The position numbers were made by a program, and so were the translations under genes. The notes below the pieces were generated by a model that was not told the DNA's origin, made no database searches, and saw only the letters and a program-made list of their open reading frames with translations. This document shows, piece after piece, positions 1 through 64,000 of a DNA stretch of 64,000 nt (the first letter of the stretch is position 1; every line of letters begins with the position of its first letter). Source of the DNA: Streptomyces zinciresistens K42. Lineage in GTDB: Bacteria > Actinomycetota > Actinomycetes > Streptomycetales > Streptomycetaceae. The stretch lies in assembly GCF_000225525.1 (NCBI RefSeq), contig NZ_AGBF01000004.1, positions 62,001 through 126,000 on the forward strand, in the 5' to 3' direction.

Positions 1-480
1 CTGGCCAAGCTGGGCTGGGAGTCGATGGCCGACTACAGCTGGACCAGCAGCCAGATGTCGACGTTCTTCGTGGTCACGCTCCTGATCGTCTGGATGTCGA
101 TCCCGTTCGTCGCGATCAACCTCTACGCGGCCACGACCACCATCCCGGCCGAGCTGTACGAGGCCGCGGCGCTGGACGGGGCCGGCGGGTGGAAGAGCTT
201 CACCACGGTGACCCTGCCGTTCCTGCGCCCGTTCCTGTACGCCACGACGTTCCTGGAGATCATCTGGGTCTTCAAGGCGTTCGTGCAGGTCTTCACCATC
301 AACGGCGGCGGTCCCGACCGGCTCACCGAGATCCTGCCCGTCTACGCCTACATCGAGGGCGTCGGCAACCAGCACTACGGCATGGGCGCGGCGATCGCCG
401 TCCTGACCATCCTCATCATGCTCGGCCTGACCGCGTACTACCTCAGGATCGTGCTCAAGCAAGAGGAGGACGAGCTGTGA
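1..480 (+). CDS. dasB: Aminosugar ABC transporter permease DasB (5' end outside window)
   Basis: Membrane permease of a CUT1-type sugar ABC transporter; in Streptomyces the DasABC system imports N-acetylglucosamine and chitobiose. The reading frame is open from base 1, so the N-terminal part is cut off by the window edge and about 159 residues remain. The cytoplasmic EAA loop that contacts the ATPase is visible (ELYEAAALDGAGGWKSF, then LPFLRPFL), flanked by hydrophobic segments. It overlaps the next permease by a GTGA junction, which indicates translational coupling. The identity rests on the gene order permease, permease, GH3 hexosaminidase, opposing nagB, which is the das locus arrangement. 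The family call is secure; the Das name is inferred from context. Confidence 0.88.
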   Translation: MAKLGWESMADYSWTSSQMSTFFVVTLLIVWMSIPFVAINLYAATTTIPAELYEAAALDGAGGWKSFTTVTLPFLRPFLYATTFLEIIWVFKAFVQVFTINGGGPDRLTEILPVYAYIEGVGNQHYGMGAAIAVLTILIMLGLTAYYLRIVLKQEEDEL

Positions 481-1307
481 AGCGCTCGCTCTTCGGCCGC
501 CTGTGGCCCAACGTCACGGCCGTCGTCCTGTTCGCCGGCTTCGTCTTCCCCGTGTACTGGATGTTCTCCACGGCGCTGAAGCCGACCGGCGACATCATCT
601 CCGAGAACCCGGTGTGGTTCCCCACGAACATCACCTTCGAGCACTTCAAGCGCGCCACGAGCGTCGACAACTTCTGGACCTACGTCGGCAACTCGCTCAT
701 CGTCACGCTGTGCGCGGTCGGCCTCTCGCTGATCGTGGCGCTCGCGGGGTCCTTCGCCCTCGCCCGGATGCGGTTCAAGGGGCGGCGCGGCTTCATCATC
801 GGCTTCATGCTGGCCCAGATGGCGCCCTGGGAAGTCATGATCATCGCGATCTACATGATCGTCCGCGACGCGTCGATGCTGAACAGCCTCGTACCGCTGA
901 CGGCCTTCTACATGATGATGATCCTGCCCTTCACCATCCTGACGCTCCGCGGCTTCGTCGCCGCGGTGCCCCGGGAGCTGGAGGAGTCCGCGATGGTCGA
1001 CGGCTGCAGCAGGTCCCAGGCGTTCCGCAAGGTCATCCTGCCGCTGCTCGCCCCCGGGCTGATGTCCACGTCCCTGTTCGGCTTCATCACCGCGTGGAAC
1101 GAGTTCCCGCTGGTCCTGGTACTGAACAAGGAGGCGGAGGCGCAGACCCTGCCCCTGTGGCTGTCCAGCTTCCAGACCGCCTTCGGCAACGACTGGGGCG
1201 CGACGATGGCGGCGTCCTCCCTCTTCGCCGTGCCCATCCTCATCCTCTTCGTCTTCCTGCAACGCAGGGCTGTCAGCGGTCTGACGGCCGGCGCCGTGAA
1301 GGGATAA
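477..1307 (+). CDS. dasC: Aminosugar ABC transporter permease DasC
   Basis: Second permease of the Das GlcNAc/chitobiose importer, 276 aa, the normal length for a CUT1 inner-membrane subunit. The GTG start at 477 overlaps the dasB stop codon and is preceded by an AAGAGGAGGA ribosome site at about 460-470. Six hydrophobic segments are apparent, beginning around residues 12-32. The EAA loop is present as RELEESAMVDGCSR followed by KVILPLLAPGL. The ATPase is not encoded here; in Streptomyces the shared MsiK ATPase usually energises such systems, which is family knowledge and not visible in this window. The gene ends 9 bp before dasD. Confidence 0.9.
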   Translation: MKRSLFGRLWPNVTAVVLFAGFVFPVYWMFSTALKPTGDIISENPVWFPTNITFEHFKRATSVDNFWTYVGNSLIVTLCAVGLSLIVALAGSFALARMRFKGRRGFIIGFMLAQMAPWEVMIIAIYMIVRDASMLNSLVPLTAFYMMMILPFTILTLRGFVAAVPRELEESAMVDGCSRSQAFRKVILPLLAPGLMSTSLFGFITAWNEFPLVLVLNKEAEAQTLPLWLSSFQTAFGNDWGATMAASSLFAVPILILFVFLQRRAVSGLTAGAVKG

Positions 1308-1316
1308 CGCCACCCG

Positions 1317-2795
1317 ATGACGACTTTCGCCAGCGGCACAGACACCCTCACGCGCGACGCGCTGACGGTCCTGCAGCCCGGTTTCACCGGAACCACCGCC
1401 CCCGACTGGCTGCTGCGCCGGCTCGGCGAGGGCCTCGCGTCCGTGGGCCTGTTCGGCCGCAACATCGCCTCGCCCGAGCAACTGGCCGCGCTCACCGCCC
1501 AGTTGCGGGCCGAACGCGACGACGTGCTGGTCGCGATCGACGAGGAGGGCGGCGACGTGACCCGGCTGGAGGTGCGCAACGGCTCCTCCTTCCCCGGCAA
1601 CCACGCCCTCGGCGCGGTGGACGACCCGGAGCTGACCCGGCAGGTGGCCGCCGAGCTGGGCCGCCGCCTGGCGGCCTGCGGGGTGAACCTCAACTGGGCG
1701 CCGTCCGCGGACGTGAACTCCAACCCCGCGAACCCGGTGATCGGCGTCCGCTCCTTCGGCGCCGACACCGCCCTGGTCGCCCGGCACACCGCGGCCTACG
1801 TCACCGGCCTGCAGTCGGCGGGCGTCGCCGCCTGCACCAAGCACTTCCCCGGCCACGGCGACACGGCCGTCGACTCCCACCACGCCCTGCCCCGCATCGA
1901 CGCGGACGCCGCGGTCCTCGCGGAACGCGAACTGGCCCCCTTCCGCGCGGCCATCGCCGCCGGCAGCCGGGCGGTGATGAGCGCGCACATCCTCGTGCCC
2001 GCCCTGGACCCGGACCACCCGGCCACCCTGTCCGGCCCGGTCCTGACCGACCTCCTGCGCGGCGAACTCGGCTACACCGGCCTGATCGTCACCGACGGGA
2101 TGGAGATGCAGGCCATCGCCGCGACCTACGGCATCGAGCGCGGCAGCGTGCTCGCCGTCGCGGCCGGCGCGGACGCGATCTGCGTGGGCGGCGGCCTCGC
2201 CGACGACGAGACGGTACGGCGGCTGCGCGACGCCCTGGTCGGGGCCGTGCGCGCGGGCGAACTGGCCGAGGAGCGGCTCGCCGAGGCGGCCGAACGCGTC
2301 CGCGAACTGGCCCGCTGGACGGCCACGGCGGCCGTCCCCGAGGGCGAGGCCCGGCCCGAGATCGGCCTCGTCGCCGCGCGCCGGGCGCTGCGGGTGACCG
2401 GCGCCGCCTTCACCCCGCTCACCGAGGCGCCCTACGTCGCCGCCTTCACCCCGGTCGCGAACATCGCGGTCGGCGACGAGACCCCGTGGGGCGTCGCGGC
2501 CGAACTGGCCCGGCTGCTCCCCGGCACCGGGACCGGCAGCTTCAGCGGCGAGGACGCGGGCCGGGCCGCGCTCGCTGCGGCGGAGGGGCGGCGGCTGGTG
2601 GCGGTCGTCCGCGACGAGCACCGCCACCCCTGGATGGGGGCGGCGCTGGACGAACTGCTCAAGGCCCGCCCCGACACGGTCGTCGTCGAGATGGGCGTCC
2701 CGCAGGCGCCCGCGAGGGGTGCCCTGCACCTCGCCACCCACGGCGCCGCCCGCGTCTGCGGTCTCGCGGCGGCGGAGGTCATCGCGGGCCGGTAG
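1317..2795 (+). CDS. dasD: Beta-N-acetylhexosaminidase, glycoside hydrolase family 3 (DasD)
   Basis: A 492-aa cytoplasmic GH3 enzyme of the NagZ type that releases N-acetylglucosamine from chito-oligosaccharides or muropeptides. Visible signatures are DEEGG at residues 75-79 (substrate contact), KHFPGHGDT at 175-183 with the general-acid His of DSH at 188, and IVTDGMEM with the predicted nucleophile Asp260. There is no signal peptide, which fits intracellular processing of sugars brought in by DasBC. It starts 9 bp after dasC and is probably cotranscribed. A very strong hairpin follows 2 bp after the stop. Residues from about 350 onward form the small C-terminal extension seen in actinobacterial members. 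Confidence 0.88.
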   Translation: MTTFASGTDTLTRDALTVLQPGFTGTTAPDWLLRRLGEGLASVGLFGRNIASPEQLAALTAQLRAERDDVLVAIDEEGGDVTRLEVRNGSSFPGNHALGAVDDPELTRQVAAELGRRLAACGVNLNWAPSADVNSNPANPVIGVRSFGADTALVARHTAAYVTGLQSAGVAACTKHFPGHGDTAVDSHHALPRIDADAAVLAERELAPFRAAIAAGSRAVMSAHILVPALDPDHPATLSGPVLTDLLRGELGYTGLIVTDGMEMQAIAATYGIERGSVLAVAAGADAICVGGGLADDETVRRLRDALVGAVRAGELAEERLAEAAERVRELARWTATAAVPEGEARPEIGLVAARRALRVTGAAFTPLTEAPYVAAFTPVANIAVGDETPWGVAAELARLLPGTGTGSFSGEDAGRAALAAAEGRRLVAVVRDEHRHPWMGAALDELLKARPDTVVVEMGVPQAPARGALHLATHGAARVCGLAAAEVIAGR

Positions 2796-2797
2796 GA

Positions 2798-2860
2798 CCC
2801 CGCGTACACGGACGGCGCCGGCTCCCCGCGGGGGAGCCGGCGCCGTCCGTGTACGCGGGG
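2798..2860. terminator. Bidirectional terminator hairpin between dasD and nagB
   Basis: A perfect inverted repeat with 30-bp arms (2798-2827 and 2831-2860) around a 3-base loop lies between the convergent ends of dasD (2795) and nagB (2868). It has no T-run, as is common in Streptomyces, and being symmetrical it can act for both strands. Confidence 0.85.
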
Positions 2861-2867
2861 GAGGGCG

Positions 2868-3653
2868 TCAGATCCCCTGCCAGTCCGGCTTGCCCGCGTA
2901 GGTGTGGCGGAAGTAGTCCGCCAGCTTCAGCTCGGAGGCGGCCGCCTCGTCCACGACGACCGTCGCGTGCGGGTGCAGCTGGAGCGCCGACGCCGGGCAC
3001 ACGGCCGCGACCGGTCCCTCCACGGTCGCCGCCACCGCGTCCGCCTTGCCCTCGCCGGTGGCCAGCAGCACCAGGTGCCGGGCCTCCAGGATCGTGCCGA
3101 TGCCCTGGGTGATGACGTGGTGCGGCACCTGCTCGATGTCGCCCCCGAAGAAGCGTGCGTTGTCGACGCGGGTCTGCTCGGTCAGGGTCTTGATCCGGGT
3201 GCGCGACGCCAGCGAGGAGCACGGCTCGTTGAAGCCGATGTGCCCGTCCGTGCCGATGCCCAGCAACTGCAGGTCGACGCCGCCGGACCGGGCCAGTTCC
3301 GCGTCGTACGCCTCGCACGCCTTCTGGACGTCCTCGGCGGTGCCGTCGGGGCCCATGAAGGCGTCCATCGTGATCCCCAGCGGCTCCAGCACCTCGCGGC
3401 GCAGCACCGACCGGTAGGACTCCGGGTGTTCGGCCGGCAGCCCCACGTACTCGTCGAGCTGGGCGATCCGCGCCCGCGAGGCGTCCACGGCGCCGGAGCG
3501 CACCCGGGCCGCCAGCGCCTCGTAGACCGGCAGGGGGGTCGACCCGGTGGCCACGCCGAGCACGGCGTCGGGCTTGCGTCCGAGCAGCCGGGCCATGGCC
3601 TCGGCTATCAGTTCGCCGCCCGCCTTGGCGTCCGGAACGATGACAACTTCCAC
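2868..3653 (-). CDS. nagB: Glucosamine-6-phosphate deaminase NagB
   Basis: Converts glucosamine-6-phosphate to fructose-6-phosphate and ammonia, the entry of aminosugars into glycolysis. Starting at the GTG at 3653 gives 261 aa beginning MEVVIVPDAK, the usual NagB length; upstream in-frame codons would add a non-conserved tail. The phosphate loop ATGSTP is at 36-41, LDEYVGL with Asp67 at 66-72, and GTDGHIGFNEP with catalytic Asp136, His138 and Glu143 at 134-144. The gene faces the das genes and carries a DasR-like operator 51-66 bp upstream of the start. GlcN-6-P is the known effector of DasR, so product depletion and transport would be co-regulated. Confidence 0.95.
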   Translation of the reverse strand: MEVVIVPDAKAGGELIAEAMARLLGRKPDAVLGVATGSTPLPVYEALAARVRSGAVDASRARIAQLDEYVGLPAEHPESYRSVLRREVLEPLGITMDAFMGPDGTAEDVQKACEAYDAELARSGGVDLQLLGIGTDGHIGFNEPCSSLASRTRIKTLTEQTRVDNARFFGGDIEQVPHHVITQGIGTILEARHLVLLATGEGKADAVAATVEGPVAAVCPASALQLHPHATVVVDEAAASELKLADYFRHTYAGKPDWQGI

Positions 3654-3703
3654 GCTGGGCCTGCCGATCTGAAGAGGGACTCGAAGGGCACCCTGAAGGG
3701 GCA

Positions 3704-3719
3704 TGTGGTTTAGACCAAT
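3704..3719. promoter_or_regulatory. dre-like DasR operator upstream of nagB
   Basis: Read on the minus strand the site is ATTGGTCTAAACCACA, matching 12 of 16 positions of the DasR consensus ACTGGTCTAGACCAGT, including both TGGT and ACCA half-sites. It lies 51-66 bp upstream of the nagB start, a normal repressor position. Confidence 0.75.
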
Positions 3720-4477
3720 CTAACAGAGCGTGGCCTCCCGGCCCAGGTGAACGGCGGCCCGTGCGCACCCCGCGTCGTCCCGCTCGGGGGCGCGATCGTG
3801 ACCGTCCTCCGCCGCGGCGCGGACGCCGGGCGCACGCGAGCAGGGAGGGGCGCCAAGACGACCGCGACCCCGTGTCCGCCCGCCCCCCCCGCGCCCCCCC
3901 CGCGACCTGGCCGCGGCACGGCCCGGGAGATCGCGATCGCCCGGGGCCGGGACCCGGACGCCCCGCGGGCCCCGGCGACGATGACGGAGACCGGCCGACT
4001 CCGGGCGGCGGGCGGGCCGTCGGCGCCCCGGGGAGATTGCCGCGGCCGACCGGCCCCGCACAGGAACCCACACGCGTTAGGCTGCGTGGTGTACGCGTGG
4101 GCGGTCCGCCGGGCCCGGGTCCGCCGGAGGCCCGCGCGAAAGCATCAACAACAAACAGGCTCCCACGCATGGACACGCCCGAGTGGTCTAGTCCACAATG
4201 CGGAGGGAGTGCGTAGCACGAGAACGCACCGACTTCCGTCTTCCCCGCACAGGAAGGCGGACCGAGGAACCGGAGCTCTCTGCCCTGACTGCCCCGGCTC
4301 CTCATCCTTCGGCCGGCCGGGACCGCACACCCGACGGCCGATGTTGCTCCGGGCTGCGGTGCCGGGAGGGTTGAGGGTCCCTCCCAGGCGCCGCGGCCCG
4401 CGGGTGTCTCCGGGGCCGGTCCGCGTCCCGGCCTCCGGTCTCGGGCCCCGTCCGCCACCCCGGGTACGCTCGGCCCC
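3720..4477. other. Gene-free spacer between nagB and the sensor kinase
   Basis: About 760 bp of divergent intergenic DNA. Open frames here translate to Pro/Arg/Ala-rich sequence without recognisable domains, so I call no gene. It contains homopolymeric C runs around 3880-3902 and a second DasR-like operator at 4182-4197. A TAGGCT hexamer at 4078-4083 could be a -10 element but lacks a well-spaced -35. Confidence 0.6.
4182..4197. promoter_or_regulatory. Second dre-like DasR operator
   Basis: AGTGGTCTAGTCCACA matches 12 of 16 positions of the DasR consensus and keeps the TGGTCTAG core. It lies about 280 bp upstream of the PdtaS-like kinase and 530 bp from nagB, so its target is unclear. The local DNA is less GC-rich than its surroundings, as expected in a promoter region. 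Confidence 0.5.
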
Positions 4478-5953
4478 GTGCCCTCCATGAACGAACTCGT
4501 ACGCCAGCACACGGCCCTCGACGACTCCGACCTCGAGTGGCTCCACCTGCTGGTCTCGGAGTGGCAGCTGCTCTCCGACCTCTCCTTCGCCGACCTGGTG
4601 CTGTGGGTCCCCACCAGCGACGGCACCCGCTATGTCTCGGTGGCGCAGATGCGGCCCAACACCGGCCCCACCTCCTACCAGGACGACATGGTCGGCCATC
4701 TCGTCCCGCGGGGCCGCCGTCCGATGCTGGACGCCGCGCTCGACGAGGGCCGCATCGTGCGCGAGGGCGACCCCGAGTGGCGCGAGGAGGTCCCCGTCCG
4801 CGTCGAGTCGATCCCGGTGCGCCGGGAGGGGCGGGTGCTGGGCGTGATCGCCCGCAACACCAACCTGCTGACCGTGCGCACCCCGAGCCGGCTGGAGCTG
4901 ACGTACCTCCAGAGCGCCTCCGACCTCGCCCAGATGATCGCCGCCGGCGCGTTCCCGTTCGCCAACCAGCAGGTCGACATGGACGCCTCGCCCCGGGTCG
5001 GCGACGGGCTGATCCGCGTCGACGCCGACGGCCTCGTCCAGTACGCCTCCCCGAACGCGCTCTCCGCCTACCACCGGCTCGGCCTCGCCGCCGACCTCGT
5101 CGGCCACCACCTGGGCCACACCACCGCCGAACTGGCCCCGGCCCAGGGCCCGGTGGACGAGGCCCTCGCCAAGGTCGCGAGCGGGTGGGCGCCGCGCGAG
5201 TTCGAGATCGAGTCCGACGACGGCGTCATCCAGTTCCGGGCGATCCCGCTCAAGCCCAAGGGCATCCGGATCGGTTCGCTGGTGCTGCTGCGGGACGTCA
5301 CCGAACTGCGCCGCCGCGAGCGCGAACTGATCACCAAGGACGCCACCATCCGGGAGATCCACCACCGGGTGAAGAACAACCTCCAGACCGTGGCCGCCCT
5401 GCTGCGGCTCCAGGCCCGGCGCATCGAGTCCGACCGCGGCCGCGAGGCCCTGGAGGAGGCGGTGCGGCGCGTCGGCTCCATCGCCATCGTGCACGAGACG
5501 CTGTCTCAGAACCTGGACGAGCGCGTGGAGTTCGACGACATCGCCGACCGGGTGCTGGCCATGGTCGCCGAGATCTCACCCGGCAAGGTGACCGGCCGGC
5601 GCACCGGCCGCTTCGGCATCCTGGACGCCGAGGTCGCCACCCCGCTGTCGATGGTGCTCACCGAGATCCTCCAGAACGCCCTGGAGCACGGCTTCCGCGA
5701 CGGCGACACCGGCACGGTCGAGGTCTCGGCCGTGCGCGGGGGCACGACCAAGCAGGCCCGCCTGCTGGTCACCGTCCAGGACGACGGCGTCGGCCTGCCC
5801 GAGGGGTTCGACCCGCACACCGCCGGCAACCTGGGCCTGCAGATCGTCCGCACGCTCGTGGAGGGCGAACTGGGCGGCACCTTCGACATGGTCCCTGCGC
5901 CCGAGCGGGGAACCCGGGTGATCCTGGACATCCCGGTGCGGCCGCACAAGTAG
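4478..5953 (+). CDS. pdtaS: PdtaS-like cytoplasmic sensor histidine kinase
   Basis: A soluble histidine kinase of 491 aa with no membrane segment. Residues 1-160 form the GAF-like N-terminal sensor domain of the PdtaS family, about 175-280 a PAS domain, and about 285-360 a HisKA_2 box with IREIHHRVKNNLQTV (phospho-acceptor His295/296). The ATPase domain follows, with the N box around Asn400 and DDGVGLPEGF near 437. In Mycobacterium, PdtaS lies beside whiB1 and signals to the ANTAR regulator PdtaR; here it lies beside wblE, the whiB1 counterpart, so orthology is likely. No response regulator is adjacent. The GTG at 4478 is used; the in-frame ATG at 4487 is an alternative. Confidence 0.85.
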   Translation: MPSMNELVRQHTALDDSDLEWLHLLVSEWQLLSDLSFADLVLWVPTSDGTRYVSVAQMRPNTGPTSYQDDMVGHLVPRGRRPMLDAALDEGRIVREGDPEWREEVPVRVESIPVRREGRVLGVIARNTNLLTVRTPSRLELTYLQSASDLAQMIAAGAFPFANQQVDMDASPRVGDGLIRVDADGLVQYASPNALSAYHRLGLAADLVGHHLGHTTAELAPAQGPVDEALAKVASGWAPREFEIESDDGVIQFRAIPLKPKGIRIGSLVLLRDVTELRRRERELITKDATIREIHHRVKNNLQTVAALLRLQARRIESDRGREALEEAVRRVGSIAIVHETLSQNLDERVEFDDIADRVLAMVAEISPGKVTGRRTGRFGILDAEVATPLSMVLTEILQNALEHGFRDGDTGTVEVSAVRGGTTKQARLLVTVQDDGVGLPEGFDPHTAGNLGLQIVRTLVEGELGGTFDMVPAPERGTRVILDIPVRPHK

Positions 5954-6001
5954 CGGCGCCCGGCGGGCAGTCGGCCCCCCCCCGCGCCGGGTCCGCGCAC
6001 G

Positions 6002-6039
6002 GTGAAGAGCCCCGGACCGCGCGGTCCGGGGCTCTTCAC
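6002..6039. terminator. Terminator palindrome downstream of pdtaS
   Basis: A perfect 38-bp palindrome (19-bp arms meeting without spacer) starts 49 bp after the kinase stop and lies between convergent genes. It forms a GC-rich stem suitable for termination in both directions. Confidence 0.75.
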
Positions 6040-6157
6040 TCAGTGCTGCGCTCTTGCTAGGTGCACCGTGGGTACTGCGCGCTGCGGCTCGGGGGCGGGA
6101 GATGCGTACGCGGTGTACGCGCCGCCAAGCTCAGGCTGTTCTGGCGGGGTGCGTGTG

Positions 6158-6415
6158 TCAGGCGGTGGCCTGACGGGCCCGGTTGCGAGCGGCGCGGCGC
6201 TTCATGGCGCGGCGCTCGTCCTCGCTGAGACCACCCCAGACGCCGGAGTCCTGACCGGACTCGAGCGCCCACTGCAGGCACTGCTCGATCACCGGGCAGC
6301 GGCGGCAGACGGCCTTGGCTTCCTCGATCTGCAGCAGCGCAGGACCGGTGTTGCCGATGGGGAAGAAGAGCTCGGGGTCTTCCTCGCGGCAAACGGCGTT
6401 GTGACGCCAGTCCAT
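6158..6415 (-). CDS. wblE: WhiB-family iron-sulfur regulator WblE
   Basis: An 85-aa WhiB-like protein. The four cysteines that ligate the [4Fe-4S] cluster are at 9, 37, 40 and 46, the GVWGG turn at 58-62, and a basic DNA-binding tail follows (KRRAARNRAR). Length and sequence fit WblE, the orthologue of mycobacterial WhiB1, which binds region 4 of the principal sigma factor and is sensitive to NO and O2. The start is preceded by AGGAGAGGTAG. A long upstream region with a LacI-like palindrome suggests its own promoter. Its place next to a PdtaS-like kinase is conserved in Actinobacteria. Confidence 0.95.
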   Translation of the reverse strand: MDWRHNAVCREEDPELFFPIGNTGPALLQIEEAKAVCRRCPVIEQCLQWALESGQDSGVWGGLSEDERRAMKRRAARNRARQATA

Positions 6416-6733
6416 GTCTGCTACCTCTCCTAGGTATTACGTGCTGATTGCTTGTGAATGTGAACGCTTTCACGAATCCCTCAACAAGTGAAGGGCCGAC
6501 CGCCAGGTTCCCTGGCGAGGTCCTGTGTTGTGAGAGGGGTTCCGGTGATCAGTGGAGGCCGGTCTTGCGGGCCGTCCCGATCGCCACGTAGAGACTCGCA
6601 AACCTCAGCGGCGGATACAACCCCTTCCGGAAAGTTTTTTTTGATTCCTCGGTGTCGACTAGGTCACAGCCGTACTTCCATGGGGTGGATGCTGGCCTAA
6701 ACGTTCGAGTGAAAGGACTTTAGCCCGTTCCGC
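6416..6733. other. wblE promoter region
   Basis: A 318-bp spacer between two genes both read on the minus strand. It holds the wblE leader, a LacI-type palindrome at 6460-6473 and an AT-rich stretch with eight T residues around 6635. No coding sequence is evident. Confidence 0.55.
6460..6473. promoter_or_regulatory. LacI-family-like palindrome upstream of wblE
   Basis: GTGAACGCTTTCAC is a near-perfect dyad (12 of 14 positions) with the central CG typical of LacI/CcpA-type operators. It lies 45-58 bp before the wblE start codon. No regulator is encoded nearby, so the assignment is by motif shape only. Confidence 0.35.
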
Positions 6734-7702
6734 TCACACAATCACACGCAGTGCCCGGCGTACGCCTGTGAACGTCACGCTCGTACGCAGTCCGAGGTGG
6801 TCGCCGTCCATCTGAAGGGGCAGAGGGACCTTCGAATGCAAGGTGAAGCGGTCAAGGTCGTGCAGCGTGACCGCGTGCTTTCCCCGGGCCCCGCGCTCGG
6901 GGGACGAAGTGAGCAACTGGGTCGCATACCGGGCAACCGCGACCGTGGACATCCGGCTGAGGCCGAGCACGTCCAGGCCCCGGTCGAACGACGCCTTAGG
7001 CGCCGCGTACACCGGGCGATTGCCCAGATACGTCCACGGAGCGGTATTGCAGACTATGGACAGCACCAAATCGGTCACCGGGTCCTCGCCCGGCCGCTCC
7101 AGCGTGATCGTGCCGTGCCGGCGATGGGGTTCCTGAAGGAACTGACGTATCACCTGGCGCAGATAAAGAGCGTGCGTGGATTTCTTGCCGCGCTCGCGCT
7201 GCTGCTCGACGCGCCCCACCACCCCCGCGTCGAAGCCGAGCCCGGCGCAGAAGGTGAACCACCGCGACGGCACCCCTTCGTCCTCGGTGCCCGGGGTGCC
7301 CGCCGCCAGGCCCATGCCGACCGTGCGCTCACTGCCCTCGCGCAGGGCGTCGAGCAGGGCTCCGGTCGCCTCCACCGCGTGGTTGGGCAGGCCCAGGGCG
7401 CGGGCGAAGACGTTCGTGGAACCGCCCGGGACCACCGCGAGGCGGGGCAGGCGGTCGGGGTCGGGGCCGTGGTGCAGCAGGCCGTTGACGACCTCGTTCA
7501 CCGTGCCGTCGCCGCCGAGGGCGACCACCAGGTCGACGTCGTGGCTCTCCGCCGCCTGCCGGCCCAGGTCGCGTGCGTGGCCGCGGTACTCGGTGGTGAC
7601 CGCGTCGAGCTTCATCTCGCTGGCGAGCGCGTGGATGAGGACGTCGCGCGTACGTGCGCTTGTGGTGGTTGCCGCCGGATTGACCACGAGGAGTGCACGC
7701 AT
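6734..7702 (-). CDS. Diacylglycerol/lipid kinase family protein (YegS-like)
   Basis: A 322-aa soluble lipid kinase of the DAGK_cat family that would phosphorylate a diacylglycerol-like lipid. The nucleotide motif GGDGT is at 63-67 followed by VNEVVNG, and PGGSTNVFARALG lies near 90-105. The start ATG at 7702 gives MRALLVVNPAA, the usual N-terminus, whereas the longer open frame adds non-conserved sequence. It follows wblE on the same strand with a 318-bp gap and probably has its own promoter. The exact lipid substrate cannot be read from sequence. Confidence 0.85.
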   Translation of the reverse strand: MRALLVVNPAATTTSARTRDVLIHALASEMKLDAVTTEYRGHARDLGRQAAESHDVDLVVALGGDGTVNEVVNGLLHHGPDPDRLPRLAVVPGGSTNVFARALGLPNHAVEATGALLDALREGSERTVGMGLAAGTPGTEDEGVPSRWFTFCAGLGFDAGVVGRVEQQRERGKKSTHALYLRQVIRQFLQEPHRRHGTITLERPGEDPVTDLVLSIVCNTAPWTYLGNRPVYAAPKASFDRGLDVLGLSRMSTVAVARYATQLLTSSPERGARGKHAVTLHDLDRFTLHSKVPLPLQMDGDHLGLRTSVTFTGVRRALRVIV

Positions 7703-7873
7703 GACTGGCAGCGTACCTACCGGGGGGTACCGGGCACAGGCCGAGGTGGGGATCCGGTAAGAGATCACGCGTGAGGCTCGCCACGGGCCGCGCACCAGGC
7801 GGCTCCCGGTGCTGCGACCGGCGAGGGGGCCTCGGCTGCGGGCGGTGGAAGGGGGGAGGGCTACCCTTCAGGG

Positions 7874-8317
7874 GTGACCAAGGAGCAGACCCCCACCACC
7901 CCGGAAGCCGCCGACCCGCGCCCGCGGCGGCTGACCCACGCGGCGGCCCTCACCGCACTGGAAGGGCTGGCGCTCACGATCGGCGGCCTCTGGGTGGTCG
8001 TGCTCGGGTTCGTCGGACAGCCGACCGACCGGCGCCAGGCGGTCACCCTCGGCGTGACGCTCGTCGTGCTCGCCCTGCTGCCGCTGCTCGCCGCCCGGGG
8101 GCTGCTCGCCCAGCGGTCCTGGAGCCGGGGGCCGGCCGTCATCACCCAGATCCTGGCGCTGCCGATGGCCTACGGCCTGCTCCGGGCCGACAGCATCGCG
8201 ATTCCGGCCGGCATCGCCATCGCCGTGACGGCCGTCTGGGCGCTGGTGCTGCTGATCAACCCGGAGACCACGCGGGCCCTCGGCATCCGGGGACCCGGCG
8301 CCGCGCAGGACCGGTGA
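7874..8317 (+). CDS. Small integral membrane protein, function unknown
   Basis: A 147-aa protein with a Pro/Thr-rich cytoplasmic N-terminus (residues 1-22) and four predicted transmembrane helices in two hairpins (about 27-50, 58-78, 86-105, 110-130). No catalytic motif is seen. The GTG at 7874 is the most likely start. It converges on sigH with a 24-bp gap. I do not recognise a function; it is a conserved Streptomyces type of hypothetical membrane protein. Confidence 0.7.
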   Translation: MTKEQTPTTPEAADPRPRRLTHAAALTALEGLALTIGGLWVVVLGFVGQPTDRRQAVTLGVTLVVLALLPLLAARGLLAQRSWSRGPAVITQILALPMAYGLLRADSIAIPAGIAIAVTAVWALVLLINPETTRALGIRGPGAAQDR

Positions 8318-8341
8318 CCCGCGGCGGCTCCCGGCGAGCCG

Positions 8342-9397
8342 TCACTCCTCCACGAGCAGCTTCTCCCGCAGCTGGGCCAGGGTGCGGGCCAGCAGCCGGG
8401 AGACGTGCATCTGGGAGATGCCGACCTCCTGCGCGATCTGCGACTGGGTCATGTTGCCGAAGAAGCGCAGCAGCAGGATCCGCTTCTCCCGCGGCGGCAG
8501 GTCCTCAAGCAGCGGCTTGAGCGACTCCCGGTACTCGACGCCCTCCAGCGCCTCGTCCTCCGCGCCCAGGGTGTCCGCGACTGCCGGGGACTCGTCGTCG
8601 GTGTCGGGGACGTCCAGGGACAGCGTCGAGTACGCGTTGGCGGACTCCAGGCCCTCCAGGACCTCCTCCTCCGAGATCGCGAGCTTCTCGGCGAGCTCAT
8701 GGACCGTGGGGGAGCGGCCGTGCTGCTGGGACAGCTCGGCGGTGGCCGTCGTCAGGGCCAGGCGCAGCTCCTGCAGACGCCGCGGCACCCGCACCGCCCA
8801 GCCCTTGTCCCGGAAGTGCCGCTTGATCTCGCCGACGACCGTCGGGGTCGCGTACGTCGAGAACTCGACGCCGCGGTCCGGGTCGAAGCGGTCGACCGAC
8901 TTGATCAGGCCGATGGTGGCGACCTGCGTCAGGTCGTCCAGGGGCTCACCGCGGTTGCGGAAGCGGCGCGCCAGGTGCTCGACGAGCGGCAGATGCATAC
9001 GGACCAGCCGGTTGCGCAGCTCCGCGTACTCCGGGCTGCCGTCCGCCAGCGTGCGCAGTTCGACGAACAGGGCTCTGGCCCCGCTGCGGTCCTGCGGGTC
9101 GTGCCGTGTGGCCTGCGCGCCGCGGGCGCCCGTCGCCTTGTCCCCGGCGTCTCGCTCGTGCTCGCTCATCGTCCCGCCCGTCGCCCTCTCCCGAGCCTTC
9201 GCCCCCGCCCCCGTCTTCGGCTCAGGTCGAGCGGTGGGACCTCCTTGGACGGGGGAGACCCCGATCCGCCCGCCCGGGGACACGCCCCGCACGGCACCCG
9301 CCGCGTCCGGCCCCCCGTCCAGGAGACCGCTCACCACGGAGTCGTCCTCCGGGTGCGGCCGGGCCTGCTCGGGGATGCCGTCGACGCCGTCCGCCAT
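8342..9397 (-). CDS. sigH: Stress-response sigma factor SigH (SigB/SigF family)
   Basis: Alternative sigma factor directing osmotic-stress and developmental transcription. Region 2 is clear (DDLTQVATIGLIKSVDRFD, then FSTYATPTVVGEIKRHFRD), regions 3 and 4 follow (LPPREKRILLLRFF, SQIAQEVGISQMHVSRLLART). The ATG at 9397 gives 351 aa including a 76-residue acidic, Pro/Gly-rich extension absent from usual SigB-type factors. The internal ATG at 9169 would give a standard 275-aa protein. S. coelicolor SigH is known to occur as several size forms, so both starts may be used. prsH, encoding its antagonist, lies 113 bp upstream on the same strand. Confidence 0.9.
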   Translation of the reverse strand: MADGVDGIPEQARPHPEDDSVVSGLLDGGPDAAGAVRGVSPGGRIGVSPVQGGPTARPEPKTGAGAKARERATGGTMSEHERDAGDKATGARGAQATRHDPQDRSGARALFVELRTLADGSPEYAELRNRLVRMHLPLVEHLARRFRNRGEPLDDLTQVATIGLIKSVDRFDPDRGVEFSTYATPTVVGEIKRHFRDKGWAVRVPRRLQELRLALTTATAELSQQHGRSPTVHELAEKLAISEEEVLEGLESANAYSTLSLDVPDTDDESPAVADTLGAEDEALEGVEYRESLKPLLEDLPPREKRILLLRFFGNMTQSQIAQEVGISQMHVSRLLARTLAQLREKLLVEE

Positions 9398-9510
9398 CCG
9401 CCGGGAACCGCCCGCTCCCGATCTCCTCGTCGTGTCCGAGCCGGTGGCGGTGCCGTCCGGCAGCTCACGTGTGCCGCGCTCTTCGTCCCGCACCGGCCCG
9501 TCCCCGTCCT

Positions 9511-9924
9511 TCACGCCGGCCCGGGTCCCGCGCCGCGCTGTTTGTAGAGGCTGATCGACACGGTCTTGTCCTCGTCCACGGCGGACGAGACCTTGCCCGC
9601 GAGCGCCGACAGGACGGTCCAGGCGAAGGTGTCCCTGGAGGGGGCGTGACCGTCCGTGGTCGGGGCCGAGACGGTGACCTCCAGCGAGTCGTCCACCAGC
9701 CGGAAGACACAGCTGAGCACCGAGCCGGGCACGGCCTGCTGGAGCAGGATCGCGCACGCCTCGTCGACCGCGATGCGCAGGTCCTCGATCTCGTCGAGGG
9801 TGAAGTCCAAACGGGCGGCGAGGCCGGCGGTCGCCGTACGCAGCACCGACAGGTAGGCACCCGCGGCCGGCAGCCGGACTTCCACGAAGTCCTGGGTCGC
9901 GGGCTCGCCTGCGATCTGGGACAC
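9511..9924 (-). CDS. prsH: Anti-sigma factor PrsH/UshX (RsbW-type)
   Basis: A 137-aa serine-kinase-like ATPase that binds and inhibits SigH. The GHKL N-box is visible (LDEIEDLRIAVDEACAILLQ) and the C-terminal part contains DTFAWTVLSALAGKV. The GTG at 9924 is chosen because GGAGG lies 5 bases ahead of it; open-frame codons further upstream (TTG 9936) are less well placed. It is transcribed ahead of sigH, the standard antagonist-sigma operon order, allowing partner-switch control by an anti-anti-sigma factor encoded elsewhere. Confidence 0.9.
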   Translation of the reverse strand: MSQIAGEPATQDFVEVRLPAAGAYLSVLRTATAGLAARLDFTLDEIEDLRIAVDEACAILLQQAVPGSVLSCVFRLVDDSLEVTVSAPTTDGHAPSRDTFAWTVLSALAGKVSSAVDEDKTVSISLYKQRGAGPGPA

Positions 9925-10194
9925 CCTCACCTCCAAGGTGGTACAAGCTTCTCGGGGCCGAGGGTCGCCCCCCGGAGTAACGCGATGTGTGGTTCAGCGG
10001 TGACGCTATCGCGCTCCGAACTTTCCTGTCCCCAGGACCCCAACCCCTTGCTGTCACTCATAGTAAACACACGGATACGCTCCGTGGCTAGGGGGTCTGC
10101 GGGCCCAATCGGGAAGAGCGCGCGCCGGTTTGACGTACCCAGACGTCAGACGGTCGAACCGTCCCGCTCCCGGGCCGTCCAGGGTACGACGCCG
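9925..10194. promoter_or_regulatory. prsH-sigH promoter region with a SigB-type promoter candidate
   Basis: A 270-bp spacer. On the minus strand GTTT (10068-10065) is followed after 17 bases by GGGGTT (10047-10042), resembling the SigB/SigH consensus GTTT-N14-17-GGGTAT about 120 bp upstream of prsH. This would fit autoregulation but the -10 match is imperfect. Confidence 0.3.
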
Positions 10195-10455
10195 TCACAC
10201 CAGCACGTGGTCGACGAAGCACCAGCGCCACTGCTCACCGGGCTCGAACGTGCGCATGACCGGATGGCCGGACTGCTTGTGGTGCTCCGTGGCGTGGCGT
10301 CCGGGCGAGGAGTCGCAGCAGCCGATGTGGCCGCAGCCGAGGCAGATCCTCAGCTGCACGGGGTGGGTGCCGTCCGCCAGGCACTCGAGACACGTCTCGC
10401 TGAGCGGAGCCGGGTCCGGGTGCGGCAGCCCTTCGGCGTGCGTGCACTGTTTCAT
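10195..10455 (-). CDS. UBP-type zinc finger protein
   Basis: An 86-aa protein consisting almost entirely of a ZnF_UBP domain. Zinc ligands are visible in SETCLECLADG, LRICLGCGHIGCCDSS and the HATEHHKQSGHPV segment, followed by the family-typical EPGEQWRWCFVDHV. In eukaryotes this fold binds ubiquitin C-termini; in actinobacteria its ligand is unknown. It is divergent from the antiporter gene and separated by 129 bp. Start ATG gives MKQCTHAEGL. Confidence 0.85.
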   Translation of the reverse strand: MKQCTHAEGLPHPDPAPLSETCLECLADGTHPVQLRICLGCGHIGCCDSSPGRHATEHHKQSGHPVMRTFEPGEQWRWCFVDHVLV

Positions 10456-10584
10456 GATTGCCAGGTTACGACGGGCTCACCGGCGTCCGCGCGCGAAATC
10501 GCGGGCCGGGGAGCCGTCGACCGGCACGGACGGGGACGATGTGCGGGTGCACGAGCGCGCGACGGATGAGGGTGGGCGAGAAGC

Positions 10585-12180
10585 ATGGACGTGATGCCAC
10601 TACTGCTGCTGGTGGCGGGCAGCGCCGTGATCGCCGCGGCGGCCCGGCGCACCCCCGTGCCGGCGCCGCTGCTGCTGGTCGCGGCCGGACTCATGGTGTC
10701 GTACGTGCCGGGGGTGCCCGACTACACCCTCGAACCGGAGATCGTGCTGCCGCTGGTCCTGCCCCCGCTGCTGCACTCGGCCGCCACCGACAGCTCCTAC
10801 CTCGACCTGCGCGCCCAGGTGCGGCCCGTGGCGCTGCTGTCCGTCGGATACGTCCTGTTCGCGACCCTGACCGTCGGCTACGCCGCGTATCTGGTCGTGC
10901 CCGACCTCCCGCTGACCGCGGCCCTGGTGCTCGGCGCGGTCGTGGCGCCGCCGGACGCGGTCGCCGCGACCGCCGTGGCCCGCAGGGTGGGGCTGCCGTC
11001 GCGCATCACCACCATCCTCCAGGGCGAGTCCCTGGTGAACGACGCGACCGCCATCACCGCCTACCGCGTGGCGGTGGCCGCCGCCATCGGCGAGGGCGCG
11101 ACCTGGGCCGGCGGCATCGGCGAGTTCCTGCTGGCCGCGGTCGGCGGCGTCGGCGTGGGGCTCGTGCTGATGGTGCCGATCCACTGGCTGCGCACGCACC
11201 TGAGGGAGGCACTGCTGCAGAACACGCTCTCCCTGCTGATCCCGTTCGTCGCCTACGCGGCAGCCGAACAGGTGGGCGCCTCGGGTGTGCTGGCCGTCGT
11301 GGTCGTCGCGCTCCACCTGGGACACCGCGCGTGGGAGGTCGACTTCGCCACCCGGCTCCAGGAGGAGGCCGTGTGGAAGATGGTCGCCTTCGTGCTGGAG
11401 TCGGCGGTCTTCGCCCTGATCGGCCTGCAACTGCCGGTGGTCCTCAAGGGACTCGGCGAGTACGAGGGCGGCATCGCCGTCTGGTACGCGATCGTGGTGT
11501 TCGCCGTGGTCGTCGCCTCCCGGTTCGTCTGGGTGTACCCGGCCACCTTCCTGCCCCGGATGATGTCGCGGCGCATTCGGGAGCGCGAGGACAACCCCAC
11601 CTGGAAGGCGCCGTTCGTGATCTCCTGGGCCGGGATGCGCGGCGTGGTCTCCCTCGCCATCGCCTTCTCGATCCCGGTCACCGCCGACGGCGGCGAGGCG
11701 TTCCCCGAGCGCAACCTCATCCTCTTCCTGACCTTCACCACGGTCATCGGCACCCTGGTGCTCCAGGGCGTGACGCTGCCGCCGCTGATCCGGCTGCTCA
11801 AGCTCCCCGGACGGGACACCCAGGCCGAGACCCTCGCCGAGGGGAACGCCCAGGCGCAGGCGTCCCGCATCGCCGAACAGCGCCTGGGGGAACTCCTCGC
11901 CGACGAGCGCAACGCCCTCCCCGGGCCGCTCGCCGACCGGCTGCGCGCGGTCCTGGAACGCCGCCGCGACTCCGTCTGGGAGCGCCTCGGCCAGGCCAAC
12001 CCCGTCACCGGAGAGTCCGTCGACGACACCTACCGGCGGCTGTCCCGCGAGGTCATCGGCGCGGAGCGCACGGTCTTCGTGAAGCTGCGCGACGGCCGCT
12101 ACATCGACGACGAGATGCTGCGCACCCTGCTGCGCCGGCTGGACCTGGAGGAGGCGGCGGCCTACCGCGAGGGGCGGTGA
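10585..12180 (+). CDS. Na+/H+ antiporter, CPA1 family
   Basis: A 531-aa monovalent cation:proton antiporter of the NhaP/YjcE type. About 11-12 hydrophobic helices span residues 1-410. The transport core shows APPDAVAATAVARRVGLP and LQGESLVNDATA, with the conserved Asp pair of the ion site. Further WAGMRGVVSLAIA is seen near 350. The C-terminal 110 residues are hydrophilic with an Arg/Glu-rich helical cytoplasmic domain. It would export Na+ and help pH and salt homeostasis, in keeping with the neighbouring osmotic-stress sigma factor, although no shared operon is evident. Confidence 0.9.
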   Translation: MDVMPLLLLVAGSAVIAAAARRTPVPAPLLLVAAGLMVSYVPGVPDYTLEPEIVLPLVLPPLLHSAATDSSYLDLRAQVRPVALLSVGYVLFATLTVGYAAYLVVPDLPLTAALVLGAVVAPPDAVAATAVARRVGLPSRITTILQGESLVNDATAITAYRVAVAAAIGEGATWAGGIGEFLLAAVGGVGVGLVLMVPIHWLRTHLREALLQNTLSLLIPFVAYAAAEQVGASGVLAVVVVALHLGHRAWEVDFATRLQEEAVWKMVAFVLESAVFALIGLQLPVVLKGLGEYEGGIAVWYAIVVFAVVVASRFVWVYPATFLPRMMSRRIREREDNPTWKAPFVISWAGMRGVVSLAIAFSIPVTADGGEAFPERNLILFLTFTTVIGTLVLQGVTLPPLIRLLKLPGRDTQAETLAEGNAQAQASRIAEQRLGELLADERNALPGPLADRLRAVLERRRDSVWERLGQANPVTGESVDDTYRRLSREVIGAERTVFVKLRDGRYIDDEMLRTLLRRLDLEEAAAYREGR

Positions 12181-12199
12181 GCGGGCCGGGCGCGAGGGG

Positions 12200-13114
12200 T
12201 CATGCCGCGAACGGGGCTCCGGTGACGACGGCCGCGACCGTCGTCCCGCGCGCGAAGGCGCCCTCCTCCGCGAGGGCGAGAAGTCCGTACAGCAACTTGG
12301 CGACATAGAGACGTTCCACGGGCAGCCCGTGCCGCGCCTCGAAATCCTGTGCGAAGGCGTCGAGTTCGGGAGTCGTACGGGCGTACCCGCCGAAGTGGAA
12401 CCACTCGTCCAGCCACCAGTCGCCCCGGGGACCGCCGAACGCCGCGGTCTGCAGGGCGCGGACCTCACCGGAGAGGAAGCCGCCCCTGAGCACCGGGACG
12501 CCCAGGGCCCGTTGCCCCGGGCCCAGTCCGGCGGCGAGACCCGCGAGGGTGCCACCGGTGCCGCAGGCGACCGCGACCACGTCGGCCCGCCCGCGCAGCT
12601 CCTCGCCGAGCGCCACGCAGCCCCGTACGGCGGCGGTGTTGCTGCCGCCCTCCGGGACGACGTACGCCCCCTCGGCACCGGTCTCGCGCAGCACGGCCGC
12701 CAGGACCCGCGGATCGCTCTTGCGGCGGTAGGCGGCCCGGTCGACGAAGTGCAGCCGCATCCCGTCGGCGGCGCAGCGCGCCAGCGAGGGGTTCAGGGGG
12801 CGGCCGGCGAGCTCATGGCCGCGCACCACGCCGACCGTGGGCAGCCCCAGGAGGCGGCCCGCGGCGGCCGTGGCGCGCAGATGGTTGGAGTAGGCGCCGC
12901 CGAACGTGAGGACGGTACGCCCGTCGGCGGCGGCCAGGTTCGGCGCGAGCTTGCGCCACTTGTTGCCGATCAGTTCCGGGTGGATCAGGTCGTCCCGTTT
13001 GAGCAGCAGGCGCAGCCCGCGCCGGGTGAACCGCTCGTCGGCCCGCTCCTGCACGGGCGACGGGAGCCGGGGGCGCAGGGCGTCGAGGCCGGGGACGGCG
13101 TCGGGGCTGGTCAC
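12200..13114 (-). CDS. PLP-dependent deaminase, ACC deaminase / D-cysteine desulfhydrase family
   Basis: A 304-aa fold-type II PLP enzyme. GNKWRKL at 50-56 carries the predicted PLP lysine (Lys52), FGGAYSNH at 71-78 the Ser/Asn residues that hold substrate carboxylate, and a Gly-rich phosphate loop lies in CGTGGTLAGLAAG. Length is a little short of typical 330-aa ACC deaminases. Substrate (ACC, D-cysteine or another amino acid) cannot be fixed from sequence. It starts with GTG, ends convergently 19 bp from the antiporter gene and is read in the same direction as the preceding amidase. Confidence 0.82.
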   Translation of the reverse strand: MTSPDAVPGLDALRPRLPSPVQERADERFTRRGLRLLLKRDDLIHPELIGNKWRKLAPNLAAADGRTVLTFGGAYSNHLRATAAAGRLLGLPTVGVVRGHELAGRPLNPSLARCAADGMRLHFVDRAAYRRKSDPRVLAAVLRETGAEGAYVVPEGGSNTAAVRGCVALGEELRGRADVVAVACGTGGTLAGLAAGLGPGQRALGVPVLRGGFLSGEVRALQTAAFGGPRGDWWLDEWFHFGGYARTTPELDAFAQDFEARHGLPVERLYVAKLLYGLLALAEEGAFARGTTVAAVVTGAPFAA

Positions 13115-13145
13115 CCGCCCATTGTCGCCCGGCCGCGGGGCGCCG

Positions 13146-13736
13146 CTACTTCAGCCGCTCCCGGATCCGCTCGCGCATGGACGCCATCGAGAACCCGCGC
13201 GGGTCGACCTTCCCCGGCTGCCACTCCAGGTGCCCGATGACGGAGCGCTCGGACCATCCGTGGTGGCGGCAGATGGCGGCCGACACGCGCGCGATGGCGT
13301 CGAGTTGCCTCTCGGGCCAGGGGTCCTTGCCGTCGCCCAGGTTCTCGCACTCGAAGCCGTAGAAGTGGCGGTTGCCGTCGGTGTTGGACTCGTTGTCGGT
13401 GGGCAGCGCCTTCTCCGCGATGACCGCGCGCAGCACGTCGTCGTCGCCGAGTCCGGCGTGGTTGGCGCGGCCGTAGCCGACCAGGTGGACGCGGCCGTCC
13501 TTGGTGATCACGCCGTGGCACAGGGGGCCCGGCAGCCCCTCGTAGCCCTTGCGGCAGAGCTCCACCGTCTGCGCGCTGCCCCTGGTCGCCGTGTGATGGA
13601 TCATCACCCCGTTCACGGGGCCCCACGGACCCACCTGATTGCGGTTGTGGTTCTCCCAGTCGCCCACCTCGACGACGGTCGTGCCCTCCGCGCGGAGCCT
13701 GTCCAGGAATCTCCCGGCGGACATGGGTGTGGCCAT
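13146..13736 (-). CDS. N-acetylmuramoyl-L-alanine amidase / PGRP-like protein
   Basis: A 196-aa Amidase_2 protein that would cleave the amide bond between MurNAc and the stem peptide. Zinc ligands are suggested by MIHHTATRG, HFYGFECENLG and IGHLEWQPGKVDPRGF. The start ATG at 13736 follows AAGGAGG with ideal spacing. No signal peptide is present, so it is either cytosolic, released by lysis or exported by an unknown route, as in phage-like lysins. It is divergent from the encapsulin operon, 294 bp away. Confidence 0.85.
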   Translation of the reverse strand: MATPMSAGRFLDRLRAEGTTVVEVGDWENHNRNQVGPWGPVNGVMIHHTATRGSAQTVELCRKGYEGLPGPLCHGVITKDGRVHLVGYGRANHAGLGDDDVLRAVIAEKALPTDNESNTDGNRHFYGFECENLGDGKDPWPERQLDAIARVSAAICRHHGWSERSVIGHLEWQPGKVDPRGFSMASMRERIRERLK

Positions 13737-14030
13737 GAGCGCCTCCTTCGTGCCGAGTGCCGGGCCGCCGTGCGCGGCCGGCCTGTACGGGTGCTTTACC
13801 GAATACGGACGGGAGGACTCCTCTACTCGCACAGCGTGCGATCCGTTTCGGACAAACCCCGTGCCCGCGGCCGAGGGGCGAGGGCCCTCTTTTTGCCCAT
13901 CAACTCCGTGATCCATTCCCGCTCTTTCGGGTAATAGCATCGGCACACTCCGTGATGGAAGGCTGGTGGGGCAGATCGCGATGCGTGGCGCCACCGCGGC
14001 GCCGGAGCACGACCGGGAGGGCAATTCCAC
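13737..14030. promoter_or_regulatory. Divergent promoter region of amidase and encapsulin operon
   Basis: A 294-bp spacer of lower GC content than its surroundings. It contains a short self-complementary GAGGGCCCTC followed by TTTTT at about 13881-13895 on the plus strand, which could act as an attenuator in a long encapsulin leader. GGGAGG lies 9 bases before the encapsulin ATG. No -10/-35 pair stands out. Confidence 0.4.
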
Positions 14031-15437
14031 ATGTCGGTAGGCGAAGAGGTCCACACGGAGCAGGCCAAGACGCAGCAGAGTCTCGGCACCGCGGCCGCGC
14101 GGAACCTGGCCACCACGACCAAGTCCGCGCCGCAGATGCAGGAGATCAGCTCCCGCTGGCTGCTGCGGACGCTGCCCTGGGTGAACGTGCAGGGCGGCAC
14201 GTACCGGGTGAACCGGCGACTGACCTACGCCGTCGGGGACGGCCGCATCACCTTCGTCAAGACCGGCGACCAGGTCGAGGTCATCCCCGCCGAGCTGGGC
14301 GAACTGCCCGCGTTGCGGTCGTACGAGGACGAGGAGGTGCTCGCCGAGCTCGCCCGGCGCTGCCGGCAGCGCGAGTTCGCCGCGGGCGAGGTCATCGCCT
14401 CCTTCGGCAGCCCGACGGGCGAGGTGTACCTGCTGGCGCACGGCAGGGTCGAGAAGATCGGCACCGGCCCCTACGGCGACGACGCGGTCCTCGGCGTCCT
14501 CGCGGACGGCGCCTACTTCGGCGACGCCGCGCTGGTCGACCCCGACGCCATCTGGGAGTACACCGCCCGTGCGGCCACCGCCTGCACGGTGCTGGTCCTG
14601 CCCCGCCAGGACATCGAGCAGATCGCCGAGCGCGCCGAGTCCCTGAGCGGCCACCTCGAACAGCTGCGGACGATCCCCTCCCAGCGCACCAACAAGTACG
14701 GCGAGAAGGCGGTCGACCTGGCGGCCGGCCACAGCGGCGAGCCGGACATCCCGCACACCTTCGTCGACTACGAGGCCCGCCCCCGCGAGTACGAACTGAG
14801 CATCGCCCAGACCGTGCTGCGCATCCACACGCGCGTGGCCGACCTCTACAACCAGCCGATGAACCAGACCGAGCAGCAGTTGCGGCTGACGGTGGAGGCC
14901 CTCAAGGAGCGCCAGGAGCACGAGCTCGTCAACAACCGGGAGTTCGGACTCCTGCACAACTGTGAGTACGACCAGCGGATCCAGCCGCACGACGGGGTGC
15001 CCGGCCCCGACGACATGGACGAGCTGCTGTGTCGCCGGCGGGGCACCAAGCTCCTTCTCGCCCACCCGCGCGCCATCGCGGCGTTCGGGCGCGAGCTGAA
15101 CAAGCGCGGCCTCGTCCCCGAGACCATCGAGGTGGCGGGCAACCGCATCCCCACCTGGCGCGGTGTGCCGATCTACCCGTGCAACAAGATCCCGGTCACC
15201 GAGGAGCGCACGACCTCCATCATCGCCATGCGCACCGGCGAGGCGGAGCAGGGGGTGATCGGGCTCCAGCAGTCCGGCATCCCGGACGAGATCGAGCCGA
15301 GCCTGTCCTGCCGGTTCATGGGCATCAACGAACAGGCCATCATCAAGTACCTGGTGACGGCCTACTACTCCGCCGCGGTCCTGGTGCCGGACGCCCTCGG
15401 CGTGCTGGAGAACGTCGAGATCGGGCGCTGGCGGTGA
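14031..15437 (+). CDS. Family 2B encapsulin shell protein with cyclic-nucleotide-binding-like domain
   Basis: A 468-aa HK97-fold compartment-forming protein related to EshA. Residues about 1-95 form the N-arm and the first part of the fold ([24 protein letters not shown]). About 98-205 is an inserted CRP-like cNMP-binding domain ([21 protein letters not shown], then YFGDAALVD ... YTARAAT). From 240 to the C-terminus the HK97 core resumes ([88 protein letters not shown]). This layout is diagnostic of family 2B encapsulins. The phosphate cassette has FGD where CRP has FGE, so ligand binding is uncertain. The isoprenyl synthase gene follows 111 bp downstream as likely cargo. Confidence 0.93.
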
Positions 15438-15548
15438 CCCTTCGCGCCGGTCCGCCGTGTCCGGTGCCCGCGGCGCGGGTAGACCCTCCCGGGAGACGCC
15501 CAGCCGTTGCGGAGGAGCCACTGTCCGCCGACTCTCCGAGGCGATGCC

Positions 15549-16670
15549 ATGGGTGAGTTCATGACGAAGACGCAGCAACGCCCCGTAAAGGCGCGGCAGT
15601 CGACCGAGACGTTCGAAAGGCGGGGGCCCACGACCACCGACAGGGACGGCGGGCCCGAGGCGGAGGTGATCCTTGAGCGGGTGCGGGCGTGTGTCGACCC
15701 CGAACTGCGGGCGGCCGTCGAGTCGCTGCCGCCGTCGATACGACGCGTCGCGCTCCATCACTTCGGCTGGCAGCACCCGGACGGCAGCCCGGCACCCGGT
15801 GGCGCGGGCAAGGCGATCCGGCCGGCGCTGGTGCTGACCGCGGCCTCGGCGCTCGGCGGACCAGGGGCGCGCGAGGCGGCGGTAGGGGCGGCGGTCGCGG
15901 TGGAGCTGGTCCACAACTTCACGTTGCTCCACGACGACCTGATGGACCGGGACACCACCCGCCGGCACCGGCCCACCGCGTGGTCCGTGTTCGGTGACGC
16001 CGACGCGATCCTCGCCGGGGACGCCTTGCAGGCGCTGGCACTGCGGCTGCTCGCCGAGGACCCGCACCCGGCGTCCGCGGCGGCGGCCGCCCGGGTCGCG
16101 ACCTGCGTCATCGAGCTGTGCGCCGGTCAGCAGACGGACACGGCGATGGAGCGGCGGCACCCCGGCGAGGTCGGCCTCGACGAGGTGCTGACCATGGCCG
16201 AGGCCAAGACCGGCGCCCTGCTGGGGTGCGCGTGCGCCATCGGCGCGCTGTACGCGGGCGCGGCGGACGAGGACGTGGCGGCGATGGACGCGTTCGGCCG
16301 GGAGGCGGGGCTCGCCTTCCAGCTGATCGACGACGTCATCGGCATATGGGGCGACCCCAGCCGCACCGGCAAGCCGGTCGGCGCGGATCTGGCCGCCCGC
16401 AAGAAGTCCCTGCCGGTCGTCGCCGCCCTGAACTCGGGCGGACCGGCGGCGGCCGAACTCGCCGAGCTGTACGGGACGCCGTACGACGGTGAGGACCTCC
16501 AGCTCACCGCGCTCGCCGTGGAGCGGGCCGGGGGCCGCGACTGGGCCCAGGCCCAGGCCGCGGACCGGATGGCACGCGCCGTGCAGGAGCTGGCCCGCGC
16601 GGTGCCCGACCCGGAGGAGGCGGGCGGACTGCTGGCCCTCGCCGAGTTCGTGACCCGGCGCAGCAACTGA
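15549..16670 (+). CDS. Isoprenyl diphosphate synthase (polyprenyl synthetase), probable encapsulin cargo
   Basis: A 373-aa trans-prenyltransferase that condenses IPP with an allylic diphosphate. GKAIRP (Lys88, Arg91) binds diphosphate. The first Asp-rich motif DDLMD is at 129-133, and the second region LIDDVIGIWGD at 259-269 has Gly at the last position of DDxxD, as in many actinobacterial members. The first ~35 residues are polar and disordered (many Gln, Arg, Thr), unlike free synthases, and resemble N-terminal loading tails of family 2 encapsulin cargo. The ATG at 15549 has GAGG 8 bases upstream; ATG 15561 is an alternative. Chain length cannot be deduced. The gene order shell-synthase implies a shared transcript. 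Confidence 0.88.
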   Translation: MGEFMTKTQQRPVKARQSTETFERRGPTTTDRDGGPEAEVILERVRACVDPELRAAVESLPPSIRRVALHHFGWQHPDGSPAPGGAGKAIRPALVLTAASALGGPGAREAAVGAAVAVELVHNFTLLHDDLMDRDTTRRHRPTAWSVFGDADAILAGDALQALALRLLAEDPHPASAAAAARVATCVIELCAGQQTDTAMERRHPGEVGLDEVLTMAEAKTGALLGCACAIGALYAGAADEDVAAMDAFGREAGLAFQLIDDVIGIWGDPSRTGKPVGADLAARKKSLPVVAALNSGGPAAAELAELYGTPYDGEDLQLTALAVERAGGRDWAQAQAADRMARAVQELARAVPDPEEAGGLLALAEFVTRRSN

Positions 16671-16701
16671 CCGGCCGCGGCGGCCGGCGGCCATGAGGAC
16701 C

Positions 16702-16754
16702 CCGGAGCCTTCGGGCCGTACGGACCTGACCCCGTGCGGATCCGGAGGCTCCGG
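16702..16754 (+). terminator. Possible terminator of the encapsulin operon
   Basis: CCGGAGCCT (16702-16710) and AGGCTCCGG (16746-16754) form 9-bp arms about 30 bp after the synthase stop. The 35-base loop contains a further small dyad CCGTACGG. The long loop lowers confidence. Confidence 0.35.
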
Positions 16755-17070
16755 ACCCGCGGGTCCCGCACATCCCCACGGTGTGCGGGGCCCGTCCTTG
16801 CGTACGGTTCGCGCGCGGGCACGGTTCGCGCACCGGCCCGGTGCGCACGGCTCGCGCGCCTGCGCCGTGCGCGGGGCGGGACGAGGGCTCCGGGACGGAC
16901 GTCACGAGGAGCGCGCGCCTGCGCCTGCGCGGGGCCCCGGGTGCGCCCGGGGCGCTCAGGCCGCTCGACCCGTGTGGCGGGTTCGCGAAAGACTTCTGCT
17001 GGGCCCCTTTTGCCCCTTGGGCCGCGGCAGGCCACGTTCGCCCGTCAAGGCGCGGCGTCCGGTGCGGCGA

Positions 17071-17107
17071 GTGGGGGTACCTCCCACGCCCTTGAGGCAG
17101 CGGGGGG
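17071..17107. repeat. REP-like palindromic element
   Basis: GTGGGGGTACCTCCCAC (17071-17087) followed by CTTGAGGCAGCGGGGGG resembles a short interspersed palindrome that I recall in many Streptomyces intergenic regions. A genome-wide count is needed to confirm it. Confidence 0.4.
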
Positions 17108-17203
17108 AGCGTGCCGGGCGTCGCGGCGGGGCGAACGTCGCCGGCCGCGGCCCTGGCAACCACCCTACGATCAAGGCCGGTTGAGACGAAGGGGCGAGGA
17201 CAC

Positions 17204-17821
17204 ATGGGCGTGGCGATCCGGACGGCGGGCGCGGCGGACCGGGAGCGGGTGGTCCGGCTGCTGGACTCGGCGTTCCAGGACGATCCGGTGTGCGGGTGGG
17301 TCTTCCCGGCTGAGGAGCGCCGCCGGGCCGCTCATCCCCGGCTCATGGCCGCCTTCACCGACATCGTGCTGGCCCACGGCTGGATCGACGTCACCGAGGA
17401 CGGCACCGCGTGCGCGCTGTGGATGCCGGTCCCGGCGGAGGCGCCCGCGCAGGACGACGAGGGCCCGGCCCGACTGCGCGAGGCCGTCGATCCGGAGAAC
17501 GAGCGGGTGGAGCTGATAGGCCGCCTCACGGCCGGCATCCATCCGGCGGGCCGCGCCCACGCCTACCTGTGGATGATCGCCGCGGCACCGGGACGGCAGG
17601 GCGAGGGCCTGGGCACCGCGCTCATCACCTCGGTCCTGGAGCGCTGCGACCGTGACGGCACCGGTGCCTATCTGGAGGCCAGCAGTGCCCGCGGCCGGGC
17701 GCTGTACGAGCGGCTGGGCTTCGAGCCGGAGGGGCGGCCCCTCGACCTGCCGGACGGCCCCCGGATATGGCCGATGTGGCGCACTCCGCGCACGGCGGGG
17801 TCCGTCGGCGGTTCGGCGTGA
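17204..17821 (+). CDS. GNAT-family N-acetyltransferase
   Basis: A 205-aa acetyl-CoA-dependent transferase of unknown substrate. The acetyl-CoA pyrophosphate loop is seen in PGRQGEGLGTALI (around residues 130-142), followed by ERCDRDGTGAYLEASSARGRALYERLGFEPEG, a standard GNAT C-terminus. The ATG at 17204 follows GGGGCGAGGA and gives the usual MGVAIRTAGAADRE opening. It stands alone, with repeat-rich spacers on both sides. Confidence 0.85.
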   Translation: MGVAIRTAGAADRERVVRLLDSAFQDDPVCGWVFPAEERRRAAHPRLMAAFTDIVLAHGWIDVTEDGTACALWMPVPAEAPAQDDEGPARLREAVDPENERVELIGRLTAGIHPAGRAHAYLWMIAAAPGRQGEGLGTALITSVLERCDRDGTGAYLEASSARGRALYERLGFEPEGRPLDLPDGPRIWPMWRTPRTAGSVGGSA

Positions 17822-18203
17822 TCGCGTAGGTGCGCCGGACCCCGGCTCGGGCCGGACCCGGTGCTTCGACGACCCCCGGCACGTCGGCGACCCCCGGCAC
17901 GTCGGCGACCCCCGGCACGTCGGCGGCGCGCGGGCACCGCGCGCGTGACCCCCGTACCTCGCCGGTACTCCGGTGCCCCCGCACTCGGACACCCGGCCGC
18001 CGAGGAACCCGCCGCGCCCGCGCCCGCACTCGGACACCCGGCCGCCCGAGGAACCCGCCGCACCCGTACTCGCGCCCGCACCCGTACCCGCGCCCGGTGC
18101 CGATGTCGATGCGGGTTCTGGCGCGTCGCCGGAGGCACTTCCGCCGGCCGACCGCGAACCGGTGGGGAGCGCGCGGCGAGATGCGTGCCTACGCCGGGCC
18201 CGG
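17822..18203. repeat. Repeat-rich spacer between GNAT and TetR genes
   Basis: A 382-bp gene-free stretch with two sets of direct repeats. Three perfect head-to-tail copies of GACCCCCGGCACGTCGGC (18 bp) lie at 17871-17924. Two near-identical ~40-bp units starting CCCGCACTCGGACACCCGG begin at 17978 and 18023 (period 45). The 18-bp and 45-bp periods are multiples of three, but no start codon, ribosome site or conserved protein is evident. Confidence 0.75.
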
Positions 18204-18794
18204 CTACTCCGCGGGCACGATCGTCGCCGCGATCCGTTCGACCAGGCCGTCCGGGATCTCGACGCCGGGCAGGACGCCGTCCAGCGCCCCCGGCAGTGTC
18301 AGGTGCTCCAGGATCAGCCCGAGCATCGCGAGATGGAGCACCGTGACCACCTCGTCGCCGCCGGGGAGCCCCGCCGCGCGGTGGAAGGCGATGCCCTCGT
18401 CGAGGTCGCCGCGTACGGAACGGGTGAGGGAGGCGCGCAGTTCGGGGCGCCGGGTGGCCTCAAGGCGCATCTCCAGAAGCGCCAGATGGCCGGTGCGGTC
18501 GGCGGTGGCCCGCCGCATCACGTCGTGCATGAAGGCGGTGACCAGAGCGCGGTCCTTCGGCCCCGCCAGCAGCCCGGCGATCACCTGGGGGTCGGGTGCG
18601 AGCCGCTCGTGCAACCGGGCGTCGAGCTGGCGGAGAAGGTCGTCGCGCCCGGTGAAGTAGTTGGACGCCGTGCCGACCGGCACCCGCGCCTCCGCGTCCA
18701 CCGCGCGGAAGGTCAGCCCCCGCGCCCCCTCGCGGGCCAGCACCTCGGCGGCCGCGTCGACGAGGACGGCCCGCCGCTCCGGATTGCCCGCCAT
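18204..18794 (-). CDS. TetR-family transcriptional regulator
   Basis: A 196-aa repressor. The N-terminal helix-turn-helix is typical (RRAVLVDAAAEVLAREGARGLTFRAVDAEARVPVGTASNYFTGRDDLL, residues about 7-55); the C-terminal ligand domain is variable. It is divergent from the DHFR-like gene across a short AT-rich spacer that contains direct and inverted repeats, so it probably represses that gene and itself. The inducer is unknown. Confidence 0.9.
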   Translation of the reverse strand: MAGNPERRAVLVDAAAEVLAREGARGLTFRAVDAEARVPVGTASNYFTGRDDLLRQLDARLHERLAPDPQVIAGLLAGPKDRALVTAFMHDVMRRATADRTGHLALLEMRLEATRRPELRASLTRSVRGDLDEGIAFHRAAGLPGGDEVVTVLHLAMLGLILEHLTLPGALDGVLPGVEIPDGLVERIAATIVPAE

Positions 18795-18840
18795 GCGGAA
18801 TCTCCTCTCTCACTTCACGCCGGTACGTGAGAACCCCACC

Positions 18841-18910
18841 ACACCACTTGCAACCACTACAAATGAAGCACTACAAATGAAGCACTGCAACCATAGTGGT
18901 TGTGGTGTCG
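18841..18910. promoter_or_regulatory. Operator/promoter region between TetR and DHFR-like genes
   Basis: An unusually AT-rich island. CAACCACT (18851-18858) and AGTGGTTG (18895-18902) form an inverted repeat that encloses two perfect copies of ACTACAAATGAAGC (18856-18869 and 18870-18883). This arrangement is a good candidate TetR binding region controlling both genes. Confidence 0.55.
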
Positions 18911-18930
18911 CCGTACGAAAAGAGACCGGC

Positions 18931-19515
18931 TTGCGCAAGCTCACCTACTTCATCGCCTGCTCCCTCGACGGCTTCATCGGGGACCCGGAGGGCGACGCGA
19001 CGGAGATGTACCGCTTCGTCGACGAGGAGTTCACGGAGTTCCTCACGGCGCACTACCCCGAGACGATCTCCACCCCCGGTCGCCGCGCCCTCGGCCTCGA
19101 CCACCTGGAGAACAAGCGGTTCGACACGGTCGTCCAGGGCCGCGGAAGCTACGACGTGGCCCTCAAGGAGGGCATCACCAGCCCGTACGCCCACCTGCGC
19201 CAGTACGTCGCCTCCCGCGGTCTGACCGAGTCGCCCGACCCGCAGGTCGAGTTGATCACGGACGACCTCATCGGCAAGATCCGCGAACTCAAGGCGGAGC
19301 GGGGCGGACTGGACATCTACCTGTGCGGCGGCGCGCAGCTCGCCGGGGCGCTGTTCGGCGAGGTCGACGAACTCGTCGTGAAGAGCTACCCCTTCGCGTA
19401 CGGCACGGGCATGCCGATGTTCGCATCGGCCTCCGGCGTACGGGAGTTCGGCCTCGACGAGGTCCGGGCCTTCGGCAACGGCGTCGTGGTCCGCACGTAC
19501 GGCAGGAAGCGCTGA
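18931..19515 (+). CDS. Dihydrofolate reductase / RibD C-terminal family protein
   Basis: A 194-aa NADPH-dependent reductase-like protein. The fold opens with MRKLTYFIACSLDGFIGDPEG from a TTG start at 18931, just after AAAAGAGACC; the longer open frame upstream runs through the operator region. The nucleotide-binding part appears as DIYLCGGAQLAGALFGEVDELVVKSYP. Such proteins are common in Streptomyces and their substrate is usually unknown; they are not the essential DHFR. It is divergent from a TetR gene that probably controls it, suggesting response to a small molecule. Confidence 0.85.
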   Translation: MRKLTYFIACSLDGFIGDPEGDATEMYRFVDEEFTEFLTAHYPETISTPGRRALGLDHLENKRFDTVVQGRGSYDVALKEGITSPYAHLRQYVASRGLTESPDPQVELITDDLIGKIRELKAERGGLDIYLCGGAQLAGALFGEVDELVVKSYPFAYGTGMPMFASASGVREFGLDEVRAFGNGVVVRTYGRKR

Positions 19516-19541
19516 GCCGCCGACCGCCCTACCCTGAGGAC

Positions 19542-19769
19542 ATGGGCAGCGAAGAGCACCACTGTCCGGACTGCGGACAGCCCGTCGACACGGTCGTCAA
19601 GCGGCACAAGACGCTGGGCATCTGGGTCCCCACCTGGGTGGGAGGCCCCTGCGAGAACCCCGACTGCGGGGCGTCGGCACATACGGGTGACATCCCCGGC
19701 GAGCGGCACCGGGGGAGCGGCGGGCAGCGGGCCGAGCGCCCCGCCCCGCCCGCCGCGGAAGACTCCTGA
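19542..19769 (+). CDS. Small zinc-ribbon protein
   Basis: A 75-aa protein with two cysteine pairs, HHCPDCGQP at the N-terminus and GGPCENPDCGAS near residues 34-45, that should hold one zinc ion. The tail is Arg/Pro/Gly-rich. The ATG at 19542 follows CTGAGGAC with good spacing and lies 27 bp after the DHFR-like gene, so the two are probably cotranscribed. Function unknown. Confidence 0.7.
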   Translation: MGSEEHHCPDCGQPVDTVVKRHKTLGIWVPTWVGGPCENPDCGASAHTGDIPGERHRGSGGQRAERPAPPAAEDS

Positions 19770-19792
19770 ACCCCGTGTCCAGTGCCGTGCCG

Positions 19793-19829
19793 GGCGCCGC
19801 GAGCCGGTGAACCCTCCCGGTCACAGCAC
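19793..19829. repeat. Dispersed 37-bp intergenic repeat, copy 1
   Basis: Matches a second copy at 34973-35009 at 34 of 37 positions, same orientation. The core is GAGCCGGTGAACC followed by TCCCGGTCAC, with two CCGGTSA boxes. Both copies are intergenic. Confidence 0.75.
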
Positions 19830-19905
19830 AGGATTCCCGGCCCGGCTCCGACATCCCCCGCGAGAACCGCCCGCCGCGGGCGGCCCGAGCCGAAGGAGCG
19901 GAGTG

Positions 19906-20319
19906 ATGAAGTACCTGGTCATGGTGCGGGGCACCCAGCAGGACTACGACGCGATGCAGGGCAAGGGGTCGGAGCACTCGGTGGCCTGGAGCCCGCAGGA
20001 CGTCCAGACGATGTACGCGTACATGCAGGCCGTCAACGACGACCTCGCCGAGACCGGTGAGCTGATCGACGCGCAGGGACTCGCCGAGCCCGCCAGGATC
20101 CGGCACGTCACCCTCGGCGGCGACGGCAGCGCGGTGGTCACCGACGGCCCGTACGGCGAGACCGAGGAGATGCCCGCCGGCTACTGGGTGCTGGAGTGCG
20201 CGAGCCTGGAGCGCGTCACGGAGATCGCCGACCGCGTCACCCGCTGCCCCCAGCCCGAAGGAGCCCCCGTCCACCCGGTGGAGATCCGGCCCGTCCTCGA
20301 CGGCGCCGGCGACATCTGA
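19906..20319 (+). CDS. YCII-related (DGPF domain) protein
   Basis: A 137-aa member of the YCII/DGPF family, a ferredoxin-like fold related to muconolactone isomerases; often encoded near ECF sigma factors, none of which is seen here. The signature TDGPYGETEEMPAGYWVLE is present near residues 79-97. The ATG at 19906 follows AAGGAG at 9 bases. Biochemical role unknown. Confidence 0.88.
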   Translation: MKYLVMVRGTQQDYDAMQGKGSEHSVAWSPQDVQTMYAYMQAVNDDLAETGELIDAQGLAEPARIRHVTLGGDGSAVVTDGPYGETEEMPAGYWVLECASLERVTEIADRVTRCPQPEGAPVHPVEIRPVLDGAGDI

Positions 20320-20380
20320 CCCGCACCCGGGCGGCGGCGCGACAGCCCGGGGAGAGCCGCGCAGGCAGGCCGCACCGCTC

Positions 20381-20497
20381 GCGAGCCGCCGCCCTGGACG
20401 CGCGTACGCAGTCCGCAGCCCGCGAGCCGCCGCCCTGGACGCGCGTCCGCAGCCCGCGAGCCGCAGCCCGGAACCCCGCGTACGCAGTCCGCAGCCC
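20381..20497. repeat. Tandem repeat array, about three units of 34-42 bp
   Basis: Units begin GCGAGCCG and end CCGCAGCCC at 20381-20421, 20422-20455 and 20456-20497, with a partial fourth start at 20498. Copy 2 lacks an internal 7-bp segment and copy 3 has a changed middle, so it looks like a diverging minisatellite. It fills the 296-bp gap between the YCII and DUF952 genes, where no other feature is seen. Confidence 0.8.
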
Positions 20498-20615
20498 GCG
20501 AGCCGAAACCGCCGTGCGCGGAGCCCTCGTACGCGAGCCGCCGCCGCCCGCAGCCCGCCCGCCCCACCTCCGTAGCGGGAGTGCCACACCCTGGTGGGCA
20601 CCGTAGCCTCGCCCC

Positions 20616-20948
20616 ATGACCGCAGACCCCCGCATCCTCCACATCACCGAGCGCTCCCTGTGGGAGGCCGCGCGCGAGCACGGCACGTACGAGATGTCGA
20701 CGCGCGGCCGCACCCTGCGCGAGGAGGGGTTCATCCACTGCTCGACCCGCGCCCAACTCCCCACCGTGGCGGGCTTCCTGTACGGATCGCCGGGCGACCG
20801 GGACGACCTGGTGGTGCTGGTCGTGGACCCGGCGCGGCTGACGGTGCCGGTGAGGTACGAGGCACCCGGGCCCGGCGGCGAGGAGTTCCCGCACGTGTAC
20901 GGGCCGATCCCGGTGGACGCCGTGGTCGACGTGGAGCCGTGGCGGTGA
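20616..20948 (+). CDS. DUF952 domain protein
   Basis: A 110-aa protein matching the DUF952 pattern: ILHITERSLWEAAREHGTYEMSTRGRTLREEGFIHCST near the N-terminus and FPHVYGPIPVDAVVDVEPW at the end. The family resembles the HORMA/ART-like glutathione-fold proteins but has no proven activity. It has no clear ribosome site and lies just after a tandem repeat array. Confidence 0.85.
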   Translation: MTADPRILHITERSLWEAAREHGTYEMSTRGRTLREEGFIHCSTRAQLPTVAGFLYGSPGDRDDLVVLVVDPARLTVPVRYEAPGPGGEEFPHVYGPIPVDAVVDVEPWR

Positions 20949-21004
20949 GCGGCGGCCGTACGCGGACGACGGTCCCGCGCGTCACCGGCCCCCGCTGACG
21001 GCCC

Positions 21005-21745
21005 TCAGGAGGCGGGCAGGCCACCGGTCCGCGGATTCCGGCCCGTCAGGCAGTACGTGCCGCCCGCAGGGTCCCGCATCACCGTCCAGTGCGGGAACTC
21101 GGCGACGACGGCCGCGCCCAGCTCCCCGTGCCGCACGCGGGTCGCGGCGATGTCCGCGCAGGCCAGGTCCGGATGGGCGGAACCGGGCCGCTCCTCGCCG
21201 AGCCGCTGGAGCAGGACACGCACCGGCAGCCCGGCCGGCGGCCGCAGCACACGGAACTCCGGCAGTGAACCGGGCGCCGACGTCCAGTCCGTCAACAGCC
21301 CGCTCCAGAAGGCGACTTCGCCGTCCCAGCGCGAGGGCGGCACATCGAGGCAGACCTGGTCCAGCCGGCTGCCCCGCACCACGGGCGGCCGGACCGCCTC
21401 CCCCCGCCAGGGCACCGCGCAGAACAACTGCCCCGCGGGTGACCGCAGTACGGCCCAGCCGTCGTGCTCGGCGGCCAGGGCGGCGCCCCCGCCGAGCGCG
21501 CGCCGCACGAACTCCCCGACGTCGTCCGCGGCGAAGTCGAGATGCGCGCCGCCCGCGCCCGCGTCCACGCCCTGCACCGTGACGCAGGCGTCCTCCCCGC
21601 CCGTCGGCAGCAGGGTCGCGAACTCCGCCTTCCCGCCGAGGAACGCGGAGAGCCGGGTCCCGGTCACCGCGGTCCAGAAGGCGTGCGCCCGCGCGAAGGA
21701 GGCGGCGGGCCGGTCGACGAAGGCGTACGTCCAGCGGATGCTCAT
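21005..21745 (-). CDS. VOC superfamily (glyoxalase/bleomycin resistance-like) protein, two-domain
   Basis: A 246-aa protein built from two VOC modules, residues about 5-115 (FVDRPAASFARAHAFWTAVTG ... GWAVLRSPAGQLFCAVPW) and 130-240 (LDQVCLDVPPSRWDGEVAFWSGL ... HWTVMRDPAGGTYCLTGRNP). The repeated DPAG/SPAG strands are typical. Metal-binding or substrate cannot be assigned. It is divergent from the phosphate permease gene. Confidence 0.85.
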   Translation of the reverse strand: MSIRWTYAFVDRPAASFARAHAFWTAVTGTRLSAFLGGKAEFATLLPTGGEDACVTVQGVDAGAGGAHLDFAADDVGEFVRRALGGGAALAAEHDGWAVLRSPAGQLFCAVPWRGEAVRPPVVRGSRLDQVCLDVPPSRWDGEVAFWSGLLTDWTSAPGSLPEFRVLRPPAGLPVRVLLQRLGEERPGSAHPDLACADIAATRVRHGELGAAVVAEFPHWTVMRDPAGGTYCLTGRNPRTGGLPAS

Positions 21746-21888
21746 CCGGCGATCGTAGATCCGCCGCCGGCGCGCGCACCCGGCCCGCCGACCCGCCGCC
21801 TCCCGGGCACCGACGGCGCGGCCCGCTCCCGGGACACGCTCCGCCGCCGGTACCCCGTATCCCGGCCCCCGCTTGTTTGCATGGGGGA

Positions 21889-23031
21889 ATGGATCACATC
21901 ACGTTCCTGGTGGTGGTCGTCATCGCGACGGCCCTGGCCTTCGACTTCACCAACGGATTCCACGACACGGCGAACGCCATGGCCACCTCCATCGCCACCG
22001 GGGCCCTGAGACCGAGAACGGCGGTGCTCATCAGCGGGGTGCTCAACGTCGTGGGCGCCTTCCTGTCCACCGAGGTCGCCAGGACGATCTCCGGCGGCCT
22101 CGTCGACGACGCCCTGGTCACCCCGGGCATGGTCTTCGCGGGGCTGGTCGGAGCCGTGCTGTGGAATCTGCTGACCTGGCTCCTCGGGCTGCCGTCCAGC
22201 TCCTCGCACGCGCTGTTCGGCGGGCTGATCGGGGCCGTCTGGGCGGGCGCCGGGGCGAGCGGGGTGCACGTCGAGAAGGTCGTCGAGAAGGTCCTGATCC
22301 CGGCGGCGGCCTCGCCGGTCGTGGCCGGGACGGCGGCCCTGCTGGCCACCCGCCTGGCCCTCCGGGTCACCGCACGCGCCCGCGAGGACGCGGTCGCCGA
22401 CGGCTTCCGCCGCGGCCAGATCGCCACCGCCTCGCTGGTCTCCCTCGCCCACGGCACCAACGACGCGCAGAAGACGATGGGCGTCATCACCCTCACCCTG
22501 ATCTCGGCGGGCGCGCTCCACCGCGACGCGGGTCCGCCGCTGTGGGTCGTCGCCGCCGCCGGCCTCGCCATCGGCCTCGGCACCTACCTCGGCGGCTGGC
22601 GCATCATCCGCACCATGGGCAAGGGCCTGGCGGAGATCCGCGCGCCGCAGGGCTTCGCCGCCGAGACGGCGTCCACGACGGTCATCCTCACCTCGGCCCA
22701 CCTGGGCTTCGCCCTGTCCACCACCCAGGTCGCCGCCGGCTCCGTCCTGGGCGCGGGCCTGGGCGGCCGGCCCGCCCGGGTGCGCTGGAACGTGGCCGGG
22801 CGCATGCTCCTGGCGTGGCTGGTGACCCTGCCGGCCGCCGCGCTGCTCGGCGGCGGGTCCGCGAGCGTGGTCGAGCACGGCGGCACCCTCGGTACGACCG
22901 CGGTCGCCCTGGCCGCCGGCGGCCTCGCCCTGGTCATCGTGCTCCTCGCACGCCGCAACCCTGTCGGCGCGCACGACGTCAACGACGACCAGCCGCTCGC
23001 CGAGCCGGCCGGGACGGGCACACCGGTCTGA
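21889..23031 (+). CDS. pit: Inorganic phosphate transporter, Pit family
   Basis: A 380-aa low-affinity phosphate/metal symporter. Both inverted-topology signatures are present: FDFTNGFHDTANAMATSIATGAL near the N-terminus and SLAHGTNDAQKTMGVITLTLIS in the second half. About ten hydrophobic helices are visible. The ATG at 21889 (MDHITFLVVVV) follows GGGGGA; a TTG 12 bases upstream is less likely. It converges on sodN, with a hairpin between them. Constitutive phosphate uptake would complement the Pst system encoded elsewhere. Confidence 0.92.
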   Translation: MDHITFLVVVVIATALAFDFTNGFHDTANAMATSIATGALRPRTAVLISGVLNVVGAFLSTEVARTISGGLVDDALVTPGMVFAGLVGAVLWNLLTWLLGLPSSSSHALFGGLIGAVWAGAGASGVHVEKVVEKVLIPAAASPVVAGTAALLATRLALRVTARAREDAVADGFRRGQIATASLVSLAHGTNDAQKTMGVITLTLISAGALHRDAGPPLWVVAAAGLAIGLGTYLGGWRIIRTMGKGLAEIRAPQGFAAETASTTVILTSAHLGFALSTTQVAAGSVLGAGLGGRPARVRWNVAGRMLLAWLVTLPAAALLGGGSASVVEHGGTLGTTAVALAAGGLALVIVLLARRNPVGAHDVNDDQPLAEPAGTGTPV

Positions 23032-23119
23032 CCGAACGCACACGCACGCACCCCCCTTGAGCCCCACCGCCAGCCCCGCCCCGGCACCGTCACCCGCCCC
23101 GGCACCGTCACCCGGCACG

Positions 23120-23159
23120 CCGAAGGGGCCCGCCCGGTGAACCGGTCGGACCCCTTCGG
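23120..23159. terminator. Hairpin between pit and sodN
   Basis: CCGAAGGGG (23120-23128) pairs with CCCCTTCGG (23151-23159), with CCGGT/ACCGG pairing inside. It lies between convergent genes and can serve both. Just upstream, an 18-bp unit CGCCCCGGCACCGTCACC is repeated twice in tandem (23077 and 23095). Confidence 0.55.
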
Positions 23160-23190
23160 TATGCCGCGAGAACGGCGAAGAAGCCTGGAG

Positions 23191-23586
23191 TCAGGCCTTC
23201 TTCGTCTCCCAGAAGATCTTGTCGATCTGGGCGATGTAGTCCAGCGCCTTCTGGCCCGTCGCCGGGTCGGTGGAGCCCTTCGCCGCCGACAGGGCCTTCA
23301 GGGCGTCGTTGACGAGCTGGTGCAGCTCCGGGTACTTCTCGAAGTGCGGGGGCTTGAAGTAGTCGCTCCAGAGCACCGAGACGTGGTGCTTCGCGAGCTC
23401 GGCACGCTGTTCCTTGATGACGGTGGCACGCGCCTGGAAGTGCGGGTCGTCGTTGGCGGCCATCTTCTCCTGGACGGCCTTCACCGACTCCGCCTCGATG
23501 CGGGCCTGGGCCGGGTCGTACACACCGCAGGGCAGGTCGCAGTGCGCGCTGACCTTGACCTTGGGGGCAAACAGGCGGGAAAGCAT
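23191..23586 (-). CDS. sodN: Nickel superoxide dismutase SodN
   Basis: The 131-aa precursor of Ni-SOD, which dismutates superoxide. A 14-residue propeptide (MLSRLFAPKVKVSA) precedes the mature start His15-Cys16-Asp-Leu-Pro-Cys20-Gly-Val-Tyr, the complete nickel hook. Length and sequence match Streptomyces SodN throughout. AAGGA lies 8 bases ahead of the ATG. The divergent sodX gene encodes the dedicated processing peptidase. Expression in Streptomyces is induced by nickel. Confidence 0.98.
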   Translation of the reverse strand: MLSRLFAPKVKVSAHCDLPCGVYDPAQARIEAESVKAVQEKMAANDDPHFQARATVIKEQRAELAKHHVSVLWSDYFKPPHFEKYPELHQLVNDALKALSAAKGSTDPATGQKALDYIAQIDKIFWETKKA

Positions 23587-23731
23587 GGAGCATTCCTTCC
23601 TCGTGATCGTCTTCTCAGGTGGGACATTACTCCCTGCAAGAGAGGTTTTCGCGAGTGCCCCCGTGCGCTTAGTACAAAAGTCCGGGGTCAGACTGGGACT
23701 GGTGGAGGACCGTACCGGGGAGGTGCCGGGC

Positions 23732-24169
23732 ATGCCGGAGTTGTCGCAGGAGACCGAGCACGGGCGGGCGGAGGAGCGGCCCTTCGGGTGGGCCGAGGTG
23801 ACCGGCCCGTCGATGGTGCCGACGCTGCGCCACGGCGATCTGCTCGTCGTCCGGCACCGGGCCCGCGTCAGGCCCGGGGACATCGTGATCCTGCGCCATC
23901 CGTTCCAGCAGGACCTGCTCGTCGTCAAGCGCGCGGCGGAGCGCCGTGAGGGCGGCTGGTGGGTGCTGGCCGACAACGGGTACGCCGGGGGCGACAGCAC
24001 CGACTACGGCGTCGTGCCCGACGAACTCGTCCTGGGCACGGTGCGGCTGCGGCTGCGGCCCCGCAGGCCGGATCAGCGCTCGCCGTTCGCGCTGGCCCGC
24101 TGGGCGCTGTCGGCGGTGCGGCCGGTGTTCGCCGACCGGTCCGCCTCCAGGCGCTTGCGGGCGCGGTAG
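23732..24169 (+). CDS. sodX: Nickel SOD maturation peptidase SodX (S26 signal-peptidase-like)
   Basis: A 145-aa S26-family protease that removes the SodN propeptide so that nickel can bind. The catalytic serine lies in GPSMVPTLRHGD (Ser27) and the lysine in VVKRAAE (Lys66). No membrane anchor is present, unlike true signal peptidases. The ATG at 23732 follows GGGGAGG. It is divergent from sodN across 145 bp. Its last 97 bp overlap the 3' end of the opposing CGNR gene, so the final ~32 residues (Arg-rich) may be poorly constrained. Confidence 0.93.
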   Translation: MPELSQETEHGRAEERPFGWAEVTGPSMVPTLRHGDLLVVRHRARVRPGDIVILRHPFQQDLLVVKRAAERREGGWWVLADNGYAGGDSTDYGVVPDELVLGTVRLRLRPRRPDQRSPFALARWALSAVRPVFADRSASRRLRAR

Positions 24170-24702
24170 GCGGCCACGTTGGCGCGGGTCGCGCAGCGGT
24201 CCGAGCAGTAGCGCCGGGAGCGGTTGGTGGAGGTGTCCAGATAGGCGTTGCGGCACGGTGCCGCCTCGCACAGGCCCAGCCGGTCCACGCCGTACTCCGT
24301 CAGATGGAAGGCCAGCCCCATGGCCGCGATGGCCGCGTAGCCGGCGGTCGCGTTGGACGGGTGGTCCGCCAGGTGCATGTGCCACAGGGGGCGGCCGTCG
24401 TCGTCGCGGACGTCGTGGCCGGAGATCTGCGGGCTGACCGGGAACTCCAGGAGCAGGGAGTTCAGCAGGTCGACGGCGAGGGTCTCGTCGCCGCCGTCCG
24501 CGGCCTCGAACACGGCGCGCAGCCGGGCCCGCACCGACCGGAACCGCGTGACGTCCGCCTCGGTCGCCCGGCGGGCCGCCGACCGGTTCACGCCGAACAG
24601 GTCGCGGACGGCCTCGACAGTGGTCAGGGAGTCCTTGCCCCGGGCCGGCTCCTCGCTGTTGACGAGGCGTACGGCGTAGTCCGAGTAGTAGGCCAGTTCC
24701 AC
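24073..24702 (-). CDS. CGNR zinc-finger / ABATE domain regulator
   Basis: A 209-aa protein with the ABATE N-terminal domain (residues about 1-150, opening MELAYYSDYAVRLVN) and a C-terminal CGNR-type zinc finger (LCEAAPCRNAYLDTSTNRSRRYCSDRCATRANVAAYRARKR; ligands in CEAAPC and CSDRC). The family is thought to act as a stress-responsive transcription regulator. The GTG start follows AAGGAC. Its 3' end overlaps sodX tail-to-tail by 97 bp, the longest gene overlap in the window. Confidence 0.85.
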   Translation of the reverse strand: MELAYYSDYAVRLVNSEEPARGKDSLTTVEAVRDLFGVNRSAARRATEADVTRFRSVRARLRAVFEAADGGDETLAVDLLNSLLLEFPVSPQISGHDVRDDDGRPLWHMHLADHPSNATAGYAAIAAMGLAFHLTEYGVDRLGLCEAAPCRNAYLDTSTNRSRRYCSDRCATRANVAAYRARKRLEADRSANTGRTADSAQRASANGER

Positions 24703-24937
24703 TTGAAGTCCTTACGGAGGCGGTCTGTCGTCGCGGTGCGGACGGGTAACGGCTGATCGTGGCTTCAGGGTATTACGTGACCAGGGCGGCGCAAGGGCCG
24801 ATGCCGGACACGGACCCCGGACGCGGACCACATGATCGACGAGTGCGCGCCCCGGGGCAACGCCCCCGGTCGGGCCCGGCGCCCCGCCCGCGCCGATCAG
24901 GCCGGATCTCGCGGCGCCCCCCGGCCCGGCCCAGGCG

Positions 24938-24972
24938 TGAGGGGCGGTACGGGCATCCCGTACCGCCCCTCA
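24938..24972. terminator. Terminator of the amino acid ABC transporter operon
   Basis: Arms 24938-24953 and 24957-24972 (16 bp, loop CAT) form a perfect stem 12 bp after the stop of the ATPase gene on the minus strand. The remaining 24703-24937 spacer holds no gene. Confidence 0.8.
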
Positions 24973-24983
24973 TCCGCGTACCG

Positions 24984-25741
<758 letters not shown>

Positions 25742-25745
<4 letters not shown>

Positions 25746-26686
25746 GCGGCGCCTCCTGTCGACCCCGAGCGGTTGGAGAGCGACAGCACGTTCGCCCTGA
25801 TCTTCTGGAACGGGGTGGCCGGCAGCGAGCGGCTCGAACCGCGCGCGTAGTAGCGCTCCAGGTAGTACTGGCCGACGCTGAAGACCGAGGTCAGCAGCAG
25901 GTACCAGGCCGCCGCCAGGAACAGCATCTCGGCGGGGGCGCCGGAGGTCTGGCCGATGTCCTGGGCCGCGCGCAGCAGCTCGGGGTACTGGACTACCGAG
26001 ACCAGCGAGGTCGTCTTCAGCATGTTGATGACCTCGTTGCCCGTGGGCGGCACGATCACGCGCATCGCCTGCGGGATCACGATCCGGCGCAGCGTCTTCA
26101 CATGGCTCATGCCGAGCGCGTGCGAGGCCTCGGTCTGGCCCTCGTCGACCGCGAGCAGACCGGCACGGCAGATCTCCGCCATGTACGCGGCCTCGTTGAG
26201 GCCGAGGCCCAGCAGCGCCGTCAGGAACGGGGTCATGAAGTCCGACCACTCGTTCTTGTAGAACGGCCCGAGGTTGATGAACTCGAAGACCAGGCCCAGG
26301 TTGAACCAGACGATGAGCTGGACCAGGACCGGGGTGCCGCGGAAGAACCAGATGTAGAACCACGCGATCGACGAGGTCACCGGGTTCTTCGACAGGCGCA
26401 TCACGGCGAGCAGGACACCGCCGACGATGCCGATCGCCATGGAAAGGACGGTCAGCAGGAGTGTCTTGCCGACGCCGTTCAGGATGCGGTCGTCGAAGAA
26501 GTAGTCCGGGATCGCGCCCCAGTTGATCTTGCCCTGGGAGAACGCGTACACGACGGCGCCCAGCAGGGCGACCGCCACGACGGCGGTGACGTACCGCCCG
26601 TAGTGACGGACCGGAATCGCCTTGATCGCCTCCGGGCCGGCCGGCGGGGTGTCCGCCGGCCCGTCCGTCTTGTCGATGTCAGTCAC
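25742..26686 (-). CDS. Polar amino acid ABC transporter permease
   Basis: A 314-aa HisMQ-type permease. Residues 1-30 are a charged cytoplasmic tail; a first helix lies at about 32-48 and five further helices follow. The EAA loop is seen as [29 protein letters not shown] single permease gene means a homodimeric channel, as in several Streptomyces amino acid importers. Start GTG with AAAGG upstream; 35 bp after the binding protein gene. Confidence 0.92.
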
Positions 26687-26721
26687 AGGTGTTGCCTTTC
26701 AGTGCCCGCTGTCAGCCGCGG

Positions 26722-27678
26722 TCACTTGCCGCCGTTGACGGCGGCTTCCTTCACCGCGCCGTCCTCGACGCCCCACTTCTTGATGACCTTGTCGTACTCG
26801 CCGTTCGCGATGATCGCGTCCAGCGCGGCCTTCAGGGCGTCCCGCAGCTGGGTGTTGCTCTTGGCGACCGCGATGCCGTACGGGGCGGCCTCGACCTGGT
26901 CGCCGACCAGCTGGAAGTCGTTGCCGCCGCCGGAGGTCTTCACGGCGTACGCGGCGACGGGGAAGTCGGAGGAGCCGGCCGCGGCGCCGCCCGCGCGCAG
27001 GCGGGTCTGGGCCTGCTGGTCGTTGTCGAAGGACTCGATGGCGATGGTCTTGCCACCGGTGCACTTCTTGGCCTCGGCCTTGGCCAGGTCCTCGGAGACC
27101 GTGCCGCGCTGCACGACGATCTTCTTGCCGCACAGGTCCGACCAGGTCTTGATGTCGGTGTTCTTGCCCTTCTGGGTGTAGATCGAGACACCGGCCGTGA
27201 AGTAGTCGACGAAGTCGACGCCCTCGCCGACCTTCTTGCCGGTGTCGGCGTCGATGCCGTCCTGGCGGTCCTTGGTGTCCGTCATCGCCGACATGGCGAT
27301 GTCGTAGCGCTTGGAGCGCAGACCCGTGATGAGGCTGTCGAAGGTGCCGTTCTCGAACTGGAACGTCACACCGAGCTGCTTGCCCATGGCGGCGGCGAGG
27401 TCGGGGTCGATGCCGACCGTCTTGCCGGAGCCGTCCTTGAACTCGACCGGCGCGTAGGCGATGTCCGAGCCGACCTTGATGACGCCCTTGTCGCGGATCG
27501 CCTGCGGCAGCTTGTCGGCCAGCGGCGCCGCGCTCTTGGAGCCGCTGCTCTGCGAGCCGCTGTCGTCGGTCTGGTCACCGCAGCCGGTGAGGATCAGGGC
27601 GCCTGCGACCGCGATCGAGCCGACCGCTGCGAACCGGGAACGAACGGCGGCCGTACGACGGGTGGAGCTTGCGGTCAT
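26722..27678 (-). CDS. Amino acid ABC transporter substrate-binding lipoprotein
   Basis: A 318-aa extracytoplasmic solute-binding protein of the SBP_bac_3 family. The signal peptide ends in the lipobox LTGC (Cys33), followed by a Ser/Gln-rich linker. The ligand domain starts near residue 60 (IRDKGVIKVGSDIAYAPVEF), including GIDPDLAAAMGKQLGV and a MTDTKDRQ segment. The ATG at 27678 with GGAGG upstream is preferred over the longer open frame. First gene of the operon; a 650-bp spacer with its promoter lies upstream. Confidence 0.92.
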   Translation of the reverse strand: MTASSTRRTAAVRSRFAAVGSIAVAGALILTGCGDQTDDSGSQSSGSKSAAPLADKLPQAIRDKGVIKVGSDIAYAPVEFKDGSGKTVGIDPDLAAAMGKQLGVTFQFENGTFDSLITGLRSKRYDIAMSAMTDTKDRQDGIDADTGKKVGEGVDFVDYFTAGVSIYTQKGKNTDIKTWSDLCGKKIVVQRGTVSEDLAKAEAKKCTGGKTIAIESFDNDQQAQTRLRAGGAAAGSSDFPVAAYAVKTSGGGNDFQLVGDQVEAAPYGIAVAKSNTQLRDALKAALDAIIANGEYDKVIKKWGVEDGAVKEAAVNGGK

Positions 27679-28331
27679 GGTGGGTTCCTCCGGCGGATGG
27701 GTGGAGTTGCCGATGGGGCGTGCAGCCGCCGAGGAGTTCGGCGCTGCCGTGGTCGTCGTGCACACACGTCTTCGAGTGTCGCGACCTCGTGTGATTACGG
27801 CATCTTGCCATTCGGACTCGGCCGTTCAGGGCGCCCGCCATGTCAAAATCGGATAACGGGTGATCCCCGAACCGCCGCAGGTCGGTACATCCTGACCGCA
27901 CCTCTTGCGGGAATCTGTCCTTCCGGCCGGAAGATCTTCGGTTTGCCGTGAAAAGCGGACCACGGGTGTGGTGACTCTGTCGACTTCTGGGTCTTTCCCT
28001 GTATACGACATTTATTGTCCGCTTATCCACCCATGATTCGCGCGCGGGCCGTCATCGGCTCGTGTCCGATTCGTGTCGTCGCGGCGAGTGGTTTTCCTTC
28101 CCGCCATGTGATCTTGCACGTACTGGACTCGTCGTCGGCGCGGTCCGTCCGGTAAGAAGGTTCTTTACACCCCTCATCCGGGGCCCAGGGCGCGTGTGCG
28201 GCGCGCTCGTCGCGTATGGGCCGTACGTCGTACGTCGTACGTATCAACGATCAGGGCCATGCGCGTCCCCGCCCACTTCTCACCAGGAGTGGTCCCACCC
28301 TCGAACCAGAACACCTAAGGGGTCAGACAAA
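27679..28331. promoter_or_regulatory. Divergent promoter region of ABC operon and malic enzyme
   Basis: A 653-bp spacer of clearly lower GC than the genes. No coding sequence is supported. An exact TTGACA hexamer reads on the minus strand at 27846-27841 without a good -10. CGTACGT is repeated three times in tandem around 28222-28243 (TACGTCGTACGTCGTACGTA), about 100 bp upstream of the malic enzyme start. Confidence 0.5.
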
Positions 28332-29552
28332 GTGGCAGCGGAGATCGTCAATCCTCGCAGCGGGAGCAATACCGACCAGGACGGGGCCGAGCCCCTCGAT
28401 TCCTTCGATCCGGCTTTCGCGCTCCACCGCGGCGGCAAGATGGCGGTGCAGGCCACCGTGCCGATCCGCGACAGGGACGACCTGTCCCTGGCGTACACGC
28501 CCGGGGTCGCGAAAGTGTGCAGCGCGATCGCCGAGCAGCCGGATCTCGTCAACGACTACACGTGGAAGTCGTCCGTGGTCGCCGTCGTCACCGACGGTAC
28601 GGCCGTGCTGGGCCTCGGCGACATCGGGCCCGAAGCCTCCCTCCCGGTGATGGAGGGCAAGGCGATCCTCTTCAAGCAGTTCGGCGGCGTCGACGCGGTG
28701 CCGATCGCGCTCGCCTGCACCGGGGTCGACGAGATCGTCGAGACCGTGGTGCGCCTCGCCCCCTCCTTCGGCGGCGTGAACCTGGAGGACATCTCGGCGC
28801 CCCGGTGCTTCGAGATCGAGCGCAAGCTCCAGGAGCGCCTGGACATCCCGGTCTTCCACGACGACCAGCACGGCACGGCCGTCGTGACGCTGGCGGCGCT
28901 GCGCAACGCGGCCCGGCTGACCGGCAAGGGCCTCGCCGATCTGCGGGCCGTCATCTCCGGTGCCGGGGCGGCGGGGGTCGCCATCGCCAAGATGCTGGTC
29001 GAGGCCGGTATCGGCGATGTCGCGGTCGCCGACCGCAAGGGCGTCGTGTCCGCCGACCGCGCCGACCTGACGGCGGTGAAGCGGGAGCTGGCCGGGTTCA
29101 CCAACAAGGCCGGCCTCACCGGCACGCTGGAGTCGGCGCTGGCCGGCGCGGACGTCTTCATCGGCGTCTCCGGCGGGACCGTGCCGGAGGCGGCCGTCGC
29201 CTCGATGGCCGAGGGCGCGTTCGTGTTCGCCATGGCCAACCCGAACCCCGAGGTCCACCCGGAGGTCGCCCACAAGTACGCGGCGGTCGTCGCCACCGGG
29301 CGCTCGGACTTCCCCAACCAGATCAACAACGTGCTGGCCTTCCCCGGGATCTTCGCCGGCGCGCTCCAGGTGCGGGCCTCGCGGATCACCGAGGGCATGA
29401 AGATCGCCGCGGCCGAGGCGCTGGCCGGCGTCGTCGGCGACGACCTCGCCGCCGACTACGTGATCCCCTCGCCGTTCGACGAGCGCGTCGCCCCGGCCGT
29501 CACCGCGGCCGTCGCCGCGGCCGCCCGCGCGGAGGGCGTCGCCCGCCGATGA
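28332..29552 (+). CDS. NAD(P)-dependent malic enzyme
   Basis: A 406-aa malate oxidoreductase (decarboxylating) that makes pyruvate, CO2 and NAD(P)H. The catalytic Tyr/Lys region appears as LAYTPGVAKVC and VMEGKAILFKQFGGVDAVPI, the metal site as FHDDQHGTAVVTLAAL, and the Rossmann loop as GAGAAGVAIAKMLVEAG. The short form lacks a phosphotransacetylase domain. The GTG at 28332 follows AAGGGG, and the next residues (AAEIVNPRSG) match the typical start. It supplies NADPH for lipid or polyketide synthesis. A T-tailed terminator follows. Confidence 0.93.
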   Translation: MAAEIVNPRSGSNTDQDGAEPLDSFDPAFALHRGGKMAVQATVPIRDRDDLSLAYTPGVAKVCSAIAEQPDLVNDYTWKSSVVAVVTDGTAVLGLGDIGPEASLPVMEGKAILFKQFGGVDAVPIALACTGVDEIVETVVRLAPSFGGVNLEDISAPRCFEIERKLQERLDIPVFHDDQHGTAVVTLAALRNAARLTGKGLADLRAVISGAGAAGVAIAKMLVEAGIGDVAVADRKGVVSADRADLTAVKRELAGFTNKAGLTGTLESALAGADVFIGVSGGTVPEAAVASMAEGAFVFAMANPNPEVHPEVAHKYAAVVATGRSDFPNQINNVLAFPGIFAGALQVRASRITEGMKIAAAEALAGVVGDDLAADYVIPSPFDERVAPAVTAAVAAAARAEGVARR

Positions 29553-29570
29553 GCTGAGCACGGCCGACCG

Positions 29571-29605
29571 GACGACCCCGCCCACCCGGGCGGGGTCGTC
29601 TTTTT
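29571..29605 (+). terminator. Rho-independent terminator of malic enzyme gene
   Basis: GACGACCCCGCCC (29571-29583) pairs with GGGCGGGGTCGTC (29588-29600) and is followed by TTTTT. It starts 19 bp after the stop and is the clearest classical terminator in the window. Confidence 0.92.
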
Positions 29606-29799
29606 GCCCGGGGGATCGGCCGTACGGGTGGAGCGGGGGCGGCGCCGGGGCGGGCGGTGCGCGGTGCGGGGCGCCGGGCGGGTCGGCCGGGGCGGGGGCG
29701 GGTGTCGCGCCAGACCGACGCCGGGGGCGTTGACAAGAGGGCGTGTGTCACAGGGAAGCGTGGTTCCGCCCACCGGCGGCGGAGCCTATCGTCAAGGTC

Positions 29800-30762
29800 A
29801 TGTTCGCCGTCTACGCCGCCCGAATCGACCGCGACCAGCCGCTCTCCGGACTGGAGTCGGGGGAGCGCCCGGCCCCCGGGGCCCGCCCCGGCTGGAGCAC
29901 GATCGACGTCAGGGCCGCTTCCCTCAACCACCATGACCTCTGGTCCCTGCGGGGCGTCGGCCTCCCCGAGGACCGGCTGCCGATGATCCTCGGCTGCGAC
30001 GCCGCGGGCGTCGACGCGGACGGCAACGAGGTCGTCCTGCACTCCGTGATCGGGCAGAGCGGCCACGGGGTGGGTCCCCGCGAGCCCCGCTCCATCCTCA
30101 CCGAGCGCTACCAGGGGACCTTCGCCGAGCGGGTCGCCGTGCCGACGTGGAACGTCCTGCCCAAGCCCAGGGAACTCTCCTTCGCCGAGGCGGCCTGTCT
30201 GCCGACCGCCTGGCTGACGGCGTACCGGATGCTCTTCACCAACGCGGGCGTACGGCCCGGCGACTCGGTCCTCGTGCAGGGCGCGGGCGGCGGGGTCGCC
30301 ACGGCCGCCATCGTCCTCGCCACGGCCGCCGGGCTGCGGGTCTTCGCCACCAGCCGCGACGAGGCCAAGCGCAGGCGGGCCCTGGAACTGGGCGCGGTGG
30401 AGGCCGTGGAGCCGGGCGCCCGGCTGCCGCAGCGCGTGGACGCCGTGATCGAGACGGTGGGCGCCGCCACCTGGTCCCACTCGGTGAAGTCGCTGAAGCC
30501 GGGCGGCACCCTGGTCATCTCGGGCGCCACCAGCGGCGACCGGCCCTCGCACGCCGAGCTGACCCGCGTCTTCTTCCTGGAGCTGAGGATCGTCGGGTCC
30601 ACGATGGGCACCAAGGACGAACTGGAGGACCTGCTGTCCTTCTGCGCCGCCACCGGGGTGCGGCCCGTGATCGACGAGGTGCTGCCGATGGACCGGGCCC
30701 GGGAGGGCTTCGAACGGATGGCGTCGGGTGAGCAGTTCGGAAAGATCGTGCTGACCCTCTGA
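29800..30762 (+). CDS. Zinc-binding-dehydrogenase / quinone oxidoreductase family protein
   Basis: A 320-aa medium-chain dehydrogenase/reductase. The N-terminal GroES-like domain contains SLNHHDLWSLRG and LGCDAAGVDADGNEV; the Rossmann domain shows GDSVLVQGAGGGVATAAIVLATAAGLRVFATSRDEAKRRRA. Structural-zinc cysteines are absent, pointing to a quinone-oxidoreductase-like NADPH enzyme. The ATG at 29800 is chosen because conserved sequence begins MFAVYAARIDRDQPL; the open frame extends further upstream without support. Substrate unknown. Confidence 0.88.
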   Translation: MFAVYAARIDRDQPLSGLESGERPAPGARPGWSTIDVRAASLNHHDLWSLRGVGLPEDRLPMILGCDAAGVDADGNEVVLHSVIGQSGHGVGPREPRSILTERYQGTFAERVAVPTWNVLPKPRELSFAEAACLPTAWLTAYRMLFTNAGVRPGDSVLVQGAGGGVATAAIVLATAAGLRVFATSRDEAKRRRALELGAVEAVEPGARLPQRVDAVIETVGAATWSHSVKSLKPGGTLVISGATSGDRPSHAELTRVFFLELRIVGSTMGTKDELEDLLSFCAATGVRPVIDEVLPMDRAREGFERMASGEQFGKIVLTL

Positions 30763-30797
30763 GCGTCCGACGGCCTCAGCGGCCGCGCGGACGCGGT

Positions 30798-30838
30798 ACG
30801 GCGGCGGGTCCGGGGCATGGCTCCGGGCCCGCCGCCGT
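30798..30838 (+). terminator. Terminator hairpin after the dehydrogenase gene
   Basis: ACGGCGGCGGG (30798-30808) pairs with CCCGCCGCCGT (30828-30838), with CCGG pairing extending the stem. It starts 35 bp after the stop codon. Confidence 0.7.
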
Positions 30839-30874
30839 GCTGCCCGGCCCCGTGCGGACAGGCGTCAATGAGGG

Positions 30875-30908
30875 TTGACGCCGCCCTGTCTGTCAACTTA
30901 AGTTGACA
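30875..30908 (+). promoter_or_regulatory. Leaderless promoter with an 18-bp palindromic operator
   Basis: TTGACG (30875-30880) and TTAAGT (30898-30903) are separated by 17 bp, placing the transcription start at or next to the ATG at 30911. A perfect palindrome TGTCAACTTAAGTTGACA (30891-30908) covers the -10 region, so a bound protein would block initiation. No ribosome site precedes the ATG, consistent with a leaderless mRNA. Confidence 0.65.
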
Positions 30909-30910
30909 TC

Positions 30911-31120
30911 ATGACCGAGGCAACGGATCTCGCCGAGCGGGCGGGCGATCGCGATCCACGGGTGGGCCTGCGGGCCGTCGCCGCACTGCGCCGACTGCTG
31001 GAGCAGTTGGAGGCGGTGCAGGTGCGCAGTGCGCGTCATCAGGGCTGGTCGTGGCAGGAGATCGCCGCCGAACTCGGGGTCAGCAGGCAGGCAGTGCACA
31101 AGAAGCACGGGAGGCGTTGA
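30911..31120 (+). CDS. Small helix-turn-helix protein
   Basis: A 69-aa DNA-binding protein whose C-terminal half is a clear helix-turn-helix (GWSWQEIAAELGVSRQAVHKKHGRR); the first half is an amphipathic helix (LRAVAALRRLLEQLEAVQVRSARH). The ATG lies 2 bp after a perfect palindrome and has no ribosome site. Its stop overlaps the next start by one base (TGATG). Such HTH + Clp-N pairs recur in actinobacteria; it likely represses its own operon through the palindrome. Confidence 0.85.
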   Translation: MTEATDLAERAGDRDPRVGLRAVAALRRLLEQLEAVQVRSARHQGWSWQEIAAELGVSRQAVHKKHGRR

Positions 31121-31686
31121 TGTTCGAGCGGTTCACCAAGGACGCACGCGCGGTCGTGACGGGCGCGGTGGAGCACGCCGAGAAGGGCGGCGCGCGCACG
31201 ATCGACCCGGAGCATCTGCTGCTGTCCCTCATCGACCGGGAGGACGGCAGGGCGTCGTCCGCGCTGGCCGCGCTCGCGGACCGGCGGCGGCTGGACTCCG
31301 TGCGTGAGGCGCTGGTCGAGGCGCGGCGGCACGCGGGTCTGTCGCAGTCCGAGACCGAGGCGCTGGCCGGACTCGGGATCGACGTGGCCGAGGTCGTCGC
31401 CCGGGTCGAGGAGACGCACGGCGTCGGAGCGATGTCCGGGGACCGCGCACCCAAGGGAAGGCGGTCCGGGCACCGCCCCTTGGACCAGGGCACCAAGGAC
31501 GTCCTGGAACGATCCTTGCGGATCGCCGTCGCCCGCAAAGACCGGCACATCGGTGACGAGCACATCCTGCTCGCCCTGACCGCGCGCCCCGGCGTGCCCG
31601 CCGAGGTGCTGGCCGATCACGGGGTGACCTATACGTCCGTCACCCGGGCTCTGTACGGCGACGGCGAGAGCAAGAAAGCCGGCTGA
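31120..31686 (+). CDS. Clp N-terminal (Clp R) domain protein without AAA domains
   Basis: A 188-aa protein made of two Clp-N repeats, residues about 1-75 (MFERFTKDARAVVTGAVEHA ... ARTIDPEHLLLSLIDRE) and about 118-180 (LDQGTKDVLERSLRIAVARKDRHIGDEHILLALTARPG). The ATPase modules of ClpC are absent. It may bind substrates or ClpC/MecA-like partners and act as adaptor or antagonist, or sense unfolded protein for the HTH partner. Translation is coupled to the HTH gene by a TGATG overlap. Confidence 0.88.
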   Translation: MFERFTKDARAVVTGAVEHAEKGGARTIDPEHLLLSLIDREDGRASSALAALADRRRLDSVREALVEARRHAGLSQSETEALAGLGIDVAEVVARVEETHGVGAMSGDRAPKGRRSGHRPLDQGTKDVLERSLRIAVARKDRHIGDEHILLALTARPGVPAEVLADHGVTYTSVTRALYGDGESKKAG

Positions 31687-31815
31687 CCGGCCCGCCCGGA
31701 CCGCGCGGGTGGCGGGTGCCGGACGCAGACGGTGCGGCACCCGCGGCCGGCCCGCCCGGAGCGTGCGGGTGTCGGGTGTCGGGTGGCGGGTGCCGGACCC
31801 GGGCGGGGGAGGGGC
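31687..31815. repeat. Short repeat-rich spacer
   Basis: Two similar blocks beginning CCGGCCCGCCCGGA (31687 and about 31746) with internal GGGTGTCGGGTGTCGGGTGGC reiterations fill the gap between the convergent Clp-N and PadR genes. They can fold into GC-rich stems and may double as terminator. Confidence 0.45.
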
Positions 31816-32844
31816 TCAGGGCTTGGGTGCGTGCAGCAGCGCCCCGATGTGGGCGGCCGCCGTCGACAGATGGCGGCGGGCGTCGCGGAGCTGGTCGGCC
31901 GTCACCCCCTGGTCCCGCGCGGCGTCCCGGATGTCGTCGCGGAACCGGTCCAGGAGCCGGTCGAGGTCCCGGACCGGCTCGCCGGTCGGTGTCTCGTGCG
32001 CCCAGGACGGTTCGTAGGCGGCGGGGAAGTCCTCGGGCGTCTCGGAGAAGTCGGGTTGCCCGGACGCCGGTCCGCCGGTGCTCCGGCGGCCGAAGCCGAA
32101 GTCCCGGCCGTAGTCCTTGCCGAGGTCGCCGAACTCCTTGGCCAGCTCCGACAGTCCCTCCCGCACCCCGGTCGGCCAGTCGCCGCGGGCGAAGTGGTCC
32201 TGCACATGGTCCTGGACGCGGCGGGCGATGCGCTGCACCTCCTCCTGGGCCTGCGCACGGGCGTGGTCCTGGGCCTCCTTGGCCTGGCGCCGGGCGCGCT
32301 GGGCCTCGTCACGGGCGCGCCGGCTCTCGTCCTTGGCCCGCCGGGCCTGCTCCTTCCACTCCTGCTTGGCGCGGCGCATCTCCTCCTTGGCGGTCCGCCA
32401 CGCCTCACTGTCGGAGAAGTCCCCGAAGGGGGTCTCGGCCTTGGCGCCGGTGCCCTGGCGGGCCTCGGACGCCGCCGCGCGCATCTCGCGCCGCAGGTCT
32501 CCCGCCGCGCCGCGCACGTCGGCCTTGATCTCGGCGGCGAGTTCGGCCACCGACTCCCTGATCTCCAGCTCCAGGTCGGCCAGTTCACCGCTGCGGTCGG
32601 CCAGTTCGGCGCGGCCGGCGTCCGTGATGGCGTACACCTTGCGTCCGCCCTCGGTGGTGTGGGTGACCAGGCCCTCGGCCTCCAGCTTGGCCAGGCGCGG
32701 GTAGACGGTTCCCGCCGACGGCGCGTACAGCCCCTGGAAGCGCTCTTCGAGGAGGCGGATCACCTCGTAGCCGTGACGCGGGGCCTCGTCCAGCAGCTTC
32801 AGCAGATAGAGGCGGAGGCGGCCGTGTGCGAAGACGGGGGGCAT
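31816..32844 (-). CDS. PadR-family regulator with long coiled-coil extension
   Basis: A 342-aa regulator. Residues 5-80 are a PadR winged helix (LRLYLLKLLDEAPRHGYEVIRLLEERF, PSAGTVYPRLAKLEAEGLV, GGRKVYAITDAG). About 85-240 is a very charged Arg/Lys/Glu/Ala helix suited to coiled-coil formation, and about 300-342 a second helical part (DLDRLLDRFRDDIRDAARDQG). At 342 aa it is far longer than usual PadR proteins (about 110-180). It lies one base after the DUF4097 gene and is surely cotranscribed; two ATATCGCG boxes upstream of that gene are likely its operator. Confidence 0.88.
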   Translation of the reverse strand: MPPVFAHGRLRLYLLKLLDEAPRHGYEVIRLLEERFQGLYAPSAGTVYPRLAKLEAEGLVTHTTEGGRKVYAITDAGRAELADRSGELADLELEIRESVAELAAEIKADVRGAAGDLRREMRAAASEARQGTGAKAETPFGDFSDSEAWRTAKEEMRRAKQEWKEQARRAKDESRRARDEAQRARRQAKEAQDHARAQAQEEVQRIARRVQDHVQDHFARGDWPTGVREGLSELAKEFGDLGKDYGRDFGFGRRSTGGPASGQPDFSETPEDFPAAYEPSWAHETPTGEPVRDLDRLLDRFRDDIRDAARDQGVTADQLRDARRHLSTAAAHIGALLHAPKP

Positions 32845-32845
32845 G

Positions 32846-33820
32846 TCAGAGCACCTTCTTGTCGGTCGTGCCGTCGGCCGGGGACCCGCCTGTGCGGTGG
32901 TCCCGGCCGGAGGCGGAATTGTCCCCCGGGTCGTGTCCGGCGCCGCGCACCGGGTCGGTCGTCGCGTCACCGGCCGGGCCGGGTCCGCCTTCCTCCTTCT
33001 TCCACGGCTCCTCCTCGGCGGTCGGGCGGCGCAGCAGCGCGATCGAGCCGGAGACGGTGGTCGCCCGGAGTTTTCCGGTGCCCGCGCCCAGCCTGCCGGT
33101 GATCTTGTGCGCCCCCCACTGGCCGTGCACCCGCAGACCCTCGAAGGCGTTGGAGATCGTGCCGCTCGCGGTGTTCGCCTCGACCTCCGCGTCCGCCGGG
33201 GCGGGCAGGCGGATGGCGATCTCCCCGGAGACATTGGTGAGCCGGATGTCGGTCGGGCCGCCCGGATCGAGGTCGATGATCATCGAGCCGCTCACCGAGT
33301 CGGCCTTCACCGACGAGCCGGACGCCTCGACGACGGTGACATCCCCGGAGACGGAGTTGAAGCGCAGGTCGCCGGTGACGGCCTGGGCCTCCAGGCTCCC
33401 GGAGACCGTGTCCGCCCGCACCGGGCCGGACAGGCCGACGAGGGTGGTGTCGCCGGTGACGCCCTTGACGACGGTGGGCCCCTCGATCCCGGAGACGACC
33501 GCCCCCGCGCCCACCACGCCGACCTCGACCCGGGTGCCGGCGGGCACCGCGAGGGAGACCACCGCGCTGCGCCGCCAGCCTTTGCTGTCCAGCCACTTCA
33601 GGAAGCCCTTCCAGGGCAGGTCCTCGTACGCCACCGTCAGCGTGCCGTCCTCCAGGGTGACCTCCAGGGGAGGGCCCTCGATCTCGGACACCTCCAGCCG
33701 GGCGGAACCTTCGTCCGTGCCCACGACGTTCACCGTGCCGTTGACGATGCGCACATGGAGGCTGCGCACCGGCTCCTCGAACGTGAGCTTCTCGGGCTCT
33801 GCTACGGACCACTCGGGCAT
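32846..33820 (-). CDS. DUF4097 family beta-helix protein
   Basis: A 324-aa protein with repeated short beta-strand units rich in VSGS/VTGD (for example ADTVSGSLEAQAVTGDLRFNSVSGDVTVVEASG), the hallmark of DUF4097/DUF4098 right-handed beta-helices. The last 60 residues are disordered and charged. No signal peptide is seen. The start ATG follows CAGGAGG. It precedes padR in a two-gene operon; in other bacteria such pairs respond to envelope stress or antimicrobial peptides, which here is inference. Confidence 0.85.
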   Translation of the reverse strand: MPEWSVAEPEKLTFEEPVRSLHVRIVNGTVNVVGTDEGSARLEVSEIEGPPLEVTLEDGTLTVAYEDLPWKGFLKWLDSKGWRRSAVVSLAVPAGTRVEVGVVGAGAVVSGIEGPTVVKGVTGDTTLVGLSGPVRADTVSGSLEAQAVTGDLRFNSVSGDVTVVEASGSSVKADSVSGSMIIDLDPGGPTDIRLTNVSGEIAIRLPAPADAEVEANTASGTISNAFEGLRVHGQWGAHKITGRLGAGTGKLRATTVSGSIALLRRPTAEEEPWKKEEGGPGPAGDATTDPVRGAGHDPGDNSASGRDHRTGGSPADGTTDKKVL

Positions 33821-33892
33821 GGTGCGGACCTCCTGGGCGACCGGACGCGGCCGCGAGGGCCGGACCTGGAACACGACACGCCATATCGCGTC

Positions 33893-33916
33893 TTCCGCTA
33901 TTCACGATATATCGCG
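33893..33916. promoter_or_regulatory. Candidate PadR operator upstream of the DUF4097-padR operon
   Basis: Two ATATCGCG boxes at 33893-33900 and 33909-33916, the second inside the perfect palindrome CGATATATCG (33905-33914). They stand in an AT-rich patch 70-95 bp upstream of the DUF4097 start. Confidence 0.5.
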
Positions 33917-33991
33917 GACGGGGAAAGTCAAGGCACCCGTTCTGGTGATCACAAGGCACATGAACGGGATGAATCGGCCTAGCGTGGTGGT

Positions 33992-34837
33992 ATGCCGACG
34001 GAACAGTCCGGGACCGCGCGCCCGATCCGCCCCGCACCGGGTGCCCTGCTGCTCTGCCGCGCGGCCCCGGAGTCCGTCGCCCCCGCCGCCCGGCTGCTGC
34101 GCGAGGACATGCTGCTCGTCCCGGCCGGAGAGGAGTGGAGCGTGCTCGTGCCCGGGGGCGGGCCCTGGGCGGACGGCGGCGAACCCGTCGACCGGGTGCT
34201 GACCGGCTGGGCCGTCGCGCTCGCCGTCGGCTCCCCCTGGCCCGTGCTCGCCCTGTGGTGGGACCCCGACCGGGCCGGCTTCACGCTCGCCGCCGGTTTC
34301 CGCCGCCCCGTCGGCTACGTCTGGCTCGCCAACGGCACCCCGGCCGGTGAGGACGAGGCCATGCGCACGTTCGCCGCCCGGCTCGGCCTCGACCCGGTCC
34401 TGGACATGCAGTCCCTGGAGGGGCTGACCCGCGCCGACGCCGCCGCCGACGCGCGCACGCGCATGCGTGGCCTGCTGGCCGTCCTCACGCGCGCGGGTGT
34501 CGCCCTGCCCGACGGCCTCACTCCCGGCGAGAGCGCCGAACGGCTGCAGTCCGCGGCACGGACCCGTCCGCACCTCGGCCTCGGGGAGCGCACGGGCCCG
34601 CGCGACGCCCTGCGCGCGCAACTCGACGCCGTCGAGGGCGGCCGGCTCGGCCCCTGGCTGCCCTGGGCCCACGGCCCCCGGTCCCGCGCGCTCGCCCTCG
34701 CCCAGATCGCGGCCGGACTGCCCCTCGCCCTGTGGGGGCTGCGCCGGCGCAGCGGCGGCTGGCTCGCGGCGGGCACGGTGCTGCTCGCCCACGGCGCGCT
34801 CGGGCTGGCGTACGACGCCGTACGGCCGCTGGACTGA
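33992..34837 (+). CDS. Hypothetical protein with C-terminal hydrophobic hairpin
   Basis: A 281-aa protein without a recognised domain. Residues 15-120 have an alternating hydrophobic pattern (LLLVPAGEEWSVLVPGGGPW, GWAVALAVGSPWPVLALWWDPDRAGF) suggesting a beta-rich fold; about 235-275 contain two hydrophobic stretches (ALALAQIAAGLPLALWGL, WLAAGTVLLAHGALGLAY) likely to be membrane helices. It is divergent from the DUF4097-padR operon and ends before a strong hairpin. Function unknown. Confidence 0.75.
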   Translation: MPTEQSGTARPIRPAPGALLLCRAAPESVAPAARLLREDMLLVPAGEEWSVLVPGGGPWADGGEPVDRVLTGWAVALAVGSPWPVLALWWDPDRAGFTLAAGFRRPVGYVWLANGTPAGEDEAMRTFAARLGLDPVLDMQSLEGLTRADAAADARTRMRGLLAVLTRAGVALPDGLTPGESAERLQSAARTRPHLGLGERTGPRDALRAQLDAVEGGRLGPWLPWAHGPRSRALALAQIAAGLPLALWGLRRRSGGWLAAGTVLLAHGALGLAYDAVRPLD

Positions 34838-34872
34838 GCGGCCGGCCCCCGGCGGACGTACGGGCAGCGCGA

Positions 34873-34896
34873 AGGGCGCCCCGCGCGGGGCGCCCT
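34873..34896. terminator. Palindromic terminator
   Basis: AGGGCGCCCCGC and its complement meet at 34884/34885, forming a perfect 24-bp GC palindrome 36 bp after the preceding stop codon, between convergent genes. Confidence 0.65.
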
Positions 34897-34972
34897 CGGT
34901 ACCGCGGCGGGCGACCGCCGCGCCCCCCGGCGGGCGTCAGCGCCGCTCCGGTGCGGCCGGGGAGGTCAGCCT

Positions 34973-35009
34973 GGCGTCGCGAGCCGGTGAACCTTCCCGG
35001 TCACCGCAC
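34973..35009. repeat. Dispersed 37-bp intergenic repeat, copy 2
   Basis: 34 of 37 positions match the copy at 19793-19829, in the same orientation. It abuts the stop codon of the small DUF6104 gene at 35010. Confidence 0.75.
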
Positions 35010-35192
35010 TCAGATGTCGTCGTCCTCGTCGTCCAGCCGGGCCAGCCAGGTCGCCAGGCGTTCGACCGGCACCTCGAAGTCGGGGTTGAGGTCGACGAAC
35101 GTCCGCAGCTGCTCGGCCAGCCACGCGAGGGAGACCTCCTCCTCGCCGCGCCGCTTCTCCAGCTCTTCGATGCCTCGGTCGGTGAAGTACAT
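35010..35192 (-). CDS. DUF6104 family small protein
   Basis: A 60-aa acidic protein (MYFTDRGIEELEKRRGEEEVSLAWLAEQLRTF, ending LDDEDDD) highly conserved in Streptomyces. It is helical with no known function. The ATG at 35192 fits the conserved start; the longer open frame is not conserved. It lies just downstream of kgd on the same strand but a strong terminator separates them. Confidence 0.85.
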   Translation of the reverse strand: MYFTDRGIEELEKRRGEEEVSLAWLAEQLRTFVDLNPDFEVPVERLATWLARLDDEDDDI

Positions 35193-35303
35193 GCAGTGAG
35201 GATAAGTCCTGGCGGCGGGCCCGGTCGTACCGCGCCCAGGCGCCCGCGGAGGCACGGGACACCCGGGAGACACCCCCGCGAGACAGAGGCCCTCCCGCCG
35301 ACG

Positions 35304-35352
35304 CCGCGGGGCCCGGACCCGAGTCGGAAGGACTCGGGGCCGGGCCCCGCGG
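35304..35352. terminator. Terminator downstream of kgd
   Basis: Arms 35304-35325 and 35331-35352 pair with a single bulge on each side around the loop GGAAG, 18 bp after the kgd stop codon on the minus strand. Confidence 0.85.
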
Positions 35353-35370
35353 ACCGGACGCTGTGCGGGA

Positions 35371-38300
35371 TCAGGCCCCGAACACCTCGTTCACGAGCTG
35401 CTCCTGCTCGGCCTGGTGGCGCTTGGCCGAACCCACCGCGGGCGACGAGCCGTGCGGACGGGAGATCCGCCGCAGCCGCTCACCGTGCGGGACGTCGGCG
35501 CCGACCGCCAGATCCAGGTGGTCGATCAGGTTGAGCGCGATGAACGGCCAGGCACCCTGGTTCGCCGGCTCCTCCTGCGCCCACAGGTACTTCTCGGCGT
35601 TCGGGTACTTCTTGATCTCCGCCTGGAGCTCGCGGCCCGGCAGCGGGTACAGGCGCTCGATGCGGATGATCGCCGTGTCCGTGATGCCGCGCTTGGCCCG
35701 CTCGGCCTCCAGGTCGTAGTAGACCTTGCCCGCGCAGAAGACGACCTTCCTGACCGCGGCCGGGTCGACCGAGGCGTCCCCGATGACCGGCTGGAACTGG
35801 CCCGTCGTGAACTCCTCCGCCTTCGAGGCGGCGGCCTTCAGGCGCAGCATCGACTTCGGCGTGAAGACCACCAGCGGCTTGTGGTGCGGGTTGTGCACCT
35901 GCCACCGCAGGAGGTGGAAGTAGTTCGACGGCGAGGTCGGCATCGCGACCGTCATGTTGTTCTGCGCGCACAGCTGCAGGAAGCGCTCCGGGCGGGCGGA
36001 CGAGTGGTCCGGGCCCTGGCCCTCGTAGCCGTGCGGCAGGAGCAGGACCACACCGGAGGTCTGGGCCCACTTCTGCTCGGCGGAGGAGATGAACTCGTCG
36101 ACGACCGTCTGCGCGCCGTTGACGAAGTCGCCGAACTGCGCCTCCCACATCACGAGCGCGTCCGGGCGGGCCAGCGAGTAGCCGTACTCGAAGCCCATGG
36201 CCGCGTACTCGGAGAGCAGGGAGTTGTAGACGTTGAGCCGCGACTGCTCCTCGGAGAGGTACTGCAGCGGCGTGTACTCCTCGCCCGTCTCGCGGTCGAT
36301 GATCACCGCGTGGCGCTGGCCGAACGTGCCGCGCTGCGAGTCCTGGCCCGCCAGACGGACCGGCACGCCCTCCAGCAGCAGGGAGCCGACCGCGAGGGTC
36401 TCGCCCATGCCCCAGTCGATGGTGCCGTCCTCGACCATCGACGCCCGGCGCTGGAGCTGCGGCAGCAGGCGCGGGTGGACGGTGATGTGGTCGGGGATGG
36501 CGACCTGGGACTCGGCGATCCGCTTGACGGTCTCCGAGGTGACGGCCGTGCTGACCGCCACCGGGAACTCGGCCTGCGGGTCGGACGGCTCGGCGGCGGC
36601 CGGCTGCGAGGTGGCCTCGCGGACCTCGGTGAAGACCTTCTCCAGCTGGCCCTGGTAGTCCTGCAGCGCCTGCTCGGCCTCTTCCAGGGTGATGTCGCCG
36701 CGACCGATCAGGGACTCGGTGTAGAGCTTGCGCACCGAGCGCTTCTTGTCGATCAGGTCGTACATCAGCGGCTGGGTGAAGGCCGGGTTGTCCGACTCGT
36801 TGTGACCGCGGCGGCGGTAGCAGATGAGGTCGATCACCACGTCCTTGTTGAACGCCTGGCGGAACTCGAAGGCGAGCCGCGCCACGCGCACGACGGCCTC
36901 GGGGTCGTCGCCGTTGACGTGGAAGATCGGCGCCTCGATCATGCGGGCCACGTCCGTGGCGTACATCGAGGAACGCGAGGACTCGGGAGCCGCGGTGAAG
37001 CCGACCTGGTTGTTGATGACCACGTGGACGGTGCCGCCGGTGCGGTAGCCCCGCAGCTGCGACATGTTCAGGGTCTCGGCCACGACGCCCTGGCCCGCGA
37101 AGGCCGCGTCGCCGTGCAGGGCCACCGGCAGGACGGTGAAGTCCGTGCCGCCCTTGTTGATGATGTCCTGCTTGGCGCGGGCGACGCCCTCCAGGACCGG
37201 GTCGACCGCCTCCAGGTGCGAGGGGTTGGCGGTGAGCGAGACCTTGATCTGCTCGCCGTCCAGGCCCGTGAAGGTGCCCTCGGCGCCCAGGTGGTACTTG
37301 ACGTCGCCGGAGCCGTGCATCGACTTCGGGTCGAGGTTGCCCTCGAACTCGCGGAAGATCTGCGCGTACGACTTGCCGACGATGTTCGCCAGGACGTTCA
37401 GCCGGCCGCGGTGGGCCATGCCGACGACGACCTCGTCGAGGCGCGACTCGGCCGCGGAGTCGATCACCGCGTCCAGCAGCGGGATGACGGACTCGCCGCC
37501 CTCCAGCGAGAAGCGCTTCTGGCCGACGTACTTGGTCTGCAGGAAGGTCTCGAACGCCTCGGCCGCGTTCAGCCGGCGCAGGATGCGCAGCTGCTCCTCG
37601 CGCTCCGGCTTGGTGTGCTGGCGCTCGATGCGGTCCTGGATCCACTTGCGCTGCTTGGGGTCCTGGATGTGCATGAACTCGACGCCGGTGGTGCGGCAGT
37701 ACGAGTCGCGCAGCACGCCGAGGATGTCGCGCAGCTTCATCAGGGACTTGCCGGCGAAGCCGCCGACGGCGAACTCGCGCTCCAGGTCCCACAGCGTCAG
37801 CCCGTGCTCGGTGATGTCGAGGTCGGGGTGCTTGCGCTGGCGGTACTCCAGCGGATCGGTGTCGGCCATGACGTGGCCGCGGACCCGGTAGGAGTGGATC
37901 AGCTCGAAGACGCGGGCGGCCTTCGTGACGTCGTCGTCGTGGCTCGCGTCGATGTCCTTGAGCCAGCGGACCGGCTCGTAGGGGATGCGCAGGGCCTCGA
38001 AGATGTCGTCGTAGAAGCCGTTCTCGCCGAGCAGCAGGTTCGCGACGACCCGCAGGAACTCGCCGGAGGCGGCGCCCTGGATGACCCGGTGGTCGTAGGT
38101 CGACGTGAGCGTCATGACCTTGGAGATGCCGAGCTTGTTCAGGGTGTCCTGGGAGGTGCCCTGGAACTCCGCCGGGTAGTCCATGGAGCCGACGCCCATG
38201 ATCACCGACTGGCCGGGCATCAGCCGCGGCACCGAGTGCACGGTGCCGAGGCCGCCGGGGTTGGTCAGCGAGACCGTCACACCGGTGAAGTCGTCCATGC

Positions 38301-39168
38301 CGAGCTTGCCGTCGCGGGCGCGGCGGACGATGTCCTCGTAGGCCTGCCAGAACTCGAAGAAGTTCAGCGTCTCGGCCTTCTTGATGCCCGCGACCACGAG
38401 CTGGCGGTCGCCGTTGGGCTTGACCAGGTCGATGGCGAGGCCGAAGTTGATGTGCTCCGGCTTGACCAGGGTCGGCTTGCCGTCCTTCTCCGCGAAGGAG
38501 TGGTTCATCGACGGCATGGCCTTGATGGCCTGCACCATCGCGTACCCGATGAGGTGCGTGAAGGAGATCTTCCCGCCCCGGGCCCGCTTGAGGTGGTTGT
38601 TGATGACGATGCGGTTGTCGAAGAGCAGCTTCACCGGGACCGCGCGCACGGACGTGGCCGTGGGCACCTCCAGCGAGGCGTTCATGTTCTTCGCGACCGC
38701 GGCGGCCGGGCCGCGCAGCGTCACGAGTTCGGGGCCTCCCGCGGGCGCCGCGGCCGGCTCGGCCTTCTTCGGCTGGGCGGGCTTCGCCGGAGCGGGTGCC
38801 GCGGGCCTGGCGGCGGCCGGAGCCGGAGCCGGGGCGGCGGGAGCCGCGGGCTTCGCGGCCGGCGCGGGGACCGACGGGGCGGCCGCGGGGGCCGGCGCCG
38901 AGGCGGTCTCTGCGGCCCCCGCGGCCGCAGTACCCGCCGGAGCCGAGGCGGTGGCCGCTCCCGGCTTGTAGTCGGCGAAGAAGTCCCACCAGGCGCGGTC
39001 TACCGAATTCGGGTCCTGGAGGTACTGCTGATAGATCTCGTCGACGAGCCACTCGTTCGCACCGAACGCGGCCGCGGGGTTCTTGCCCGCTTGGTCGGTG
39101 TCGGTGGTGGTGGCTCCTCCCGCCCGCAGGCTGGAGGAGCTCGAGTTACTGGGGGACTGTGGCGACAC
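35371..39168 (-). CDS. kgd: Multifunctional 2-oxoglutarate metabolism enzyme (2-oxoglutarate dehydrogenase E1 with E2-like domain)
   Basis: A 1265-aa actinobacterial Kgd/OdhA-type protein. The N-terminal ~40 residues carry the E1 assembly peptide ([30 protein letters not shown]). An Ala/Pro-rich linker (about 85-130) leads to a succinyltransferase-like E2 domain (about 150-380, [38 protein letters not shown]), followed by the ThDP-dependent E1 ([33 protein letters not shown]). No lipoyl domain is present, as usual. It drives 2-oxoglutarate to succinyl-CoA with the pyruvate dehydrogenase E2/E3 and is inhibited by FHA proteins such as GarA/OdhI in relatives. Start GTG 39168 after AAGAGGG. Confidence 0.95.
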
Positions 39169-39448
39169 GGCGGCAACCGCCCTCTTCCGCTTCACAAGGT
39201 GATGGACAGCGGAAATAAAGGCTACGCCTCCCCGGCCCCGAAGGTCAGGCTGGGCAAGGTCATCGTCGCGTAAGTCACATCGGAGAGGGTGTTTCGGGCC
39301 CGGAAATGGCGGGAAACAAACGTGGTTCCGCTTCAGCAGGGATGGGAGCAGCGCGACCCGGCGCACCGACGGCGCGGGTCTGGACCTGGTCACACGTGTC
39401 CGTCAGGCAGGACGACGTGGATCTTGAGACTCCGCTTCGAACTTTACG

Positions 39449-40555
39449 TCAACTTTGAACGGAAGGCTGCCCTGGAAGTGTGACAAGAATCCGGCAACCG
39501 CGATCGGATTCGGCCACGCCGATCTGGCCGCCGTGGAGATCCACGGCCCAGCGCGCGATCGCCAGCCCCAGCCCCGTGCCGCCGTCGCTGCCCGGCCCGT
39601 GCGGCCGGCTCACGGCCCCCCGGTTGAAGCGCTCGAAGACCCGGTGCCAGTCCGACCTGGGGATGCCCGGCCCCTCGTCGAGGATCTCCAGCGCCAGCGA
39701 GTCCTCGCGCGGCCCCCGGCGTGCCCGGACCGTGACCCGGCCGTGCGGCGGACTGTGCTTGATCGCGTTGTCGATGAGGTTGGCGACGACCTGGTGGATG
39801 CGCTCGGGGTCGGCACGCGCGGTCAGCTCGGGCGGGGACACGTCGAGGTGCAGATGGACGTCCGTGCGGGTGTGGCTGCCGGAGCCGGAGGCCATGCCCC
39901 CGCGCGCGGAGACGACCATGTTGGCCTCCTTGAGCACGCCCGACAGATACGGCCACACCTCGAAGCGCCGCATGCGCAGCGGTACGACGCCGTTGTCCAG
40001 GCGCGACAGGTCCAGCAGGGTCTCCACGAGCCGGCCGAGGCGCTCGGTCTGCTTCAGCGCCGTGCGCATCGTCTCCGGGTCGGCCTCGGCGATGCCGTCG
40101 ACCACGTTCTCCAGGACCGCCCGCAGCCCCGCGATCGGGGTCCGCAGCTCGTGCGAGACGTTCGCCACCAGCTCCTTGCGCTGCTGGTCCTGGGCCTCCA
40201 GCTCGTCGGCCATCAGATTGATCGTGCCGGCCAGGTCGCCCAGCTCGTCGCGCCGGCTCTCACTGACCCGGCGGGTGTAGTCGCCCTGCGAGATGGACCG
40301 GGCCACCGTGTTCATCTCGTCCAGCGGGGAGGTGAGCGAATGGGCCACGAACTGCGTGATGAGCAGGGTGGCGATCATCGAGAAGACCGTGATGAAGCGC
40401 AGCTCCGTCTGGGTGCGCACCGCGATCATCGACAGACCCGTGGTGATCAGCACCGCGATGACGACCAGCGCGCCCAGCTTGGTCTTGATCGAGAACGGAC
40501 GTACGCCGCCCCAGGGCTCCCCGGGGCCTCTCCGCGCGGCCGGTCCGTCGCTCAT
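39449..40555 (-). CDS. Two-component sensor histidine kinase
   Basis: A 368-aa membrane kinase. Two hydrophobic helices (about 27-46 and 53-72) enclose almost no extracytoplasmic loop, so it probably senses within the membrane. A HAMP linker (SPLDEMNTVARSISQGDYTRRV) leads to the HisKA box NVSHELRTPIAGL with His135, and the ATPase shows NLIDNAIKHSPP, DEGPGIP and GGTGLGLAIARWAVDLHGG. It is coupled to the response regulator by an ATGA overlap. Signal unknown; the gene lies downstream of kgd on the same strand, 280 bp away. Confidence 0.92.
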   Translation of the reverse strand: MSDGPAARRGPGEPWGGVRPFSIKTKLGALVVIAVLITTGLSMIAVRTQTELRFITVFSMIATLLITQFVAHSLTSPLDEMNTVARSISQGDYTRRVSESRRDELGDLAGTINLMADELEAQDQQRKELVANVSHELRTPIAGLRAVLENVVDGIAEADPETMRTALKQTERLGRLVETLLDLSRLDNGVVPLRMRRFEVWPYLSGVLKEANMVVSARGGMASGSGSHTRTDVHLHLDVSPPELTARADPERIHQVVANLIDNAIKHSPPHGRVTVRARRGPREDSLALEILDEGPGIPRSDWHRVFERFNRGAVSRPHGPGSDGGTGLGLAIARWAVDLHGGQIGVAESDRGCRILVTLPGQPSVQS

Positions 40556-41289
40556 GGCGTCGGCGTCTCCAGGGCGTAGCCCACGCCGTGCACCGTACGG
40601 ATCCGCTCGGCGCCGATCTTCCGCCGCAGCGCCTTGATGTGGCTGTCGACGGTGCGGGTGCCGGAGGCGTCCGCCCAGTCCCACACCTCGGCGAGCAGCT
40701 GCTCGCGCGAGAGGACCGCGCGCGGGGTGTTGGCCAGGCAGACCAGCAGGTCGAACTCGGTCGGCGTCAGGTGGACGTCCTCGCTGCGCACCCGCACCCG
40801 CCGCTGCGCGTGGTCGATCTCCAGCTCGCCCAGGCGCAGGATGCCCGAGCGCGGGGTGGTGGCGGCCAGCGCGGCCCGCTCGACGCGGCGCAGCAGCACA
40901 TGGACGCGGGCCGCGAGCTCCCGCATCGAGAACGGCTTCGTCATGTAGTCGTCGGCGCCCACGCCGAGCCCGACCAGCATGTCGGTCTCGTCGTCGCGCG
41001 CGGTCAGCATCATCACCGGCACCGGGCGCTGGGCCTGGACCCGGCGGCAGACCTCCAGGCCGTCGAAGCCGGGCAGCATGATGTCGAGGATCAGCAGGTC
41101 GGGCTGCCACGCCTCGGCCGTGTCGACGGCCGAGGGTCCGTCGCCCGCGGTCTGCACGAGGAAGCCCTCGGCGCGCAGACGGGCCGCGATGGCGTCCACG
41201 ATGGTCGGATCGTCCTCGACCACGAGGACCCGGCGCTGTGCGCCCGGCGTCGCCGTCGCGCCGTTGTGGGAGGTGTGTGTCTGCTCCAT
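40552..41289 (-). CDS. OmpR/PhoB-family response regulator
   Basis: A 245-aa DNA-binding response regulator. The receiver domain has the acidic pair in VLVVEDD, phospho-acceptor Asp69 in LLILDIMLPG and the conserved Lys in DYMTKPFSM. The winged-helix effector domain follows (LTPTEFDLLVCLANTPRAVLSREQLLAEVW, RTVDSHIKALRRKI, RTVHGVGYALE). The ATG at 41289 gives MEQTHTS; an in-frame ATG at 41355 would add 22 residues and cannot be excluded. First gene of the regulator-kinase operon. Confidence 0.92.
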   Translation of the reverse strand: MEQTHTSHNGATATPGAQRRVLVVEDDPTIVDAIAARLRAEGFLVQTAGDGPSAVDTAEAWQPDLLILDIMLPGFDGLEVCRRVQAQRPVPVMMLTARDDETDMLVGLGVGADDYMTKPFSMRELAARVHVLLRRVERAALAATTPRSGILRLGELEIDHAQRRVRVRSEDVHLTPTEFDLLVCLANTPRAVLSREQLLAEVWDWADASGTRTVDSHIKALRRKIGAERIRTVHGVGYALETPTP

Positions 41290-41421
41290 CGCCCGCCCCA
41301 AAGTTGCTTTCCGGAATCCGTGGGGTGATTCCGCTGTCTGGCTGTCCCTGCTCATGCCTGCGATTGACGCTTGAATGATCCGCGTCAGAGAAGCAGAGTA
41401 CGGGGAGTCACCGTCCCAGGG

Positions 41422-42099
41422 CTATCCAGGTCGGACGGCGAGGTGGACGACGTCCGGAACGCCCCGGGCAACGGGGATCTCTTCGGTACGCACCTGCTGG
41501 AATCCGGCATTACGCAAGGTTTCTTCGAATTCCGGAGAGGGCTGGGCCGACCATACGGCCAGTACCCCGCCGGGCCTCAACACCCTTGCGCAGCCTGCCA
41601 GTCCGGCCGGTGCGTACAGGCTCTCGTTGCCCTCCGTGACCGTCCAGCCGGGGCCGTTGTCGATGTCGAGGCAGAGCGCGTCGTACGTGGCGGACGTCTC
41701 ACGGACGTGGGCCACGAGGTCCGTTCGCGCGATCCGGGTGCGGGGATCGGCGAGGGCACCGGCGGAAAAGGGGGAGAGCGGCCCGTCGAGATGCCAGTCG
41801 ACGATCGCGTGCTCGCGCTCCACGACGGTGATCCGGCCCGGACGCGGATCCGCGGCGGCGTGTGCGAGCGAGAACCCGACGCCGAGCCCGCCGATCAGCA
41901 GGTGGGGGCGGGGGCGGCCGTCCAGCGCGTCGAGCGCGGCGTCCACCAGCAGCCGCTCCGAACGGCCGTCGGAGGTGTCCATCAGGAAGCAGCCGTTCGC
42001 GATGATCTGGAGCAGCCGGCCGTGCCGGCGCAGCACGACCTCGCCGTGCGGCCCCTCGCGGCGGTCCAGGACTTCGGGCATCTCGTACGAGGTGGGCAT
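41422..42099 (-). CDS. Spermidine-synthase-like SAM-dependent transferase
   Basis: A 225-aa Rossmann-fold protein. The SAM-binding motif is LLIGGLGVGFSLAHA (around residues 67-81) followed by ITVVEREHAIVDW and, later, DALCLDIDNGPGW. It resembles the catalytic half of spermidine synthases but lacks the N-terminal beta-domain, so it could be a methyltransferase of unknown substrate. It is read in the same direction as the response-regulator operon, 132 bp upstream of it. Confidence 0.8.
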   Translation of the reverse strand: MPTSYEMPEVLDRREGPHGEVVLRRHGRLLQIIANGCFLMDTSDGRSERLLVDAALDALDGRPRPHLLIGGLGVGFSLAHAAADPRPGRITVVEREHAIVDWHLDGPLSPFSAGALADPRTRIARTDLVAHVRETSATYDALCLDIDNGPGWTVTEGNESLYAPAGLAGCARVLRPGGVLAVWSAQPSPEFEETLRNAGFQQVRTEEIPVARGVPDVVHLAVRPG

Positions 42100-42619
42100 C
42101 GGCCCATCCTGGCATCACGGGGCCGCGGACGCCGTTCCCCGTGCAGGCCCGCGGCGTGCGCCACCGGGAGTTTCCGTTGGCAACTGCCGTTTTCCCAGGT
42201 CGGCTTCCTCCGGTGGGCGCGGCGCCCTACGCTCGGTGCGCGGGCTCCGAGGGGGAGCACCGCCGTGCGGGAACCGGGGGCGCCGTGGACGTGCCGACAC
42301 TGATCCTGCCGGGGGCCGGAGGCGTGCCGCGCGCAGTCGCCGACCGCCCCGTCTGCCCCGTCCGGTTCGCCGGCCCGCGCCCCGTCGGGAACGCCCGGCC
42401 GCGAGGCGGGGCAACCGGGTTCGGGCGCGCACGGCCGAGCGCCCACCCCGGCCCCGCGGCCGACCCGGCCACAGCCGCCGTACCCGGCGGGCCGGGTGCC
42501 GGTACGGCCGACCTGTCCGGCGCTACGGGCCGGATCAGCGGGCCGGCGACGCCGGGCGGGGCGGCGGACGGGACGCGGTTGCTCCCGGGCGTCCGGCCCC
42601 GGAACCCGGCACGCTCCCG
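42100..42619. other. Spacer, possibly containing a broken or alternative N-terminus
   Basis: About 520 bp without a certain gene. From roughly 42285 one plus frame (GTG GAC GTG CCG ...) shows codon usage compatible with Streptomyces coding sequence and could be the original N-terminal part of the following membrane protein, displaced by a frameshift near 42580-42620. Otherwise nothing is recognised. Confidence 0.4.
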
Positions 42620-43687
42620 GTGCCCGGCCCGGTCGTGCCGCCGTCCGGCCGGGAGGAGTACGGGGCACGCCCCCGGGTGCTGCCCGGGAGCGCTGAGCCG
42701 CCCCGGCCGCCGGACCCGGAGCCGCCGGGACGGGAGTACGCGCGCGTGGGCGGTCGCGGTCCCCGGTACCTGCTGAGCGAGGACCGCCATGAGTACGAGC
42801 GGCTTCTCGACGAGGCGCTGCGCACCGCCCCGCGCCGCCCGGACCCGGCCGGCCGCCGCCCGGGTCCGGAGCAGCTGCGCGCCATGGCGCTCGCCGCCAC
42901 GACGGTCGTCGCCGGGGCCGCGACGGCGGAGTACGCGTCCTACGTCGGACTCCGGGAGGAACTGCGCCGCCCGCCGGGCCGCACCGGGGCCGCGGCGGAC
43001 GCCGGGCCCGCGGGTGCCGGGGCCGCCGCCGTCGTGGCGGTCCTGACGCCTGTGCTGGCCGGGACCGCCGCGGCGATCTTCCTCGGCCTGGGCTATCTCC
43101 TGGAGGTCGCGGGACGGGCGTCGTCGTTCAGCGGTGCCCTGCTCGCCACGGGGTGGGTGTTCGGCGCGATCACGGCGGCCGCGATCCTCGTCGCCGCCGC
43201 CTGCCTCCTGGTGACCGCCCTGCGCAACACCCCGGCCCCGCGGTCCGAGGCGTACCGCGCGCTCGCGGCCGAGGTGGACCGGGCGCGGGAGGTCTGGCGC
43301 GCCGCGCTGCTGGAGCGCGGCATCCGGCCCTTCCTGCGCGACGCGCTCGCCGATCCGGCGGCGTCCCCCGTGGCGGCGCCCGCCGCCCCCGGCCGCGTCC
43401 CGGAACCCGGCTACGGCCGCCCCGGCCTGGACGATCAGGACGGTCAGGACGGTCAGGGCGACGAGGGTGGCCGGGACACTCAGGGCGGGGAGGGCGCAGA
43501 GGGCGGAGAGGGCAGCGAGGGCGGGGGAAGCGGGCGAGGCGCACGGCCGCGCTTCACCAGCCCGGACTACACCGGCCCCCACTTCACCGGCCCCGACTTC
43601 ACCAGTCCGGACTTCACCGGCCCCGGCCACGGCGGCCCGGAGTCCGGGCGTCCCGAGCCGGGCGCCGCCGGGTCCGGACGTTCCTGA
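42620..43687 (+). CDS. Hypothetical membrane protein with low-complexity C-terminus
   Basis: A protein of up to 355 aa. The first 60 residues are Pro/Arg/Gly-rich, then YLLSEDRHEYERLLDEALRTAPRRP. Two or three hydrophobic helices follow (around AAAVVAVLTPVLAGTAAAIFLGLGYLLEV and ATGWVFGAITAAAILVAAACLLVTAL), then a helical AYRALAAEVDRAREVWRAALLERGI segment. The last 100 residues are reiterated Gly/Glu/Asp and TGPDFTSPDFTGP units, encoded by near-identical DNA repeats at about 43556-43627. GTG 42620 is chosen from codon usage; GTG 42746 has a better ribosome site (GGGAG) and would give 313 aa. Function unknown. Confidence 0.6.
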   Translation: MPGPVVPPSGREEYGARPRVLPGSAEPPRPPDPEPPGREYARVGGRGPRYLLSEDRHEYERLLDEALRTAPRRPDPAGRRPGPEQLRAMALAATTVVAGAATAEYASYVGLREELRRPPGRTGAAADAGPAGAGAAAVVAVLTPVLAGTAAAIFLGLGYLLEVAGRASSFSGALLATGWVFGAITAAAILVAAACLLVTALRNTPAPRSEAYRALAAEVDRAREVWRAALLERGIRPFLRDALADPAASPVAAPAAPGRVPEPGYGRPGLDDQDGQDGQGDEGGRDTQGGEGAEGGEGSEGGGSGRGARPRFTSPDYTGPHFTGPDFTSPDFTGPGHGGPESGRPEPGAAGSGRS

Positions 43688-43832
43688 CACCCACGGGAGC
43701 GGCCTCGCCGGCACTCGCTAGATCGGCCTCCTCGGCACCCGCGGGAGCGGCCTCCCCGGCGGCCTCCCGTGCCCGTCCGATCGCCCACAGCGAACGGGCG
43801 TGAGCCCGGGGAACAATCGGCCTCCCCCAAGC

Positions 43833-43853
43833 ATTGAGTCGGCATAACTCAAC
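43833..43853. promoter_or_regulatory. HAIR-type HspR operator upstream of lon
   Basis: ATTGAGT-N7-ACTCAAC matches 12 of 14 defined bases of the HspR element CTTGAGT-N7-ACTCAAG and ends 21 bp before the lon ATG. HspR control of lon is documented in Streptomyces, so heat-shock regulation is expected. Confidence 0.88.
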
Positions 43854-43874
43854 TTGACTGCCGAAGGGGAGATC

Positions 43875-46289
<2,415 letters not shown>

Positions 46290-46363
46290 CGGACGCGACC
46301 GGAACAGGTGGGGCCCGGGTCCCGTGAGGGGGGCTCGGGCCTTCGCCCCGCGGTGGGCGGGGA

Positions 46364-47194
46364 TCAGCCGGTGGCCAGGGCCTTCAGCCGGTCCAGGGTG
46401 CCGTTGAAGCGGTTGTGGTCACCGACGGTCCGCCCGGAGGAGGTGTACTGCCACATCGTGTAGTAGCTCCAGCCCGCCGGGAGTTCGCCCACCGTGCTCG
46501 CGTAGCGGGCGATCCACAGCGGGTTGGCGGCGGCGAAGCCGCTGTAGTTGCCGGTGCACTGCTTCCACCAGCTGGTGGCCGTGTAGATGACGGGCCCGCG
46601 CCCGGTACGGGCCTTGTAGCGGTTCAGGAAGTCGCGGATCCAGGTGACCATCGCGGACGGCGTCTTGCCGTAGCAGGCCGCGCCGTACGGGTTCCACTCG
46701 ATGTCCAGGGCGCCGGGCAGGGTCCGGCCGTCCCGGGACCAGCCGCCGCCGTGGTCGATGAAGTAGTCGGCCTGCTTTGCTCCGCCGGAGGTGTCCGGCG
46801 TCGCGAAGTGGTAGGCGCCGCGGATCATCCCGACGTCGTACGCGCCCTTGTACTGACGTGAGAAGTAGGGGTTGGTGTAGTACGTCCCCTCGGTGGCCTT
46901 GACGTAGGCCCACTTGACGCCGCTGCTCCACAGCGTCGGCCAGGCGACGTCGCCCTGGTAGCTGGAGACGTCCACGCCCTCGGTCTGGGTGGCGAGGACG
47001 GCGGCGCCGCCGCTGTGGACGCCGTCGTGGGCCGCGACGCCCGCGCCCATCGAGGCGGAGCCGCGCGGCGGGGTGTCGTCGCCGGCGAAGGAGGGCCGGG
47101 CGGACAGGGCGAGGAGGGCCAGGGTCAGGGTGAGGGCGAGCAGGAGTCCGGTCGGATACAGGCGGCGGGAGCGGAGCTGTTCAGGTCGGTGCAC
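46364..47194 (-). CDS. Secreted GH25 muramidase (lysozyme)
   Basis: A 276-aa secreted 1,4-beta-N-acetylmuramidase. A signal peptide with Arg-rich start, hydrophobic core (GLLLALTLTLALLAL) and cleavage motif PSFA (about residue 37) is clear. The GH25 barrel shows GVDVSSYQGDVAW, YVKATEG, RGAYHFATPD, the catalytic ALDIEWNPYG, and a final TMWQYTSSGRTVGDHNRFNGTLDRL. Family enzymes cleave peptidoglycan glycan strands and can serve in autolysis or attack on other bacteria. Converges on lon. Confidence 0.92.
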   Translation of the reverse strand: MHRPEQLRSRRLYPTGLLLALTLTLALLALSARPSFAGDDTPPRGSASMGAGVAAHDGVHSGGAAVLATQTEGVDVSSYQGDVAWPTLWSSGVKWAYVKATEGTYYTNPYFSRQYKGAYDVGMIRGAYHFATPDTSGGAKQADYFIDHGGGWSRDGRTLPGALDIEWNPYGAACYGKTPSAMVTWIRDFLNRYKARTGRGPVIYTATSWWKQCTGNYSGFAAANPLWIARYASTVGELPAGWSYYTMWQYTSSGRTVGDHNRFNGTLDRLKALATG

Positions 47195-47427
47195 GGGCCC
47201 AGCGTGCCTCCGGCGGCCCGGCGCCGCGCGCCGGGAGCGTCCGGATGCCGCACACGCGCCCCCGCGCCCCCGCGACGCCCACCGGTCCGGGTCCGGCCCG
47301 CAGAAGGGCAGGTGGAAGGGGGTCCGCAGGCTGCCGCCGCCGCGGGCCTGCGGAATACTGGCGGCGCCGCTGCGAAGAAGGCGGCCGGCGAAGACGTCCG
47401 GACCGGGACACCTAGGCGGGAACTGAC

Positions 47428-47919
47428 GTGCACGAAGACGCGAACGACCACGCGCGTGAAGCGGGACCCGGCGTGTCCGGCGGGATGGGCCGGCCCGAGT
47501 TCCTCGACCTGGAACGCGAGTTGACGGTGCTGTTCCGGCGGGCGCGGGCCAAGCAGGGCGAGATGGCCCGCGAGGTCCATCCGGACCTGGAGTCGGCCGC
47601 GTACGGACTGCTGGTCCGTCTGGACGAGTCCGAGCGGATGCGGGCCACCGAGCTCGCCGCCTACATCGGCGTCGGCAAGGCCACCATGTCCCGCCAGCTG
47701 CGCGCCCTGGAGGACCTCGGCCTGGTGGCCCGCGAGCCCGACCCCGCCGACGGCCGGGCCTGGCTGGTGCACCTCACCGAGGAGGGGCGCGGCCGGGTCG
47801 CCAAGGTGCGCGAGGCCAGGCGGGCGCGGTACGTCGCCCAGCTGTCCGACTGGGACCGGGGCGAGGTCGCCGAGCTGGCACGGCTGCTCAACCAGCTGAA
47901 CCGGGGCATGGAGAAGTAG
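47428..47919 (+). CDS. MarR-family transcriptional regulator
   Basis: A 163-aa winged-helix regulator. The DNA-binding core is RATELAAYIGVGKATMSRQLRALEDLGLVAREPDPADGRAWLVHLTEEG, flanked by dimerisation helices. The GTG at 47428 starts MHEDANDH; GTG 47473 is an alternative. No adjacent target gene is obvious: GH25 is divergent 233 bp away and PP2C converges. Ligand unknown. Confidence 0.88.
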   Translation: MHEDANDHAREAGPGVSGGMGRPEFLDLERELTVLFRRARAKQGEMAREVHPDLESAAYGLLVRLDESERMRATELAAYIGVGKATMSRQLRALEDLGLVAREPDPADGRAWLVHLTEEGRGRVAKVREARRARYVAQLSDWDRGEVAELARLLNQLNRGMEK

Positions 47920-48022
47920 TCCCGCGGCGCACGGGCTCCCGCGCGCGGCCGGGCCGCCCCGGCTGCGGAGGTCAGGAACCGCGCCGGTCCGCCGGGCTCC
48001 CGCGCGCGGCCGGGCCGCCCGC

Positions 48023-48811
48023 TCACAGCTCCACGTACACGGCCGTCGCGTCGTCGTGGAGCTTGCTGCGGCCCAGACGGGTCCGCTCCCCGGCGTCGGC
48101 CGCCTCCAGCTCCCGCACCCGCGCCACCAGCGCGCCCGCCCCCTCCTTGCGCACGAGGGCGAGGCAGTCGCCCCAGTCGCCCGCGCGGAACCTGTCCACC
48201 CAGCGCGTCGCCCCGTCCGTCAGCGCCAGCAGCGCGCGCACCCCGGCGTGCGGGACGGCGCCCGTCACCGCGCGCGCCGCGACCGAGGGATCGGCCGCCG
48301 CGGTCCAGAAGCCGCCCTCCCTGTTGCGGACGTGGGCGTCGATGTACGCGTCCGTGGCCAGCGAGGAGCGGGGCAGCCGGGCCAGCCGGTCGTCCAGGTG
48401 CGCGGTGACCGTACCGTCGGGGGACTCCACCAGCAGGGCCGAGTCGGACAGCACCAGGTACTCGACCGCCTCGGCGGACCACCGCGCCAGGACGACGGTT
48501 GCCTGCGGAGTGCGCGGGTGAGAAAGGTCACAGGTGTCCGCGTGTGCCTCCGCGGTCCGCGCGACGGCTCGGGCCAGCGTCTCGGCGAGCGGAACATCCG
48601 GGAGGGAAACGGTCAGTTCGGTCAGGGCGCCGCCGAGCCGCGCGGTGTACCAGTGAACGGAATGCAGGCAGCCGGTCCCGCCTCTCGGCGGCGTCACCCC
48701 GTCCAGCACGACCAGTGCGCCGCCCTGTCCCGACGCGGGAAGCGCGACACTCGCGAAGTCCTCGTTGGTGCGGGCCGGATCGCCGGACTCCGAAACAAGC
48801 TCAGTTCGCAT
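48023..48811 (-). CDS. PP2C-like serine/threonine phosphatase domain protein
   Basis: A 262-aa soluble protein with a PPM-type fold: NEDFASVALPASGQGGALVVLDGVTPPRGG near the N-terminus, AHADTCDLSHPRTPQATVVLARW in the middle, and ALTDGATRWVDRF and KLHDDATAVYVEL at the end. The metal-binding Asp residues are partly kept (LDG, LTDGA, HDDAT). The usual DG[MV]GG motif is modified to DGVTPP, so activity is not certain. ATG 48811 is chosen over an extended frame. Confidence 0.78.
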   Translation of the reverse strand: MRTELVSESGDPARTNEDFASVALPASGQGGALVVLDGVTPPRGGTGCLHSVHWYTARLGGALTELTVSLPDVPLAETLARAVARTAEAHADTCDLSHPRTPQATVVLARWSAEAVEYLVLSDSALLVESPDGTVTAHLDDRLARLPRSSLATDAYIDAHVRNREGGFWTAAADPSVAARAVTGAVPHAGVRALLALTDGATRWVDRFRAGDWGDCLALVRKEGAGALVARVRELEAADAGERTRLGRSKLHDDATAVYVEL

Positions 48812-49218
48812 CCGGTCAGTCTGCACGAGCCCTCCACGCGGGGCGCGAAGGGGCCGCATCAGATGCCGAACGGGTACGGCGGCGCAGGCCACGTGCCTGA
48901 TTTGGGCGGGAATACCGCCACTGCGGGAAGACGTGGCGGCGAATACTGCCACCGCCCGCCGCAGACGTCCAACCGGCCCGCCGCGCCGGGCCCGTGCGCC
49001 CGCCGGAGGAACTTGCCCGCCAACTCCCCTCCGGGGTTCACTCCTTCGGGTGGCGGGTCAGGTGATGCGTACCCGTCGCCTACCGGCACTGGGAGGGTCG
49101 GGGACCGGTGAGGGCGCCCCCCAGACGCGACCCGGTCGCGAGCGCGGGGGAGGGTGGACGTACGGTCGGCGGCAGTTGACGCAACGTCACCCGGTCCGAT
49201 GGGTACCACGAGTCAGGA
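48812..49218. promoter_or_regulatory. Divergent promoter region with paired dyad repeats
   Basis: A 407-bp spacer between the PP2C and conservon genes. It contains GGCGGGAATACCGCCAC (48905-48921) and GGCGGCGAATACTGCCAC (48935-48952), two imperfect copies spaced 30 bp, each with GGCGG...CCGCC-type symmetry. No coding sequence is supported. Confidence 0.5.
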
Positions 49219-52017
49219 ATGCGAGCACCGGTGCAGAAGACGCGGCCTCGTCGCTCAGGCAAGCAGACGGCCTCCGCAGGGGCCGCGCGGCCCACTCCCG
49301 GCACCACCGACACCGCCGCACCAGCCGGCAGGGGGCGCCCCACACACGTACGGAACCGGCTGATCGTCGCCGTCGCCGTGGTCGCCGCCGCGATCGCCGC
49401 CGCCGGTGCGCCCTCGGTCGTCGCCGCCTCCGGGCAGCTCAGCGACAGCCAGGGGCTGGTGACCCTCGCCGAGCAGACCGAGAACGCGCTCACCCTCGCC
49501 CACTCCCTGGCCGACGAGCGCGACGAGGTCACCGCCTACGTCGCCGCCGGCCGCCCCAAGGCCAAGGCGCCCAGCGAGCAGCGCAGCGTCCGCGTCGACC
49601 GCCAGGTCGAGGAACTGCGCGCCGACACCGGCCTGCCCGCCTCGCTGCGCGACGACCTCGGCGCCATAGCGGGCCTGCGCCGCGCGGCGCTCACCGGCAA
49701 GAGCACCGCGCTGCAGACGCACGGCTCCTACTCGGCCGCCATCACCGAACTGCGCGGCCTCGCCGAGCGGCTGGCCGAGCGGATGCCCGCCCGCGCCGGC
49801 GCCGGGGCCTACGCGCTCGCCGAACTCGACTCCGCCGTCCAGCAGGCCGCCGCCGCCCGCGGCCTGCTGCTCGCCGCGCTGAGCGTGCCGTCCACCCCCC
49901 GGACGGTCATCGACCCGATCACCGGCATCGCCACCACCGGCAGGACTTCCTCCGACGCCGACGCCGAGCAGCGCGCCGCCCTCAGCGCCGCCGCCCAGCA
50001 GGCCCGGGTGCGCTCCGACGCCTCCCTCGCCGACTTCCGCGACACCGCCCCCGACGCCGCGCGGGCCTCGTACGACTCCACGGTGACCGGCCCCGAGGTC
50101 GACAGCGCCGAGAAGTACCTCGCCGCCCTCACCGACGAGGCCACGTTCTCCGACCGCGACCTGGCCACCGACGTGCGGCGGGCCGAGGCCGCCCTGTCCG
50201 CCCGCGTCGACTCCATGCGCGGCGCCGAGTCCGCGCTCTACGACCGCCGCACCAAGGCCCTGGCCCAGCTGCGCGACGACGACGTCACCGCCTTGGAGAT
50301 CCGCGTCGCGCTCCTCGGCGTGCTGATGCTGCTCGCCGTCGGCGTCGCCACCGGCATGGCCCGCAGCCTGACCCGCCCGCTCGCCGTGCTCCGGCTCGGT
50401 TCCGCGCGGCTCGCCCGGTCCGAGGACCCGGCCGCCGAGGAACCCGTCAAGTTCACCGGCCGCAAGGACGAGTTCGCCCAGGTCGTCGACTCCGTCAACG
50501 CCCTGCACGCGCACGCCGCCGGACTGTACGAGCGCCTCGCCACCCTGGAGTCCGACCGCAAGCACCTCGTCGGCCAGCGGCAGAAGATGGCCGACGCCCG
50601 CGAGGAACTGCGCGGTGAACTCTCCGACTCCGCAACCCAGTTGGAGCGGCTGCGGGAGACCATCGGCTCCACCTTCGTCAACCTCGCCCTGCGCACCCTC
50701 GGCCTGGTGGAGCGGCAACTCGCCCTCATCGAGGGCCTGGAGGAGCGCGAACAGGACCCCGAGCGGCTGGCGACGCTGTTCAAGCTCGACCACCTCGCCA
50801 CCGTGATGCGCCGGCACAGCGAGAACCTCCTCGTGCTGGCCGGCACCGAACACGTCCAGCAGAGCGCGGGACCGGTCCCGCTGGTGGACGTCGTGCGCGC
50901 GGCCGTCAGCGAGATCGAGCGCTACGAGCGCGTCCGCATCGCCGCCCTGCCCCCGCACGCGCACGTGGCGGGCTTCGCCGCCGACGACCTCTCCCACCTG
51001 CTGGCCGAACTCATGGAGAACGCCACCTCGTTCTCCCCGCCCGACCTGCCCGTCGAGATCTCCGGCCGGCTGCTGGAGGGCGGCGAGGTCATGCTCTCCG
51101 TCCAGGACGAGGGCATCGGCATGGCGGACGACCGCCTCACCCGGCTCAACTCCCGGCTCACCGGCTTCGACCCGGAGGCCACCTACGACCAGGAGGGCGA
51201 GGGCGGCCTGGGCCTCGGCCTGTACGTCGTCGCCCGCCTCGCCCACCGCCACGGTGTGCGCGTCCAGTTGCGCGAGCAGAAGCAGGGCGGCGTCGCGGCG
51301 GTCGCGGTGCTCCCGACGGCACTGCTCGCGGACGCCCCCGCCACGGCGGTCCCCTCGGACGCCCCGCACCCCGGCGCCGGCCCGTCCGTCTCCCTGCCGG
51401 GCGCCGACGCCGAGGCCAACTCCCCCGTCCTGCCGGACCGTTCGAAGCAGCGCGACCCGCTGGTGGAGCTGGCCGAGCGGGCCGTACGGGAGTCGGAGGC
51501 GGCCGCCGAGCGGGAGGGCCGCGCCACGGCCGCGCCCGTCACGGAACCGGCCGCGGAACCGGCGGACGGCGGGCACGCCGAGTCGCCCGCCGAGACCACC
51601 ATGGAACTGCTCCTCCCGGAGCAGCCCTCCGCTCCGGCCCCCGGGGAGGCGCGGGCCCCCGCCGCCGACCCGTACGCCATCGGCCCCGACGCCCACGAGC
51701 GGGCCGGGGACGACCGGGACGACACCGGCGAGCGGGAGGAAAGAGGGGAACCCGTCACCGACAAGGGGCTGCCCAAGCGGACCCCGAAGATCACCGCACC
51801 CCCGTCCGTCCCGCGCCAGCGCGCCGGATCCGTCGACGCCGAAGCCCTGCGGCGCCGGCTCGGCGGCTTCCGCCAGGGAGCACGGGCCGGCCACCGCGAC
51901 GTGGAGGCGGAGATCGCCGAGCAGACCGGAGCCACCGCGGCGCCCGCCGCGGGAACCGCCGCACGCATCGAATCCGAAGCAGCCACGGGGGGCACCGCCG
52001 AGGAGGCAAGCAGTTGA
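49219..52017 (+). CDS. Conservon-type sensor histidine kinase with nitrate-sensor-like domain (CvnA)
   Basis: A 932-aa membrane protein heading a conservon. A first helix (about 46-68) and a second (about 360-380) enclose an all-helical NIT-like extracytoplasmic domain (about 70-355). A HAMP-like segment and coiled coil follow, then a degenerate dimerisation region without an obvious phospho-His, and an ATPase domain (LLAELMENATSFSPPD about 593, DEGIGM about 630, GLGLYVVARLAHRHGV about 665). The last 230 residues are disordered Ala/Pro/Glu-rich. Such proteins signal through partner roadblock, DUF742 and GTPase proteins. GTG 49231 is an alternative start. Confidence 0.9.
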   Translation: MRAPVQKTRPRRSGKQTASAGAARPTPGTTDTAAPAGRGRPTHVRNRLIVAVAVVAAAIAAAGAPSVVAASGQLSDSQGLVTLAEQTENALTLAHSLADERDEVTAYVAAGRPKAKAPSEQRSVRVDRQVEELRADTGLPASLRDDLGAIAGLRRAALTGKSTALQTHGSYSAAITELRGLAERLAERMPARAGAGAYALAELDSAVQQAAAARGLLLAALSVPSTPRTVIDPITGIATTGRTSSDADAEQRAALSAAAQQARVRSDASLADFRDTAPDAARASYDSTVTGPEVDSAEKYLAALTDEATFSDRDLATDVRRAEAALSARVDSMRGAESALYDRRTKALAQLRDDDVTALEIRVALLGVLMLLAVGVATGMARSLTRPLAVLRLGSARLARSEDPAAEEPVKFTGRKDEFAQVVDSVNALHAHAAGLYERLATLESDRKHLVGQRQKMADAREELRGELSDSATQLERLRETIGSTFVNLALRTLGLVERQLALIEGLEEREQDPERLATLFKLDHLATVMRRHSENLLVLAGTEHVQQSAGPVPLVDVVRAAVSEIERYERVRIAALPPHAHVAGFAADDLSHLLAELMENATSFSPPDLPVEISGRLLEGGEVMLSVQDEGIGMADDRLTRLNSRLTGFDPEATYDQEGEGGLGLGLYVVARLAHRHGVRVQLREQKQGGVAAVAVLPTALLADAPATAVPSDAPHPGAGPSVSLPGADAEANSPVLPDRSKQRDPLVELAERAVRESEAAAEREGRATAAPVTEPAAEPADGGHAESPAETTMELLLPEQPSAPAPGEARAPAADPYAIGPDAHERAGDDRDDTGEREERGEPVTDKGLPKRTPKITAPPSVPRQRAGSVDAEALRRRLGGFRQGARAGHRDVEAEIAEQTGATAAPAAGTAARIESEAATGGTAEEASS

Positions 52018-52517
52018 CCGCGCCCAGCACCTTCGGACTGAGCAGTGAAGCCCGCAACCTGCACTGGCTGCTGACGAATCTGGTCGAGGAGGTGCCGGGC
52101 ATCCAGTCCGTCGCCGTCGTCTCCTCCGACGGCCTGCTCCTGCTCTCCTCCGACCACTCCCGCAACGACGCGGCCCGGGGAGGCGGGGACGACCGGCCCG
52201 CCGGTCCCCGCGGCTCCTCCGCCGACCTCGCCACCATCGTCTCCGGCATCGGCAGCCTGACCCTCGGCGCCGCCAAGCTGATGCAGTACGGCGGCGTCAA
52301 GCACACGATGGTCGCCATGGACGAGGGCAGCCTGTTCGTGATGTCCATCAGCGACGGCTCACTGCTCGGCGTACACGGCCTGGCCGACTGCGACATGAGC
52401 GTCGTGGCCTACCACATGGCGCTCTTCGTCGGCCGCGCCGGCCATGTCCTCACCCCCGAACTCCGCAGCGAACTGCGCACCTCCCTGACGGCGGCGCCGG
52501 CGGGGAGCACCCGTTGA
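52014..52517 (+). CDS. Roadblock/LC7 domain protein (CvnB)
   Basis: A 167-aa roadblock/LC7 protein, normally a GTPase-activating partner of the conservon GTPase. Typical features are LHWLLTNLVEEVPGIQSVAVVSSDGLLLLSSD, then LATIVSGIGSLTLGAAKLM and MVAMDEGSLFVMSISDGSLLGVHG. A loop (RNDAARGGGDDRPAGPRGS, about 44-62) is longer than usual. It starts with TTG overlapping the kinase stop codon as TTGA after GAGGAGG. The next gene starts the same way. Confidence 0.92.
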   Translation: MTAPSTFGLSSEARNLHWLLTNLVEEVPGIQSVAVVSSDGLLLLSSDHSRNDAARGGGDDRPAGPRGSSADLATIVSGIGSLTLGAAKLMQYGGVKHTMVAMDEGSLFVMSISDGSLLGVHGLADCDMSVVAYHMALFVGRAGHVLTPELRSELRTSLTAAPAGSTR

Positions 52518-52849
52518 GCGACCCCCCGCGCGGCAGGCCGAAACTCCCCGTGCGCGGCGGCGACCGCAAGGCCGCCCGGGTACGCCCCTACTCGCTCACC
52601 GGCGGCCGCACCCGCTCCGGCCACGTCCTCCTCGTAGAGACGTCGTGGCGGACGACCCCATCACCGGGCAGGGTCCCAACTCCGCCGCGAAGTGCGCGGC
52701 GGCCCACCTCGCCTCGATCGTCGAGCACGGGGACAGGGAGTTCGACGAGGCGTGGATGCGCGCCGCGTTCGCGCGCTACCGGGACACCGCGCGGCACGTC
52801 ACCGAGTGGACCAACGCCATGCCGGCGCCGCCGCCGGAGCGCATCCTGA
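52514..52849 (+). pseudogene. Truncated DUF742 (CvnC) gene
   Basis: The TTG at 52514 overlaps the roadblock stop. The first 43 residues are a normal DUF742 N-terminus (RKAARVRPYSLTGGRTRSGHVLLVET), but homology ends sharply near base 52640. From there to 52849 the frame is a nonsense reading of a styrene-monooxygenase-like sequence. The winged-helix part of DUF742 is missing, and the GTPase that usually follows is absent too. It looks like a deletion that fused two genes out of frame. Confidence 0.8.
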
Positions 52850-52989
52850 ACCTGATCGCCGCCGCCGGCCGACTGCCGCCGGTCGCCGCCCGGTTCGCCA
52901 CCAGGCTCAGCGATCCGTCCGACTTCGAGGACTGCTTCCACGATCCGGAGCGGACCGGGGCGTATCCGGCGTCGGTTTCCGGAGCCTGA
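52642..52989 (+). pseudogene. 3' remnant of a styrene/indole monooxygenase-like FAD enzyme
   Basis: Reading from 52642 gives VADDPITGQGPNSAAKCAAAHLASIVEHGDREFDEAWMRAAF and ends near residue 115 with FEDCFHDPERTGAYP. This is the C-terminal third of a StyA-type flavoprotein: the DPITGQG motif normally contacts FAD and is preceded by about 290 residues with the GxGxxG nucleotide fold, all absent here. It joins the DUF742 remnant without spacer and in another frame. Its end overlaps the NlpC gene tail by 83 bp. Confidence 0.75.
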
Positions 52990-54043
52990 CGGAGCCCTGC
53001 GGGCGCGGGCGCACGGCGCCCAGGACCGGGTTCGAGGCGAGGGGGGAGACCTTGACCTTCCCGCCCGGCCGGGGGGCCTGCACGACCTTGCCGTTGCCGA
53101 CGTACAGCGCCACATGGGTCGCGTCGGGGAAGTAGACGACCAGGTCGCCGGGGCGCAGCCGGTTCAGCGGGACGCGCTCCAGGCGGGCCCACTGCTCCTG
53201 GCTGGTGCGGGGGATGGGGGTGCCGGCGCTGGCCCACGCCCGCGACGTCAGCCCCGAGCAGTCGAAGGACCCCGGGCCCTGCGCGCCCCACCGGTACGGT
53301 TTGCCGAGCTGCCGCTGGGCGTAGCGGACCGCGCGGCGGGCGCCCGAGGAGGGCTTGCTGTCGTCCTTCGCGAGCGTGCCGGAGGCCAGGAGGTCCTGCT
53401 GCGCCGCGTCCACGCCCTTCCTCTCGAACTCGTCCAGGGCCGTGAGCCGGTCCGCGGTGAGGGAGGCGAGCAGTTCCTCCACCTTGCCGAGGCGCTCGCG
53501 CACGGTGTCCCGGTCCTTCTTCCGCCGCTCGGCCAGGACGAGTTGATCGTCCAGGGCCTTGCGCGCCCGGCGGGCCAGCTCGCCTGCCCTGGTCTCGGTG
53601 CCGGTCAGCCGGCCGACCGTCTCGGCGCGCTCGCGGGCCAGCAGGCCGATGACATGGCCCTGGTCCAGGGCGTGCTGCGGGTCGCGGGCCAGCAGCAGGC
53701 GTACGTACGGCGAGATGTCCGTGGTGTTCTGGTACTGCTGGCGGGCCAGGCGGCCGGCCGCGCCCCTGCTGTCGTGCAGCCGCAGCCGGGCCGCGGCGAG
53801 CGCGGTGTCCAGGCGGGCCGCCTCGGCACGCTGCTTCCTCAGCCTGTCCGCGGTGGCGTTGTACGCCTCCGTCGCCTGCTCGGTCTCGCGGTACAGCCGC
53901 TGAAGGTCCGTCAGCAGCGTTGCCGTGGAGCGGTCCTGGGGCGGGGGCTCGGGGGCCGTCGGCGCGGCCGTCGCGGGCAGGGGGGCGAGCAGGGCGGCCG
54001 ACACCGCCGTCGTGCACGCCAGACGGAGCAGCCTTCCTGACAT
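52907..54043 (-). CDS. Secreted NlpC/P60 peptidoglycan hydrolase
   Basis: A 378-aa exported endopeptidase of the RipA type. The signal peptide ends at ATAA (about residue 27). A long coiled coil covers 38-215. The NlpC/P60 domain spans about 235-345 with Cys262 in SFDCSGLTSRAW and His310 in ATHVALYVG; the third polar position is Gln322. It would cleave D-Glu-(meso/LL)-A2pm bonds during wall remodelling. The start ATG follows GGAGGTGAT. The C-terminal ~30 residues are disordered and overlap the monooxygenase remnant. Confidence 0.9.
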   Translation of the reverse strand: MSGRLLRLACTTAVSAALLAPLPATAAPTAPEPPPQDRSTATLLTDLQRLYRETEQATEAYNATADRLRKQRAEAARLDTALAAARLRLHDSRGAAGRLARQQYQNTTDISPYVRLLLARDPQHALDQGHVIGLLARERAETVGRLTGTETRAGELARRARKALDDQLVLAERRKKDRDTVRERLGKVEELLASLTADRLTALDEFERKGVDAAQQDLLASGTLAKDDSKPSSGARRAVRYAQRQLGKPYRWGAQGPGSFDCSGLTSRAWASAGTPIPRTSQEQWARLERVPLNRLRPGDLVVYFPDATHVALYVGNGKVVQAPRPGGKVKVSPLASNPVLGAVRPRPQGSVRLRKPTPDTPRSAPDRGSSPRSRTDR

Positions 54044-54055
54044 GTCATCACCTCC

Positions 54056-54083
54056 GGTGCGGAGAGGCTCTCTGCTCCGCACC
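54056..54083 (-). promoter_or_regulatory. Leader hairpin next to the NlpC ribosome site
   Basis: GGTGCGGAG (54056-54064) pairs with CTCCGCACC (54075-54083) around a 10-base loop. In the NlpC transcript the stem ends directly before GGAGGTGAT. It does not match the c-di-AMP ydaO riboswitch consensus that often precedes such genes. Confidence 0.4.
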
Positions 54084-54231
54084 GCGAGCATCAAGCCGAC
54101 GCTCCCGGTTCGCGCGCGGGATGTGCGATGTTCGGCGTACGCCGGTCACCCGTGGGGGTCGTCCCGGGGATGGGCGGCGTGTCGTGCGGCGGTGGGGTGG
54201 TGCGGCGGCGGGGTGCTGGGACGGTGCGGCG

Positions 54232-54570
54232 TCAGGGGGTGTCGCGCGGTGCGTCTTGTGGGGGGTTGCGGGGTGTGGTGCGCGGTCTTGACCATGGCCA
54301 GTTCAGGCGGCGGGCCTGCCCCTCCGGGGCGTACTCGTACTTCCAGCGGCGGCTGAGGCCGACTCGGCCGGTGCCGGTGCCGGTGCCGGTGCGGGGGACG
54401 CGGTGGTAGACGAGGACCGTGGGCGGGCCGCCGTGCGGATCGGGCACGGGGATGCGGTACGCCTTGGGCGGATGGCCGGTGATGCCCAGGAGCACGGGCA
54501 GGACGCGGCCGTCCATCGGGCCGCCCTCGAAGGGGGTGTCTTCGCTCTTCACGGGTCCAGTCTCAGCCAT
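54232..54570 (-). CDS. Small hypothetical protein
   Basis: A 112-aa protein of a Streptomyces-restricted type: an N-terminal DTPFEGGPMDGRVLPVLLGITGHPPKAYRIPVPDP and a C-terminal RWKYEYAPEGQARRLNWPWSR. Between them lies TGTGTGTG, encoded by GGTGCC reiterations at about 54372-54392. It starts inside the TetR gene (8-bp ATGGCTGA overlap), so the two are cotranslated. No function is known to me. Confidence 0.72.
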   Translation of the reverse strand: MAETGPVKSEDTPFEGGPMDGRVLPVLLGITGHPPKAYRIPVPDPHGGPPTVLVYHRVPRTGTGTGTGRVGLSRRWKYEYAPEGQARRLNWPWSRPRTTPRNPPQDAPRDTP

Positions 54571-55216
54571 CCGCCGACAGCGACTCGGCCAGGGCGGCGG
54601 TCTGGGGGTCGCGGGTCGCGGTGACGGAGAGCACGGCGACGAACTGGTCGACCAGCCAGTCGCGCAGTTCCTCCACGGGGGGCTGCTTGCCCTCGTCCAG
54701 CCAGATCAGGGACGCGGCCTCCACCGCGGTGATCCACATCCGGACGGTCATACGCAGCCGCAGGCCGGGGTCGGTGACTTCCAGGTGGCTGAGGATGTGC
54801 TCGGCGGCGGCGCGGCGGACACCGTCCACGGTGGCGGTCGTGCGGGACGTCTCGACGACGCTGCCGCCCTGGAGGAGGGCGCTGAAGCCGGCGTCGTGCT
54901 CGTCCACGAAGGCGAGGTAGCGGTCCAGGGCGCGGGAGAGGCGGGGGACGAGGGGGCCGTCGCGCGGTTCGTCGAAGCAGTTCCGGAGTTCCTCGGCGGC
55001 GGAGCGCAGGGCGGCCTCGTAGAGCTGCTGCTTGCCGCCGGGGAAGTAGCGGTAGACCAGGGGGCGGGAGACGCCGGCCGCCTCCGCCACGTCGTCCAGG
55101 GACACGTCCTCGGGCGCGCGGTGGGCGAAGAGGGTGAGGGCGGCTTCGAGGAGTTGGCTGCGGCGTTCCTCGACGCTCAGGCGGCGGTAGGCGGGGGTGG
55201 GGGCCGAGGACGTCAT
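54563..55216 (-). CDS. TetR-family transcriptional regulator
   Basis: A 217-aa repressor with HTH RRSQLLEAALTLFAHRAPEDVSLDDVAEAAGVSRPLVYRYFPGGKQQLYEAAL and a C-terminal TetR domain (MWITAVEAASLIWLDEG, VEELRDWLVDQFVAVL). It follows the AurF-type oxygenase gene on the same strand with 324 bp between them; this TetR/AurF neighbourhood recurs in Streptomyces, so the oxygenase promoter is a likely target. Confidence 0.92.
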   Translation of the reverse strand: MTSSAPTPAYRRLSVEERRSQLLEAALTLFAHRAPEDVSLDDVAEAAGVSRPLVYRYFPGGKQQLYEAALRSAAEELRNCFDEPRDGPLVPRLSRALDRYLAFVDEHDAGFSALLQGGSVVETSRTTATVDGVRRAAAEHILSHLEVTDPGLRLRMTVRMWITAVEAASLIWLDEGKQPPVEELRDWLVDQFVAVLSVTATRDPQTAALAESLSADG

Positions 55217-55540
55217 GACCGGCAGCGTAGTCGGGTGGGGGTGGGCTGGGGGCGGGCTGCGGGTGCCTGCGGCGCCTGTGCGGGGGCGCCTGTGCGGGGG
55301 CGTGTGGGGGCCTGAGGCTCTCCGGTGCGGTGCGGTGCGGTGCGGTGCGGTGCCGGGGGTGTCCGTCCTCGGCACGGCGGGGACCCGGCTTGGGCAGTGC
55401 AGCGCCTTCCGGCGCCGGACACCGCGGGCGGGCCCCCGGCACGTCCCCTTCCCGCCGTACGCGGCCGGTCCCGGTGCCGCTCCCCGGTCGGCAGCCCGGC
55501 CCCGGTGCCTCTCCCCGGTCGGCGGCGGGGGCGGGGTTGG
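55217..55540. repeat. Repeat-rich spacer between AurF-type and TetR genes
   Basis: A 324-bp gene-free stretch. It contains six head-to-tail CGGTG pentamers at about 55323-55352, a doubled GCCTGTGCGGGGGC near 55275-55303 and a doubled CTCCCCGGTCGGC near 55480 and 55511. No hairpin with a clear terminator profile is seen. Confidence 0.65.
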
Positions 55541-56479
55541 TCAGGCCAGGAGGCCGGAGGACTTCCAGAGGCGGCGGCCCACTCCTCGGAGGACTCCTAT
55601 GTCGTCCAGGAAGTCGGTCAGGCGCTTGGAGCCCGTCTGCATTATCTCGCGGCGGTGGCCGCTGGCCTTGACCTGGGCCATGGCCTCACGCCTGTCCAGG
55701 CCCACGTTGGTGTAGACGTCGGGGTTGACGAAGGCCACGGAGAAGACGCGGGCGAACTCGCCGGAGGTGACGCGGGTGAACTCCTGGGACCACCTCGGGG
55801 CCGTCATCATCTGGCGGCGCAGTTCCTCACGGGCGTAGCGGACGTGGCGGGCCTCCTCGACCACGTGGATGCGGGTGACGCCGCGGATGAGGGGCTGGAC
55901 CCGCTCGTCCGGGAAGGTCAGCCGCTGCATCCAGTCGAGGACCTCCTCGCCCAGCAGGGTGGCCGTGAAGGAGCCGGGGGTGGTGGAGATCGTCTTGAAC
56001 AGGCGGCCCAGGTTCTGGTGGGCGCGGCTGACCGGGTACCAGGGGGTGTCGCCGTGGGAGATCAGGCGGGCGAACATCTTGGAGTGCCGGCACTCGTCCT
56101 CGATCTCGGTGAGCGCGTAGCGCACGTGCGCGCTCGTCGCCGCCTTGTCGTAGATGTGGCGGACCAGGAGCTGCATCAGGATGATCTCGAACCAGATGCC
56201 GAGGGAGGCGAGCGCGGCCGACTCGTGGCGGGAGAGCAGGATGCGCTGCTCCTCGCTCATCCGCCGCCACATCGGGGTGTCGTAGAGCGACACCAGCTCC
56301 GGGGGCCAGAACCACTTGCCCTCCTCGAAGGGCGCGTCCCAGTCCAGCTCCTCGTCGGGGTCGAAGGAGTGCTTGGCGGAGGAGGCGAGGAGGCGCTCCG
56401 CCACCTGTTCGCGGTCCTTGAGCAGGCCGAGGGCGTCACGCAGCCCGTCGAGCGCGTCCGCTTCCGTCAGGGTCGTCAT
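55541..56479 (-). CDS. AurF-family di-iron oxygenase
   Basis: A 312-aa ferritin-like non-haem di-iron protein related to p-aminobenzoate N-oxygenase. The ligand set is complete by pattern: Glu98 (IWFEIIL), Glu129 and His132 (EDECRHSKM), Glu178/179 (LGEEVLDW), His205, Glu209 and His212 (IHVVEEARHVRYAREE). It is not in a biosynthetic cluster, so the substrate is unknown; such stand-alone members may act on lipids or amines. The promoter contains a dyad suited to a TetR repressor. Confidence 0.9.
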   Translation of the reverse strand: MTTLTEADALDGLRDALGLLKDREQVAERLLASSAKHSFDPDEELDWDAPFEEGKWFWPPELVSLYDTPMWRRMSEEQRILLSRHESAALASLGIWFEIILMQLLVRHIYDKAATSAHVRYALTEIEDECRHSKMFARLISHGDTPWYPVSRAHQNLGRLFKTISTTPGSFTATLLGEEVLDWMQRLTFPDERVQPLIRGVTRIHVVEEARHVRYAREELRRQMMTAPRWSQEFTRVTSGEFARVFSVAFVNPDVYTNVGLDRREAMAQVKASGHRREIMQTGSKRLTDFLDDIGVLRGVGRRLWKSSGLLA

Positions 56480-56518
56480 CGGTCCTCACCTTGTTACCGG
56501 GGGTACGTCGTCCGACTC

Positions 56519-56549
56519 TTATGAGACTGCCTGTCAGCAAGCTCGTCAA
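56519..56549 (-). promoter_or_regulatory. Promoter/operator of the AurF-type gene
   Basis: On the minus strand TTGACG (56549-56544) is followed by CTGACAGGCAGTCTC and CATAAG. The imperfect dyad CTGACAGGCAG lies in the promoter spacer, where a TetR protein would block polymerase. Spacing to the -10 is about 19-20 bp, longer than ideal. Confidence 0.4.
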
Positions 56550-56613
56550 TCCCCCGGGCGGGACTTGTTCCCTTCGTCTCCGGACCGTTCTCCTCCCGTA
56601 CGGGGACCTCGGG

Positions 56614-56663
56614 CGCGTCTCAAGGGGCCCTGGGGGCTCCGCGTCTCAAGGGGCCCTGGGGGC
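56614..56663. repeat. 27-bp-period direct duplication at the 3' end of the PBP gene
   Basis: GCGTCTCAAGGGGCCCTGGG followed by GGC is present twice (56614-56636 and 56641-56663). The second copy holds the stop codon and last codons of the PBP gene; the first is a non-coding echo just beyond it. Confidence 0.8.
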
Positions 56664-58121
56664 CGGGGACTTGAGTACCGCCTCCATCACCGACCGGGCG
56701 ATCGGCGCCGCGTCCCCGCCGCCGCTGATCTCGCCCCGGTCCGGGTCCGCGTCCTCCACCACCACGGCGACCGCGACCTTCGGTTCGGCGTCGTGGTCCC
56801 CCTGTGCCCAGGACACGAACCAGGCGTACGGCGTACCGGAGTTGCCGAGGCCGTGCTGGGCGGTGCCGGTCTTGCCGCCGACCGTCGCGCCGGGGATCCA
56901 GGCACCGGTGCCCGTGCCCTCCCGTACGACGTCCACCATCAGCTCCTTCATCCGGGCGGCGGTCGAGGGCCGCATCGCCTGGCGCACCGGGCTCGACCCC
57001 GCCGTCGACACCGTGCCGCCGCCCGCCCTGGTCGTGCGCTCCACCAGATACGGCGTGCGCACCTGTCCGCCGTTCGCCACGGCCGCCGCGACCATCGCCA
57101 TCTGCAGCGGTGTGGCCCGCGTGTTGAACTGGCCGATCGACGACAGGGCGAGCTGGGCCCGGTCCACCTCGCGGTCGAACGTGGAGCGCGCGACGGAGTA
57201 CGGAATCCTCAGGTCCGCCCGGTTGAACCCGAACGCCTGGGCCGTCGCGGCCATCCGCTCGGCGCCCACCTCGACGCCCAGCTTCGCGAACACCGTGTTG
57301 CACGACCACTCGAACGCCTTGCGCAGCGCCGCGTTCTCGCAGCCCTCCGAGGCGTTCGTCAGCCGGGTCCGGGTGCCGGGCAGGGTGTAGGGGTCGGGGG
57401 AGCGGGTCGGCTTGTCCACGTCCTCGATCACGCCCGCGTCCAGCGCCGCCGCCGCGGTCACGACCTTGAAGGTGGAACCCGGCGGATACGTCTTGCGCAC
57501 CGCCCTGTTGAGCATCGGCTTGTCCCGGTCCCGGTTCAGCGTCGACCAGGACCGCGGGACCGAGGAGCCGTTGCCCGACAGCGCGGACGGGTCGTAGGAG
57601 GGGGCCGAGACCAGGGCCAGGATCCGGCCCGTCGACGGCTCGACCGCCGCCACCGCCCCCTTGCGGCCCTCCAGCCCCTCGAACGCCGCCTTCTGTGCCG
57701 CCCCGCGCAGCGTGGTCGCGACGTCTCCGCCCGGGTGCCGGTCGCGGGCCGCGCCGCTCCACACGGGGAACGGCGACAGCAGCGGGTCGGTGCCCGCGAG
57801 CACCCCGTCCTCGGTCGCCTCCAGCAGCGTCGTGCCGTACATCTGCGAGGCGAAGCCGGTCACGGGCGCGTACATCGGCCCGTTGGTGTACGTGCGCTCG
57901 TAGCGCAGATGCTCGCCGGTGTCCTGGGAGCCGGTGACCGGCCGCCCGTCCACGAGGATGTCGCCGCGCGGCTGGCCGTAACGGGCGATCGTGGTACGGC
58001 GGTTGGCGATGTTGTCGTCGTAGGTGCGGGCCTTGAAGAGCTGGATGCGGGCGGCGTTGACGAGCAGCGCGATCATCAACAGGGCGCAGAAGAAGGCGGC
58101 GTGCCGGATGTGCCGGGTCAT
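56646..58121 (-). CDS. Penicillin-binding protein transpeptidase (class B, PbpA-like)
   Basis: A 491-aa membrane-anchored D,D-transpeptidase. One N-terminal helix (about 7-24) precedes a dimerisation domain (PRGDILVDGRPV). The transpeptidase has STFK with Ser216, SCN at 273-275 and KTGT near residue 417. Length and motifs fit mycobacterial PbpA. It lies 34 bp after a SEDS gene on the same strand, and the two should form a glycosyltransferase-transpeptidase pair for septal or sporulation wall synthesis. Confidence 0.93.
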   Translation of the reverse strand: MTRHIRHAAFFCALLMIALLVNAARIQLFKARTYDDNIANRRTTIARYGQPRGDILVDGRPVTGSQDTGEHLRYERTYTNGPMYAPVTGFASQMYGTTLLEATEDGVLAGTDPLLSPFPVWSGAARDRHPGGDVATTLRGAAQKAAFEGLEGRKGAVAAVEPSTGRILALVSAPSYDPSALSGNGSSVPRSWSTLNRDRDKPMLNRAVRKTYPPGSTFKVVTAAAALDAGVIEDVDKPTRSPDPYTLPGTRTRLTNASEGCENAALRKAFEWSCNTVFAKLGVEVGAERMAATAQAFGFNRADLRIPYSVARSTFDREVDRAQLALSSIGQFNTRATPLQMAMVAAAVANGGQVRTPYLVERTTRAGGGTVSTAGSSPVRQAMRPSTAARMKELMVDVVREGTGTGAWIPGATVGGKTGTAQHGLGNSGTPYAWFVSWAQGDHDAEPKVAVAVVVEDADPDRGEISGGGDAAPIARSVMEAVLKSPAPRAP

Positions 58122-58155
58122 CGAGGCGTCTCCCCGCGGTCGTCGTGGGGGTGTG

Positions 58156-59610
58156 TCATACGGTGCTCTCCTCGTTCTCGGGGTCCTTGGGGTCCTTGGG
58201 GTCCCTGGGGCCCCTGGAGTTCCTGGAGTCCCTGGAGTCCTCGGGGTCCTCGGGGATGCCGAGCCGGCTGCGCGAGCGGTGGCTCAGCCGGATGAGCAGC
58301 GCCACGATCGCCCAGTTGGTGACGACGGACGAGCCGCCCTGCGCCAGGAACGGCATCGCCATGCCGGTCAGCGGGATCAGGCCCGTCACCCCGCCCGCGA
58401 TCACGAAGACCTGGAGCGCCAGGATCGAGGCGAGCCCCACCGCGAGCAGCCGGCCGAAGGGGTCGCGCAGGGCGAGGCCGGCCCGGTAGCCGCGCTCCAC
58501 CAGCAGGCCGTAGAGCAGGAAGATCGCCGAGAGTCCGGCGAGGCCCAGCTCCTCCCCGGCCGTCGCCAGGATGAAGTCCGACTTGGCCGCGAAGCCGATC
58601 AGGATCGAGTCGCCGAGGCCCAGCCCCGTGCCGAGCACCCCGCCCGCGGCGAAGGCGAACAGCGACTGCGACAGCTGGTTGGGGCCCTCACCGGCCTCGA
58701 TCGAGGCGAACGGCTGCCGCCAGTCCTCGACCCTGACGTGCACGTGCGGTTCCAGCTGGCCCACGGCCACCGCGCCGACCGCGGCGAGCAGCAGGCCGAG
58801 CGCGATCCATCCGGTGCGCCCGGTCGCCACGTACAGCAGGACCACGAACAGGCCGAAGAACAGCAGCGATGTGCCGAGGTCGCGTTCGAGGACGAGGACG
58901 CCCACGCTCAGCAGCCAGATGGCCACGAGGGGGCCGAGGACGCGACCGGTGGGCAGTTGGAGCCGCTCGACCCCGAAGACCCTGCGGCCCGTGTACGCCA
59001 GCGCGTTGCGGTTCGCGGCCAGATAGGCGGCGAAGAACACCGCGAGCAGCACCTTCGCGAACTCGCCCGGCTGGATGGAGAATCCGGCGACCCGGATCCA
59101 GATGCGGGCGCCGTTCACCGCCGGGAAGAAGATCGGCAGGGTGAGCAGGACGAGGGCGGCGACGACGCAGACGTAGGAGTAGCGCTGGAGCACCCGGTGG
59201 TCGCGCAGCAGCAGGACCACCACGATGAACAGGGCCACCCCCAGGGTGGACCACACGAGTTGGGCGGGAGCCGCCCGGTCGCCCGGCGTCTCCAGGTCGA
59301 GCCGGTAGATCAGCACCAGGCCGAGGCCGTTGAGCAGGACGCCGATCGGCAGCAGCACGGGGTCGGCGCAGGGGGCGCGCAGCCGCACCGCCAGATGCGC
59401 GACCGACGCGAGCACGCCGAGCCCGGCGCCGTAGCCGGCGGCGCCGGGCGGGACGGTGCCGTCCTTGGCGATACCGACCGCGCAGTAGCCGTACACGGAG
59501 AGCAGGACGGCCACGACGATGAGGGCCAGTTCGATGCCACGGCGCCGGGGGAGACGTGCGGTGGGAGCGGGCGTGTCCGCCGCCACCAGGGTGGTTCCGG
59601 CCTTGGTCAT
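58156..59610 (-). CDS. SEDS-family peptidoglycan polymerase (FtsW/RodA-like)
   Basis: A 484-aa polytopic glycosyltransferase with about 12 helices, including two extra N-terminal ones. SEDS signatures are visible: RIWIRVAGFSIQPGEFAKVLLAVFFAAYL, LERDLGTSLLFFGLFVVLLYVATGR, and GLIPLTGMAMPFLAQGGSSVVTNW. The C-terminal tail is an unusual acidic/basic reiteration of DPxDSRDSRN and GPRDPKDPKDPENE, encoded by CCTTGGGGT-type DNA repeats. It is the first gene of a SEDS-PBP pair. Confidence 0.93.
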   Translation of the reverse strand: MTKAGTTLVAADTPAPTARLPRRRGIELALIVVAVLLSVYGYCAVGIAKDGTVPPGAAGYGAGLGVLASVAHLAVRLRAPCADPVLLPIGVLLNGLGLVLIYRLDLETPGDRAAPAQLVWSTLGVALFIVVVLLLRDHRVLQRYSYVCVVAALVLLTLPIFFPAVNGARIWIRVAGFSIQPGEFAKVLLAVFFAAYLAANRNALAYTGRRVFGVERLQLPTGRVLGPLVAIWLLSVGVLVLERDLGTSLLFFGLFVVLLYVATGRTGWIALGLLLAAVGAVAVGQLEPHVHVRVEDWRQPFASIEAGEGPNQLSQSLFAFAAGGVLGTGLGLGDSILIGFAAKSDFILATAGEELGLAGLSAIFLLYGLLVERGYRAGLALRDPFGRLLAVGLASILALQVFVIAGGVTGLIPLTGMAMPFLAQGGSSVVTNWAIVALLIRLSHRSRSRLGIPEDPEDSRDSRNSRGPRDPKDPKDPENEESTV

Positions 59611-59653
59611 GTCCGGAACTTACCCAAATAGTCTGTGTTGCGGGCCTATCGGC

Positions 59654-60190
59654 TCAGCACCAGCGCGGCGTGCGCCCGATGGTGTCGATGTAGCGGCCGG
59701 AGCCCCAGGCCCAGGTGCCGTCGGCCAGGAGGTACCAGGTCCGGTCGCCCTGGACGCTCTGGCCCCGGGTCTTGCAGTAGATCCGCACGATGTCCCCCCG
59801 GTACACGACCCGGATGACCTGGCTGCCCCGGTCGGGGGCGCTGCGCAGCAGCAGCGTGCCGGCCGTGACGCGGCCGCGGCTGAACTGCTGGCCGCCGGAG
59901 TCGCCGCTGCCGTTCCCCCAGTCGCCCCCGTTCCCGCCCTGGCCGCCGTTGCCGCCCTGGCCTCCGTCCCCGCCCTGACCCCCCTGGCCGCCGTTCCCCC
60001 AGTCGCCGCCGTTGCCGCCCTGTCCGCCGCCCCCGTCCCCGCCCTGGGAGCCGCCCCAGTCCCCCTGGGATTCGGTGGAGCCGCCCGTGGACGACCCCCC
60101 TTCGCCGTCGGCGGCGGCGGGTGTGGCGGCGGCCGCGGCGGCGAGGAGGCCGGCGGCTATGGATATCGCGAAGCGGGAGCGCAGGGCCAT
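59654..60190 (-). CDS. Secreted glycine-rich SH3-domain protein
   Basis: A 178-aa exported protein. Signal peptide 1-27 (AISIAAGLLAAAAAATPAAA). Residues 30-100 are Gly/Asn/Gln repeats of QGGNGGDWGNGGQGG type, encoded by DNA repeats. The C-terminal 75 residues form an SH3b fold (RVTAGTLLLRSAPDRGSQVIRVVYRGDIVRIYCKTRGQ ... WYLLADGTWAWGSGRYI), with two Cys. SH3b domains often bind cell wall. GGAGGTG lies 6 bases before the ATG. It follows the lipoprotein-kinase genes on the same strand. Confidence 0.85.
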   Translation of the reverse strand: MALRSRFAISIAAGLLAAAAAATPAAADGEGGSSTGGSTESQGDWGGSQGGDGGGGQGGNGGDWGNGGQGGQGGDGGQGGNGGQGGNGGDWGNGSGDSGGQQFSRGRVTAGTLLLRSAPDRGSQVIRVVYRGDIVRIYCKTRGQSVQGDRTWYLLADGTWAWGSGRYIDTIGRTPRWC

Positions 60191-60360
60191 GAGGCACCTC
60201 CAGGACAGGGGAGAAAACCTGACTGAACGCCACATTAGGTGCGCGTCGCGTCACTCGCGCGTGGTAATGGGCCAATGGGAGGCCGAGAGGGGGACGGCCG
60301 CCGCCGGGGCGCCGGGCGGGAGGGGCGAGGGGCGGTCCGGAGGGGGCGGGACCGGTGCTC

Positions 60361-61596
60361 CTATCGCAGGGTCAGCCGGGCCACGGCCCCGCCGTCCCCG
60401 GCGTTGGCGAACGTCAGCCGGGCCCCCAGCACCTCCGCCTGGCCCAGCGCGATGGTCAGCCCCAGCCCGTGGCCGGTGGCCCCGCCCTCGGTACGGAAGC
60501 GCTGCGGCCCGTGCGCGACGAGATACGCCGGATAGCCCTCACCGTGGTCCCGCACGGTCACCACCGGGCCGTCCACCGTGAGGAGCACCGGACCGCGCCC
60601 GTGCTTGTGGGCGTTGGCCACCAGATTCCCCAGCACCCGCTCCAGCCGCCGCCGGTCGGTCTCCACCACGGCGTCCCGCACGACCCTGACCTCCGTGCGG
60701 CCCGCCGACGCCCGCACCACCCGCTCGGCCAGCGCCCCCAGCGGCTCGGTGTCCGGCTCGGAGCGCTCACGCCCGGAGTCCAGCCGGGAGATCTCCAGCA
60801 GGTCCTCCGTCAGTGTGCGCAGGGCGGCCACCCGGTCCCGCACCAGCTCCGTCGGCCGGCCCGGCGGGAGCAGTTCGGCGGCCGCGTGCAGACCGGTCAG
60901 CGGAGTCCGCAGCTCGTGCGCCACGTCCGCGGTGAACCGCTGCTCGGCCTGCAACTTGCCCTGCAGCGACGACGCCATCGAGTCGAGGGCGGCGGCCACC
61001 GCGGCCACCTCGTCCTGCGGACGGGACGGGTCCTCGGTCCGCGGGTCGCCCACCCGGGCGTCCAGGTCGCCGGCGCTGATCCGCCGCGCCACCCGGGCCG
61101 TGGTGTGCAGCCGGCGCGTCACCCGCGTCACCGCGAACGCGCCCACCAGCGCCGTCACGGCGATGGCCAGCGCCGACGACCAGACGATCGCCCGGTCCAG
61201 CCCCTCGATGGTGCGGGACTGCTGCGCGTAGTCGACCTCGACGGCGAGCACCCGCCCGTCGTCCGCCGGACCCGCCGCCCACATCACCGGCCGCCCCGCG
61301 TGCTCGGCCACCGTCGTGCCGCGCTCCCCGTCCAGCGCCAGCCCGCGCAGGGACCGCGGCAGGCCCGGCGGGTCGAGGCGGGCGCCCGGGGCCGGGGTGT
61401 CCCCGGCCTGGAACGCCGCCGTCGCGTCCGCCAGCCGGGACAGCGCCAGGTCACGGGCCTGGCCCACGGTCTGGTTGGTCACGGAGACATGCACGAGGAT
61501 GCCGAGCAGCGCGGCGAGCGCGCAGCACATCACCGTGATGAACACGGCGGCCCGCACGGCGAGCGGAGCGGCCCACCGGGGCAGCGCGATCCTCAT
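60361..61596 (-). CDS. Orphan sensor histidine kinase
   Basis: A 411-aa membrane kinase. Helices at about 11-33 and 139-160 enclose an extracytoplasmic domain of about 105 residues. HAMP (RLHTTARVARRISAGDLDARV) precedes the HisKA box DVAHELRTPLTGLHA with His227, and the ATPase shows NLVANAHKHGRGPV, DHGEGYP and GHGLGLTIALGQAE. It is coupled by ATGA to an upstream lipoprotein gene, resembling the CseA/CseC pairing, but no response regulator is adjacent on either side. Confidence 0.9.
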   Translation of the reverse strand: MRIALPRWAAPLAVRAAVFITVMCCALAALLGILVHVSVTNQTVGQARDLALSRLADATAAFQAGDTPAPGARLDPPGLPRSLRGLALDGERGTTVAEHAGRPVMWAAGPADDGRVLAVEVDYAQQSRTIEGLDRAIVWSSALAIAVTALVGAFAVTRVTRRLHTTARVARRISAGDLDARVGDPRTEDPSRPQDEVAAVAAALDSMASSLQGKLQAEQRFTADVAHELRTPLTGLHAAAELLPPGRPTELVRDRVAALRTLTEDLLEISRLDSGRERSEPDTEPLGALAERVVRASAGRTEVRVVRDAVVETDRRRLERVLGNLVANAHKHGRGPVLLTVDGPVVTVRDHGEGYPAYLVAHGPQRFRTEGGATGHGLGLTIALGQAEVLGARLTFANAGDGGAVARLTLR

Positions 61597-62372
61597 GGGG
61601 TGCCCGCCGGCGCGGAGGGCGGGCGCGGCGAGGCCGACGGAGAGGGCGAGGGCGGCGGTGCCGGTGCGGCCGACGGCGACGGTGCGGGGGGCGCGGTCCT
61701 GCGGCGCGGACCGGTGCGCAGCATCTCGTCGGAGGTGAGCAGCATCGCCTTCTGCTCCGCGTCCCAGGTCCACTGGAGCCGGTACTCGTACCCGGCGAGC
61801 TCCGAGGGCGAGCGGATGATCACCGAGCGCCGGGCGAGTTCGACACCGCTGACGGCGTCGTCCCAGCTCATCACCTGGACGAGCCGGCGCTTCTCGACGG
61901 TGTAGACGCGCACGGCGAGCGTCTTGCCCGGCAGCAGCCGGAAGCCCAGCGTCAGCTCGGGGTGCCCGTCGCCGGTCAGATCGCGGTAGTAGGGCTGGAG
62001 GACGGGGCACCGGCCGCGCCCGGGGCCGTCGGCGCACTCGGCCATCCGCCGGCCGGTCTCGCGGTGGGTCGCGCGGGCGCCCTCGTACTCCTTGGGGTCC
62101 TCGGCGATCACCCTGCGCACGACCGCCACCGGGCTCACGGCGAGGATGTCGCCCCCGGGCACGGTGACGCCCCTGACGGTCTCGCGGTTGACCTCGCCGA
62201 TCTCGTACGCCGGACTCGACGCCGGGGTCAGCCGCGGCCACAGCGTGTCCGGTCCGACCGCCGTCTCGGTCGGTCCCGCCGCCTTGAGGCCCCCGGTGTC
62301 ACCGCAGGCCGTGGCGAACGCCAGCAGCAGGGCGACGAGCACGGCGGTGCGCGGGGGGCGGCTGCGGGGCAC
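61593..62372 (-). CDS. Lipoprotein partner of the orphan kinase
   Basis: A 259-aa lipoprotein with lipobox ATAC (Cys23). The globular part (about 45-215) contains PYYRDLTGDGHPELTLGFRLLPGKTLAVRVY, an FG-GAP/VCBS-like calcium loop, and ends in a Pro/Ser/Ala-rich tail of about 40 residues. Its stop overlaps the kinase start by ATGA. By analogy with CseA, which damps envelope-stress signalling, it may modulate the kinase; this is inference. Confidence 0.82.
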   Translation of the reverse strand: MPRSRPPRTAVLVALLLAFATACGDTGGLKAAGPTETAVGPDTLWPRLTPASSPAYEIGEVNRETVRGVTVPGGDILAVSPVAVVRRVIAEDPKEYEGARATHRETGRRMAECADGPGRGRCPVLQPYYRDLTGDGHPELTLGFRLLPGKTLAVRVYTVEKRRLVQVMSWDDAVSGVELARRSVIIRSPSELAGYEYRLQWTWDAEQKAMLLTSDEMLRTGPRRRTAPPAPSPSAAPAPPPSPSPSASPRPPSAPAGTP

Positions 62373-62522
62373 GGTTCTCCTGCTGATCCGGGTCGGCGGA
62401 CGCGGTCCGGGCGGCGGACCCGTTCCGGGCGGCGGACGTGATCCGGGTGATCGTCGTCGGCCCGTACACCCTATGCGGACGGAAGTCCTTTTTGCGTACT
62501 GGTGGGCGGACGGGTGAAACGG

Positions 62523-63029
62523 TTACTCGGCGAGTTCCTCCAGGAGCCTGGCCGTCGGCAGACCGGCGCGGAGGTAGTCGACGAACAGCTCGTTGTGCAG
62601 GGCCCACGGAGAGCGGCGGGAGCGTATCAGCCGGATCGCGCGCTCCGCGGTGTGGCCGCGGCGGACCAGCGCGTGGGCGACGACGAGCCCCGAGCGGTTG
62701 TACCCGTGGTAGCAGCGGACCAGGACCCGGCGGCCGTCGTCCAGCGCCTCGGCCGCGGCCTGCGCGAGCCGGATCACCCCGGCGAGCTGGGTGCCGTCCA
62801 GCGGCCCGTCGGGGATCGGCCACACATGGTGCTCGACCCCGGCGTCGGGGCCGTGACCGGGCAGCCGCAGCAGGGTCTGCACGAGATCGAACTCGGCCGT
62901 GACGACCACGGACTCCACTCGCCCCGAAGGCCCCCGGAACTCGTGGCCGCCCATCCACAGGCCGGGCACGATCTCGCTCCACGGGCTGCCCGGAGCGGGT
63001 ACGCCGGGTTGCTTCCTGCGCGTACGCAA
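62523..63029 (-). CDS. Dual-specificity / tyrosine phosphatase-like protein
   Basis: A 168-aa cytosolic phosphatase of the CX5R superfamily. The signature CYHGYNRSG puts the catalytic Cys at 106 and Arg at 112. The upstream general-acid loop may be PIPDGPL near 71-77. The TTG at 63029 is chosen because GGGGAGG lies 5 bases before it; a TTG at 63068 would add 13 residues. Substrate unknown. Confidence 0.85.
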   Translation of the reverse strand: MRTRRKQPGVPAPGSPWSEIVPGLWMGGHEFRGPSGRVESVVVTAEFDLVQTLLRLPGHGPDAGVEHHVWPIPDGPLDGTQLAGVIRLAQAAAEALDDGRRVLVRCYHGYNRSGLVVAHALVRRGHTAERAIRLIRSRRSPWALHNELFVDYLRAGLPTARLLEELAE

Positions 63030-63144
63030 CGGCGCCTCCCCACCACCCTTCCCGGGGGTCTTGCCCAACTCCGCCCGAAGTCAACCGGCTTCTTGCCCAC
63101 CCGGTGCTCCGCCTGTTCCCATGGTTCGGTGGGGGTGAGGGCGC

Positions 63145-63951
63145 ATGAGCGGACTGCGCGTCGTACCTGCCCGGCGGCACGGCCGGGAGCGGCTCTACGT
63201 CTGCCTCACGGACGGCCGGAACATCGCCTGGTACGACCGTGAGGCGGCCCGGATCAACCTGCTCAGCGAGGACCGCAGACAGGACGTGCTGGACGCCCTC
63301 GGCCCCTTCGTCACCGGCTCGGTGACGGTGGGCCCGCCCCCGGTCCCCACCCCCGCCGAACTGGCCCGGCTGGCCCTGCACCCCGACGACGACCTCGCGC
63401 CCAACCGTCCCGGCGAGGCCCTGCTGGCCGCCCTGGACCGCGACCCCGGACCCGCGCACCGGCTGCGGACCGATCCGCGGCAGCGGGCGCTGGCGGCCGA
63501 GCGGGCGGTCGGCGAGGCGCTGGACCTCCTGGAGGGCGCGGGCTGGCACGCGCTGCACTCGGTGCCGCTGCCCGGCGGCGACCGCATCCCCCACCTGCTG
63601 ATCGGACCCGGCGGGCTGTTCGCGCTGCACAGCCTGTACGCCCGCCGGCGGAGGGTGACCGTCGCCGACCCGCTGGTCCGACTGGGCCGCCGCTCGGCCT
63701 CCCCGCTGCTGCGCCGGGTTCGCGCCGACGCCCACCGGGCCGCCCACGCCCTCACGGCCGAGGTCCGCCCGGTGCTCGTCCTGCTGGCTCCCGCGGCTCT
63801 CGCGGTCGCCCCGCCCCCGCGTGACGTGCGTGTCCTCACGGACACGGAGGTGGCGGGGCTGGCCGGGACCGGCGGGGTGCTGAAGCCTGCGGACGTCGAG
63901 GCGCTGCACGCGGCGGCCCGCGACCGGACGGTGTGGAGCGCGGCGGGCTGA
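63145..63951 (+). CDS. NERD-like (nuclease-related domain) protein
   Basis: A 268-aa protein. The N-terminal 90 residues have RLYVCLTDGRNIAWYDREAARINLLSEDRRQDVLDAL; the C-terminal part has AAERAVGEALDLLEGAGWHALHSVPLPGGDRIPHLLIGPGGLFALHS, the NERD pattern related to restriction-like nucleases, with the metal site weakly kept. The family role is unclear. Divergent from the phosphatase. The last 49 bases of the window hold no visible feature. Confidence 0.75.
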   Translation: MSGLRVVPARRHGRERLYVCLTDGRNIAWYDREAARINLLSEDRRQDVLDALGPFVTGSVTVGPPPVPTPAELARLALHPDDDLAPNRPGEALLAALDRDPGPAHRLRTDPRQRALAAERAVGEALDLLEGAGWHALHSVPLPGGDRIPHLLIGPGGLFALHSLYARRRRVTVADPLVRLGRRSASPLLRRVRADAHRAAHALTAEVRPVLVLLAPAALAVAPPPRDVRVLTDTEVAGLAGTGGVLKPADVEALHAAARDRTVWSAAG

Positions 63952-64000
63952 GCCGCGCCCCGCCGCCTCAGGGGAGCGTGCCCGCCCTGGCCGGGTCCAG

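Follow-up and report, generated by a model that had tools for sequence, protein, structure and literature searches.

A PT-type family 2B encapsulin operon of Streptomyces with a probable prenyl synthase cargo and a conserved upstream element

A pair of co-oriented genes in the window (the whole stretch of 64,000 nucleotides of the Streptomyces zinciresistens K42 genome analysed here) encodes a family 2B encapsulin shell protein of 468 amino acids (14031..15437, plus strand) and, after a gap of 111 bp (15438-15548), a polyprenyl transferase (isoprenyl diphosphate synthase) of 373 amino acids that is its probable cargo (15549..16670, plus strand). Our reading, to which we assign a probability of roughly 0.75, is that this is a PT-type family 2B encapsulin, in which the shell would form the cage, the synthase would be the cargo, the product would fall in the GGPP range and the two genes would share an upstream element. 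The pair belongs to the PT class, which is already published and for which NCBI keeps a dedicated cargo model: the accessible text of PMC8346489 (2021) gives PT systems as 900 operons, 888 of them in Actinobacteria, and that of PMC12407261 lists PT as a 2B operon type. The coordinates, strand, shell length and intergenic gap that had been proposed for this locus in a sequence-only reading proved to be exact.

Results

The window encodes a full-length family 2B shell

The shell protein scores 771.7 bits against the 2B shell model NF041163 (cut-off 400), its residues 17-466 covering positions 1-450 of the 450-position profile. Profile searches placed PF19307 at residues 216-466 and the cyclic nucleotide-binding domain PF00027 at residues 114-201 (63.9 bits), between the N-terminal part and PF19307; a CRP-like PF00027 insert in the E-loop is the mark of a family 2B shell, and the window shell carries it. 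The best solved relative was 9bhu (653.6 bits, residues 13-467), which we take to be the shell of the 2-MIB system. AlphaFold gave a poor model of the shell (mean pLDDT 53.6, pTM 0.37), and the HK97 fold is therefore assigned from sequence similarity to solved 2B shells. We conclude from these matches that the window shell is a full-length family 2B encapsulin, in agreement with the sequence-only reading, which had also noted the inserted CRP-like domain. Named shell relatives at 82-91% identity come nearly all from Streptomyces, and the 8.22-Mb source genome (524 contigs) has another family 2 shell gene on contig C368, adjacent to that of a terpene cyclase.

The C-terminal HK97 part is shared with family 2A (283.7 bits to SrpI, 6x8m); however, 2A shells have no CRP-like insert, and the window shell scores 357.9 bits against NF041162, below the cut-off of 380. 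With the 2-MIB synthase or EshA-type 2B systems (9bhu; C368 in the same genome) it has the shell family in common, whereas the cargo there is a terpene cyclase. We presume that 9bix and 9bje are the structures from the S. lydicus study (PMC12407261). The two-component 2B encapsulin of that organism (9bix, 9bje; PMC12407261) likewise combines a CRP-like insert with an HK97 core, but has two shell genes where the window locus has one.

The N-arm segment of the shell (residues 17-31; 14079..14123, plus strand) has S17, L18, T20, A22, A23 and R24 invariant among 17 shells, giving the letters SLGT.AAR, and it resembles the published terpene-cyclase targeting motif GPTGLGTSAAR. The HK97 C-terminal part is under purifying selection, with a median dN/dS of 0.102 (11 pairs). 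A separate observation is that Rfam, searched at a permissive threshold, gave one family only, RF02735 (Sernc350, Saccharopolyspora sRNA 350), which matches the shell gene in antisense (14065-14569, minus strand, 161.2 bits). This match is probably the conserved coding sequence of the shell itself, as RF02735 probably represents the antisense strand of an encapsulin gene.

An invariant tryptophan replaces the phosphate-binding arginine of CRP

The inserted CRP-like domain spans residues ~91-213 (14301..14669, plus strand), and at the position of CRP's phosphate-binding arginine it carries a tryptophan, W175 (14553-14555, plus strand). It can be seen from the alignments that this residue is invariant in 17/17 and in 61/61 shells, the larger alignment (A3) including 60 of the 80 named shells, picked for diversity, with the L289 shell left out on account of a stop. 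All 89 genus shells likewise have Trp at this position, as judged from a sequence pattern or by visual reading; the pattern itself required Trp together with the preceding F, which is circular, and it missed 13 of the 89, in which Trp was read by eye, so that the non-circular evidence is that of the aligned columns of the 17-shell and 61-shell alignments. In a gap-free alignment to the CRP cassette, which includes Arg82 and Ser83, the shell Trp replaces Arg82 and mostly Glu replaces Ser83. A phosphate-binding arginine of the cNMP type was found neither in the window shell nor in the aligned 17 and 61 shells. The domain evolves faster than the HK97 C-terminal part, with a median dN/dS of 0.316 as against the value given above. 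On these sequences, cyclic-nucleotide sensing by the CRP-like domains appears unlikely.

The synthase matches the PT cargo model and has features of a GGPP synthase

The synthase scores 482.1 bits against the NCBI model NF041169 ('family 2 encapsulin cargo protein polyprenyl transferase'; cut-off 450), and PF00348 covers its residues 86-311. We took the ATG at 15549 as the start (373 amino acids), whereas a mechanical list of open reading frames starts at an upstream TTG (387 amino acids). The first Asp-rich motif, DDLMD (residues 129-133; 15933..15947, plus strand), is intact, as the sequence-only reading had recorded for this prenyl synthase, and is preceded by F124 (-5) and T125 (-4), both of them invariant in an alignment of 58 cargo synthases (A2; 57 of 74 relatives, picked for diversity). 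Ser stands in place of T125 in 18/18 paralogues that score below the cut-off. Two cysteines, C186 (16104-16106) and C191 (16119-16121), occur in 91/91 cargo synthases and 0/18 of these paralogues. The synthase core is likewise under purifying selection (median dN/dS 0.239, 11 pairs).

A DDxxD motif with no insert and with Phe at -5 points to products in the GGPP range. The window synthase has this arrangement (DDLMD, with the aromatic F124 at -5). When its AlphaFold model (mean pLDDT 85.7) was submitted to Foldseek, the best match was the S. coelicolor structure 3nf2 (TM-score 0.93, normalised by target length; 44% identity), and the next nearest solved folds were archaeal GGPP synthases; the score against the IdsB GGPP model NF045549 was 354.3, below the cut-off of 475. 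The predicted product is most likely a GGPP-range diphosphate of about C20, and we treat the chain-length residues as a lead, not as a product assignment.

The N-terminal 34 residues (15549..15650, plus strand) are predicted to be disordered (pLDDT <50 for residues 1-34), and this region is at most ~16 residues long in a sister group exemplified by L043. According to the accessible text of PMC8346489, PT cargo is marked by 50-100 disordered residues at the N-terminus, and the window synthase differs from the published systems in having only ~34. As far as that text describes the published PT operons (PMC8346489; models NF041163 and NF041169), the window locus agrees with them in shell architecture, cargo family, shell-then-synthase order and Streptomyces host, and the pair, which passes both curated cut-offs, is otherwise an ordinary member of the class.

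Shell and synthase genes are paired across the genus

We sampled 121 genomes of the genus, 91 of which have a synthase over the NF041169 cut-off. In 89 of these 91 a PT-type shell (72-100% identical to the window shell) is the immediate upstream neighbour, encoded in the same orientation, and in these 89 pairs 14-426 bp (median 119) separate the stop codon of the shell gene from the point where the synthase alignment begins. By contrast, no shell was found beside any of the 18 sub-cut-off paralogues within flanks of ~3-8 kb. We conclude that the pairing is beyond chance, and the strict pairing together with the NF041169 match bears out the earlier suggestion that the synthase is the probable cargo. 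Among 80 named loci, a set that overlaps the genus set, the synthase is present in 78, and the other two end 190-204 bases past the shell.

A few genomes depart from this arrangement. The synthase is kept and the PT-type shell lost in G076; shell and synthase lie on different contigs in G112, with no synthase within 1.6 kb after the shell; the shell (89% identical) is kept in G101 with the synthase reduced to its two ends; and in G006 the shell is kept and the synthase is gone. G082 has the shell along with a synthase in two reading frames, and the GNAT gene there is split likewise, possibly through assembly error. Separations such as those in G101, G006 and G076 indicate that neither shell nor synthase strictly needs the other to persist.

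The upstream neighbouring genes belong to the chromosomal background

Thirty of the sampled genomes lack PT, and a comparison made at the site of the NhaP (Na+/H+ antiporter) gene covered all but 12 of them. In 13/13 PT-less genomes with an NhaP orthologue, the shell, the synthase, the GNAT gene and the next two neighbours were undetected over 10 kb beyond it, and the PALP gene was kept at 10 and the amidase gene at 10 of the same 13 sites. The transporter, deaminase-like (PALP) and amidase genes thus often stay where the pair is absent, which indicates that they are inherited chromosomal background. The PALP gene, an upstream neighbour in the window (12200-13114, minus strand), is by its name presumably a deaminase. 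It may account for the 'deaminases' that the accessible text of PMC8346489 gives as enriched in PT operons.

Downstream of the pair lies a frequent neighbour, a GNAT-family acetyltransferase (17204..17821, plus strand; PF00583, 41.7 bits), which follows on the same strand in 59 of the 91 genus loci. It is missing from the other 32, and we do not claim the GNAT, TetR and dihydrofolate-reductase-like neighbours as pathway genes. A whole-genome search with PF19086 gave four terpene-synthase matches, none of them in the window, in keeping with the earlier remark that no terpene cyclase lies nearby. The nearest is an epi-isozizaene synthase (C521:50238-50825; NF045483, 720.7 bits, cut-off 675), which lies beyond the window, ~26 kb upstream of the shell gene.

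A conserved non-coding element precedes the shell gene

A conserved non-coding block of ~70 bp (13894..13964, plus strand) lies ~100 bp before the shell gene and probably serves the pair as promoter or operator, judging from its sequence and distribution. It consists of TGCCC, ~16 bp, the core GATCCATTCCCGCTCTTTCGGGTAAT (13910-13935) and then a GTGATGGAAGGCT-like part. The core anchor was found before 89/89 genus shells, with no substitution in 81, one in 6 and two in 2, and the element was also present at the sites with a lost or split partner (G101, G006, G082 and G112). Allowing up to 4 substitutions, it was found in 0/13 TC-type or two-component loci and at 0/15 pair-less NhaP sites. All 80 named loci contain it, although the test is weak, since loci as long as 13 kb were scanned throughout with ≤4 substitutions allowed. 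In G076 the element (C2:287298-287318) stands before the synthase alone (C2:286012-287007, minus strand), as would be expected if it drives both genes.

We also considered a structured leader RNA; an alignment of 22 sequences was folded and gave 3 predicted pairs with no compensatory changes. A leader RNA was rejected on this ground, as the lack of covarying base pairs favours a DNA element over an RNA.

In the source genome the 21-base pattern occurs once exactly and once more at 3 mismatches (backwards control, 7). Genus-wide there were 119 matches at ≤2 mismatches, 92 of them at 0-1 mismatch, and 91 of these 92 lie within 3.6 kb of an enzyme or shell start. The near matches are partly so by construction, because the pattern was derived from these loci, and the informative part is the lack of others. 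The 27 matches at 2 mismatches divide into 4 near and 23 far, a number close to that of the backwards control, which gave 30. A wider regulon was rejected on these counts.

Two side observations concern the element. At L122 (G041) it occurs twice in opposite orientation, ~200 bp apart (C225:605861-605881 and 606087-606107), and element-like sequences with 1 and 2 mismatches, respectively, occur in two genomes without a PT synthase over the cut-off (G050, C147:7605-7625; G047, C1:6187069-6187089).

PT-type shells form one clade with at least two changes of partner

The shell tree was built from 66 sequences taken from part of the loci, with stop-containing matches dropped. PT-type shells form one clade (100/100), and this clade includes the shells of G051 (L194) and G010 (L196), which nest in different subsets of it (99/95 and 100/99). 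These two shells have another genomic place, beside geosmin-synthase-type cyclases, and their genomes have no PT synthase over the cut-off; the two cyclases score 1175.6 (G051) and 812.2 bits (G010) against NF041168, both below its cut-off of 1200. We had considered them as orphan PT-type shells, a description that does not hold given these cyclase neighbours. Their placement indicates two or more changes of partner for the PT shell type. A separate group (100/100) holds the ten TC-type shells from other genomes, the TC shell of the source genome (L002) stands apart on a long branch, and adjacency to geosmin synthase, seen in four shells, takes four changes to explain on the tree.

The motif resemblance of the shell N-arm raises possible mimicry of the N-arm by cargo (L297-L326). 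Among relatives with shells close to that of the window (L327-L344), most geosmin synthases have no C-terminal copy of the motif and keep the linker G.GTSAAD. The geosmin synthase of the source genome (on a piece of C200) is cut by the contig end.

Discussion

The reading that we favour is that of a loaded compartment. Judging from solved 2B relatives, the shell protein would assemble into an icosahedral cage and the synthase from the next gene would be taken inside as cargo, where it would join IPP to allylic diphosphates and so give chains of, most likely, up to ~C20 (GGPP). The conserved element ~100 bp before the shell gene probably drives the co-expression of the two co-oriented genes. 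The CRP-like domains, which reportedly sit over the two-fold pore, may gate it by another ligand or mechanically.

The sequence-only reading had instead put the compartment under the control of a nucleotide signal, with the CRP-like domain gating it on cAMP, cGMP or a cyclic dinucleotide. The PF00027 match speaks for such gating, but Trp takes the place of the phosphate-binding Arg in every shell looked at, and the accessible text of PMC12407261 places the 2B domain above the two-fold pore and reports that it fails to bind cyclic nucleotides, a statement that covers cyclic nucleotides and not dinucleotides; we give this proposal hardly any credence. A different possibility is that the shell acts mainly alone, as a structural or developmental particle, with the synthase as a facultative guest or mere neighbour. 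A role of this kind has reportedly been proposed in the study of EshA. It would fit the retention of the shell in G101, G006 and perhaps G082, where the synthase is broken or lost, and the stronger constraint on the C-terminal part of the shell (0.102) than on the synthase (0.239). It does not account well for the 89/91 adjacency, for the match to a cargo model and the two cysteines that mark every cargo synthase and no paralogue, or for the reverse loss in G076, where the shell is gone and the synthase kept, and we consider it improbable.

The changes of partner bring in a further possibility, namely a terpene compartment with two cargoes, in which the PT-type shell takes up the adjoining synthase and also a distantly encoded geosmin synthase, the latter through its GPTGLGTSAAR-like motif. 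In the accessible text of PMC8346489 this motif is the likely targeting motif of terpene cyclases, and clusters that combine TC with PT number 165, which would suit two cargoes. The shells of G051 and G010, beside geosmin-synthase-type cyclases and yet nested in the PT clade, are also in favour. The strict motif occurs in the linker or C-terminus at 56 of 71 geosmin-synthase loci (loose form, 66/71) and only once in 24221 first-domain residues, the regular expression having been chosen post hoc and most of the 71 loci having been counted without regard to a shell beside them. These geosmin synthases are for the most part encoded away from the PT-type shell. The motif in the cyclases, the SLGT.AAR of the shell N-arm and the two shell moves together suggest geosmin synthase as a client in trans. 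On the other hand, geosmin synthase uses FPP, whereas the motif of the PT synthase predicts GGPP; the strict motif is missing from 15 of the 71 loci, 5 of which also lack the loose form; and the motif persists in genomes without a PT-type shell, among them G102, the one genome lacking any 2B shell over the cut-off in which the piece of geosmin synthase was long enough. In addition, shells next to geosmin synthase arise at four or more points of the tree, and their pairing is therefore not specific to the PT-type shell. On balance we regard the two-cargo compartment as rather unlikely, and a split-locus terpenoid factory, in which geosmin synthase would be loaded in trans by an LGTSAAR-like motif that mimics the shell N-arm, as equally doubtful. 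The PT-type encapsulin with the adjoining synthase as its cargo therefore remains the reading that we prefer.

Experiments on a PT-loaded shell were not found in the open literature searched, from which most subscription papers and bioRxiv fell outside. No product was found there either, which agrees with the statement in the sequence-only reading that none had been described. The survey of 121 genomes adds the count of the pairing, the upstream element, the background neighbours and the two shells that have moved beside geosmin synthase. The comparison removes the cyclic-nucleotide idea and separates true partners from inherited neighbours, and it singles out one upstream element as a candidate promoter or operator and geosmin synthase as a candidate second cargo.
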